Below, in pieces: positions 1 to 41,971 of a stretch of DNA of 41,971 nt (positions are counted from its first letter, which is position 1; each line of letters opens with the position of its first letter). This DNA comes from an uncultured Bacilli bacterium (lineage in GTDB: Bacteria; Bacillota_I; Bacilli_A; RF39; UBA660): positions 1-41,971 of the forward strand of contig CALVSC010000006.1 of the NCBI GenBank assembly GCA_944358855.1, given 5' to 3'. The position numbers and the translations under genes are program-made. The notes under the pieces are model-generated. The model saw only the letters and a program-made list of their open reading frames with translations, had not been told where the DNA came from and did no database searches.

Positions 1-1586
1 TAGGAAGTTTTAAAGATAGTTATATTAATAGCTATCTTTTTGTATTTTTATTACTAGATTTTGTAGCAATCACGACTTATCTACTAAAGCCTTACAAAAT
101 AAACAAAAAGTTTATAATTTACTTTTTATTTCTATTAACTTTTCTATTACCCTTATTTTCTAAAGATATCGTTTTCTTTAACTCTCATATCAAAATAACA
201 ATACTAACTTTATCAACTATTATTCTAGCCATTAACATGAATCAAATATTAAAAGAAAACACTCTATATAAAATTATCATAACCTCAACAACACTAACAG
301 CAATCACGAGTATTTTATATGTTTTCTATCCAACATTTTTTGAATCTATCTACATACACGCAGACTATGGGGACTTCTTCCTATCAAGTATCAATCGCTT
401 ATATGGAACATTAAACTACCCTAACTCATTAGCTTTATTTTCTTTAATAGGAATTATTTTAAGTTTTAAATACTTAAATAAAAAAAGATATAAATTTACA
501 TTTTATATAAATCTATTAGCACTTTTATTAACTATATCAAAATCTATATTAATATTTGCGGCCCTAATATTTATAATTTATATCATAAAAAACAAAGAAG
601 TAAGAAACAACATAATCGCCAGCATAATACCAATTATGATTAATTTAAATACAACAAGAGTATCCATTATAAATGACAACATATTATTCTTTCTATCAAC
701 AACCATCTTATTATTTATTATATATTATTTATTCTATTTACTATTAAATAAAAAACAAATAATTTTTTATCTACTAGCAATAATTATCATTATAATTTCT
801 CTTATTTACCAAACAAAACCACTAACAATAGAAAAAAATAACAATGAAGATATCTTCATTGCAGATATTATAGGTTTAAAAGAAGGAAATTATGAAATAA
901 AAATAAAACTAGATGCTGACAATTATAACGGTAATATCTATTTATATAAACAATTTATGCAAAACAATAATTTATCATATATTTTAATAAAACAAGAAAA
1001 ATTAAAAAATAATATAACAATAAAATTTAAAGTAGAAAAAGATGTAGACTATTACTCTCTAAAAGTAAGTAACCAACTAATGAATTTTAATATTGAAAAA
1101 ATCGAAATAATAAAAGGCAACAAAAAGAAAAATATCCCCGTTGACTATACTGTTTTACCATATAACTATATAAAACAAATAGAACAATTGAAATATGACA
1201 AAACCAGTGTAGGTAGCAGATTAGAAGTTTATAAAGTTTGTCTAGATATTATAAAAGAAAATCCATTACTAGGTCATGGATATGATTACTTTAAAATAGG
1301 AAACAGAAATACAGACGTTAATTACATATTAGTAGAGCACTCACAAATTATGACACTAGGAGTACAAAACGGAATTATTTCTATTATTATTTGGATAGTA
1401 TTATTAATAATGATAGGAATAGAAATAATGAAAAAGAAAAGCTTCAAGGATTTAGAACTAATACTAATTTTATTATTATTTATCTATTCTTCTTTATTTG
1501 ACTTTTCTATGTCATATCAATATTTCTTATTATTATTCTTTACTTTTAGTATGTTACTAACCAATAAAAAAAGCACTTCAAAATAA
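1..1586 (+). CDS. O-antigen ligase/polymerase-like membrane protein (5' end outside window)
   Basis: This is the 3' part of a polytopic membrane protein. The frame stays open from base 3 to the stop at 1584-1586, so the first internal Met codon at 237 is not the gene start; the hydrophobic reading continues upstream to the window edge. Many Ile/Leu/Phe-rich membrane segments are visible. About 110 residues between roughly codons 200 and 310 after the Met at 237 look soluble and beta-rich. They are followed by a GSRLEVYK ... ENPLLGHGYD stretch and an H-S-Q motif, typical of the large loop of the Wzy_C (O-antigen ligase) family. By family knowledge it would polymerise or ligate surface glycans on the outer face of the membrane; the substrate cannot be read. 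It is richer in Ile, Asn and Lys than its neighbours, as is common for surface polysaccharide genes. It ends in a terminator shared with ffh. Confidence 0.75.
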   Translation, partial: GSFKDSYINSYLFVFLLLDFVAITTYLLKPYKINKKFIIYFLFLLTFLLPLFSKDIVFFNSHIKITILTLSTIILAINMNQILKENTLYKIIITSTTLTAITSILYVFYPTFFESIYIHADYGDFFLSSINRLYGTLNYPNSLALFSLIGIILSFKYLNKKRYKFTFYINLLALLLTISKSILIFAALIFIIYIIKNKEVRNNIIASIIPIMINLNTTRVSIINDNILFFLSTTILLFIIYYLFYLLLNKKQIIFYLLAIIIIIISLIYQTKPLTIEKNNNEDIFIADIIGLKEGNYEIKIKLDADNYNGNIYLYKQFMQNNNLSYILIKQEKLKNNITIKFKVEKDVDYYSLKVSNQLMNFNIEKIEIIKGNKKKNIPVDYTVLPYNYIKQIEQLKYDKTSVGSRLEVYKVCLDIIKENPLLGHGYDYFKIGNRNTDVNYILVEHSQIMTLGVQNGIISIIIWIVLLIMIGIEIMKKKSFKDLELILILLLFIYSSLFDFSMSYQYFLLLFFTFSMLLTNKKSTSK

Positions 1587-1598
1587 AGAAGTGCTTTT
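1569..1598. terminator. Bidirectional terminator between the O-antigen ligase-like gene and ffh
   Basis: An 11-bp perfect inverted repeat (1569-1579 with 1588-1598) encloses an 8-base AT loop. It has A runs on the left and T runs on the right, so it can act on both strands. It overlaps the stop codons of both converging genes. Confidence 0.85.
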
Positions 1599-2904
1599 AA
1601 AATGGTAATTTCATATTGCCATTAGAAAACTGTTTCATCATTTTTTTCATTTGATCAAATTGTTGAAGTAATTTGTTAACTTCTTGTACAGAAGTACCAC
1701 TACCACTAGCAATTCTTGTCTTTCTACTAGCTTTAATAATATCAGGATTTCTTCTTTCCTTTGGTGTCATTGATAAGACAATTGCTTCTATATGAGCGAT
1801 TTGTTTAGGATCAATTTTAACATTATTTAATCCCATTTTTTTTGCACCCGGTAATAGCTTTAATAAGTTTTCGAGAGGTCCAAGTTTTTTCATTTGTTTC
1901 ATAGTAGATAAAAAGTCTTCCAAGTCAAATTTACCTTGTTGCATTCTCTTAGCAGTCTTCTCTGCTTCTTGTTCATCAATTGCTTCTGTTGCTTTTTCAA
2001 CTAAAGAAACAATATCTCCCATACCGAGAATACGTCCTGCCATACGCTCTGGATCAAACGAATCTAGTCCATCTAACTTTTCAGAAACACCAATAAACTT
2101 AATTGGTACATGTGTTAAATGACGAACAGATAATGCAACACCACCTCTAGTATCACCATCTAACTTTGTTAAAACAACACCCGTTAAAGGTAACTTATCA
2201 TGGAAACCAGTAATAACATTAATAGCATCTTGCCCCATCATTGCATCAATTACCAATAAAATTTCATCTGGATTCACTTCTTTTCTTATATTATCAAGTT
2301 CATCCATTAAAACATCATCAATATGTAAACGACCTGCTGTATCGATCAATACATAATCATAATGATTTTCTTTGGCATAATTAATAGCATTTTTACTAAT
2401 TTCTACAGGATTTCCATTACCCTCATCATAAACTTCTATATTTAATTGCTTACCAATTTGTTTTAATTGATCAATAGCTGCTGGTCGATAAACATCACAA
2501 GCTACTAATAAAGGTTTTTTAGCATGTTTTTTTCTTAAAAAATTAGCTAACTTTCCAATCGTAGTAGTTTTACCAGAACCTTGTAATCCAACAAGCATTA
2601 ATATTGCAGGATTACCCTTTAAACAAATATCTGCTTGTTCTCCACCTAATAATTCTGTAAGTTCATCTTTTACAATTTTAACAAATAAATCTCCCGGATT
2701 AATACTACTAGCAACTTCTTCACCTAATGCTTTTTCCTTTACCGTATTAGTAAACTCTTTAACAACTTTATAGTTAACATCAGCTTCTAGTAATGCTAAA
2801 CGAATTTCACGCATCATATCAGAAATATTATCTTCAGTAATTTTACCATAACCTTTTATCTTATGAATTGCGTTTTGTAAACGATCTCCTAAACTTTCAA
2901 ACAT
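1597..2904 (-). CDS. ffh: Signal recognition particle protein Ffh (SRP54)
   Basis: Ffh is the GTPase subunit of the signal recognition particle. It binds 4.5S RNA and signal sequences of nascent membrane proteins and docks with FtsY. The 435-residue protein has the N-terminal helical bundle (MFESLGDRLQNA), the NG-domain P-loop GLQGSGKTTT near residue 106, DVYRPAAIDQL, DTAGR and TKLDGDTRGG. It ends in a Met-rich M domain (MKQMKKLGPL through QFDQMKKMMKQF). The length is close to the family norm. The start has an AGGTGAT ribosome-binding site. It lies downstream of a HerA-like gene but has its own promoter after that gene's terminator. ftsY and ylxM are about 2.5 kb upstream on the same strand, a stretched version of the Bacillus ftsY-ylxM-ffh order. 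Confidence 0.98.
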   Translation of the reverse strand: MFESLGDRLQNAIHKIKGYGKITEDNISDMMREIRLALLEADVNYKVVKEFTNTVKEKALGEEVASSINPGDLFVKIVKDELTELLGGEQADICLKGNPAILMLVGLQGSGKTTTIGKLANFLRKKHAKKPLLVACDVYRPAAIDQLKQIGKQLNIEVYDEGNGNPVEISKNAINYAKENHYDYVLIDTAGRLHIDDVLMDELDNIRKEVNPDEILLVIDAMMGQDAINVITGFHDKLPLTGVVLTKLDGDTRGGVALSVRHLTHVPIKFIGVSEKLDGLDSFDPERMAGRILGMGDIVSLVEKATEAIDEQEAEKTAKRMQQGKFDLEDFLSTMKQMKKLGPLENLLKLLPGAKKMGLNNVKIDPKQIAHIEAIVLSMTPKERRNPDIIKASRKTRIASGSGTSVQEVNKLLQQFDQMKKMMKQFSNGNMKLPF

Positions 2905-2923
2905 AAATCATCACCTATTTGAA

Positions 2924-2952
2924 ATTATACAAAAAAATGGCTATTTAGTAAA
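2924..2952 (-). promoter_or_regulatory. Predicted sigma-A promoter of ffh
   Basis: On the minus strand TTTACT (2947-2952) is followed after 17 bases by TATAAT (2924-2929), just upstream of the ffh ribosome-binding site. Predicted from sequence only. Confidence 0.7.
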
Positions 2953-2975
2953 GAAAAAAACAGGTTTCCCTGTTT
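2951..2975 (-). terminator. Terminator of the HerA-like gene
   Basis: A 7-bp stem (2958-2964 with 2969-2975) with a four-base loop is followed on the minus strand by a run of T. It starts at the stop codon of the HerA-like gene and precedes the ffh promoter. Confidence 0.8.
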
Positions 2976-5359
2976 TATTGATTACCCTCTGGAGTAATAG
3001 AAATAAGTGGTGCCCCATTAGCATTAACAGCATTCATAGGATTCACATTTTGATTAGTTTCAGTATTACCCATATCAAGTGGAACTAAAGATGGTTCGGA
3101 ATTTTTTGGCATTGCATCATCCATAGGATTTTCATTAGAACTACCGGTAACACTAAAGGAAGCATTATTAGTATTCTGATTTAAATTTGTACTTGGCAAT
3201 TCATCAAATCCGCTATCATCATTATCACTTAATACAGCACCTGTTTCTTCTGTCATATTATTCACACCAAAGAAATCATTAGAAGAAGTATTTTCTGTAT
3301 TAGTCTGATCTGTAATAGAAACTAAATTATTAGGAATATCATTACCACTTTCACTATTACCATTATTCATAGTAGTACTCATACTATCCATAGAATTCAT
3401 AGGACTCATGTTATTCATAACGCTCATCGTATTCATACCATTCATAGAATTAGAATTTCCCATTTCAGGCATTGCATTATTCATAGTATTCATATTCTGC
3501 ATTGGATTCATCATATTATTCTGCATTGGATTTGACATCGGAGATTGCATAGGACTAGACATATTATTTTGCATTGGTGCACTCATTGTACTAGCAACTC
3601 CACCACCTTTACCATTCCAAATTTGAACAACATCACAGTTACCACTCCATGGTGCTGGATTAGGCATTTCAAGTTTACATATTAAAGGTATTTTAAATGC
3701 CATACCGAAACCTAAACAAGTTCCAGATTGTAAAGTCTTTTGCTTTTCAACAATCTCATCACTAATATTAGGTACCATCTTACGAATATAATCAACATCT
3801 GTAGGGTGGTTCATTTTAAATATTAAGAAATTAGAACACTGTGAAATAACTGTATCAGAAAGTTCTACTGGTCTTTGTGAAATAAGTCCTAAAATAACAC
3901 CATATTTACGACCTTCCTTAGCAATACGCTCAAATATATTATAACCAATTAAAAAACGGTCTGTATCATTTTGAATATAACGATGTGCTTCTTCAACCAC
4001 GATATGGAAAGGAATACTAGCTCTCATCTTTAATCCTTTAGCAAACTCAAAGACAAGTCTTGAATAAATCTTAGTAATAACCTTAGCAAAATCATCATCA
4101 ACATCATCTAAATTAAAGTTAACAATTTGATACTTTTTACCATTACTAATTAATAAAGAAGATAAATAAGCTTCTAAAGGAACATATTCAGCTACATCAA
4201 AGAATTTTGCATTAGGTCCAACAATTAAAGAATGTAGACGTACACGAATTGTAACAGCATCACCATAAGTATTCTCATTACGAAGCCATCCTTCACTAAT
4301 TAAAGTAAAGTTAAGAGCTTTCTCTAATGTATCAAGTGTATAGAAAACTCCACCCTTTGGTTCATAATTATCATACTCATTTTTTATAAAAGAAGAAACA
4401 TATTCTGTAAGTAAAACACTTTCAGAAAATTGTCCTTGAGAATCAATTAAGAAACATTCACGGAACTTTCTCGTATATCCTATACCTTTAACAGGTGCCT
4501 CCAAATTAAATTGTGGAGTAGAACAACTCGCTAAAATAGAAAATATTTCATTTCTTTTATTAGGAGAAGTTTCATTTGTATATAAAATAGTCATAATGGC
4601 TTTTGCAATTAAATGGTTTTTATAATTATTAGCATCCATATCTGTTTGTGAAAAGATTAACGCTAATTTTAACATTCTTTCAATAATTGGTAATTGTGAA
4701 TGAGTAGTAGCTTGTAATAACAAAGCCAAATCACTAGCATTAAGTAACCAAATAGGTAAACGTAATTTTTCACCTATACCATCTGTTTCGTTAGTAGTAA
4801 TAAAACGATAATGATAGTTAGGATTAATAGAATTTAGATTATTGAAAGCATTATAATATTCACCTGAAGAATCAAATAACAAGATATTAGCCTTATATGG
4901 AAATAATCTTTGATCATGAAACATATTTTGAAAAATACGAGAAACACCACAAGATTTACCACTACCACTGTTACCAAATATAGCAAAATGGTTACTAAAG
5001 AAATTATTAACATCTAAGTATACAGGGAAATCATTATAAAAAGGACTAACACCAAACTTCATATATCCTTCTTTATCTTCACCAACAATCATAGGAATTT
5101 CAGACTGATCAATAACCCTAATAGAAGCATCTAAAGAAGGTTTACGAATAGTACCTCCAATTAATCTACCATTAACAATTTCACCAAGAAATCGTGCTTT
5201 AACAATATCTTTATCTAAATCATCAACTTCTCCTAAAACTTTTTTATCTTTATCCTCAAATATAAGATGCAAATTCATTAAATTTACTGCCAAATTATCA
5301 GCATCTTTTAATCGAATATTTGCAGAATGATCACTTATATAAACGATTCTATCAAACAT
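2975..5359 (-). CDS. HerA-like DUF87 ATPase with Met/Asn-rich C-terminal tail
   Basis: This is a 794-residue cytoplasmic ATPase of the HerA/FtsK-like DUF87 group. A beta-rich N-terminal region (about 1-100, HAS-barrel-like) precedes a Walker A motif GNSGSGKS at about residues 129-136. A Walker B-like strand follows (IPFHIVVEEAHRY, about 450), then an ISQRP motif. Known HerA proteins form hexameric DNA translocases, often paired with the nuclease NurA. No NurA gene is visible here, so DNA translocation is inference. The last 200 or so residues are low complexity: first a block of Met-Gln/Met-Asn repeats (NPMQN, NSMNGMN), then an Asn/Ser/Asp-rich region. Such a tail is not part of the HerA core. 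The gene has its own strong promoter and terminator and sits between ylxM and ffh. Confidence 0.8.
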   Translation of the reverse strand: MFDRIVYISDHSANIRLKDADNLAVNLMNLHLIFEDKDKKVLGEVDDLDKDIVKARFLGEIVNGRLIGGTIRKPSLDASIRVIDQSEIPMIVGEDKEGYMKFGVSPFYNDFPVYLDVNNFFSNHFAIFGNSGSGKSCGVSRIFQNMFHDQRLFPYKANILLFDSSGEYYNAFNNLNSINPNYHYRFITTNETDGIGEKLRLPIWLLNASDLALLLQATTHSQLPIIERMLKLALIFSQTDMDANNYKNHLIAKAIMTILYTNETSPNKRNEIFSILASCSTPQFNLEAPVKGIGYTRKFRECFLIDSQGQFSESVLLTEYVSSFIKNEYDNYEPKGGVFYTLDTLEKALNFTLISEGWLRNENTYGDAVTIRVRLHSLIVGPNAKFFDVAEYVPLEAYLSSLLISNGKKYQIVNFNLDDVDDDFAKVITKIYSRLVFEFAKGLKMRASIPFHIVVEEAHRYIQNDTDRFLIGYNIFERIAKEGRKYGVILGLISQRPVELSDTVISQCSNFLIFKMNHPTDVDYIRKMVPNISDEIVEKQKTLQSGTCLGFGMAFKIPLICKLEMPNPAPWSGNCDVVQIWNGKGGGVASTMSAPMQNNMSSPMQSPMSNPMQNNMMNPMQNMNTMNNAMPEMGNSNSMNGMNTMSVMNNMSPMNSMDSMSTTMNNGNSESGNDIPNNLVSITDQTNTENTSSNDFFGVNNMTEETGAVLSDNDDSGFDELPSTNLNQNTNNASFSVTGSSNENPMDDAMPKNSEPSLVPLDMGNTETNQNVNPMNAVNANGAPLISITPEGNQ
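3340..3610 (-). repeat. Met/Asn/Pro low-complexity coding repeat in the HerA-like tail
   Basis: Short degenerate units reading M-Q-N/S-P-M-S or M-N-N/S-M recur about twenty times in the coding strand. This gives visible CAT-rich repeats on the plus strand. The repeats lie inside the reading frame and do not break it. Confidence 0.75.
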
Positions 5360-5396
5360 AACAATTCCCCTCTATTCTTACTCTATTCTATTTTAA

Positions 5397-5425
5397 ATTA
5401 TAACGTTTTTTCTAACAGTTGACAA
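5397..5425 (-). promoter_or_regulatory. Predicted strong sigma-A promoter of the HerA-like gene
   Basis: On the minus strand TTGTCA (5420-5425), a 17-base spacer and TATAAT (5397-5402) give a near-consensus promoter about 40 bases before the start codon, whose ribosome-binding site is GAGGGGA. Confidence 0.8.
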
Positions 5426-5432
5426 GATAAGT

Positions 5433-5459
5433 ATAAAAAAAAGAACAAAATTTGTTCTA
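5433..5459 (-). terminator. Terminator of the ftsY-ylxM operon
   Basis: An AGAACA/TGTTCT inverted repeat (arms within 5442-5458) overlaps the ylxM stop codon and is followed on the minus strand by eight T. Confidence 0.8.
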
Positions 5460-5750
5460 TATAACTTCATCTATTACTTTTTTTACATCATCTAAAGAAG
5501 TATATTCCATTGCTTTTATTAATTTATTTTTCTTATCATATAAATGTAATACACTTTCATACTCTTTTAGTTTTTCTACAGTATTATGTACTTGTTTAAA
5601 TATAGCATTACGACTAACATTTTCGTTTTCTGCCATTTCACCCAAGCTTAAATTCTGAAAATAATAATCTTCAAAATAATGTTTTTGCTTATCAGTAAGC
5701 AATCCTTGATATAAATCAAACAACTCTCCATAATAAACAAACTCTTCCAT
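5457..5750 (-). CDS. ylxM: YlxM/UPF0122 family DNA-binding protein, SRP-associated
   Basis: This 97-residue protein is of the usual size for YlxM (UPF0122), a sigma-70 region 4-like helix-turn-helix protein encoded next to ffh in Firmicutes and shown in some species to modulate the signal recognition particle. Visible signatures are LTDKQKHYFEDYYFQNLSLGEMAE, split by a turn, then VSRNAIFKQVHNTVEKL, the recognition-helix region. The start follows a GGTGGTG ribosome-binding site that overlaps the end of the small membrane gene upstream. It is the third gene of the ftsY operon. Whether it binds DNA, RNA or SRP here cannot be told from sequence. Confidence 0.9.
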   Translation of the reverse strand: MEEFVYYGELFDLYQGLLTDKQKHYFEDYYFQNLSLGEMAENENVSRNAIFKQVHNTVEKLKEYESVLHLYDKKNKLIKAMEYTSLDDVKKVIDEVI

Positions 5751-5751
5751 A

Positions 5752-6021
5752 TTACACCACCAACATAACTAAATCAAGCACTAATAATATAATACCTATA
5801 ACCAAATAAGTAATAGTCATCGCTTTTCTACGATAAATTATATGATTATTATAAGCCATAATAAGCAAAGTTATTCCTAAACACCCCTGAAATATAGGCA
5901 TCATTTTAGGACTAATAATATACCAAATAAATAAACCAAGTGTTAAAAAAGTAAATAATAGTTGCAAATTAATAAATAAAATATTAAATCTTGTAATTTT
6001 TTTTGGACTATTCTTTTCCAT
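5752..6021 (-). CDS. Small three-helix membrane protein in the ftsY operon
   Basis: I do not recognise this 89-residue protein. After a short basic N-terminus (MEKNSPKKITRFN) it has about three hydrophobic segments, at about residues 14-37, 43-58 and 67-89, and almost no loops. It starts one base after the ftsY stop and ends one base before the ylxM start. The two junctions look alike, with TAA, one T and then ATGGAA, which suggests translational coupling. Its place between the SRP receptor and YlxM hints at a role in membrane protein targeting or at the membrane site of FtsY, but nothing in the sequence shows function. Confidence 0.7.
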   Translation of the reverse strand: MEKNSPKKITRFNILFINLQLLFTFLTLGLFIWYIISPKMMPIFQGCLGITLLIMAYNNHIIYRRKAMTITYLVIGIILLVLDLVMLVV

Positions 6022-6022
6022 A

Positions 6023-7027
6023 TTACATCATATCCTTAAACAATCCATATATATATTTTTCAATATCAAACACTTGTAAATCTTCTTTTCTTTCTCCTAA
6101 ACCAATAAATTTAACAGGTAATCCTAATTGTTCTTTAATTGCTAAAACAATACCTCCCTTAGCGGTACCATCTAATTTAGTTAATACAATACCTGTAATA
6201 TTCGTAATTTCTTGAAATGCCTTTGCCTGACTAATTCCATTTTGTCCTGTAGTTGCATCAATAACCAATAAAGTTTCATGAGGCCCACCTGGTATAATCC
6301 CATCAATAACCTTATTCATCTTTTCTAATTCTTTCATTAAATTTACTTTATTTTGTAATCTTCCTGCTGTATCTACCAATACAACATCATATTTTTCATC
6401 TTTTGCTTTTTGGCATCCATCATAAACAACACTAGCTGGATCACTTCCTTCTTCTTTACCATAGAAAGAAACACCAACTTTATCACTCCATATTTTTAAT
6501 TGTTCAACAGCACCAGCTCTAAATGTATCACCAGCAACAAGCAATACTTTCTTGCCCTCATTTTTCATACGCCAAGCAATTTTAGCAATCGTCGTTGTTT
6601 TCCCAACACCATTAACGCCAACAAATAAAATAACAGTTGGACCATCTTCTTGATAAGTAATCTTACTAGATAAAACTTCATCATTAACATAAATAATAAA
6701 CAACTCATCAACAATAACTTCTCTTAAAAGTTCAGGATCACTAATTTTTTCTTTAACTGTTCTTTCTTTTAAACGATCAATAAAATCCATAACGGTATTA
6801 ACACCAATATCAGCCATAATTAATATTTCTTCTAATTCATCAAAATAATCATCATTAATCGTACGATATTTATTAGTTAAATTAGCTAATTTAGAAACAA
6901 ATCCCTCTCGAGATTTACTAAGTCCTTTTTCATATACTTTTATTTCTTCTTGTTGTTCTTGTTCTTCTACTGTTTCAATCTTTTTATTAGATTGAAACAT
7001 GTTCTTTAATTTATTAAAAAATCCCAT
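6023..7027 (-). CDS. ftsY: Signal recognition particle receptor FtsY
   Basis: FtsY is the membrane-associated GTPase that receives SRP-ribosome complexes. The 334-residue protein begins with an amphipathic MGFFNKLKNMF segment and a short acidic A domain (VEEQEQQEEI). The NG domain follows, with P-loop GVNGVGKTTT, DTFRAGAVEQL, DTAGRLQNK and TKLDGTAKGG, and it ends at GLFKDMM. I chose the ATG at 7027, which lies five bases after GGTGAT, over the upstream TTG/GTG codons that overlap that ribosome-binding site. The gene leads an operon with a small membrane protein and ylxM and has its own promoter. Confidence 0.98.
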   Translation of the reverse strand: MGFFNKLKNMFQSNKKIETVEEQEQQEEIKVYEKGLSKSREGFVSKLANLTNKYRTINDDYFDELEEILIMADIGVNTVMDFIDRLKERTVKEKISDPELLREVIVDELFIIYVNDEVLSSKITYQEDGPTVILFVGVNGVGKTTTIAKIAWRMKNEGKKVLLVAGDTFRAGAVEQLKIWSDKVGVSFYGKEEGSDPASVVYDGCQKAKDEKYDVVLVDTAGRLQNKVNLMKELEKMNKVIDGIIPGGPHETLLVIDATTGQNGISQAKAFQEITNITGIVLTKLDGTAKGGIVLAIKEQLGLPVKFIGLGERKEDLQVFDIEKYIYGLFKDMM

Positions 7028-7043
7028 AATAATCACCACTCTT

Positions 7044-7072
7044 ATTTTAACATAGAAAAATATCCTTTACAA
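7044..7072 (-). promoter_or_regulatory. Predicted promoter of the ftsY operon
   Basis: On the minus strand TTGTAA (7067-7072) and TAAAAT (7044-7049) are separated by 17 bases, directly downstream of the terminator of the AAA+ gene. Confidence 0.65.
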
Positions 7073-7075
7073 CGC

Positions 7076-7099
7076 GAAAAAAGAAGGAATTAACCTTCT
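7076..7099 (-). terminator. Terminator of the Clp-like AAA+ gene
   Basis: A 6-bp stem AGAAGG/CCTTCT (7082-7087 with 7094-7099) overlaps the stop codon and is followed on the minus strand by six T. Confidence 0.8.
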
Positions 7100-8709
7100 C
7101 TTCTTGGCCTAAATTGTATAATTTGTGCAGTATGAGGTTCCTTAACCAATGATTTAGCTTTATTTTGTTCAGCAAAACGACTACGTAAACGAGTTACTGT
7201 CTTTTCTCTTTGCCAACCATATAGTCTTTCACAACTAGAAATAGACTCACATATATCATCAACACTTACACTATCATGATTATTAAATGCAGCATAAGCA
7301 AATGATTTTTCTAATAAAGTCAACATTAAACTAGGATTATATTGTCTATCGGTTTGTACAACACCTTTAGAAGAACCTTGTATTAAAGTAGAAAAAATCT
7401 TTTCTTGCTCTTCTTCATTAAAATTAAAATATACACCAGTCATCACTTCGTATTTAGGAATACTTCCTTTTGCTATTTCCATTAACTGTTCATATTTTGG
7501 CTCATTTACAACTATTTTATCAAATCTTCTACGAAATGCATCATCATGATAAAAATATTCATCATATTCAGAATTCGTTGTTGCACCAATCATTCTAATA
7601 TCACCATCAGATAAATATGGTTTTAAAATATTAAGTAAATCTAATGCTTGTCCTCCAGCAGAACCAGCACCTTTTGCCGCATGTATTTCATCAATAAACA
7701 AAATAACATTCTTTTCATTTTGTAATCGAGAAATTAAACTTTTCACTTTCTCTTCAAACTCTCCACGATAACTCGTTCCAGCTACCAAATCATTAACATT
7801 TACTTTTAATACTTTATAATCTTTTAAAACCTTAGGAACCATACCTCTTTGAAGGCGATAAGCAATACCGTCTACAATAGCCGTTTTTCCAACTCCACTT
7901 GGCCCAATTAACATCGCAGATTTTGTAATTAAAGAAACAAGAGTAGAATTAATTTCTTTTTTCCTACCAATTGCAGGATCACTAACATATTTTTTATCCG
8001 TCAAATAATATCCCAACTTTTTGCCATCACTTTGTTCCTTACTGCCAACCTGTCTACCCTGTAATATTTTAATAATAGGAGGTAATTCCTGTTCTTGTTC
8101 TTGTTCTATTTCTTTTTCTATTTCCCTTTTAAAATCAGGATGACTTTCATAAAAATTCATAGTCTCAAGACGGAACTTATCTTGAACATCACTCGCTAAA
8201 ATTTGCAAATATTCTTTGTCACCCAAAGATTTTAGAACTATCTCGCCTATAATAGGAGAAGAATAATTAGGGTTTAACAAAAACATAGTTAATGCTGATG
8301 AATTAACATAATTAAAATAAATAGTCATTCTTTTAATATATATTTTAAATAAATCTTGATAAAAATCACTATTATCATCAACATTATCAGTACTAGCTAT
8401 CTGTTTTAATTGAGGAATAGCATGAAAAACAGAATCTAAAGAAATATTATATTTTTTTAAAATATTATCATCATCATACTCTAATAAAGATAGAAACATT
8501 GCTAAATCCATTTTATCTTTTTCATTTAGTTCTTTTCCTTCTGGTTCAGGTCCATCCAAAACACCTAATTGTTCAAAAAAATCTTTAACAGATTCTGATA
8601 ATTTATTTTCATTTGGTAAAGCAATATTTATATCTTTAATCCTACCATACCAATCAGCAGCGCCTCTTGCAATATCATAACATTCGTCGCAAATATGACT
8701 TTTTGCCAT
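7090..8709 (-). CDS. Single-domain ClpA/B D1-like AAA+ ATPase with N-terminal CxxC
   Basis: This is a 539-residue AAA+ ATPase most like the first ATPase domain of ClpC/ClpB chaperones. The P-loop GPSGVGKTAIVDGIA is near residue 267. Then come a pore-loop-like region (VAGTSYRGEFEEKV), Walker B ILFIDEIHAAKGAGSAGG, sensor GATTNSEYDEYF and arginine-finger DDAFRRRFD. No second AAA+ domain and no Clp-N repeat is present. Instead, about 250 N-terminal residues begin with a Cys-x2-Cys motif (ICDECYDIARG) and carry a Glu/Gln-rich linker before the ATPase. The ATG at 8709 is preferred because GGGGG lies 7-8 bases before it; the ATG at 8715 is too close. It could be an unfoldase, a remodeller or a ClpP partner; no ClpP-binding loop is obvious. 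It has its own promoter, divergent from RNase J. Confidence 0.8.
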   Translation of the reverse strand: MAKSHICDECYDIARGAADWYGRIKDINIALPNENKLSESVKDFFEQLGVLDGPEPEGKELNEKDKMDLAMFLSLLEYDDDNILKKYNISLDSVFHAIPQLKQIASTDNVDDNSDFYQDLFKIYIKRMTIYFNYVNSSALTMFLLNPNYSSPIIGEIVLKSLGDKEYLQILASDVQDKFRLETMNFYESHPDFKREIEKEIEQEQEQELPPIIKILQGRQVGSKEQSDGKKLGYYLTDKKYVSDPAIGRKKEINSTLVSLITKSAMLIGPSGVGKTAIVDGIAYRLQRGMVPKVLKDYKVLKVNVNDLVAGTSYRGEFEEKVKSLISRLQNEKNVILFIDEIHAAKGAGSAGGQALDLLNILKPYLSDGDIRMIGATTNSEYDEYFYHDDAFRRRFDKIVVNEPKYEQLMEIAKGSIPKYEVMTGVYFNFNEEEQEKIFSTLIQGSSKGVVQTDRQYNPSLMLTLLEKSFAYAAFNNHDSVSVDDICESISSCERLYGWQREKTVTRLRSRFAEQNKAKSLVKEPHTAQIIQFRPRREG

Positions 8710-8741
8710 ATACATTCCCCCTTAAAACAAAATGTAACTAT

Positions 8742-8769
8742 ATTATACATAAATTCCTAAAAATTACAA
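8742..8769 (-). promoter_or_regulatory. Predicted promoter of the Clp-like AAA+ gene
   Basis: On the minus strand TTGTAA (8764-8769), a 16-base spacer and TATAAT (8742-8747) lie upstream of a strong AAGGGGGA ribosome-binding site. Confidence 0.7.
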
Positions 8770-8787
8770 GATAGGCACCCTATAGCC

Positions 8788-8816
8788 TAGACAAAAAGAC
8801 AAAAATATAGTATAAT
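8788..8816 (+). promoter_or_regulatory. Predicted promoter of the RNase J gene
   Basis: TAGACA (8788-8793), a 17-base spacer and TATAAT (8811-8816) lie about 40 bases before the start codon. A small TAGGC/GCCTA dyad at 8772-8789 touches the -35 element. Confidence 0.75.
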
Positions 8817-8857
8817 TTCTAAGTCAGCTTAACGAAATAAAAAAGAAAGGAGATTTT

Positions 8858-10534
8858 ATGAAAAAACCTAATGGAACAAAGATTGTTGTTTTAGGTGGTC
8901 TTGGAGAAGTCGGAAAAAATATGTATTGTGTAATGCATAACGACGCGATTGTAATTATTGATACCGGTGTTAGCTTCCCAGAAGGAGAACTAATGGGAGT
9001 AGATTATGTTTTACCAGATTTTACATTTTTAAAAGAAAACGAAGATAAAATCAAAGCGTTATTAATTACTCATGGTCATGAAGACCATATAGGAGGAATA
9101 CCTTTTCTATTACAAAGTTTAAATATTCCAGCCATATATGCTCCTAACCATGCAAAAGAATTAATTGCTGTAAAATTACAAGATAAAAACATAAGATATG
9201 ACAATTTATTTGTATATACAGAAAACACAAAATTAAAATTTAAAGATATTGAAGTTGAATTTTTCCGAGTAACACACTCTATACCTGATTCACATGGAAT
9301 TAGTATTAAAACACCAGATGGTAGAATAGTAACAACAGGAGATTATAAATTTGATTTAACTCCAATTGGACCTATGTCAAACTTATATAAAATGGCAAGT
9401 TTAGGTGAAGATGGTGTAGACATATTAATTGGTGATTCAACAAATGCTTTAAATGAAGGATTTTCTACAAGTGAATCTGTCGTAGACGAAACACTAGGTG
9501 AAATGTTTGATAAATGTAAAACAAACCGTATTATTATCGCTACATTTGCATCCAACATTTATCGTATTAAACATATCTTTGAGACCTGTTATAAACACAA
9601 TCGAAAAATATGTATCTTTGGTAGAAGTATGGAAAACAATATCAATATTTCCTTAAACGCTGGATACATTAATCATAAAGAATTATTAGTAACTGCTGAA
9701 GAAGCAAACAATTTAAAACCTGGAGAAGTTGCCATTCTATGTACTGGTAGCCAAGGTGAACCACTTGCTGCTCTATCAAGAATTTCAAATGGTACACATA
9801 AACAAATAAAATTAAGACCAGACGATGTTGTAATATTTTCATCAAGTGCAATTCCAGGAAATGCTTTAAGCATTACCAAAACAATCAATAAATTATATTT
9901 AAAAGGGGTTAAAGTATATACAAATTCATCTCTTGCAGACCTACACACATCAGGACATGCAAACGAAGAAGAGATTAAATTAATGATAAGATTACTAAAA
10001 CCAAAATATTTAATGCCATTCCATGGTGATTATCGTATGTTAAAACATCAAGCGGATATTGGAATTAGTTGTGGCATACCAAAAGAAAATACTTTTATTC
10101 TAAAAAACGGTGATAGCTTAATCCTAAAAGACCATGTGGTAACAAGAGGAGAAAGTTACTCAGGAGCTGACGTCTATGTAGATGGAAATAGAATTGGAGA
10201 AATTGGAAGTGCTGTAATTAAAGATAGAAAGATAATGGCCAATGATGGAATTTTAGTAGTAATTGTAAATGTAAATATGAAAAAACGTGAATTATTAATA
10301 AAACCAAATATAACAACTAGAGGATTCGTCTTAGTAAATGAAAACGAAGAGTTAATTCACAAAATAGAAGACAAAGCTGAAACAATTATTAAACAAGACT
10401 TATTAAACCCTAAAACAACATTCCAAAGTTTAAAAAGTGATATAACAGAAGAGTTATATCCATTTATAAACAATTTAACAGGTAGAAAACCAATAATTCT
10501 ACCAATCATATTAGATATAAAGAAGGAAGACTAA
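8858..10534 (+). CDS. rnjA: Ribonuclease J
   Basis: RNase J is a metallo-beta-lactamase/beta-CASP nuclease with 5'-3' exonuclease and endonuclease activity in mRNA decay and rRNA processing. The 558-residue protein carries the zinc-ligand motif THGHEDHIGG near residue 76, DSHG in the next motif region, the beta-CASP motifs (CTGSQGEP, LHTSGHA) and PFHGDYRM. It ends in the usual C-terminal dimerisation domain, and its length matches RNase J1/J2. AAAGGAGA precedes the ATG. RnjA rather than RnjB is an inference, since both have these motifs and only one copy is in this window. It converges with the RNase Y gene, so two central RNA-decay nucleases lie side by side. Confidence 0.95.
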   Translation: MKKPNGTKIVVLGGLGEVGKNMYCVMHNDAIVIIDTGVSFPEGELMGVDYVLPDFTFLKENEDKIKALLITHGHEDHIGGIPFLLQSLNIPAIYAPNHAKELIAVKLQDKNIRYDNLFVYTENTKLKFKDIEVEFFRVTHSIPDSHGISIKTPDGRIVTTGDYKFDLTPIGPMSNLYKMASLGEDGVDILIGDSTNALNEGFSTSESVVDETLGEMFDKCKTNRIIIATFASNIYRIKHIFETCYKHNRKICIFGRSMENNINISLNAGYINHKELLVTAEEANNLKPGEVAILCTGSQGEPLAALSRISNGTHKQIKLRPDDVVIFSSSAIPGNALSITKTINKLYLKGVKVYTNSSLADLHTSGHANEEEIKLMIRLLKPKYLMPFHGDYRMLKHQADIGISCGIPKENTFILKNGDSLILKDHVVTRGESYSGADVYVDGNRIGEIGSAVIKDRKIMANDGILVVIVNVNMKKRELLIKPNITTRGFVLVNENEELIHKIEDKAETIIKQDLLNPKTTFQSLKSDITEELYPFINNLTGRKPIILPIILDIKKED

Positions 10535-10547
10535 TTCCTTCTTTTTT
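10521..10547 (+). terminator. Terminator of rnjA
   Basis: An 8-bp stem AGAAGGAA/TTCCTTCT (10521-10528 with 10535-10542) overlaps the stop codon and is followed by a T run. Confidence 0.85.
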
Positions 10548-10550
10548 ATG

Positions 10551-10578
10551 CAAAAAAAAGAAGCCTATTTAGCTTCTT
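10551..10578 (-). terminator. Terminator of rny
   Basis: A 7-bp stem AAGAAGC/GCTTCTT (10558-10564 with 10572-10578) overlaps the rny stop and is followed on the minus strand by eight T. Confidence 0.85.
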
Positions 10579-12118
10579 CTTGTGCTCTAGTCTCACGTAT
10601 AACTGTAATCTTAATAGTACCAGGATACTTCATATTAGCTTCAATCTGTTCTTTTACTTCACGAGCAATACGATGAGCTTCTAAATCATCAACCTCTTCA
10701 GGTTTAACAATTACCCGAAGTTCACGACCAGCCTGTACTGCATAAGATTTCTCTACTCCTGCAATTTGATTTCCAACTTCTTCAAGTTGTGATAATCTCT
10801 TGATATAATTTTCTAATGAATCATTTCTTGCCCCTGGACGTGATGCAGAAAGTGCATCGGCAATTGCAACAATACTAGAAATAACACTAGTAGCTGGTGT
10901 ATCACCATGATGAGAAGCAATTGCATTAATAACAACAGGATCCTCATGATATTTTTTGGCAATATCAACACCAATATCAACATGACTACCTTCTACTTCA
11001 TGATCAATAGCTTTACCAATATCATGTAATAAACCAGCTCTCTTAGCAAGAGTAACATTCTCTCCTAATTCAGCTGCTAAAAGTCCTGATAAATGAGCAA
11101 CCTCCAAAGAGTGTTGCAAAGCATTTTGGCCATAACTAGTACGAAAATGCAACTTACCAATAATTTCAATTAATTCAGGATCAAATTTAGTAAGCCCTAA
11201 TTCAAAAGTAGCATCTTGACCATATTCGATGATTTGTTGACGCATATCTTGACAAACTTTATCATACAACTCTTCAATACGAGTTGGATGAATACGTCCG
11301 TCTTTTATTAAAGTATCTAAAGTAACTCTAGCAATCTCACGTCTAAGTGGATCAAAACTTGATAAAACGACAGCCTCTGGAGTATCATCAATAATTAAAT
11401 CAACACCAGTTATTGCTTCAATTGTACGTATATTACGTCCTTCGCGACCAATAATACGACCTTTCATCTCATCATTTGGTAAATCAACAACTGTAACAGT
11501 TTGATCACCAGCAATATCAGCAGCATACTTTTGCATAGAAGTAACAATTAACTCTCTAGCCGTACGGTCTGCTGTAAGTTTTGCCTCATTTTCTCTTTCA
11601 CGAATATATTCAGCAATCTCTTTACTCATATTTTCTTTTACTTGGCTCATTACCATATCTTTAGCTTTTTCTTTACTAAAACCAGATATCTGTTCTAATA
11701 AATCTAATTGTTCTTTCTTTATCTCATCCACTTTACTTTTTTCATTTTGGATTTCCACTTGTTTAAGAGAAAGTCTATCTTCACGTTCATCTAAAGAAGC
11801 TTCACGTTTCTGACACAACTCATCACGCTTATCAATACTTGCCTCTCTTTGTAATAAACGATTTTCTGATTCTTTAATTTCTTCTTTTTTCTCACGAATT
11901 TCTTTATCTAAATCCATTTTTAATTTATGTGCTTCCTCTTTTTGCTCTAAAGCTGCATCTCTTCTCATTTTCTCTAATTCTTTTTTTGTTTGTTCACGAA
12001 GAGCAGCAACCTTCTTAGAAGCAACACCAACTCTGATACTATTTATAACAAACGCTATAAAAAGCCCAATAAGTAATCCAAGTATTACAAGTAAAATGGA
12101 GAAAATGTAACTATCCAT
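10565..12118 (-). CDS. rny: Ribonuclease Y
   Basis: RNase Y is the membrane-anchored endoribonuclease that starts decay of many mRNAs in Firmicutes. The 517-residue protein shows the full layout: an N-terminal membrane anchor (about 4-28), a long charged coiled coil (about 35-170), a KH RNA-binding domain with [15 protein letters not shown] near residue 220, and an HD domain with [12 protein letters not shown] and ASHHGDTPA. The length matches the family. The ATG has a GGAGGGAA ribosome-binding site and a consensus promoter. It is downstream of recA and the MurE-like gene, as in the Bacillus recA-rny region, but transcribed as its own unit. Confidence 0.97.
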
Positions 12119-12162
12119 AAATTCCCTCCATCTAGATTAAGGAAATACCTAAATCTAATTCT

Positions 12163-12191
12163 ATTGTAATTTTATTTAGAGAGGTTGTCAA
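12163..12191 (-). promoter_or_regulatory. Predicted sigma-A promoter of rny
   Basis: On the minus strand a perfect TTGACA (12186-12191), a 17-base spacer and TACAAT (12163-12168). Confidence 0.8.
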
Positions 12192-12197
12192 GAAAAA

Positions 12198-12221
12198 GAA
12201 AAATCCACAAAACATGTGGAT
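12198..12221 (-). terminator. Terminator of the MurE-like gene
   Basis: A 7-bp stem ATCCACA/TGTGGAT (12203-12209 with 12215-12221) is followed on the minus strand by a T run, eight bases after the stop codon. Confidence 0.8.
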
Positions 12222-12228
12222 AATAACC

Positions 12229-13632
12229 TTATTTTTTCAAAGATTTCATAATTTCATCATAATCATTATAAGGAATTTTTTTATCTAAAACTGCCATATA
12301 ATTATCTCTTCCTTTTCCAATAACCGCAACAACATCACCTTTTTCTGCTTTTAAGAAAGCGGATTTTATCGCATCTGGTCGGTTTTCAATAATTTGATAA
12401 TTATTTTCAGAATGAGAACCAATCATATCAGAACAAATATCAACAACTTTTTCATATCGTGGATCATCCATCGTAAAAAAGATAAAATCTGCATATCGAA
12501 ATAAAAGATTGCCAATTTTTGGTCGCTTTTCTTTTTCTCTACCACCAGCTGCACCTGTAACCACAATAATATGAGAATAGTTCTTTAAACTTTTTAATAA
12601 ACTGAAAATAGCATTTTCTGTATGAGCATAATCCAAAAGAACAGTAAAACCTCTCTTATCATAAAAAGTCTCTCTTCGACCTACAACACCAGGTAAAGAA
12701 GGAAGAACAGCCAAAACATCATCATAAGAGATACCAAAGCTACCAACAATAAGCCAAGCTAAAACAACATTATAAATATTATAATCACCTAAAAAGGGAC
12801 TGATAAAGTGATATTGTCTATCAAGATAATGCACTGTAAACAAGACGGTATCTTTACACTCTTTAACATTAGAAATGACACAATCATTATTTTTATTTAC
12901 ACCAAAATTCACTTTACAATTAACAGTCAATAATTGACAGTTTTTATCATCGCCATTAGAAAAGACAAAGGCACCTTCCTTACAAAGATTGGATAACGAA
13001 AACTTACAATTCCTATAATTTTCAATGGTTTTATGAACATTCAAATGATCTTCTGTAATATTAGTATACCCAATAACATCAAACAATATAGAATCAACTC
13101 TATGATGTAAAAGTGCTTCACTAGACACTTCCATAACTATAACTTTACATTTGTGCTTTTTGACAACAGAAAATAGACGATAAAGTTCTTCAACAGTAGG
13201 TGTTGTATTATTAGTGGAATAAATATCATCTCCACACCATAATCCATTAGTACCAAGATATGCAGTAGGAATAAAATGATTTAACAAATTTCTAGTAATA
13301 GTAGCAGTGGTTGTCTTACCATCCGTACCAGTAATACCCACAAATTGAAAGTCATCAACAGAAACATCATAAAAAGCTTGGCAAACGGAAACTAAGGCCT
13401 CATCAACAGACGAAACTACAATAACTGGAATCTTAGAAGAGGAATACTCTCTATCACAAATAACTGCAACAGCACCATTTTTTATAGCATCATCTATATA
13501 ATCAAAATGATCAACATGATATCCCTTAACGGCAACAAATAAATCACCCCGCTTAACCTCTCTAGAATCACTTGAAATCCCAGAAATCATCACATCAAAA
13601 GAACAAGGGTATAATTCACACAATCTCTTCAT
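12229..13632 (-). CDS. murE: UDP-N-acetylmuramoyl-tripeptide synthetase (MurE-like Mur ligase)
   Basis: MurE is the cytoplasmic ATP-dependent ligase that adds the third amino acid to the peptidoglycan stem peptide. The 467-residue protein has the N-terminal substrate domain (SDSREVKRGDLF), the Mur P-loop GTDGKTTTA at about 102, TTPTVEEL, EVSSEAL, the N-I-x-x-D-H-L-N motif and LDYAHTEN. In the C-terminal domain DDPRYE is seen where meso-DAP ligases have DNPR. The arginine favours diaminopimelate over lysine, but this is only suggestive. The ATG at 13632 is chosen because the ATG 12 bases upstream overlaps the GAGGTG ribosome-binding site. It follows recA by 41 bases with no clear terminator, so recA may be co-transcribed. 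Confidence 0.9.
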   Translation of the reverse strand: MKRLCELYPCSFDVMISGISSDSREVKRGDLFVAVKGYHVDHFDYIDDAIKNGAVAVICDREYSSSKIPVIVVSSVDEALVSVCQAFYDVSVDDFQFVGITGTDGKTTTATITRNLLNHFIPTAYLGTNGLWCGDDIYSTNNTTPTVEELYRLFSVVKKHKCKVIVMEVSSEALLHHRVDSILFDVIGYTNITEDHLNVHKTIENYRNCKFSLSNLCKEGAFVFSNGDDKNCQLLTVNCKVNFGVNKNNDCVISNVKECKDTVLFTVHYLDRQYHFISPFLGDYNIYNVVLAWLIVGSFGISYDDVLAVLPSLPGVVGRRETFYDKRGFTVLLDYAHTENAIFSLLKSLKNYSHIIVVTGAAGGREKEKRPKIGNLLFRYADFIFFTMDDPRYEKVVDICSDMIGSHSENNYQIIENRPDAIKSAFLKAEKGDVVAVIGKGRDNYMAVLDKKIPYNDYDEIMKSLKK

Positions 13633-13673
13633 AATACACCTCATTATAAAGTATGAAAAAAGAAAAAGAATGT

Positions 13674-14720
13674 TTATTTATCTTTTTTCTCTTTCTCTTT
13701 ATCTTTATCTAAAGAAATATCAAAATAATCTCGAACTTTCAATTCTATTTCATGACATAGTTCAGGATTATCTTTAAGAAGTAACTTCACATTTTCTTTT
13801 CCTTGACCAAGTTTTTCACCTTGGTAAGAATACCAAGCACCTGTTTTCTCAACAATGCCAGCTTCTACAGCTAAATCGATTACTTCACCTTCATGAGATA
13901 CTCCTTCTCCATACATAATATCAACAACAGCTGTTTTAAAAGGAGGTGCAACTTTATTTTTAACAACTTTAATCGTTGTTTTATTACCTACAACACCATC
14001 TCCCATTTTTAATTGTTCATTACGACGAATATCAAGACGAATAGTAGAATAAAATTTAAGAGCACGACCTCCAGGTGTTGTTTCAGGATTACCAAACATT
14101 ACACCAACTTTTTCACGCAACTGATTAATAAATATAGCTATTGTATTAGTTTTATTAATAGTTCCAGATAATTTTCTTAAAGCTTGAGACATCAATCTTG
14201 CTTGAAGTCCAACATGAGAATCTCCCATCTCACCATCTATTTCAGCTTGAGGAACAAGTGCTGCAACGGAATCAATAACAACAATACTAATAGCTTGACT
14301 ACGAACCAAAGCTTCACAAATTTCTAAAGCTTGTTCTCCAGTATCTGGTTGAGAAAGCAACAACTCATCAACATTAACACCTAATCTCTTTGCATAAACA
14401 GGATCCAAAGCATGTTCTGCATCAATAAAAGCTGCTCTTCCACCAGTTTTTTGCACTTCAGCAATCGCTTGTAATGCAAATGTCGTTTTACCACTAGACT
14501 CGGGACCATATATTTCAATAATTCTTCCTCTTGGATATCCACCTACTCCTAAAGCAATATCTAATGATAAACATCCACTAGATACAACATCAACTTTCAT
14601 ATGAGTACTATCTCCGAGTTTCATAATAGAACCTTTACCAAATTGTTTTTCAATATCATTTAGTACCTGCTCTAAAGCTTTATCTTTATCTTTTACTACA
14701 TCTTTACTTACACTTTTCAT
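13674..14720 (-). CDS. recA: Recombinase RecA
   Basis: RecA forms the filament for homologous recombination and triggers LexA self-cleavage. The 348-residue protein is full length: Walker A GPESSGKT at about 72-79, Walker [11 protein letters not shown], the loop-2 region with [12 protein letters not shown] and [12 protein letters not shown]. It ends in the short Lys/Asp-rich tail common in Firmicutes. AGGAGG precedes the ATG. The gene follows pgsA, as in Bacillus, but cinA is absent between them. A LexA-type box lies upstream of its promoter. Confidence 0.99.
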
Positions 14721-14759
14721 AATGCCTCCTAAATACCATCTAAATATACTAACAAATTA

Positions 14760-14788
14760 ATTATATACTAAAAAAAAAGAAAAAGCAA
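14760..14788 (-). promoter_or_regulatory. Predicted recA promoter
   Basis: On the minus strand TTGCTT (14783-14788), a 17-base T-rich spacer and TATAAT (14760-14765). Confidence 0.75.
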
Positions 14789-14796
14789 TACTTTTT

Positions 14797-14810
14797 CGAA
14801 CAATTGTTTT
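14797..14810. promoter_or_regulatory. LexA/DinR (SOS) box upstream of recA
   Basis: CGAACAATTGTTTT on the plus strand matches the Firmicute LexA consensus CGAAC-N4-GTTYN in its half sites; the core GAACAATTGTT is close to palindromic. It lies 8 bases upstream of the -35 element, so SOS control of recA is a reasonable inference. Confidence 0.7.
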
Positions 14811-14828
14811 ATATATAATTTTCACTAA

Positions 14829-14865
14829 CAAAAATAAAAATTCCCCTAATAAATTAGAGGAATTT
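14829..14865 (-). terminator. Terminator of the rodZ-pgsA unit
   Basis: Near-perfect inverted repeat AAATTCC.CTAAT (14838-14850 with 14853-14865, one G-T pair) is followed by T-rich sequence on the minus strand. It lies between the pgsA stop and the recA promoter. Confidence 0.8.
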
Positions 14866-14877
14866 AACATCATTTTA

Positions 14878-15489
14878 TTATGAATTTGCTTTTTCTTCTT
14901 TTCCAAAAATAAGTGCTTTATTCATATTGAAGTATTGAATAGCTGAAACAATAGATAAAATTGTTGCTATATATAATAATATTTCTGCAATACTAATATT
15001 AATAAATTCAAATGGTACATTATAGAAAAATACTAATGTTGTACCAATCATTAATGTAGCAGTCTTTAACTTTCCTGATCCAATAGCAGCAACTACTCTA
15101 CCACGACCAGCAGCTTCCATTTTAATTGCATTAACAACAATATCGCGAAGAACAACGATAACTGGAATAATAGCTGAAATTTTACCTTGACCAGCTAAAA
15201 TAATTAAAACACTATTAACTAATGCTTTATCAGCAATAGCATCTAACATTTTACCAGTATTCGTTACTTGATTATTTTTTCTAGCTAAATAACCGTCAAC
15301 AAAATCAGTTAAACTAGCAATAATAAATATAACTCCAGCAATAATATACTGTAAATCAATTGAAAAAGCTCCTGCTATATCATATGTTGGGAAATGGATT
15401 CCAACTTCATAAAAAGGAAAACATAATAAAATAATTAATATTACAGTAAGTACTAATCTAGCAACTGTAATCTTAGTAGGTAAATTCAT
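14878..15489 (-). CDS. pgsA: CDP-diacylglycerol-glycerol-3-phosphate 3-phosphatidyltransferase
   Basis: PgsA makes phosphatidylglycerophosphate, the first step to phosphatidylglycerol, in the membrane. The 203-residue protein has several membrane segments and a full CDP-alcohol phosphotransferase signature: D-G-Y-L-A-R, eight residues, G, three residues, D, three residues, D (DGYLARKNNQVTNTGKMLD, then AIAD). Its start overlaps the end of the rodZ-like gene by 17 bases and has a GAGAGGAG ribosome-binding site inside that gene, so the two are translationally linked. The rodZ-pgsA-recA order is as in Bacillus. Confidence 0.96.
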   Translation of the reverse strand: MNLPTKITVARLVLTVILIILLCFPFYEVGIHFPTYDIAGAFSIDLQYIIAGVIFIIASLTDFVDGYLARKNNQVTNTGKMLDAIADKALVNSVLIILAGQGKISAIIPVIVVLRDIVVNAIKMEAAGRGRVVAAIGSGKLKTATLMIGTTLVFFYNVPFEFINISIAEILLYIATILSIVSAIQYFNMNKALIFGKEEKANS

Positions 15490-15970
15490 TTACATACTCC
15501 TCTCTTACCCTTGGCATTAACTCTGTATCTACGACTGGCGCTTTATTGATTGTACTAACGATTAAATAAATGATACCAAACAACAACAAAATAAAAATTG
15601 GAACTAAAACAAAAGGCAAAATAGATAACTTTTTCTTATGCTCAATTGTATAAGGAGATCTTACCTTTTTCTTATCTTTTTCATCTAATTTCTTTTGTGC
15701 TTCTTTAATATCATCTAAAGAAATCTTAGACGTATGCTCAAATAAAAAGCCATTAAATTCATCCACTACTTTTTCAGGATCTAATCCTAAATACTTAGCA
15801 TACTGACGAATATATTGTTTTAAGCCATATACGTCTTTAAAAGCACGTACATTACCACTTTCTATATTTTCAAGTTGAGATGTAGAAAGCTCTAAATCTT
15901 CAGCAGCCTCTTCCATACTAACACCATTACTAATTCTAGTATGTTTTAAATACTCACCTAGCTCTTTCAT
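15473..15970 (-). CDS. Short RodZ-like membrane protein (HTH plus one membrane segment)
   Basis: This 165-residue protein has an N-terminal Cro/CI-type helix-turn-helix (LGEYLKHTRISNGVSMEEAAE, read in two parts, then LSTSQLENIESG and YGLKQYIRQYAKYLG). This is the HTH_25 type seen in RodZ, which ties MreB to the cell-elongation machinery. A Lys-rich linker and one membrane segment (about 114-137) follow. After it only about 28 residues remain, so the periplasmic DUF4115 beta domain of full RodZ is missing. Position before pgsA matches rodZ (ymfM) of Bacillus. AGGTG precedes the ATG. It lies just downstream of RNase P RNA. Confidence 0.8.
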   Translation of the reverse strand: MKELGEYLKHTRISNGVSMEEAAEDLELSTSQLENIESGNVRAFKDVYGLKQYIRQYAKYLGLDPEKVVDEFNGFLFEHTSKISLDDIKEAQKKLDEKDKKKVRSPYTIEHKKKLSILPFVLVPIFILLLFGIIYLIVSTINKAPVVDTELMPRVREEYVNEFTY

Positions 15971-15985
15971 AAAAACACCTCACAT

Positions 15986-16344
15986 AATAATCAATAATAT
16001 AAATAAGCCATGTTCTGTACTTTTTCAAGTGACAAACATTTATCTACCAATTTCTTGGTCCCTAACTTCGTTCATTTCCTACGTTAAAGCTCTCCTACCA
16101 AATTTGGATTTCTCGCTTGCGGGGTTTACCACGTTTCACTCTTTTATTTCTAAAAGCATCGTCTCTGCGGCACTTTATGGACTAAATCATATCTAAGACT
16201 TAGATTATCATCCGCCGTTAGTAAAAACTACCCTAGGTTATTTTTTCCCTAGGCACAAACACTACAATCATCTCAGACTGTGCGAGCATGGACTTTCCTC
16301 TAATATTCAAGATATTAGCGTTTGTCTATATATTAATTGTTATT
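15986..16344 (-). ncRNA. rnpB: RNase P RNA (bacterial type B)
   Basis: This is the catalytic RNA of RNase P, which matures tRNA 5' ends. The minus strand contains the universally conserved GAGGAAAGTCCATGCTCGC near the 5' end and AGAACATGGCTTA near the 3' end, which together form helix P4. A P2 helix pairs GACAAAC with GTTTGTC and a P3 hairpin reads CTAATATCTTGAATATTAG. The internal AAACCCCGCAAGCGAG and GGTAGGAGAGC regions fit the type B fold of Firmicutes. The ends are set by an AT-rich P1 pairing (15986-16001 with 16329-16344) and are good to a few bases. P1 would overlap the end of gpsB. The neighbourhood with gpsB matches Bacillus. Confidence 0.95.
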
Positions 16345-16680
16345 ATCTTTAGTGCTACTACCACCATATACCATTTTTTCAAGTTGAGATAAACGTCTCA
16401 AAATATCAACATTAGTTACTTCAGGAACTTCAACATTATTACGAGCAACTTCCATACTCATTTTAGAATTACGAAGCTCTTGTTTTAGATTCATAATTTC
16501 ACCCAACAAATCAGCTTTTTCTTTTTCTAAATTATTAATAATATTTAAAAACTGTTCATAGTCCCCAATTATAATATCAAGAAACTGGTCTACCTCTTTT
16601 AAACGGTAACCACGAGTATCGATTTTAAACTCTTTTTCCAAAATATCTTGTGGCATAAGCGTAATTTTATTTTGATACAT
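16333..16680 (-). CDS. gpsB: Cell division regulator GpsB (DivIVA family)
   Basis: GpsB is a DivIVA-like coiled-coil protein that links penicillin-binding proteins to the division and elongation machinery. The 115-residue protein has the DivIVA N-terminal motif (ILEKEFKIDTRGYRLKEVDQ) followed by FLDIIIGDYEQF, a coiled coil, and a C-terminal helix (ILRRLSQLEKMVYG) typical of GpsB trimerisation. The ATG at 16680 follows GGTGAT by five bases and is preferred to a TTG at 16692. It lies directly before rnpB and close to ponA, the gene for its usual PBP1 partner. Confidence 0.93.
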   Translation of the reverse strand: MYQNKITLMPQDILEKEFKIDTRGYRLKEVDQFLDIIIGDYEQFLNIINNLEKEKADLLGEIMNLKQELRNSKMSMEVARNNVEVPEVTNVDILRRLSQLEKMVYGGSSTKDNNN

Positions 16681-16706
16681 AGTTATCACCAATCCCTTAT
16701 AGTAAT

Positions 16707-16735
16707 ATTATGTCATTCTTTACTTTTTTTGTCAA
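16707..16735 (-). promoter_or_regulatory. Predicted promoter of gpsB (and rnpB)
   Basis: On the minus strand TTGACA (16730-16735), 17 bases and CATAAT (16707-16712). It overlaps the end of the small gene upstream. No separate rnpB promoter or terminator after gpsB is visible, so this may drive both. Confidence 0.7.
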
Positions 16736-16838
16736 TTACATAACCTTGATTTATAAAAGTATAAATAAGTTCTCTTTTAACATCACGAATATCATAAGAA
16801 AGTTTATTTAATAAAATTATTATTTCAAAATTTCTCAT
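16713..16838 (-). CDS. Uncharacterised 41-residue protein
   Basis: I do not recognise this protein. It begins MRNFEIIILLNKLSYDIRDVK and continues into an amphipathic, basic region ending DKKSKE. Evidence that it is real: GGGTGAT lies 5-6 bases before the ATG and a good promoter (TTGTCG, 17 bases, TATAAT) lies about 35 bases upstream. The frame can be extended to 16898, but the added part lies over the promoter and is unlikely to be translated. It sits between gpsB and the divergent recU gene. Confidence 0.5.
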   Translation of the reverse strand: MRNFEIIILLNKLSYDIRDVKRELIYTFINQGYVIDKKSKE

Positions 16839-16869
16839 AAAAATATCACCCAACAAAATAATAAAAAAA

Positions 16870-16898
16870 ATTATAATATTTGTCATGTTATTCGACAA
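16870..16898 (-). promoter_or_regulatory. Predicted promoter of the 41-residue protein gene
   Basis: On the minus strand TTGTCG (16893-16898), 17 bases and TATAAT (16870-16875). Confidence 0.6.
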
Positions 16899-16947
16899 AA
16901 GCTCTCAAAATACACCATGAAAAAATTGATTATTATAGACAAAATTA

Positions 16948-16976
16948 TAGAAAAATAGAAAAACTTATAGTATAAT
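16948..16976 (+). promoter_or_regulatory. Predicted promoter of recU-ponA
   Basis: TAGAAA (16948-16953), 17 bases and a perfect TATAAT (16971-16976) lie just before the recU ribosome-binding site. The -35 element is weak. Confidence 0.55.
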
Positions 16977-16993
16977 ACAAAATAGGTGATGAG

Positions 16994-17563
16994 ATGAACT
17001 ATCCAAACGGAATAAAAAAGCAAAATAATACATCCCCAATCACATATAGAAATAGAGGAATGTCATTAGAAGGCGATTTAAACGAAACCAATGAATATTA
17101 TAGGGAAATAGATAAAGCTTATATTTATAAAAAGCCAACACCAGTAAAAATAGTAAAAGTTGATTACCCATCGCGTGATAAAGCAGTTATAAAAGAAGCT
17201 TATTACACGATACCTTCAACAACAGACTATAATGGTTTATATAAAGGTAAATATATTGATTTTGAAGCAAAAGAAACAAAAAACAAAACGGCTTTCCCTC
17301 TCGCTAATATTCACTCACACCAAATAAAACATATAAAAAACATATATAACCATCAAGGTATTGTTTTTTTAATTGTAAGATTTATTCATTATAACGAAAC
17401 ATACCTATTATTAGGAAAGGATTTTCTAGAATTTATTGAAACACAAAACAGAAAGTCAATTCCCTATTCTTTTTTTCAAGAAAAAGGATTTTTATTAAAA
17501 GATGGTTATAGACCAAGGATCGACTATCTAAGTGTAGTAGATACTATAATTGGAGGTAAATAA
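16994..17563 (+). CDS. recU: Holliday junction resolvase RecU
   Basis: RecU cleaves Holliday junctions in Firmicutes in place of RuvC. The 189-residue protein has the family start NYPNGIKK, the [11 protein letters not shown] motif at about 23-33, the catalytic-core strand [12 protein letters not shown] (acidic residues and Lys of the nuclease fold), and [17 protein letters not shown] precedes the ATG. It is the first gene of a recU-ponA unit; ponA begins one base after its stop, as in Bacillus. Confidence 0.96.
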
Positions 17564-17564
17564 A

Positions 17565-20324
17565 ATGCAAAAAAAAGGATTAAAAAGGAAGAGTACTGGA
17601 TCAAAAAGAAGAACAAGTAGTTCAAGTACAAAAGAATTTAGCCCAAGAAAAAGACCTCAAAAATCAACAAAGAGAAGTGAAACAACAAAAAACATCCAAA
17701 TAGCTTGTTGGATATTATTTGTATCGTTACTATTACTATGTTACTTTAAATTAGGATTAACATTCACTTTAGTAACTGCTTTAGGAATTGGTATTATTCT
17801 TGGAATTACACATTTATTAAGAAAAGCAGAAAATGATAAAAAGAAGAAAAAAATAATTAACATCGTCCTAATTGTTTTCTTAGGATTAGGTATATTATGT
17901 CTCGTCTTATTTGCCGCTTTCCTTATATATATAACGGTAACAGCACCAGAATTTGATGCTGAAAAGTTAAATATGAAGGAAATGAGTTTATACTATGACA
18001 AAGATGAAAAGAAGTTTGCTGAAACAGGAGACGAAAGAAGAGAAAAAATAACTTATGATGAACTTCCACAAGTTTTTGTAGATGCCCTTGTTGCAACAGA
18101 AGACTCAAGATTCTTTGAACATAATGGATTTGATGCACCAAGATTTTTAAAAGCCAGCGTCGGACAAATATTAGGTAATTCTGATGCCGGTGGAGCATCA
18201 ACAATATCAATGCAAGTAATTAAGAACACCATGACTTCAACAACCGACAGTGGTATTGAAGGAATTATTCGTAAATTTACTGATATTTATCTAGCTGTAT
18301 TTAAACTTGAAAAGAACTATACAAAAGAACAAATTATTGAATTTTATGTTAATAACCATGGATTAGGTGGTATGGTTTATGGAGTAGAAGAAGCTGCTCA
18401 AACATACTTTGGAAAAAGTGCTAGCGAAATGAACTTATCAGAAGCTGCAACAATAGCTGGTATGTTCCAAGCACCAACCTACTATAGACCAGATATCAAT
18501 CCAGAAAACGCTGAAGCTAGACGTTCTACTGTATTAAATTTAATGGTAAGACATGGATATATAACAAAAGAAGAAGCTGAAATTGCTAAAAGCATTCCTG
18601 TTGAAGATTTAGTAGTTGATCAAGAAGTATCTTCTGATCCATATCAAGGATATCTAGATACTGTTAATCAAGAACTAGAAGAAAAATATAATATTGATCC
18701 AAGCAAAACACCTGTTGAAGTTTATACAAACTTAGACAGAGATAGACAAGATGCCGTAAACTCAGTAATGAATGGTGAATCATATACATGGATTAATGAT
18801 AAAGTACAAGCCGGTGTTACTGTAATGGATACCGCAACTGGTAAAGTATGGGCAATAGGTGCTGGTAGAAATAGAGCCGCTGGAGGATGGAACTTCGCAG
18901 TGGATAACAAACGTCAACCTGGTTCTACTGCAAAACCATTATTCGATTATGGTCCTGGAATTGAATATAATAACTGGTCAACATATCAACTATTTGATGA
19001 CGCACCATATAGTTATTCAAATGGACAATCAATAAAAAACTGGGACAACGGATACTTTGGTACAATAACATTAAGAAGAGCTTTATCAGCATCAAGAAAT
19101 ATACCTGCCTTAAAAGCTTTCCAACAAGTAGATAATAATAAGATTAAAGAATTTGTTACTAACTTAGGTATTACTCCTGAAGTATGTAACAAAGGATATG
19201 AATATGATAAAGAAAAAGACATCTGTGTAAATCCTGATGATAAACAAGATACACATAAACCAAATAAAATTCATGAAGCACATTCAATTGGAGCTTTTGA
19301 ACCAGGTGTTTCATCAATGGAAATGGCTGGAGCATACGCCGCTTTCTCAAACGGAGGATACTACAACGAACCACATACAATTGAAAAGATTGTCTTCCGT
19401 GATACTGGTGAAGTAATTGAATTTGAAGGTAAAGCTAAAAAAGTAATGTCTGATGCTACAGCATTCATGATATCAGATGTATTACAAGATGTAGCATTAA
19501 CGGGAGGAACTCCAACAAATGTAGCTGCAAAAACTGGTACTACAAACTACGATGATGTAACAATGGAAAGAAACAACTTACCAAGCGATGCTATTAGAGA
19601 TTCCTGGGTAGTAGGATATTCTACAAAAACAGTAATTGCTTTATGGTATGGTTACGATATAATAGACCCTGTATATGTATTACATAACGTACCAGCAACA
19701 ATTCAAAAAGATAGAATATTCAACGCATTAGTAAGTGCTGGAGCAATGGAATCAAACAGAGAAGCATTTAAACAACCATCAAGTGTTGTAAAACTTGGAA
19801 TTGTATCTGGAAGTAACCCTCCAATTATAGCTGGAGAAGGATACTCAGGAAGCGTAGTCTATGAATATTTCAAAAAAGGACACGAACCAGAAGAAACCGA
19901 TTTCTCAAGTATCAAACTTGGAAAACCTGGAAACTTAAAAGTTAACTATGATGAAGATACAAATAAAGTAACTATTACCTGGTCTGCTGTAGACCCTGGA
20001 GATAACAAAAACTTAGGAACATTTGGATACAACGTATACATCGGTGGAACACTAATTGGATTTACAGAAAATACAAGTTATACATACACAATTAGTGGAT
20101 CATCTTCTCCATACGGAACCTACAAAGTTGTTCCAACCTTTAAAGGATATAGTGGAGTTCAAGGGACCGCTGCAACTTACACACTAGAAGAACCAGAAAT
20201 AGAGGATGAACCAGAGGTAACACCACCTGAAGAACCACCAACACCAACTGATGAAACTTCCTGTATAACAGCAGGTGGAACCTGGGATCCAACAACAGGA
20301 TGTACTCTCCCATCAACTCCATAA
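17565..20324 (+). CDS. ponA: Class A penicillin-binding protein 1 (transglycosylase/transpeptidase)
   Basis: This bifunctional enzyme polymerises and cross-links peptidoglycan outside the membrane. The 919-residue protein has a Lys/Arg/Ser-rich cytoplasmic head and then three hydrophobic segments (about 45-62, 66-85, 105-133), where most family members have one. The GT51 domain has catalytic Glu about 179 in ATEDSRFFEHNGFD. The transpeptidase has Ser454 in GSTAK, SRN at 510-512 and KTGT at about 656-659. A two-cysteine insert (CNKG ... DICVN, about 541-554) lies in the transpeptidase domain. A fibronectin-III-like domain and a Pro/Glu-rich tail end in C-ITAGGTWDPTTG-C. The ATG at 17565 is preferred; the upstream TTG overlaps the GGAGGT ribosome-binding site. 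Confidence 0.96.
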   Translation: MQKKGLKRKSTGSKRRTSSSSTKEFSPRKRPQKSTKRSETTKNIQIACWILFVSLLLLCYFKLGLTFTLVTALGIGIILGITHLLRKAENDKKKKKIINIVLIVFLGLGILCLVLFAAFLIYITVTAPEFDAEKLNMKEMSLYYDKDEKKFAETGDERREKITYDELPQVFVDALVATEDSRFFEHNGFDAPRFLKASVGQILGNSDAGGASTISMQVIKNTMTSTTDSGIEGIIRKFTDIYLAVFKLEKNYTKEQIIEFYVNNHGLGGMVYGVEEAAQTYFGKSASEMNLSEAATIAGMFQAPTYYRPDINPENAEARRSTVLNLMVRHGYITKEEAEIAKSIPVEDLVVDQEVSSDPYQGYLDTVNQELEEKYNIDPSKTPVEVYTNLDRDRQDAVNSVMNGESYTWINDKVQAGVTVMDTATGKVWAIGAGRNRAAGGWNFAVDNKRQPGSTAKPLFDYGPGIEYNNWSTYQLFDDAPYSYSNGQSIKNWDNGYFGTITLRRALSASRNIPALKAFQQVDNNKIKEFVTNLGITPEVCNKGYEYDKEKDICVNPDDKQDTHKPNKIHEAHSIGAFEPGVSSMEMAGAYAAFSNGGYYNEPHTIEKIVFRDTGEVIEFEGKAKKVMSDATAFMISDVLQDVALTGGTPTNVAAKTGTTNYDDVTMERNNLPSDAIRDSWVVGYSTKTVIALWYGYDIIDPVYVLHNVPATIQKDRIFNALVSAGAMESNREAFKQPSSVVKLGIVSGSNPPIIAGEGYSGSVVYEYFKKGHEPEETDFSSIKLGKPGNLKVNYDEDTNKVTITWSAVDPGDNKNLGTFGYNVYIGGTLIGFTENTSYTYTISGSSSPYGTYKVVPTFKGYSGVQGTAATYTLEEPEIEDEPEVTPPEEPPTPTDETSCITAGGTWDPTTGCTLPSTP

Positions 20325-20330
20325 CAAACA

Positions 20331-20363
20331 AAAAGAAGAATCAATCAAGATTCTTCTTTTTTT
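20331..20363. terminator. Bidirectional terminator between ponA and nth
   Basis: A 12-bp perfect inverted repeat (20331-20342 with 20349-20360) with a six-base loop, A-rich on one flank and T-rich on the other. It overlaps the nth stop codon. Confidence 0.88.
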
Positions 20364-20967
20364 CACGACAAAATTCTTTTAAAGGACAATCCTTACATAA
20401 AGGTTTCACTGCCTTACAATAATATCTACCAAAAAGAACCATTTGTAAATGAAACTTAGCCCAATATTCCTTTGGTACCTTCTTCATTAACTTTCTTTCA
20501 ACATCATAAACAGAATCCTTTAAATAAGCTAATTTAAGGCGCTTAGAGACACGTTCTACATGAGTATCAACAGCAATAGCAGGAACATGATAAAACTCTG
20601 CTAAAAAGACATTAACGGTCTTACGCCCTACACCAGGAAAAGACTCCAACACTTCTCTATCAACAGGAACCTTACCATCAAACTCATCTACTAACCTAGT
20701 TGCGATTTCTTTTAAATACAAAGACTTCTTCCTAAAAGATCCAACTGGTCTAATAATATTTTCTAAATCATATAAAGATGCATTCTTCAAATCTTCCAAC
20801 GTTTTATACTTTGAAAAAATAATAGGAGTAACAGAATTTACTCTTTTATCTGTCGACTGTGCACTAAGTACAATCGCCATCAATAACTGATAATCATTCT
20901 GATATTTTAATTCACACTGCGGATTAGGAAATAAATAATCTAAATAATCTAATAATTGATTAATCAT
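20341..20967 (-). CDS. nth: Endonuclease III
   Basis: Nth is a base-excision repair DNA glycosylase/AP lyase for oxidised pyrimidines. The protein of about 208 residues has the helix-hairpin-helix ESFPGVGRKTVNVFL with the catalytic Lys (GVGRKT), the catalytic Asp in AVDTHVERVSKRL, and an iron-sulfur cluster motif C-x6-C-x2-C-x5-C near the C-terminus (YYCKAVKPLCKDCPLKEFC). I chose the ATG at 20967 because it fits the family N-terminus (MINQLLDYLDYLFP) and overlaps the dnaD stop. ATG codons at 20973 and 20976 are alternatives. Coupling to dnaD is as in Bacillus. Confidence 0.95.
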   Translation of the reverse strand: MINQLLDYLDYLFPNPQCELKYQNDYQLLMAIVLSAQSTDKRVNSVTPIIFSKYKTLEDLKNASLYDLENIIRPVGSFRKKSLYLKEIATRLVDEFDGKVPVDREVLESFPGVGRKTVNVFLAEFYHVPAIAVDTHVERVSKRLKLAYLKDSVYDVERKLMKKVPKEYWAKFHLQMVLFGRYYCKAVKPLCKDCPLKEFCREKKKNLD

Positions 20968-21640
20968 CGTCATCATCAAACCAATCCCAATCAACCATAT
21001 CTAAATCAACATCACTTTTCTCTTCTTCCTCTCTCCTTTGTGCTCTCTTCTTACGACGAAGCTCAACATCTTTTACTGTCTTAACAGAAGCCTTACTCCA
21101 CTCATATAAAATTTTATCTATATATCTTAAATTAGAAACGCCACTAAAAGTAGCTTCTTTAATAGCCTCTTTAATTAACTCTTCACTATAATCATTATCT
21201 AACCAAGCTTTAATAATTTCATATTCAATAGGACTTAACGTTCTACCAAACTCTTTTTCAATAAATTCAAAAATATTAGATTGATAATTAGACTGTTTTT
21301 CATTAGTATCTTCAACCATAAGCAAAGAAAGTCTACGATAAAAACCATCTAATAGAATAACTTCTTCTCTTAAGCCTTTATCATTTTTAACAACCTCCAC
21401 TTGTATTAACTTTCTATCGGTTAACTTATCAATCATCTCTAAAACTTTAGCATTATCTATCTTTAAATCAAGAGCATATTGATTAGGATTAAAAATAGTC
21501 TTTTCACCAAATCGATATAAATACATCAAAAAAACAAATTCTTCCATACTAATATCTAATTTTTTAAACTGTTGTAGAAAATATATTGGTATAACAATAT
21601 GTCCTTGTTTAAATACATCCACAAACTGACTACTCTTCAT
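20960..21640 (-). CDS. dnaD: DnaD-like replication initiation protein
   Basis: DnaD helps load the replicative helicase at origins and restart sites in Firmicutes. The 226-residue protein has an N-terminal winged-helix region (residues 1-100) and a C-terminal DnaB_2/DnaD domain with IFEFIEKEFGRTLSPIEYEI and NLRYIDKILYEWSKASVKT. It ends in an acidic WFDDDDD tail after a basic RRKKRAQRR stretch. AGGAGG precedes the ATG. The nth start lies within its last codons. Confidence 0.93.
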   Translation of the reverse strand: MKSSQFVDVFKQGHIVIPIYFLQQFKKLDISMEEFVFLMYLYRFGEKTIFNPNQYALDLKIDNAKVLEMIDKLTDRKLIQVEVVKNDKGLREEVILLDGFYRRLSLLMVEDTNEKQSNYQSNIFEFIEKEFGRTLSPIEYEIIKAWLDNDYSEELIKEAIKEATFSGVSNLRYIDKILYEWSKASVKTVKDVELRRKKRAQRREEEEKSDVDLDMVDWDWFDDDDD

Positions 21641-21675
21641 AACACGACCTCCTAAACATATTTCTTATAATAACA

Positions 21676-21700
21676 CAAAAATGCTCCTAAACAGAAGCAT
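21676..21700 (-). terminator. Terminator of cca
   Basis: An 8-bp stem ATGCTCCT/AGAAGCAT (21681-21688 with 21693-21700, one G-T pair) with loop AAAC overlaps the end of cca. It is followed by T on the minus strand. Confidence 0.75.
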
Positions 21701-22784
21701 AATGTTTTTTAATATAATTTAACAAGTGTTCTTTATCATTACTCAAACGATGATATAAAACTTCTTTCTCTATATCATCATAAATATCACCCAAATATTC
21801 ACCAGGTTCTCTTTGTAAAGCTTCCATAATCTCTTCACTAGTAATATCTAAATCTTTCTTTCTATGTATCACCAATGAGTTATATGACTCTGTAATCTTC
21901 TTCTTATCCAACCCTTTCATTTCTCCAGCAACACTATTAACATATAAACCATACTCATATAAAACAAAAGGATCATAATTATTAAGTGGCATAACATCGC
22001 GAATATCTTTCATCATTTCTTTTTCATTATTAGAAAATGGATAAATATCCTCAACATTTAAAGTACTCCAAATACCAATTAAACTATTCGTATTTTTTAC
22101 ATCTTTTAAACGTACTAAATCTAAATATTTATCTAAATGAAATGAAAGTAACATCTCAATTCCCTGTGCTGCTCTACCACTAACAAACATTTTGTCTAAT
22201 TCTTCTTTTTTACGTTGATAAGATAACTCTTTTAATAATTCTCTATGTTTCTGAATAGCTTCTCGTACTTCTTCATCTAATTGAAAATCTAATACTGTTG
22301 AAAATCTAATTGCTCTAAGAATACGTAAAGCATCTTGTTCAAACTTTTCATCTGCATCTCCCACAGAACGAATTAGTTTTCTATCTAAATCATCTCTACC
22401 ACCTAAGAAATCGATAATCTGACCATTCTCATCAATACATATCGCATTTATTGTAAAATCTCTTCGAAGTAAATCTTGATATAAATCATCAATATATTGA
22501 ATCTCTACAGGCTTTCTATGGTCTTGATAACTAAACTCTTTACGAAAAGTAGTTATTTCAAAACGAATTCCATATTTATTAACAACAACACTACCATAAT
22601 CTTCAGTAGGTAAAAAACCATCTTGAAAAACCTCTAATATCTCCTTTGGAGTAGCATTCGTAGCAATATCAATATCTTGAGACTCCCTACCTAATAAGTA
22701 ATCACGTACAAAGCCTCCTACTATATATGCTTTATAATTATGTTCAATAAGTTCTCTAATTAATTTTAATGCATTTTCTAGCAT
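21687..22784 (-). CDS. cca: CCA tRNA nucleotidyltransferase / poly(A) polymerase family
   Basis: This class II nucleotidyltransferase adds or repairs the CCA 3' end of tRNAs. The 365-residue protein shows YIVGGFVRDYLLGRESQDIDIATNATP (split here only for reading), with G-G-F-V-R-D and the catalytic D-I-D near residue 36. RRDFTINAI and a D-P-E/A-like RILRAIRFSTVL head the neck region, typical of the family. It is a little shorter than Bacillus Cca. A GGTGATGAT ribosome-binding site precedes the ATG. It lies upstream of dnaD-nth but is separated by a terminator. It could be a CC- or A-adding variant; motifs do not decide. Confidence 0.93.
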   Translation of the reverse strand: MLENALKLIRELIEHNYKAYIVGGFVRDYLLGRESQDIDIATNATPKEILEVFQDGFLPTEDYGSVVVNKYGIRFEITTFRKEFSYQDHRKPVEIQYIDDLYQDLLRRDFTINAICIDENGQIIDFLGGRDDLDRKLIRSVGDADEKFEQDALRILRAIRFSTVLDFQLDEEVREAIQKHRELLKELSYQRKKEELDKMFVSGRAAQGIEMLLSFHLDKYLDLVRLKDVKNTNSLIGIWSTLNVEDIYPFSNNEKEMMKDIRDVMPLNNYDPFVLYEYGLYVNSVAGEMKGLDKKKITESYNSLVIHRKKDLDITSEEIMEALQREPGEYLGDIYDDIEKEVLYHRLSNDKEHLLNYIKKHYASV

Positions 22785-22799
22785 ATCATCACCACTTAT

Positions 22800-22808
22800 A
22801 TTATAGCA
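22800..22808 (-). promoter_or_regulatory. Predicted extended -10 promoter of cca
   Basis: TGCTATAAT on the minus strand, with no good -35 element, lies just before the cca ribosome-binding site. Confidence 0.5.
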
Positions 22809-22829
22809 TAAAACCCTATATTACACCAT

Positions 22830-22855
22830 GAAAAAAGCTAACCAATTGGTTAGCT
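22830..22855 (-). terminator. Terminator of the short-chain dehydrogenase gene
   Basis: An 8-bp perfect stem AGCTAACC/GGTTAGCT (22836-22843 with 22848-22855) with loop AATT is followed by T on the minus strand. Confidence 0.85.
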
Positions 22856-22859
22856 AAAA

Positions 22860-23629
22860 CTACATAGCAGAATATCCACCATCTATATAAAGGGCAGCAC
22901 TTGTAACAAACTTTGCTTCATCACTTGCTAGATATAGGCAACCATAACTAACATCAATAGGTTCACCAGCATGTCCAATTGGATGCTTTTCACTCATTAA
23001 CTTATTATAAGCTTCCAATCCACCTTCCATTCTAGAACCCAACTCTTTTACTAAAGGTGTCATAATAGTACCTGGATGTATAGAGTTAACTCTAATATTG
23101 TCTTTTGCATAATTCAAAGCATCTTGTTTTGTCATAGCAAGAACAGCACCCTTTGCAGCATGATATGGAGTTAACTCATGAGAACCTAAAGTACCATAAA
23201 TACTTGATAAGTTAACAATACTTCCTTGACCATTCTTTATCATATAAGGAACTACATATTTAGTACAGAAGAACACACCTTTTACATCTACATTAAATAC
23301 TTGATCCCATTCATCAATAGTAAGTTCATGTGTTCTTTTATCAACGCCTGTAATTCCTGCATTATTAATTAGAATATCAATTTTACCAAAACTCTTGACA
23401 ACATCATCTACTGCTTCTTTAACATTTTCTTCATTAGAAACATCAACTTTATAGAATTTAGCAACTCCACCATTTTCTGTAATTTGTTTTACTGTATCCA
23501 TACCATTTTGTTCATTAACTTCAAAACGGCAACAGCTACTCCTTCTTTTGCAAATAAGATACTAGTTTCTTTTCCCATACCAGCACCACCACCAGTAACA
23601 ATAGCTACTTTATTTTTTAATCTATCCAT
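22860..23629 (-). pseudogene. Short-chain dehydrogenase/reductase, broken by a -1 frameshift
   Basis: Two frames together encode one NAD(P)-dependent short-chain dehydrogenase of about 255 residues. The N-terminal part starts at an ATG at 23629 (AGGA eight bases before) and reads MDRLKNKVAIVTGGGAGMGK, with the Rossmann glycine motif, then SILFAKEGVAVA. The frame shifts at or near the four-A run at 23523-23526. The rest reads EVNEQNGMDTVKQ onward with NNAG, a Ser, YHAAK (catalytic Tyr and Lys) and a C-terminal IDGGYSAM. One extra T on the coding strand at the run would restore the frame. It may be a real loss, a phase-variable run or a sequencing error. The substrate cannot be told. It lies between the HU terminator and its own terminator. 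Confidence 0.8.
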
Positions 23630-23660
23630 ATAAATGTTCCTATTAATATAATATATATCA

Positions 23661-23690
23661 CAAAAAAAAGAGATTGAAACATCTCTTTAA
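23661..23690 (-). terminator. Terminator of the HU gene
   Basis: An 8-bp stem AAAGAGAT/ATCTCTTT (23667-23674 with 23681-23688) is followed by T on the minus strand. Confidence 0.85.
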
Positions 23691-23702
23691 TAAATAATAT
23701 TC

Positions 23703-23975
23703 TTAGTTTACAGCATCTTTTAATGCAGAACCAGCTTTGAATGTAACAGCTTTTCTTGCAGCGATTGTTACAGGTTCACCAGTTCTTGGGTTATGTCCTT
23801 GACGAGCTGCTCTTTCAGATACACCAAAAGTTCCAAAACCAACTAGTGGTACTTTATCTCCGTTTGCTAAAGCATTTGTAATAACTTTAAAAGTAGCATC
23901 GATTGCTCTAGTAGCATCAGCTTTAGTTAATCCAGTTTCTTCAGCAACAGCTTCAACTAATTCAACTTTTTTCAT
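23703..23975 (-). CDS. hup: DNA-binding protein HU
   Basis: HU is a small dimeric nucleoid protein that bends DNA. The 90-residue protein has the full family pattern: MKKVELVEAVAEETGLTKAD, then VPLVGFGTFGVSERAAR, the DNA-binding arm QGHNPRTGEPV and a C-terminal FKAGSALKDAVN. The usual arm motif is GRNP; here it is GHNP, a small change. The ATG at 23975 follows GGGAGG by nine bases and is preferred over an upstream codon at 23996, which overlaps that site. In Bacillus, hbs lies next to spoIVA; here it is on the other side of der. Confidence 0.97.
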   Translation of the reverse strand: MKKVELVEAVAEETGLTKADATRAIDATFKVITNALANGDKVPLVGFGTFGVSERAARQGHNPRTGEPVTIAARKAVTFKAGSALKDAVN

Positions 23976-24030
23976 TAATATATACCTCCCTAACAATATT
24001 AATTATGAAGCACTTTATGCTTACATATTG

Positions 24031-24059
24031 AATTTACCATATTTCATTTTAAAATACAA
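24031..24059 (-). promoter_or_regulatory. Candidate promoter of the HU gene
   Basis: On the minus strand TTGTAT (24054-24059), 17 bases and TAAATT (24031-24036). Moderate match only. Confidence 0.45.
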
Positions 24060-24075
24060 GAAATATCAATCAATT

Positions 24076-24414
24076 TTACTTATTTTTACGTAATTGATTA
24101 TCAATAGAAGTAAGCAAAGAAATAATATGACCTAAAGCATAAAAGAAAAGGCATAATAAAAAGGAAATAAACCAGAAAAATAACATCAACGAAAAGTTAA
24201 ATTCAGTAGAGGTACAAGTACCATAAAAGTTAGAACTAGAACCACAAACCGGAAACAAATTACCTAAAATAATTCCACAACAAAAGCAAACACAAAAAAC
24301 TACAATAGCAAACTTTTGATATCCATTAAATCTATATTTAGAAACTTCCTTAGGAATATTTTTAAACTTAGGTAAATCTTCTTTTTCCTTTTCAATTTCA
24401 TCAAACATGTTCAT
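24076..24414 (-). CDS. Uncharacterised two-segment membrane protein
   Basis: I do not recognise this 112-residue protein. A charged cytoplasmic head (FDEIEKEKEDLPKF) is followed by a first membrane segment that is rich in cysteine (VVFCVCFCCGIILGNLF, about 36-54). A short outside loop has two more cysteines (VCGSSSNFYGTCTS), then comes a second segment (about 74-98) and a short basic tail. Its start lies two bases after the stop of the next membrane protein gene, so the pair is an operon. No terminator is visible after it. Confidence 0.65.
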   Translation of the reverse strand: MNMFDEIEKEKEDLPKFKNIPKEVSKYRFNGYQKFAIVVFCVCFCCGIILGNLFPVCGSSSNFYGTCTSTEFNFSLMLFFWFISFLLCLFFYALGHIISLLTSIDNQLRKNK

Positions 24415-24415
24415 A

Positions 24416-25261
24416 CTACTTATCTTCTCCTTTCTTGGCAGATTTCTTAGTAGTTTTCTTTATTGTTTTTTTCGTTGACTTTTTCTTATCCTCTGCTTTT
24501 TCTACAGCACTACTAACATTATCAATAGCATCACTTATCGTATCTGTAACATTATCAACGACATCTTCTATAGCATCTGCAACATGATCTACGGCTTCTT
24601 TTACTTCATCCATTGTAGTAGTAACATTTATTTTTCTTTCTTTATTATCAACAAAACAACCATATAAGAATACATATCTAGCAAATGCCAACATATAACA
24701 AGCATCTAATATGGATAAAATAGCCCCGTCAGGTGTTGTCGTAACAATCAAATCTAATGCAAGAAAAACAACAGTAAGTACAACAATAGCATAAAAATAA
24801 GCATCATTTTTTATTTCATTAAAAGGAGACTTATCGAGATGAAACTCTTTCCATACTCTTGTTCTACGGAATAACGTATGAAATAAATATACAAACAAAG
24901 TTAAATGTAATGCACAAGATACTATCGTTTCTAAAGAAAATGATTGAAAAATAGTTAAAAATGCAGTAATACCCGTAATAAAATAAAGTAATACTAAGAA
25001 AATATTTAAAAAGTCAAAATAACGTTTTCCAATATTTGTTTTTAACGCTACAAAATAAACTAAAGCAATTAAATATACACTATTATGATTAATAATACTA
25101 CTTAAAATTTCATGCGTACTCAAGTTATTATTAATCGCAAAAGATTGACTTAATATAATAATTACCGCAATAAGACCAATGATAAGATTAGTAATAACAC
25201 TAGGATTATCATACCATGGAATATTTACACCATCATTTATCTCTTTTTTCTCTTTTTCCAT
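24416..25261 (-). CDS. Uncharacterised polytopic membrane protein with amphipathic and Lys-rich tail
   Basis: I do not recognise this 281-residue protein. About six hydrophobic segments fill residues 20-205. After them comes an amphipathic repeat region in which D-x2-D/E-A-I/V-D-x-V recurs (DEVKEAVDHVADAIEDVVDN, then TDTISDAIDNVSSAVEKAED). The end is a Lys/Thr tail (KSTKKTIKKTTKKSAKKGEDK, about 20 residues) resembling histone H1-type or nucleic-acid-binding tails. The tail is probably cytoplasmic and could bind nucleic acid or anionic lipid, which is inference. AGGAGG precedes the ATG. It is the first gene of a two-gene operon divergent from der. Confidence 0.7.
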   Translation of the reverse strand: MEKEKKEINDGVNIPWYDNPSVITNLIIGLIAVIIILSQSFAINNNLSTHEILSSIINHNSVYLIALVYFVALKTNIGKRYFDFLNIFLVLLYFITGITAFLTIFQSFSLETIVSCALHLTLFVYLFHTLFRRTRVWKEFHLDKSPFNEIKNDAYFYAIVVLTVVFLALDLIVTTTPDGAILSILDACYMLAFARYVFLYGCFVDNKERKINVTTTMDEVKEAVDHVADAIEDVVDNVTDTISDAIDNVSSAVEKAEDKKKSTKKTIKKTTKKSAKKGEDK

Positions 25262-25284
25262 AACTATCCTCCTCTACATTAAAT

Positions 25285-25293
25285 ATTATAACA
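25285..25293 (-). promoter_or_regulatory. Predicted extended -10 promoter of the membrane protein pair
   Basis: TGTTATAAT on the minus strand, without a clear -35 element, lies shortly before an AGGAGG ribosome-binding site. Confidence 0.5.
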
Positions 25294-25350
25294 TACTTAA
25301 AAGAAGATTAAGTGAAGAGTTGAATTTTTCTTTAATATTTGACAATCTTA

Positions 25351-25359
25351 TGATATAAT
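25351..25359 (+). promoter_or_regulatory. Predicted extended -10 promoter of der
   Basis: TGATATAAT lies 23 bases before the der start. A TTGACA upstream is only nine bases away, too close to serve as its -35. Confidence 0.55.
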
Positions 25360-25382
25360 ACGAATGAATTGGAGGGGATAAA

Positions 25383-26687
25383 ATGATACCTACAGTAGCC
25401 CTAGTGGGAAGACCAAATGTTGGTAAGTCTACACTGTTCAATAAAATTGTTGGAAAAAAAGTTGCCATCATTGAGGACTTACCTGGAGTAACAAGAGATA
25501 GAATATATCAAGAAGCGACATATAATAATAAAAAATTCTATTTAGTAGATACCGGTGGAATTGATGCTAGTAAAATGAAGTTTAATGATGAAATCAAGAT
25601 GCAAGCAGAAATAGCCATTAAAGAAGCCGACGTTGTCGTATTTATTGTAGATGGCAAGGAAGGTTTAACTAGCAATGATTTAATGGTTCGTGATCTATTA
25701 AGAAAATCAAATAAAAAAGTAATTGTTGCAATTAATAAAGTAGATAATAAAGAGTCCCAAAATCATATTTATGACTTTTATGAACTTGGTTTTGATACTT
25801 ATATTCCAATTAGCAGTATTCATAATACAGGATATATTGATTTGTTAGAAGAAATTACAAAAGATTTTCATGAGACAGAAGACAAAGAAGACGATAGATT
25901 AAAATTCTGTATTATCGGAAGACCAAATGTTGGTAAAAGTAGTTTAACCAATGCTCTTTTAAATGAAGAAAGAGTGGTTGTTTCTGACATTGCTGGAACC
26001 ACTCGTGATTCAATCGACTCTATTTTAAAATATCATGATAAAGAATATGTTCTAATAGATACAGCTGGTATGAGAAAAAAAGGTCGTGTCTTTGAAGCCG
26101 TAGAAAAATACAGTTTATTTAGATCATTAAAAGCAATAGATAGAAGTGATATATGTCTAGTGGTAATTAATGCAGAAGAAGGAATAAAAGAACATGATAA
26201 ACACATCGCCGGATATGCTATTGAAAGAGGAAAAGGTTTAATATTCGTAGTAAACAAATGGGACATGATGAAAGAAAAAACAATTCCAGAATTTGAAAAA
26301 GAAATGAGAGCAGAATTTCAATTTGCAACATATGCACCAATTGTTTATCTATCAGCACTAACTAAAAAAAGAATCCATACTTTAATGCCAGAAGTAATTA
26401 AGGTAGGAGAAAATATCAAAAGAGAAATCCCAACAAGCATTTTAAACAATGTAATATTAGATGCCTATCAACTAAATATACCTCCATCTTATAAAGGAAA
26501 AAGATTAAAAATATACTTCTCATCCCAAACTGGTATTAAACCACCAAAATTCACTTTAAGAGTAAACAGTAAAGGATTAGTTCATTTTTCTTATGAAAGA
26601 TATTTAGAAAATAAATTAAGAGAAAACTTTGAATTAGAAGGAACACCAATTATCCTTCAATTTAAAAACAGAAATGGAGAAGAATAA
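25383..26687 (+). CDS. der: Ribosome biogenesis GTPase Der (EngA)
   Basis: Der is an essential double GTPase for 50S ribosome assembly. The 434-residue protein has two GTPase domains in tandem. The first has GRPNVGKSTLFN at about 8-19, DTGG and NKVD; the second has GRPNVGKSSLTN near residue 180, DTAGMRKKG and NKWD. A C-terminal KH-like domain follows (PPKFTLRVNSKGLVHFSYERYLEN, shown in part). GGAGGGG precedes the ATG. The stop overlaps the start of the next small gene (TAATG). In Bacillus, der is followed by gpsA and then spoIVA; gpsA is not here. Confidence 0.98.
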   Translation: MIPTVALVGRPNVGKSTLFNKIVGKKVAIIEDLPGVTRDRIYQEATYNNKKFYLVDTGGIDASKMKFNDEIKMQAEIAIKEADVVVFIVDGKEGLTSNDLMVRDLLRKSNKKVIVAINKVDNKESQNHIYDFYELGFDTYIPISSIHNTGYIDLLEEITKDFHETEDKEDDRLKFCIIGRPNVGKSSLTNALLNEERVVVSDIAGTTRDSIDSILKYHDKEYVLIDTAGMRKKGRVFEAVEKYSLFRSLKAIDRSDICLVVINAEEGIKEHDKHIAGYAIERGKGLIFVVNKWDMMKEKTIPEFEKEMRAEFQFATYAPIVYLSALTKKRIHTLMPEVIKVGENIKREIPTSILNNVILDAYQLNIPPSYKGKRLKIYFSSQTGIKPPKFTLRVNSKGLVHFSYERYLENKLRENFELEGTPIILQFKNRNGEE

Positions 26688-26986
26688 TGATTATAGGAAA
26701 TAACAATAATAATCAATCATTTGCAAAAAAAATAAACAATCACTTTGAAAACGGACAATTTATCAATAAAAATAATGAATTTCAAAAAAATATAAATCAG
26801 CAACAAAGTCAAAAAAACATATTTACAAAAGACATCAAAACACAACAACATATTAATCCTTTAAACAAAAACGACATGGCCGACAAAACTTTAGCTTTAT
26901 TACACGAACGTCTAAAACAAGGTTCTATCTCATTAGAAGAATTTAACAAACAATGTGAAAAATTAGGTAAAAATAGACAAGAATAA
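26687..26986 (+). CDS. Small protein with SHOCT-like C-terminal helix pair
   Basis: I cannot name this 99-residue protein. The first 60 residues are very rich in Asn, Gln and Lys and look disordered (NNNNNQSFAKKINN, QQQSQKNIF). The last 35 read KTLALLHERLKQGSISLEEF and on to NKQCEKLG, the pattern of short SHOCT-like domains (L-x2-G-x-I-S-x-E-E-F). Such domains are often at the ends of oligomeric or membrane-linked proteins. The start overlaps the der stop by one base, so translation is coupled to der. A strong terminator follows directly. Confidence 0.65.
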   Translation: MIIGNNNNNQSFAKKINNHFENGQFINKNNEFQKNINQQQSQKNIFTKDIKTQQHINPLNKNDMADKTLALLHERLKQGSISLEEFNKQCEKLGKNRQE

Positions 26987-27019
26987 ATCAACTTCGCTTG
27001 AAGTTGATTTATTTTTTTT
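26985..27019 (+). terminator. Terminator of der and the SHOCT-like gene
   Basis: An 11-bp perfect stem (26985-26995 with 27000-27010), loop GCTT, then a T-rich run to 27019. Confidence 0.9.
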
Positions 27020-27135
27020 GAAAAACTTTCACGGATTAGAAAAATATATAATATTTCACTAGTAACAGAATCTAAATCACTAGATAAATTGTAAATAATG
27101 TCAAGAATTAGCATAAACTAACATAGGAGGTTACT

Positions 27136-27375
27136 ATGTTTGGTGATAATTTCTTTAAACGCGTTGAAAACAAAACAAGTGTAGACAAAAGTACCATTTT
27201 GTCTTTAGCAAAAAAAATACAAAATACGGATATGAAAGATAAAAACACATTACATGAAGTAATACAAGAGATATGTAACTTAACAGGAAAAGAAATATCG
27301 AAAGAAAAAGAAGATAAAATAATTGCTGCTATTACAAAAGATAAAATTCCTAAAAATATAGATAAAATGTTTTAA
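27136..27375 (+). CDS. spoVIF: SpoVIF-like sporulation protein
   Basis: This 79-residue protein resembles stage VI sporulation protein F, a small mother-cell protein needed for late coat assembly in Bacillus. Similar features recalled from the family are an N-terminal FFKRVENKTSVDKSTI stretch, a central KDKNTLHEVIQEICN helix, and the KEISKEKEDKIIAAITKDKIP motif (K-E-K-E-D-K-I near the end). Its length is close to the family norm. AGGAGG lies before the ATG. It stands alone between a terminator and a zinc-ribbon gene, and two genes before spoIVA, which supports a sporulation role. No convincing sporulation sigma promoter was found. Confidence 0.75.
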   Translation: MFGDNFFKRVENKTSVDKSTILSLAKKIQNTDMKDKNTLHEVIQEICNLTGKEISKEKEDKIIAAITKDKIPKNIDKMF

Positions 27376-27381
27376 CAAATG

Positions 27382-27390
27382 TGATACAAT
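27382..27390 (+). promoter_or_regulatory. Candidate extended -10 promoter of the zinc-ribbon gene
   Basis: TGATACAAT lies 22 bases before the next start codon. No good -35 element. Confidence 0.4.
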
Positions 27391-27411
27391 TATCTTAAAG
27401 TAGGTGATAAT

Positions 27412-28473
27412 ATGTTTTGTCTAAGATGTGGCACAAAAGTAGAAGATAATCAAGAATTTTGCCCTCATTGTGGAGCAAACATAAAAGAAGAGTTAAAAAA
27501 CTATAATTATCCAATAAACAATGAACCAGCTAAAGAACCCCCAACACACGAACAACAATATAATTATAGCTTAAATTACAGTTTTAAAGGCCAAAATAAC
27601 ACAACTAATAAATTTAATCCCAAAGATGAAGAATACTTAAAAGCTTTTATAGGTCCAAAATATGATAAAATTAAAAACACAACATTTTCATTCCCAATGT
27701 TTTTCTTAGGACCATTTTACCTCTTCTATCGCAAAATGTATATGGCAGGGCTCATATATATTCTATCGACAATTCTTCTTTTTATACTTTCTCCATTTTT
27801 CTTTATCGTCGCAATAATACTAGGCTTTTCTTTTAAATTTATTTACATACGCTTTGCAATAAAAAAAGTAAATAAACTACTAATGCAATATAAAGATTTA
27901 GACCATGAATCAAAAATCGAAGAATGTAAAAGAGCAGGAGGAACCAATCTTTTCTTACCAATTATTATATTTATCCTTACAATAATTAGTATCGTTGTTA
28001 TCTTTATTACGTTATTAGTATATAGCCTTGAAAAAGATGAACAAGAAAGATTAAAGAAAGATACAACATTTAAATTAGAAGAATTATCATATACTATACC
28101 AAAAGGATATCAATTATACTATGATATAGACGATGATAATTATTATACAGGAAGTTATTCAAATCTAGATGGATGTTTTATAGATGTAGGATATACCACA
28201 TATCAAGACTACATCACAAACGAAACAGAATACTTAGAACAAAAAATTAATGTAAATTTAGGTACAGAAGTAAGTCCGATAACTACACAAGAAATAAATG
28301 GCAATGTTTGGGCCACAATAACAACAAAAACAGACTTAGATACTACCACAACATATGTATTAAAAAATAAGAAAAAATACTATGCATTAACTTTCAAATG
28401 TGATAATGAAAACTACAATCAATGTCAAATTCCTTATCAAAAAACTTTAAATAGTCTTAAAATACAAAAATAA
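27412..28473 (+). CDS. Zinc-ribbon membrane protein (DUF2628-like)
   Basis: This 353-residue protein has three parts. An N-terminal zinc ribbon has two Cys-x2-Cys pairs (CLRCG at residues 3-7 and CPHCG at about 17-21). A linker leads to a membrane region with FIGPKYDKI ... FPMFFLGPFYLFYRKMY and several hydrophobic segments (about 98-142 and 185-208), typical of DUF2628-type proteins. A C-terminal domain of about 140 residues is probably outside the membrane and carries a few cysteines. AGGTGAT precedes the ATG. The function is unknown; the zinc ribbon may serve protein or nucleic acid contacts. It has its own terminator, so it is separate from spoIVA. Confidence 0.8.
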   Translation: MFCLRCGTKVEDNQEFCPHCGANIKEELKNYNYPINNEPAKEPPTHEQQYNYSLNYSFKGQNNTTNKFNPKDEEYLKAFIGPKYDKIKNTTFSFPMFFLGPFYLFYRKMYMAGLIYILSTILLFILSPFFFIVAIILGFSFKFIYIRFAIKKVNKLLMQYKDLDHESKIEECKRAGGTNLFLPIIIFILTIISIVVIFITLLVYSLEKDEQERLKKDTTFKLEELSYTIPKGYQLYYDIDDDNYYTGSYSNLDGCFIDVGYTTYQDYITNETEYLEQKINVNLGTEVSPITTQEINGNVWATITTKTDLDTTTTYVLKNKKKYYALTFKCDNENYNQCQIPYQKTLNSLKIQK

Positions 28474-28497
28474 GAACGTATTTCGTTCTTTTTTTTT
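28472..28497 (+). terminator. Terminator of the zinc-ribbon gene
   Basis: A 7-bp stem AAGAACG/CGTTCTT (28472-28478 with 28484-28490) is followed by seven more T. Confidence 0.88.
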
Positions 28498-28536
28498 ACT
28501 ATAAATCATATAGTTAACTGTATAAGGAGAATGCAC

Positions 28537-30012
28537 ATGGATAAATATGAGATAATAAAAAATATTGCGAAACGTAGTGGCGGAGATATTTATCTTGGCG
28601 TAGTTGGAGCAGTACGAACAGGAAAATCAACATTCATTAAAAAAATGGTTGAAACATTAATAGTTCCAAATATAGAAGATGAATACGAAAAAAAACGTAC
28701 ACTTGATGAAATTCCTCAATCAGCAGCTGGAAAAACCATCATGACAACAGAACCAAAATTTGTACCGAATAATGCAGCTAAAATAAAAATTGATGACTTT
28801 ACTTGTAATATAAAATTAGTAGATTGTGTTGGTTACATGATAGATAAAGCACAAGGAGCTAACGATGAAAACGGTCCAAGAATGATAAAAACTCCGTGGT
28901 ATGCTGAAGAAATACCATTTATTGAAGCTGCAGAAATTGGAACTGAAAAAGTTATAAAAGATCACGCAACAATCGGCATCGTCATAACGACAGATGGTTC
29001 AATTGGAGAATTTGAAAGAAATGATTATGTAGAAGCAGAACAAAGAGTAGTAGAAGAATTAAAAGGGTACAAAAAACCATTTATTGTAATTTTAAATACA
29101 ACACACCCTACACTTCCAGAAACAAGAAATTTAGCAGAAAAACTCCAAGAAGAATATGAAGTACCAGTACTTCCAATTAGTATTGAAACAATGAATGAAA
29201 AAGATATGATAGATATATTAAAAGAAGCGCTATATGAATTTCCAGTATTAGAAATAAAAATTAATATGCCTGAATGGATTGCCATACTAAATCCAAATCA
29301 CCCAATAAAAGAATCATATATCAACTCTATAAAAGAAAACATCATAGAAATTGATAAATTAAAAGACGTAGAACATATTACAGAGCATTTCTTAGAAAAT
29401 GATAAAATAGAAAAAGCTTACCTTTCAGATGTTGATACTTCAACAGGAATTATAACCATCACTTTAACAGCACCAAGTGCACTTTACGATAAAACACTAA
29501 AAGAAATTATTAACATAGATATTAAAAACAAAGCTGACCTACTCGCACTATTTCAAGATTATAATATGGCGAAAAAAGAATATGACCAATATAAATACGC
29601 TTTAAAAATGGTAAAACAAACAGGATATGGAGTTGCTACACCATCTATTGAAGATATGAAATTAGATAAACCGGAAATAATAAAACAAGGTTCAAGATAT
29701 GGAGTAAAATTAAAAGCTGTCGCTTCATCAATACATATGATTAGAGTTGATGTAGAATCTACATTTGAACCAATTATAGGAAGCGAAGTACAGTCAAAAG
29801 AACTGATAGACTATCTCACAAAAGATAAATCAAACAACCCTAATGAAATATGGAAAAGTGAAATATTTGGTAGAAGTCTAGACTCCATTGTTCAAGAAGG
29901 AATACAAGCAAAAATTAACCTAATGCCAGATAATATTAGATTAAAACTACAAACAACTCTATCTAAAATAGTAAATAAAGGTTCTAATAATCTAATAACA
30001 ATTGTAATATAA
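28537..30012 (+). CDS. spoIVA: Stage IV sporulation protein A (spore coat ATPase)
   Basis: SpoIVA is the ATPase that polymerises on the forespore surface and forms the base of the spore coat. The 491-residue protein matches Bacillus SpoIVA along its length, as far as I recall it. GGDIYLGVVGAVRTGKSTF carries the Walker A motif (about residues 24-31). Further shared stretches are DEIPQSAAGKTIMTTEPKF, VDCVGYM, ENGPRMIKTPWY, IVITTDGSIG, KMVKQTGYGVATP, QGSRYGVKLKAVA and a C-terminal FGRSLDSIVQEGIQAK. The ATG at 28537 follows AGGAG by seven bases; the ATG at 28531 is too close. Strong evidence for sporulation. It stands alone between two terminators. Confidence 0.98.
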   Translation: MDKYEIIKNIAKRSGGDIYLGVVGAVRTGKSTFIKKMVETLIVPNIEDEYEKKRTLDEIPQSAAGKTIMTTEPKFVPNNAAKIKIDDFTCNIKLVDCVGYMIDKAQGANDENGPRMIKTPWYAEEIPFIEAAEIGTEKVIKDHATIGIVITTDGSIGEFERNDYVEAEQRVVEELKGYKKPFIVILNTTHPTLPETRNLAEKLQEEYEVPVLPISIETMNEKDMIDILKEALYEFPVLEIKINMPEWIAILNPNHPIKESYINSIKENIIEIDKLKDVEHITEHFLENDKIEKAYLSDVDTSTGIITITLTAPSALYDKTLKEIINIDIKNKADLLALFQDYNMAKKEYDQYKYALKMVKQTGYGVATPSIEDMKLDKPEIIKQGSRYGVKLKAVASSIHMIRVDVESTFEPIIGSEVQSKELIDYLTKDKSNNPNEIWKSEIFGRSLDSIVQEGIQAKINLMPDNIRLKLQTTLSKIVNKGSNNLITIVI

Positions 30013-30038
30013 AAAATCCACAACAACTGTGGATTTTT
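30012..30038. terminator. Bidirectional terminator between spoIVA and the ackA operon
   Basis: An 11-bp perfect stem (30012-30022 with 30028-30038) with loop ACAAC, A-rich on the left and T-rich on the right. Confidence 0.9.
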
Positions 30039-30043
30039 ATTGT

Positions 30044-30730
30044 TTATAATAAATTAGAAACTAACTGATTATATTGATTTACTAAATCCTCTGTGGAAAA
30101 CTGTATTTCTCCCTCTTCTATTTTCCAATTATCACTATTTGTCTTTAAAAAACCAAGAGTCGAAACAATACTATTAAAAATAGAATTCATATGATTTTCA
30201 CTCTCTAAAAACTCATCTTGATAAGAATTAAAATTAGAAAACAAGCCACTCTTATTAACACTATCTAAAAACACTTTTTCTTCATAACTAGAAAAATTCA
30301 ACTTTTTAACATATTCTTCTAAACCATCTTCAGTAGAAAAAGATATTAACTTTTGCATATCTTGATCAAATTCACTTCGAACCTTTTCAATATATTGATT
30401 ACTTTGAACAAAAAGCGGACCATCACTACTGTAATTATCAACAGATAAAATGGATGTTAACTCTTCATCACTTGCATAATCTGATACTTTAGAATACTGT
30501 TTTTGAAAATCTAAAATATATTGATAAACAGCATCTTCTATTTTTCTATATTTACCAAATACATTTGCTCTACTTTTCTTAACATCAATCAAATTACTAT
30601 CAGCATAACTTTTAACATCGATAAGTAACTGTTTTTCTTGTATAGATTTATTAATAACAAATAAATATATTAAAACAACTACAAGTATCACTAGAAGAAT
30701 AAATAGAAAAAATAATTTTCTCTTCTTCAT
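30044..30730 (-). CDS. Uncharacterised membrane-anchored extracytoplasmic protein
   Basis: I do not recognise this 228-residue protein. MKKRK is followed by one strong hydrophobic segment (about 6-28) that serves as a signal anchor. The other 200 residues are hydrophilic and mostly helical (SIQEKQLLIDVKSYAD, YIEKVRSEFDQDMQKL, FLESENHMNSIFNS). There is no lipobox. The ATG at 30730 has GGTGAT before it; the upstream TTG overlaps that site. It is the last gene of the ackA-nrnA-engB operon. Confidence 0.65.
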   Translation of the reverse strand: MKKRKLFFLFILLVILVVVLIYLFVINKSIQEKQLLIDVKSYADSNLIDVKKSRANVFGKYRKIEDAVYQYILDFQKQYSKVSDYASDEELTSILSVDNYSSDGPLFVQSNQYIEKVRSEFDQDMQKLISFSTEDGLEEYVKKLNFSSYEEKVFLDSVNKSGLFSNFNSYQDEFLESENHMNSIFNSIVSTLGFLKTNSDNWKIEEGEIQFSTEDLVNQYNQLVSNLL

Positions 30731-30766
30731 ATATATCACCAAACATATTATAAATCAAATAAGAAC

Positions 30767-31213
30767 TTATTGTAAAGGCAAACACTTTTTCCATAAGAAA
30801 TAATATGGATATAATCGCTCTCCAAACAAATATTCACCAAACTCTAGATGTTCTAAACTAAGATAACTAGCATCACAAAAATAATAAGATTGATAATAAT
30901 ATATATCACAATTTTTAGGTAAAATAAAATAATTCCTTGTTTTAAAATAAATTTTATCATTCATATACACAATAATCTTAAGCTCTAAATCACAGTTTAA
31001 GCTATCTAATTTTTGAAGAATAAGAAAAAGTCCAATATTTTTCTCAAAATAAACTTTTACTTTATAAAATCCCACTAAATATAACAACTTTCTTCTCTTC
31101 TCCAACAAATCCCTTACTAAACATACAATATCTTCTTTAGAATCAGGAATATTACCAATATATTTTTGATTAAAAAAAATAAAATATTCATCCTGTAACT
31201 TCTCGACTCTCAT
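30767..31213 (-). CDS. Uncharacterised 148-residue protein
   Basis: I do not recognise this protein. It reads MRVEKLQDEYFIFFNQKYIG, then a basic helix (VRDLLEKRRKLLYLVG), then beta-rich sequence (FYKVKVYFEKNIGLFLILQK, LELKIIVYMNDKIYFK) and a Tyr/Phe-rich end (IYYYQSYYFCD). No signal peptide or membrane segment is clear. The ATG at 31213 has AGGTGAT before it and is preferred to an upstream codon at 31258. It is the fourth gene of the ackA-nrnA-engB unit. Confidence 0.6.
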   Translation of the reverse strand: MRVEKLQDEYFIFFNQKYIGNIPDSKEDIVCLVRDLLEKRRKLLYLVGFYKVKVYFEKNIGLFLILQKLDSLNCDLELKIIVYMNDKIYFKTRNYFILPKNCDIYYYQSYYFCDASYLSLEHLEFGEYLFGERLYPYYFLWKKCLPLQ

Positions 31214-31244
31214 GATATCACCTATAGTAATATATGAAAAAAGT

Positions 31245-31841
31245 CTAATTAACATCACTGTTAACTAGACTATCTATCTTTTTTAAAACTTCTTTAACAC
31301 CTAATTTTGTAACACTAGAGAAAACAACCAAATCATCACCCACAACTAAATCTAAAGTATCCAAAATATCTTTTAAGTTTTTCTCTTTTTTGCTACCCCC
31401 TACTTTATCTGCTTTAGTAGCAATCACTGTAACTGGTAAATTATAATACTTTAAGAAGTTATACATCAACAAATCATCTTCTGTAGGTTGATGACGGAAA
31501 TCAATTAATAAGAAAACACGTTTTAGTACAGTTCTTTTCTCTAAGTACTCTTCAATCATCATCCCAAACTTAGACTGTGTCTTTTTATCAACAGATGCAT
31601 ATCCATATCCAGGTACATCGATTAAATAAAAACTACCATTTACAGAATAAAAATTGAGAGTCTGCGTCTTACCAGGTCTAGAAGAAGTATAAGCTAAATT
31701 CTTTCTAGATAATAATGCATTTATAAAACTACTTTTACCAACATTACTACGTCCCACTAATAGAAACTCCGGTTTACCCTCTTCTGGATATTGACTTCTT
31801 CTAGTTGCTATAATCTCTAGATTAGCATCTTTAATTACCAT
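31245..31841 (-). CDS. engB: Ribosome biogenesis GTP-binding protein EngB (YsxC)
   Basis: EngB/YsxC is an essential small GTPase for late 50S assembly. The 198-residue protein has G1 GRSNVGKSSFINALL at about 27-41, the switch region TSSRPGKTQTLNFY, G3 DVPGYGYA, G4 TKADK and G5 FSSVTKLG. The length matches the family. The ATG at 31841 lies six bases after AGGTGA. Its start overlaps the end of the NrnA-like gene by 11 bases, so the two are translationally coupled. With der in the same window, two ribosome-assembly GTPases lie about 5 kb apart. Confidence 0.97.
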   Translation of the reverse strand: MVIKDANLEIIATRRSQYPEEGKPEFLLVGRSNVGKSSFINALLSRKNLAYTSSRPGKTQTLNFYSVNGSFYLIDVPGYGYASVDKKTQSKFGMMIEEYLEKRTVLKRVFLLIDFRHQPTEDDLLMYNFLKYYNLPVTVIATKADKVGGSKKEKNLKDILDTLDLVVGDDLVVFSSVTKLGVKEVLKKIDSLVNSDVN

Positions 31842-32790
31842 CACTCTTCACCTCACTTTGATATTCTTCCAAAACTTTATCTAATTCCAAAACAATCTGC
31901 ATAGCTTCATTCATAGTTTTTACTTTAGCACCACTAGCAAATTTATGACCACCACCATGATACATCTCAGCTACTTTATTAATAGCTGGACCTCTAGAAC
32001 GAATAGATACACGAATTTGATTATTTTTAACGTCCTCAGTCATTGTTACCCAGACAAGAACTTCTTTAATAAAATTAAAATTATTAATCATATTACCAGC
32101 ACTAGCACTATCAACTCCATACTGAGTAATAATATCATTGGTAATCGGAATATAGCCAACTCCATTTTCGGTTATTTTCATATTTAAAGCAATATACCCT
32201 TCTAATCGCACTTCATTCATTGGTCTTAAATATAACTTTTGATAACAAGAAGACATAGAAAAAGGATATTTAGATAAAAAGTATGAAATTAAAGAAAATA
32301 AAGAAGGAGTAGAACTTTCAAATAAGAAACGATTAGAATCAGAAACAATACCCATATATAAAAGTTCTACAATACTTGAATTTACTTCTAACCGAGTACT
32401 ATAAAAAATTCTCATTAAAATCTCACATGCAGAACTAGCTTTATCATCAATGATTTCTAGTCCACCAAAATCTTCCACAAAAGGATGATGATCTATTTTA
32501 ACAACATAAGAGAATTTACTAAAATCAACAGAATCCACTCTTCTTTTGTCTGGTGTGTCAGTAACAATCAACAAAGCATTCTCTACATCTTCTACTTTAT
32601 CTAACTTACCTATATGACAAAACTTAGCACTTCCCATACCAATGGCTATAACTTTTTTTGATGGAAAATTAAGACGTATCGTATCACGTAAAGCTAATTG
32701 ACTACACAAAGCATCAGGATCAACCCCGATATGTCTAGCAATTACAATCGTATCGTATCGTTTTATAACATCAATCAATGAATCATACAT
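31831..32790 (-). CDS. nrnA: DHH-family phosphoesterase (NrnA-like oligoribonuclease/pAp phosphatase)
   Basis: NrnA-type enzymes degrade very short RNAs and/or pAp. The 319-residue protein has the DHH layout: ARHIGVDPDAL (the D-x-D motif near residue 24), a second Asp in VTDTP, D-H-H in KIDHHPF at about 103, and the DHHA1 end motif GGGHKFASGA. The length matches NrnA. Cyclic dinucleotide-type GdpP proteins are excluded because there are no membrane or GGDEF parts. The ATG at 32790 is preferred since the ATG at 32799 overlaps the AGGA site. It is second in an operon behind ackA. Confidence 0.88.
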   Translation of the reverse strand: MYDSLIDVIKRYDTIVIARHIGVDPDALCSQLALRDTIRLNFPSKKVIAIGMGSAKFCHIGKLDKVEDVENALLIVTDTPDKRRVDSVDFSKFSYVVKIDHHPFVEDFGGLEIIDDKASSACEILMRIFYSTRLEVNSSIVELLYMGIVSDSNRFLFESSTPSLFSLISYFLSKYPFSMSSCYQKLYLRPMNEVRLEGYIALNMKITENGVGYIPITNDIITQYGVDSASAGNMINNFNFIKEVLVWVTMTEDVKNNQIRVSIRSRGPAINKVAEMYHGGGHKFASGAKVKTMNEAMQIVLELDKVLEEYQSEVKSDGN

Positions 32791-32800
32791 ATCTTTCATC

Positions 32801-33982
32801 CTATCTATTAATTAATTCCATAGTATCTCTAGCAATCATTAACTCCTCATCAGTTGGAATTACATACACATCAATTGCTGAATCATCTGTACTAAGTTTA
32901 ACAAACTCACCACGTTTATTATTCTCTTCTATATCTATCTTTACACCTAAACAAGCTAACTCTTCACATACTTGTCTACGAATAGGTACACTATTTTCTC
33001 CAACTCCTGCTGTAAACACAATAACATCTGCCCCACCAAGTAAAACATAATATTGTGCAATATAATCAACAATTCTTCTAACATATTTATCTCTAGCAAC
33101 AATAGCTCTTTCGTTTTGTTCATCACACTTTTCTAAAACATCACGCATATCACTACTATATTCACTCATTCCTAAAAGACCACTACGTTTATTTAAATCG
33201 TCAATAACTTCACTAGCATTCTTTCCTTCTTGTTCCATTACATAAGGAATAATAGAAGGATCAATATCTCCAGAACGAGTACCCATCATGATACCTGCAA
33301 GTGGTGTAAATCCCATAGAAGTATCTACACACTTTCCATCTTTAATAGCCGTAATACTACCACCATTACCAATATGGCAACTAATCAAACGGAATTCATC
33401 TTTACCAAGAATCTTTTTAACTTGACTAGCAATATAACGATGAGAAGTACCATGTGCTCCATACTTACGAACACCATAATCTTCATACCATGAATAAGGT
33501 AATGGATATAAATAACTAACTTCATCCATCGTTTGATGGAATGCTGTATCAAAAACAGCTACCATAGGAATATTTGGTAAAACCTTTCTAAAAGCTTCTA
33601 TACCAAGCATATTAGCTGGATTATGTAAAGGTGCAAAACCTTTAATAGCATCTAACTTTTCCATTACTTCATCTGTAATAAGAACAGACTCTTTAAAAAC
33701 ATCTTTACCCTGTACAATTCTATGCCCAACACCATGAATTTCATCTAATGACTCAATAATATTTAAATCTGTAAGTTTATCTAGCAAAATATTAACAGCA
33801 TCAACATGTGTTGGTAAATCTATCTCTTGTGTAATTTTTTCATCATTGTATTTAATTGTATATTTACTTCCTTCAATACCAATACGTTCAAAAACTCCAC
33901 TAGCAATAACTGTCTCAGTATCCATTTCAAATAAACTAAATTTTAAAGAACTACTTCCTGCATTTATAGAAATAATTTTCAT
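32801..33982 (-). CDS. ackA: Acetate kinase (copy 1)
   Basis: Acetate kinase interconverts acetyl phosphate and acetate with ADP/ATP in fermentative energy metabolism. The 393-residue protein is full length: INAGSSSLKFSLFEM at the start, GHRIVQG (the Arg expected in the active site), DTAFHQTM, RKYGAHGTSHRYIA, SCHIGNGGSITAIKDGKC, MGTRSGDIDPSI and the end motif PTDEELMIARDT. The family usually reads HGGE after HRVV; here it reads QGKD. AGAGGGA precedes the ATG. It leads an operon with nrnA and engB. No pta gene is in the window. Confidence 0.95.
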   Translation of the reverse strand: MKIISINAGSSSLKFSLFEMDTETVIASGVFERIGIEGSKYTIKYNDEKITQEIDLPTHVDAVNILLDKLTDLNIIESLDEIHGVGHRIVQGKDVFKESVLITDEVMEKLDAIKGFAPLHNPANMLGIEAFRKVLPNIPMVAVFDTAFHQTMDEVSYLYPLPYSWYEDYGVRKYGAHGTSHRYIASQVKKILGKDEFRLISCHIGNGGSITAIKDGKCVDTSMGFTPLAGIMMGTRSGDIDPSIIPYVMEQEGKNASEVIDDLNKRSGLLGMSEYSSDMRDVLEKCDEQNERAIVARDKYVRRIVDYIAQYYVLLGGADVIVFTAGVGENSVPIRRQVCEELACLGVKIDIEENNKRGEFVKLSTDDSAIDVYVIPTDEELMIARDTMELINR

Positions 33983-34009
33983 AACATCCCTCTTTCTTTA
34001 ACTATTAAT

Positions 34010-34037
34010 ATTATACTACAAAGAAACCTATTTTCAA
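34010..34037 (-). promoter_or_regulatory. Predicted promoter of the ackA-nrnA-engB operon
   Basis: On the minus strand TTGAAA (34032-34037), 16 bases and TATAAT (34010-34015). The -35 element overlaps the last codons of the tail-anchored protein gene. Confidence 0.7.
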
Positions 34038-35356
34038 AGGAAAAGAAGTATAAGAAAACTAGCAACCAATGACATAAAAATAATCAATATCATAAGTAAA
34101 GGAGTCGTAAACGCTGCTCTATCTACATTTAATGTTTTCTGATAAACCATATGATTAGTATTAGTTTTTCTAGCATTAGCTACATTTTCATAACTCATTA
34201 AACTAGAACTAATAGTAAGAGTAGAACCATCACTAGAATATAGATGATAAAACTGATTATCACTTCGCGTTTGATTCTGTTGATCCATACTATTTATTAA
34301 TAAATTCTTACTCTCCTCAAAATCATTTTTATCGCAATATAATTGAACTGGTTCAACATTTGGATTATTTTTCTTTTCTACAACAATAGAAACTTTATCT
34401 TCATCTTCTTTATCAACAACAGAAACATCAACACCAGATTCTCCCATATCGTTAGCAAGAGCTCTATATCCATCCACAACATCAAGAGCATCCTCTCCCG
34501 AAACAAGGCCCAAATCTTTAACATTACGCCTAACAGAAGCTCCACTAAGCATTGATACATCTCTAACTTCACTAGAATCTTTACTATCTATTATTCTATC
34601 ACCTGTATCTTCATTAACAAGAACACTATCTCCCATTTCATCAGTACTCATAATGGTATTATCATCTACAGAGTCAATAGCATCTGTATATATCTGTGCA
34701 CTATCCGAAAAAACTCTTTTTTTCTCTTTACCATAAATATAAGAAGAATACACCTCAGGATGATTAACCATAAAAGACACCTGCGAATTTTGTACATCTG
34801 GAGACATTCCTTCTAAATAGTCAACATCACGTCTAGCATTTTTTAAAGATTTTTCCAACATATCAACCATATCCCTCTCAGGAAGAATACCATCTTTATT
34901 ATGAATACTCAAAGTAAAAGAATGATGAGAATTAAGTTGGAATTTTACATCTACACCCGTATTAGAAAAGGTAGAAAGCAAACTATCAATCTCAGCTTGA
35001 TGAAAAGCATCCACTTCCATAACAAAATCCCCTTTATTATTAGTGTCAAAAGAATAATCGATTTTTTTACTACTACACACATTCTCTAATCCTGATACAT
35101 TAGGATTCATCTCATAACCATCAATAAAATAATCCTCTATATCTTTAGAATCCAATTCTGCTATTTGAGCAAGTTCACGATTAGTAAACGCATCGTTATA
35201 AACTCTTAAAACTTCTTGAATAACCAAATCTAAACGTTCCGGATATTCTGTTTTAAAAATTATGTCCTCTAAATTAATAGGAATATTTTTTTCTTGAAAT
35301 AAATAACTCATATAAGTAGCTTTTGCACATAACTTCATCCTATCATTACTCGTCAC
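34034..35356 (-). CDS. Uncharacterised tail-anchored protein, 440 residues
   Basis: I do not recognise this protein. The first 90 or so residues are helical (MKLCAKATYMSYLFQEKNIP and TNRELAQIAELDSKDIEDYF, a possible helix-turn-helix). The middle is acidic and rich in Ser, Asp and Val (DDNTIMSTDEMGDSVLVNED; VDVSVVDKEDEDKVSIVVEK) and looks like beta-strand modules. One hydrophobic segment of about 20 residues (TTPLLMILIIFMSLVASFLI) forms the very C-terminus. The protein therefore faces the cytoplasm and is held by a C-terminal anchor, which is rare in bacteria. The start is a GTG with a distant AAGG. It is a single gene between the second ackA and the first ackA, with its own promoter. Confidence 0.7.
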   Translation of the reverse strand: MTSNDRMKLCAKATYMSYLFQEKNIPINLEDIIFKTEYPERLDLVIQEVLRVYNDAFTNRELAQIAELDSKDIEDYFIDGYEMNPNVSGLENVCSSKKIDYSFDTNNKGDFVMEVDAFHQAEIDSLLSTFSNTGVDVKFQLNSHHSFTLSIHNKDGILPERDMVDMLEKSLKNARRDVDYLEGMSPDVQNSQVSFMVNHPEVYSSYIYGKEKKRVFSDSAQIYTDAIDSVDDNTIMSTDEMGDSVLVNEDTGDRIIDSKDSSEVRDVSMLSGASVRRNVKDLGLVSGEDALDVVDGYRALANDMGESGVDVSVVDKEDEDKVSIVVEKKNNPNVEPVQLYCDKNDFEESKNLLINSMDQQNQTRSDNQFYHLYSSDGSTLTISSSLMSYENVANARKTNTNHMVYQKTLNVDRAAFTTPLLMILIIFMSLVASFLILLFL

Positions 35357-35379
35357 AATATCACGACCTTATCATAACA

Positions 35380-35408
35380 AGTATACTAAAGGAAAAAAAG
35401 AAAGTAAA
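35380..35408 (-). promoter_or_regulatory. Predicted promoter of the tail-anchored protein gene
   Basis: On the minus strand TTTACT (35403-35408), 17 bases and TATACT (35380-35385). Confidence 0.6.
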
Positions 35409-35418
35409 TAAAAGAGCA

Positions 35419-35452
35419 TAAAAAAACTTATCACACAAAAGTATGATAAGTC
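35419..35452 (-). terminator. Terminator of ackA copy 2
   Basis: An 11-bp stem with one G-T pair (35426-35436 with 35441-35451) and loop AAAA is followed by seven T on the minus strand. Confidence 0.88.
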
Positions 35453-35455
35453 TTA

Positions 35456-36643
35456 TTAAGAACAAATAGCATATGTATCTCTTGCAATCATCAATTCTTC
35501 ATCTGTACCTAATACATAAACTGGAATACGAGAGTCTTTCTTTGTTACAACTCCTTCTAATCCTTTACGAACAACAGTTTTTTGATTTAACTCTTCATCA
35601 CATTCTACACCAATTGCTGATAATTTTTTCATAACCTCACTACGAATCATAGGATCATTTTCTCCACCACCAGCAGTAAAGCATATTGCATCTACTTTTC
35701 CATTAAGTTTCATATAATATCTAGCAATATAGTCAACAATCTTATTAGTATACATATTAACAGCTAACACAACTTGCTTATCGCCTTTTTCAAAGCCTTC
35801 ATCAATATCTCTTAAATCACTTTTACCAGCAATTCCTTGTAATCCACTATTAAAATTCAATTGTCTTTCTATCCAATCAATACTACGTTCTTCTTCTTTC
35901 AATACGTAATTAATTAAAGAATAATCAATATCACCAGAACGGGTACCCATCATAATACCTGCATTAGGAGTAAATCCCATAGATGTATCGATACATTTAC
36001 CTTCTTTTACAGCTGTAATACTACAACCACTACCAATATGGCAAATAATTAAATTAGGGACTTTACCTAAAATATCAGTCATTTTTTCTGTAATAAACTT
36101 ATGACTTAAACCATGAAATCCATATTTTCTAACAGCGTATTTTTCATACCATTCATAAGGTACAGGATATAAATAAGTGTCTTCTTCCATAGTTTGATGA
36201 AAAGCAGTATCAAAACAAACCACATTTTTTGCATTAGGAACTTCTTCCATAAAAGCTCTCATTCCTTTTACAGCACCAGGATTATGTAAAGGTGCCAATG
36301 GAGATAAAGCTTCAATTTCGTTAACAACTTTTTCATCTAACAAAACAGATTTAGAATATTTACTTCCTCCATGAACAACACGATGACCAACAGCCTCAAT
36401 TTCATCCAAAGAAGAAATGGCTTTATGTTCTAATAAATGTTTTAGCAACAACGTAACAGCATCTTTATGATCATTCATAACCACTTCAGCTGACTCTTTC
36501 TTATCTCCGATTGTTAAACTATACTTAGAACCATCTAAACCAATTCTCTCATAATTACCCTTCATTAATATTTTCTCTTCAGGCATCTCATATAAACGAA
36601 ATTTTAAAGTACTACTACCTGCATTTACTGATAATAATTTCAT
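35456..36643 (-). CDS. ackA: Acetate kinase-family protein (copy 2, divergent)
   Basis: This 395-residue protein is a second acetate/propionate kinase-family member. It shares the fold markers with copy 1: VNAGSSTLKFRLYEM, GHRVVHGGSKYS, DTAFHQTM, CHIGSGCSITAVKEGKC, MGTRSGDID and GTDEELMIARDT. It differs at two conserved sites: RKYGFHGLSHKF has Leu where the family has Thr (HGTSH), and GDIDYS has Tyr where copy 1 and the family have Pro. A different acyl substrate is possible, which is inference. The ATG at 36643 follows GGAGAGA and matches the start of the family; an upstream reading to 36712 crosses the promoter. It sits inside a block of unknown genes with its own promoter and terminator. 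Confidence 0.92.
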   Translation of the reverse strand: MKLLSVNAGSSTLKFRLYEMPEEKILMKGNYERIGLDGSKYSLTIGDKKESAEVVMNDHKDAVTLLLKHLLEHKAISSLDEIEAVGHRVVHGGSKYSKSVLLDEKVVNEIEALSPLAPLHNPGAVKGMRAFMEEVPNAKNVVCFDTAFHQTMEEDTYLYPVPYEWYEKYAVRKYGFHGLSHKFITEKMTDILGKVPNLIICHIGSGCSITAVKEGKCIDTSMGFTPNAGIMMGTRSGDIDYSLINYVLKEEERSIDWIERQLNFNSGLQGIAGKSDLRDIDEGFEKGDKQVVLAVNMYTNKIVDYIARYYMKLNGKVDAICFTAGGGENDPMIRSEVMKKLSAIGVECDEELNQKTVVRKGLEGVVTKKDSRIPVYVLGTDEELMIARDTYAICS

Positions 36644-36664
36644 ATAATCTCTCCTTGTATTCCT

Positions 36665-36673
36665 ACTATAACA
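36665..36673 (-). promoter_or_regulatory. Predicted extended -10 promoter of ackA copy 2
   Basis: TGTTATAGT on the minus strand, 22 bases before the start codon, after a T-rich stretch without a good -35. Confidence 0.5.
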
Positions 36674-36698
36674 TATTTTAACAAAAAAAGAAAACCCT

Positions 36699-36992
36699 TT
36701 ATAGACCAACAAAATCTAAATAACCAGGATTTTCTTTAATTAATAATTCAAATTTAGGAATAGTAGACTTTTCAATTCTTTCACGAATATAATCTAAATT
36801 TTCATAAAATAAAGTGGATTTCATTAAAATGAACTCTTTAATATTAACAACACCAAGACTATAGAAATAATCTAAAATAGAAATAACTTTATCATCTTCT
36901 AATAAGAAAATAGATAATATATCATCATTTAAACTTTCTTTTATATCTAAAATATCATCTTTAGATAAATTATATTTTTCTAGATAATCCAT
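36699..36992 (-). CDS. Uncharacterised small helical-repeat protein
   Basis: I do not recognise this 97-residue protein. It is all-helical and acidic. Units such as ISILDYFYSLGVVNIKEFI followed by STLFYENLDYIRERI, and the end LLIKENPGYLDFVGL, have the spacing of mTERF/HEAT-like helical repeats (helix, L-G-V turn, helix, P-x-x-L). It overlaps the 3' end of the 607-residue protein gene by 23 bases, with GGAGGAG before its ATG. The 607-residue protein shows similar units, so the two may be one functional pair. No terminator is clear after it. Confidence 0.65.
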   Translation of the reverse strand: MDYLEKYNLSKDDILDIKESLNDDILSIFLLEDDKVISILDYFYSLGVVNIKEFILMKSTLFYENLDYIRERIEKSTIPKFELLIKENPGYLDFVGL

Positions 36993-38793
36993 TACTATCT
37001 CCTCCTCTACTATAAGCTCTATCTATATCATCTTTCATTGCTTTAAAACTATCTTCTGTTAAATACATACCAGAAACAGCAGAATATAAGAAAGCATCTT
37101 CTCCCATGTAACCTTCACTTTTTAAAGCTCCATAAGAACTTAAAACTTTATAACGAGAAACATCAACACCACCAATAGTATAATAAGGATTATCACCCTC
37201 TCTAAAATTATTCTCTAAATAGCAAATATTCTCATCATCTTCTATACCAGTATCTAAACCATAATCTCTTTGACTTAGTACCTCATCAAATAATGAAGCA
37301 TTAGGAATTTTATCAGTAATAGATACAAAATTATCTTTTACATAATTAGCAAGATCATCACCTAAGGCAAATTCACCATTTGCTAAATGAACATCTGTTT
37401 TTAAAGTTCCAATTCTATGTTCAGAAGAAATCTTATCATAATAATCAAATCGATTATTTTCTTGTTTTAAAGCATATAACTTAGCAAAAGCCTCTTCTCT
37501 AAAAGAAACAAAAGCAGAAGGGAAATAATAAACATAATTAAAATTATCATTACCTAATAAGCCTAATTCAATAAACCGATTAGCTTTCTCAAAAATATGA
37601 GAAGAAGTAAAAATAGAAACTGGAAATAAAGATTGATCCCGTCCATCAAAAAAGCCAAAATCTCTTAATAAATTATAATTTTGTACTACCCTATTATGTG
37701 GTTGTTGTAAAGCACTAAGGCCCCTACCCTGAGCAATAGAAACATCAAATCCCAAAGACTTAAGAAACTCTTCATTTTTAACCAAATCATCATAAGAAAC
37801 TCTATGTGCTGCTGAAAATAGTACAGAATTATTGTTGGAAGAAGACTTTCTCTGCTTTGCAGAGCTTTTCTTTCTAATAGAAGAAGATGACATATTATTT
37901 ATCCAAACAGAAGGAATAGAAAACAATGTTTTAGGAACAGAGGAAAAACTTTCATATCTACTCTTTAACGTTTCTAAATCTCCATAAACTGCAATAGTAA
38001 GTAAAGCATCTGGAGTAAAAGAAGTTAAAATGTTTTTACTTTGCATATAAGCTAAAATTGATTTTGCTTTACCCAAATGAATATGACTTAACACTTCATC
38101 TTTATTTCTTGATAAAAGTGATTGTACTTTATCAGGAACTTGAAACTCGGACAATAAAGACTTAACCTGATCCATATCGGCAAGTGAAACCACTTTATGT
38201 TGATGTAAAATAGCGTCATTATAAGCAATAATCTGTTTTAACAAAGAAGCTTTATATTGAAAAGAAACATTAGGATCATTAACTGCTTCATCTAACAAAT
38301 GAAAATCTTCAATATCTAACAAAGTCATATCATCAGGATCCGTAACTTTAGCATCCAAATCTTCATAACTAAAAATTTTATTTTCCATCATAGATAATTT
38401 TTCCTTAACTTCATCAGGATGGTTTAAATGATAATCTCTTTCACTCTGTAACTTTTCAATTCTATTATCAAGAGCGGAAGTAATACGATTAATAAATCTA
38501 CTCTGACCAGCAGAAATCTTCATCTTTAACCCTTTTTCATAAATACCTTCTAAGACACTTTGTACCTCATGAAATTTACTTAAAAAACCAGGATCTGTAA
38601 CATCAACAATATCTTGAAAATCACTAGGTAATAAATAACATAAATTTTCTACACTCTCATCAATCTGATCTTTAATAGAACGTAATCTATTAATATCTTC
38701 TTGAACTCCACCATTAGAAGTCATAGAAGAAAGTCTCTCATACTCCTGATATAAATACTCAATTCTACTTGTTATTAAATCATGTAAATTCAC
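36970..38793 (-). CDS. Uncharacterised 607-residue coiled-coil and helical-repeat protein
   Basis: I do not recognise this protein. The first 150 residues are charged helices with coiled-coil character (RIEYLYQEYERLSSMTS; LDNRIEKLQSERDYHLNHPD). Residues from about 210 to 480 hold repeated helix pairs with L-G-F/L turns and Pro at unit ends (EEFLKSLGFDVS; NLLRDFGFFDGRDQSLFPVS; ANRFIELGLLGNDNF), like mTERF/HEAT units. A Ser/Lys/Arg-rich linker (SSSIRKKSSAKQRKSSSNNN) splits them. There is no signal peptide or membrane segment. The start is a GTG with GGAGGTGA in front, which shares its TGA with the stop of the small gene upstream. It is third in an operon of four. Confidence 0.7.
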   Translation of the reverse strand: MNLHDLITSRIEYLYQEYERLSSMTSNGGVQEDINRLRSIKDQIDESVENLCYLLPSDFQDIVDVTDPGFLSKFHEVQSVLEGIYEKGLKMKISAGQSRFINRITSALDNRIEKLQSERDYHLNHPDEVKEKLSMMENKIFSYEDLDAKVTDPDDMTLLDIEDFHLLDEAVNDPNVSFQYKASLLKQIIAYNDAILHQHKVVSLADMDQVKSLLSEFQVPDKVQSLLSRNKDEVLSHIHLGKAKSILAYMQSKNILTSFTPDALLTIAVYGDLETLKSRYESFSSVPKTLFSIPSVWINNMSSSSIRKKSSAKQRKSSSNNNSVLFSAAHRVSYDDLVKNEEFLKSLGFDVSIAQGRGLSALQQPHNRVVQNYNLLRDFGFFDGRDQSLFPVSIFTSSHIFEKANRFIELGLLGNDNFNYVYYFPSAFVSFREEAFAKLYALKQENNRFDYYDKISSEHRIGTLKTDVHLANGEFALGDDLANYVKDNFVSITDKIPNASLFDEVLSQRDYGLDTGIEDDENICYLENNFREGDNPYYTIGGVDVSRYKVLSSYGALKSEGYMGEDAFLYSAVSGMYLTEDSFKAMKDDIDRAYSRGGDSNGLSRKI

Positions 38794-38797
38794 GCCA

Positions 38798-39001
38798 TCA
38801 CCTCCAATTCAACAAAATATGATACATCTTTAAATAAAAAGAAAAGTCTCGACTAGATAAATGAATCTTTTGATAAAACTCCTTCGTACTAATACCTAGT
38901 TGATAAGAAAGTTCAGAAACAGGAACTTCTTTTTCTAAAATAAGTTCTAAACAATCCAATTTAATATCAATAAACAATTGCTCTAATTTCTTATCTATCA
39001 T
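38798..39001 (-). CDS. Small helix-turn-helix-like protein, 67 residues
   Basis: I do not recognise this protein by name. It has an acidic helix (KKLEQLFIDIKLDCLELILE) followed by VPVSELSYQLGISTKEFYQK, which has the spacing of a helix-turn-helix (A/S-x2-L-G-I-S), and a Tyr/Leu-rich end. Its ATG overlaps the TGA of the upstream 454-residue protein (ATGA). This tight coupling and the size are like an antitoxin or a small regulator, but no family match can be claimed from reading alone. Confidence 0.6.
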   Translation of the reverse strand: MIDKKLEQLFIDIKLDCLELILEKEVPVSELSYQLGISTKEFYQKIHLSSRDFSFYLKMYHILLNWR

Positions 39002-40362
39002 CGTCTCATTCCTCCCATATCTAAACTATCAGATATTTCTCTGCTAAAGGAATCTTGAAATACTTGTTGAGAAAGCACAAAGTCAGAACTACTACTTTTC
39101 ATGGACTTTAAAGACTTTTCAATTAAAGACTGCTCTCTTTGATATATTCTAACACTCTCATCATAAATATCTCTTCTATCAGCAAAAGATAAAACCAATA
39201 CATCTCCTTGATAAGGAATAAAAGAGACTAATAAATTGGAAGAATTAACAGTATACATATGATGAGAAAATTTTTTCCCAACTAAAACAGGTTTACTCTT
39301 AATATCTCGGTCAGACTTACCAAGACCTTCTAATTTTGTTAATATAGAACGCATTTTCTTTCTATCATTCTTAGAAAAAGACTCAAGTTGAAAGAAAGGC
39401 TTTCCATCATCGTCAAGTAAAAAGTAAACATGACTCTTATCATCAACTTTACTATCATCTTTTTCTTCACTAAATTGTTGATCTAATTCTTGGACAACCT
39501 GAAAAGTCGAATTTAAACTAGATAAATCTTCTCGTAATTCTTCCATACGATGTGCTCCCTGATCAGAACTTTTTAAAGCACCATCTATTTTATCTTTTAA
39601 CACTCTCATTTGATACACAGATAACAATAACCGTATATCATCATAATTCATCGTATCAGAAAGTTCTTGTTCTCTTCCTTCTTTTTTTAGCTCATCATAA
39701 ATTTCCACAACTTGTCTATAATAATCCAACTCCTCAGGACTAAGACTAGAAACTTTATAATAATATTTTGTTAAATATGGATTAACCTCTTCCATAACTT
39801 GAGAATAAGAATCCTTAAAACTAGATACCATATCAGCAGAAACAGTTATTGTATCTAAATCTATTTTTTCAACAGTTGCTTCCAAACAACTATGATATGC
39901 CATAGAACGTAATACTGCCAATTTTTCTTCATCACTTAATTTACTACGTAATACTTTATTTGCTTTTGTCGTATCACTCATCGTATCAAAAGCATGAATT
40001 CTTTTTTGTACACTCGCTAAATCCTTTAACGTCTTTGCCGGATTTTTTACACATTCTAATAATTCACTATTTCTTCGAATCTCATTAACTGCTTCCGTTA
40101 CTTGGTCGATATTTAAAAGACCACAGTCAGAAAAATATTGTAACAAATCAAATTGACTTTCTAAAGACGGTTCTACACTTAATAATAAATCTCTATTTTC
40201 TAACAAACCAGAAACATTATGGACATCATCATCCTCCCCTTTTTGTAACAAAACAGAAGCACACTGATAACGTTTTCTAAGAGCACTTTCTTTCTTTTCT
40301 AATCGTAATCTTTCTTGTTCTAAAATATGTTCAAACTCTTCTAAAGCTTTATCAGAATCCAT
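38998..40362 (-). CDS. Uncharacterised 454-residue coiled-coil protein with RelE/ParE-like C-terminal region
   Basis: I do not recognise the whole protein. The start is a charged coiled coil (ALEEFEHILEQERLRLEKKE). Helical units follow (LLENRDLLLSVEPSLESQ and FDLLQYFSDCGLLNIDQV), then more coiled coil to about residue 300. Residues 312-402 look different: FFQLESFSKNDRKKMRSIL, VLVGKKFSHHMYTVNSS, LLVSFIPYQGDVLVLSF and ADRRDIYDES. This order (helices, then strands, ending H/D-R-R-D-I-Y) recalls RelE/ParE-type toxins, but the usual Arg of the central strand is not seen. The ATG at 40362 lies seven bases after AGGAGG; an upstream ATG overlaps it. It leads a four-gene unit with the 67-, 607- and 97-residue proteins. 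Confidence 0.65.
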   Translation of the reverse strand: MDSDKALEEFEHILEQERLRLEKKESALRKRYQCASVLLQKGEDDDVHNVSGLLENRDLLLSVEPSLESQFDLLQYFSDCGLLNIDQVTEAVNEIRRNSELLECVKNPAKTLKDLASVQKRIHAFDTMSDTTKANKVLRSKLSDEEKLAVLRSMAYHSCLEATVEKIDLDTITVSADMVSSFKDSYSQVMEEVNPYLTKYYYKVSSLSPEELDYYRQVVEIYDELKKEGREQELSDTMNYDDIRLLLSVYQMRVLKDKIDGALKSSDQGAHRMEELREDLSSLNSTFQVVQELDQQFSEEKDDSKVDDKSHVYFLLDDDGKPFFQLESFSKNDRKKMRSILTKLEGLGKSDRDIKSKPVLVGKKFSHHMYTVNSSNLLVSFIPYQGDVLVLSFADRRDIYDESVRIYQREQSLIEKSLKSMKSSSSDFVLSQQVFQDSFSREISDSLDMGGMRR

Positions 40363-40408
40363 AACCATTCCTCCTATTATTACTACAATAAGAATAACAC
40401 AAAACAAC

Positions 40409-40436
40409 AAAAAAAGATAGGTTTATAACCTATCTT
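40409..40436 (-). terminator. Terminator of the spore protein gene
   Basis: A 10-bp stem AAGATAGGTT/AACCTATCTT (40414-40423 with 40427-40436) is followed by T on the minus strand, 11 bases after the stop codon. Confidence 0.88.
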
Positions 40437-40446
40437 GTAAGCTAAC

Positions 40447-40656
40447 TTATTTATTATTATAGCTTCCACTTACTTGGTTCATTCCGTTTTGAACTAAACG
40501 TCTAGTAATTTCACCACCAACAGTACCATTAGCACGACTAGTAGCATCAGGTCCTAAGTTAACACCAAATTCATTAGCTATTTCATATTTCATTTTTTCA
40601 ATAGCTTGTTTAGCTCCAGGAACTCTCATTTTCATAGAATTCTTTGAACTGTTCAT
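40447..40656 (-). CDS. Alpha/beta-type small acid-soluble spore protein (SASP)
   Basis: SASPs coat forespore DNA and protect it from damage; they are cut by the GPR protease at germination. The 69-residue protein has both family signatures: KYEIANEFGVNLGPDATS, which includes the GPR-type site E-I-A, and RANGTVGGEITRRLVQNG. The length is typical for SspA/SspC-like members. The ATG at 40656 follows AGGAGGTG; the GTG at 40665 overlaps that site. It is a single gene with a terminator. Together with spoIVA it shows that the organism makes spores. Confidence 0.97.
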   Translation of the reverse strand: MNSSKNSMKMRVPGAKQAIEKMKYEIANEFGVNLGPDATSRANGTVGGEITRRLVQNGMNQVSGSYNNK

Positions 40657-40701
40657 GATATTCACCTCCTACATTCATAGGTTGTGAAACTTTATTAAAT
40701 T

Positions 40702-40732
40702 TAATACGAAAATTTTACTGGTAATTTATAAC
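40702..40732 (-). promoter_or_regulatory. Weak candidate sigma-G-like promoter of the SASP gene
   Basis: On the minus strand GTTATA (40727-40732), 18 bases and CGTATTA (40702-40708) partly fit the forespore sigma-G pattern (A-T-A in the -35; C-x-T-x-x-T-A in the -10). The match is imperfect, and the -35 overlaps the thiI stop codon. Confidence 0.3.
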
Positions 40733-41907
40733 AAATCAGAAAACTCTTCTTCTTCTCTAACAACAATTGTATCGACACTATCTACAGCAACATCAATTAA
40801 AGATAAAAAATCAAATTTTTCTTCCTCTTTTTTTGCTTGCTCTAACGAAGGATTAATAACAGGATGTTTAGGTACAAAGACAGTACAACAATCTTCATAA
40901 GGTAAGATACTAATATCATAAGTATCAATTTTCTTAGCTAAATCAATAATTTCCAACTTATCAAAACAAGCAACAGGTCTCAATACAGGCATACAAGTAA
41001 CTTCATTAATCACTCTCATACTAGTAAGTGTCTGAGAAGCAACTTGTCCAACTGACTCACCATTAATAATTGCATATGCTTGATATTTATTAGCTAATTT
41101 TTCCATAATACGATACATCATACGGCGCATAATAGTAATACAATAACTAGGACTACAATTTTTATATATTTCCTCTTGAATAGGAGTAAAATTAACAATA
41201 TGTAAACGAATATCTGGAGCATATTTAGCTAACTTTCTAGATAATTCAATTACTTTATTTCTAGCTTCCAAACTAGTATGAGGAATAGCTTCAAAATAAA
41301 CACAATCAACCAAAACTCCTCGCTTCATAGCCAAATAACCACTAACTGGAGAATCAATTCCTCCAGATAACATTAATAGACCTCTCGGTTGACTACCAAG
41401 CGGATATCCACCTGCTCCATGATAAGCATTAAAATAAATAAAACTATACTTTTCTCGTACCTCTACTTTAATAAGTAATTCAGGATGATGAACATCTACA
41501 ACAACTCCATCTTTATTCTTTAAAACAACTGCACCAAGTAAAGGATTAAGTTCCTGACTATGAATAGGAAAACTCTTATCACTTCTCTTAGACTCTACTT
41601 TAAAAGACTTAAAATTCATATTTTTAACTAAATCAATTAATAAACTTTTAATAGAATCAATATTAGTATCAACAATATAAGCAATATGATACATATGAAT
41701 ACCAAAAATACAATCCAACTTACTTTTAATCTTATCTAAATCACTATCATGAAACTCGATATACATACGACTTCTATCTTTATAAATTTTAACATCAAAA
41801 TTTTTTAACTTATTTTGTATCATACGATATAAAGTATTAATAAAAAAATTACGATTACCTTTCTTCGTACTCAACTCACCATACTTAATTAAAATTACAC
41901 GTTTCAT
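40726..41907 (-). CDS. thiI: tRNA 4-thiouridine synthetase ThiI (short form)
   Basis: ThiI adenylates and sulfurates U8 of tRNA and can feed sulfur to thiamine synthesis. The 393-residue protein has a ferredoxin-like/THUMP N-terminal part (about 1-165) and the PP-loop motif MLSGGIDSPVSGYLAMKRG near residue 185. Further marks are GESVGQVASQT and a late Cys pair in PYEDCCTVFVPKHP. It lacks the rhodanese domain of the Escherichia coli enzyme, as in Bacillus. There the partner cysteine desulfurase NifZ is a neighbour; none is seen in this window. The ATG at 41907 follows GGAG by eight bases. Confidence 0.96.
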   Translation of the reverse strand: MKRVILIKYGELSTKKGNRNFFINTLYRMIQNKLKNFDVKIYKDRSRMYIEFHDSDLDKIKSKLDCIFGIHMYHIAYIVDTNIDSIKSLLIDLVKNMNFKSFKVESKRSDKSFPIHSQELNPLLGAVVLKNKDGVVVDVHHPELLIKVEVREKYSFIYFNAYHGAGGYPLGSQPRGLLMLSGGIDSPVSGYLAMKRGVLVDCVYFEAIPHTSLEARNKVIELSRKLAKYAPDIRLHIVNFTPIQEEIYKNCSPSYCITIMRRMMYRIMEKLANKYQAYAIINGESVGQVASQTLTSMRVINEVTCMPVLRPVACFDKLEIIDLAKKIDTYDISILPYEDCCTVFVPKHPVINPSLEQAKKEEEKFDFLSLIDVAVDSVDTIVVREEEEFSDLL

Positions 41908-41931
41908 AACCATCACTCCAATAACGCTCTT

Positions 41932-41940
41932 ATTTTAACA
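41932..41940 (-). promoter_or_regulatory. Candidate extended -10 promoter of thiI
   Basis: TGTTAAAAT on the minus strand, after a T-rich stretch, 24 bases before the start. Confidence 0.45.
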
Positions 41941-41944
41941 TAAA

Positions 41945-41971
41945 AAGAAAAAGAAGAAAACTCTTTTCTTC
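41945..41971 (-). terminator. Probable terminator of a gene beyond the window edge
   Basis: An 8-bp stem GAAGAAAA/TTTTCTTC (41953-41960 with 41964-41971) is followed by T-rich sequence on the minus strand. The stem may extend past the window end. Confidence 0.65.

Follow-up and report, generated by a model that had tools for sequence, protein, structure and literature searches.

Genes A, B, C and D, which encode proteins of 454, 67, 607 and 97 residues, form a conserved, fast-evolving and lineage-specific operon whose first gene encodes a RelE-superfamily domain, by predicted fold and by sequence profile, and whose third and fourth genes encode mTERF-like proteins. Within a single family of uncultured gut Bacilli, tens of genera carry the operon or a variant of it, at many different places in the chromosome. 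Genes A and C show translational coupling and co-inheritance. The window (the whole stretch of DNA analysed, 41,971 nucleotides) is contig 6 of a 1.25 Mb genome that is about 74% complete and belongs to an uncultured gut Bacilli lineage. For the SpoIVA protein of this lineage, the nearest relatives come from 'uncultured Bacilli' MAGs and Candidatus Faecimonas.

Organisation and conservation of the operon

As shown in Table 1, the operon lies in a block between a SASP gene (40665-40447) and the first ackA gene (33982-32801). An earlier note had reported five open reading frames of 454, 67, 607, 97 and 440 residues on one strand of this block, and all were verified. The linkage described there was confirmed for the 4-base overlap (ATGA) of A and B and for the 23-base overlap of C and D, but not for a shared TGA, as B (stop at 38798) and C (GTG start at 38793) are 4 bases apart. 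The Shine-Dalgarno sequence GGAGGTGAT of C sits across the stop of B. The start of ackA2 lies 55 bases after D, and no terminator was found in this interval, so that read-through is possible. A terminator-like hairpin follows ackA2, and the gene of the 440-residue protein is therefore outside the transcription unit, which consists of A-B-C-D and perhaps ackA2 by read-through. The set of linked proteins was accordingly reduced to A, B, C and D.

Table 1. Features of the block containing the operon, with positions in the window.
Feature	Position	Strand	Evidence
Gene A, 454 aa: about 300 residues of helices/coiled coil, predicted RelE-superfamily domain at about 310-412, helical tail	38998..40362	-	AlphaFold2, Foldseek, profile-profile comparison
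Gene B, 67-aa putative helix-turn-helix protein	38798..39001	-	Weak Pfam HTH matches, orthologues
Gene C, 607-aa predicted mTERF-like alpha-solenoid protein	36970..38793	-	Homologues, AlphaFold2, hhalign
Gene D, 97-aa acidic mTERF-like protein	36699..36992	-	Position after C, PF02536, MTERF3
ackA2, second acetate kinase, bystander	35456..36643	-	TIGR00016, 482 bits
440-aa tail-anchored protein, outside the unit	34034..35356	-	Homologue search, terminator position
Terminator-like hairpin between the SASP gene and gene A	40414..40436	-	
Terminator-like hairpin directly 3' of ackA2	35423..35454	-	

Homologues in further genera of the family were already apparent from the first search with C. Profile searches then recovered C homologues in 34 of 193 and 88 of 288 sampled genomes, all within this one family. 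A class-wide sample of 296 genomes gave matches in nine genomes of the family and one match outside it (G608), a RelA/SpoT-like protein that was rejected as spurious since the profile failed to recover the match. In all, 38 homologues of C were collected, and identity was low (11-32%). At 40 loci, nearly all C genes had a coupled gene immediately upstream, and D was immediately downstream of C at 26 loci, one of them joined across two contig ends. A two-gene form, consisting of A'' (310-357 residues) followed by C and lacking D, was present at 14 of the 40 loci, in one of which A'' is truncated at a contig end. At 7 of the 40 loci (the window and six other genomes), B is located between A and C. 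An independent search with the RelE-like domain as the sole query placed C immediately downstream in 22 of 30 cases; roughly one in four of the RelE-like proteins recovered had no adjacent C.

The neighbouring chromosomal genes vary between genera, and the co-inheritance is therefore more than simple synteny; the linkage of A-B-C-D is above chance because it recurs across many other genera. The co-occurrence in relatives that the earlier note had proposed to check was thus found for A-B-C-D or its variants but not for ackA2 and the 440-residue gene. The coiled-coil, HTH-like and helical-repeat parts that the same note had placed in one linked set do belong to a conserved set, namely A-B-C-D.

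Three paralogous copies are present in the genome that holds the window. Besides the unit in the window, an A'-C'-D' copy (L081 1-2373 and L083 4223-4685) is split over contigs 56 and 69, with the same 24-residue end on each, near gpr/spoIIP-like genes, and an A''-C'' copy (L082 769-3496) lies immediately before rplU. A link with sporulation, suggested by the SASP gene beside A and by gpr/spoIIP beside the second copy, was rejected, as C was present in at least 6 of 26 SpoIVA-negative and at most 82 of 262 SpoIVA-positive genomes and showed no association. In one locus (L012 9628-11432), gene C is broken by a gap or frameshift into open reading frames of 490 and 100 residues, possibly a pseudogene or an assembly error. 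In genome G158, the gene immediately following D (L017 5493-5951) encodes a homologue (E 7e-6) of a 163-residue protein of unknown function that the window encodes at 30767-31258, more than 5 kb from D.

Folds of the encoded proteins

Single-sequence searches of Pfam and NCBIfam gave chance-level matches only and named none of the five proteins. The statement of the earlier note that no family could be assigned held for such searches, but profiles placed A in the RelE superfamily and indicated that C and D are mTERF-like. Matches to PHROGs were weak and nearly all to families of unknown function, and neither the D alignment nor C matched anything in scans of named organisms.

The AlphaFold2 model of A from the window (mean pLDDT 82.4) shows a helical arm and a C-terminal domain with the order beta-alpha-beta-beta-beta-beta-alpha. 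The top Foldseek match was RelE of T. thermophilus (2khe, probability 1.00, TM 0.68 of the target), and further matches included M. jannaschii RelE (3bpq), HP0894/HP0892, YafQ and Cami1. Because the domain makes up a small share of the query, the E-values of these matches were no lower than 0.09. Independently, the HigB/RelE-type Pfam family Gp49 was matched by 5 of 13 A'' partners (best 2.6e-4), and the profile of the A'' C-terminal domain (A11) matched the YoeB mRNA interferase in the PDB with an E-value of 4e-6. A from the window aligned with the A'' partners over the RelE-like domain in hhalign (probability 98, E 1.7e-13), and the comparison of A with A'' profiles (A8 and A7) scored 107, with shuffled and reversed decoys at no more than 25. 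By modelled fold and by sequence profile, the C-terminal region of A is a RelE-superfamily domain.

One Arg, aligned with the Arg of the RVVY strand of YoeB, and one Lys are invariant in the A11 set. The Arg was kept in the A'' paralogues and in L060 and L052, while A from the window has Leu378 at this position and the four nearest type-I relatives have also lost the Arg. With Leu378 in place of the Arg, cleavage of mRNA by A from the window is unlikely, judging from the alignment. Proteins with a terminal RelE-like domain are helical and 310-680 residues long; the pI of the RelE-like domains was 9.4, and it was above 8 in 13 of 15. Solo RelE-like helical proteins of 260-540 residues without an adjacent C were also observed in the same bacterial family (L175, L178, L179, L180, L182, L183, L184 and L185), and in L175 the domain is joined to repeats resembling helicase-associated domains.

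Weak matches to differing Pfam HTH families (HTH_AraC, RecQ-1-like_HTH, HTH_Tnp_1 and HTH_45) were found at about residues 17-50 in 4 of 7 B homologues, which suggests that B is a small HTH-like protein.

C consists of a helical N-terminus (1-200), repeats (about 203-460) and a C-terminal cap, and the cap carries its strongest conserved motif, Y.I.G..ISR.KV.R (S546, K549 and the Arg at 552). The AlphaFold2 model of C (pLDDT 83.9) is nearly all helix, and self-alignment gave a weak internal repeat with an offset of about 34 residues (E about 7e-4). As a reference, seven bacterial mTERF-repeat proteins of the same family were found with PF02536 (up to 4e-24). The C profile matched these proteins in hhalign with a score of 62.6 (E 1.1e-7; decoys up to 30.2) and the D profile with a score of 44.5 (E 1.5e-6; decoys up to 34.0), the decoys being reversed and block-shuffled, and A-type profiles scored below 20 against the same alignment. 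PF02536 (mTERF) was the Pfam family matched by most D members, in 6 of 25 cases and weakly (best 5.2e-4); none of the 25 reached the curated Pfam cut-off, and C and D from the window gave no match to it. Human MTERF3 was among the top PDB matches of the D profile (E 0.0085). Searches of the C model with Foldseek and against a viral structure library gave no significant match, and the Foldseek list includes TAL effectors and human mTERF (3n6s, probability 0.23, E 5.3, TM 0.40 of the target). These comparisons point to C and D as mTERF-like helical-repeat proteins rather than members of the mTERF family.

Prokaryotic mTERF-like DNA-binding proteins were first described as pTERFs from gut Bacillota MAGs; these proteins carry 3-11 tandem units, and their DNA binding, sequence-specific for pTERF1 and pTERF2, is proven (Hu et al. 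2024, PMC11417379). The clear mTERF-repeat proteins in our sample (L099, L100, L101, L102, L103, L104 and L105, from genomes G063, G081, G061, G064, G105, G074 and G018, respectively) are probably pTERF-like proteins. Some of them have near-identical 34-residue units, such as LGYTREEVIKMTKKLPALYGLSIETIKQKIEDM in L104, and several are in tandem or at contig ends. PF02536 matches above the cut-off (up to 4e-24) were found in 11 of 145 genomes of the family and in none of 14 control genomes. Further PF02536 matches were L112 1-1896, with helical repeats of a degenerate YGIxYxDGGxIFxxxxxEIExIVxxC pattern, and L109 403-2151, with a repeat of 30-odd residues, YLIxKCPxILxxGxxxEIExIIxxL. The pTERF-like proteins are basic (pI 9.1), compared with median pI values of 5.4 for C and 4.6 for D (range 4.2-6.1). 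The mTERF-like region of C is likewise acidic in most members (median pI 5.4), whereas the repeat region of C from the window is basic (pI 9.1). The acidity of C and D argues against simple nucleic-acid binding, which is therefore uncertain.

A proposed function and its alternatives

We tentatively favour the reading that the products of this RelE-mTERF operon act as one cytoplasmic complex, in which the solenoid of C selects a site and A engages ribosome-associated RNA. D would cap this mTERF-like solenoid; the selected site would be on RNA, DNA or the ribosome, and it is there that the RelE-fold domain would engage the RNA. In the A''-C'' paralogues, which keep the Arg and Lys, the domain may still cut mRNA; the complex encoded in the window would bind and regulate rather than cut because the Arg is replaced by Leu378. 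The module probably originated from a RelE/HigB toxin-antitoxin gene pair that turned into a fixed chromosomal regulator. That the operon encodes a protein-guided, possibly repeat-coded mRNA interferase, with A''-C'' as the active form and A-B-C-D of the window as a non-cleaving regulator, is speculative and rather improbable. If true, mTERF-like solenoids would address a RelE-type ribonuclease to particular transcripts.

The strongest rival, though unlikely, is a toxin-antitoxin or abortive-defence system, in which A (or A'') would be a ribosome-dependent mRNA interferase, and C with D and B would serve as a large antitoxin or sensor that keeps it inactive until a trigger arrives. The RelE fold with the invariant Arg and Lys of the A11 set and the tightly coupled, toxin-first gene order fit this reading, as do the acidic D beside a basic RelE-like domain, the fast divergence, the several paralogues and the shifting genomic places. 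However, the loci lie among housekeeping genes and are partly common to related genera, the copy in the window lacks the Arg, and partnerless solo RelE-like proteins exist. Moreover, PADLOC gave chance-level matches and no convincing defence family, and tblastn gave no match of C in phages and plasmids or of A'' in phages.

A pTERF-like transcription regulator, which we place next, is also unlikely: the C repeats would bind chromosomal DNA with A, B and D as accessory proteins, and the RelE fold would serve protein contacts only. Consistent with it are the distant homology that links C and D with bacterial mTERF proteins, the specific DNA binding of pTERF1 and pTERF2 (PMC11417379), the HTH-like B and the presence of TAL effectors and mTERF, none significant, in the Foldseek list of C. 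Against it, most members have an acidic mTERF-like region in C, and the repeats are degenerate compared with the near-identical tandem units of pTERF. The acidic C and D would fit with a protein scaffold without nucleic-acid function, in which coiled coils and solenoids are structural and the RelE and mTERF folds are interaction surfaces, and so would the mostly helical AlphaFold2 models, the type-I A proteins without the key Arg and the strong divergence. We consider this improbable, as the RelE-like domain is basic, the Arg and Lys are strictly retained in the A11 set and the most conserved motif of C is the Ser/Lys/Arg cap.

No homologue of ackA or of the 440-residue protein was found near 38 other A/C loci (540 kb searched), and the 440-residue protein had no clear homologue among 97 genomes of the family. 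The acyl-phosphate enzyme and the membrane-linked member that the earlier note had included are therefore dropped; the acetate kinase and the tail-anchored protein are bystanders with no role in the operon. The model derived from that note, in which ackA2 supplies acetyl phosphate to a cytoplasmic assembly linked to the membrane, draws on the gene order in one genome and on possible read-through from D, but with both genes absent from the other loci and the 440-residue gene beyond the terminator it is very improbable and is refuted as a conserved system, a genome-specific link being possible. The 440-residue protein is acidic, and its gene is an orphan or very fast-evolving. ackA2 and ackA1 are 50.5% identical, and the sequence HIGNGGS of ackA1 is HIGSGCS in ackA2, with Ser in place of Asn at a position that we take to be within the acetate kinase active site.

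Relation to known systems and significance

The closest relatives of the parts of the RelE-mTERF operon are toxins of the RelE/HigB type and the DNA-binding pTERF proteins described from prokaryotes in 2024. The C-terminal domain of A shares the fold and the order of secondary elements with the RelE/ParE superfamily (RelE, YoeB, HigB/Gp49, YafQ) and Cami1, and in A'' an Arg that aligns with that of the YoeB RVVY strand is invariant, as is a Lys close to the last strand. However, RelE/ParE toxins are stand-alone proteins of about 90 residues with Arg at the RVVY position, whereas A from the window has 454 residues, carries the domain at the end of a helical protein and has Leu378 at that position; C and D are not among the known antitoxins. 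The order of A-B, a RelE-fold gene followed by a putative HTH gene, resembles that of HigBA operons, but these have no counterpart of C or D, and B is present at only 7 of the 40 loci.

Like pTERFs, C and D have mTERF-like helical repeats and occur in gut Bacillota MAGs, and at profile level they match mTERF proteins encoded by bacteria of their own family. In contrast to the tandem units of pTERF, their repeats are degenerate and acidic and belong to an operon with a RelE-fold protein, while the available part of the pTERF paper (PMC11417379) describes no toxin-type partner. With the eukaryotic mTERF proteins (MTERF1, MTERF3), C shares the helical repeat period of about 34 residues and D a profile match to MTERF3; these proteins are organellar, and the fold match of C to mTERF1 was below significance. 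In the literature searched, RelE and mTERF as whole words never occurred in one paper, and this makes the operon a new combination, in which known folds are represented by very divergent members. No described system combines the parts of A-B-C-D, in agreement with the earlier proposal that the block is a candidate for something undescribed.

The operon extends RelE-superfamily domains beyond small mobile toxins to large, chromosomally fixed proteins, and it gives prokaryotic mTERF-like solenoids a first concrete partner, a RelE-fold protein, and a testable function. Its hosts belong to a major uncultured lineage of the gut, with genomes rich in unannotated genes.
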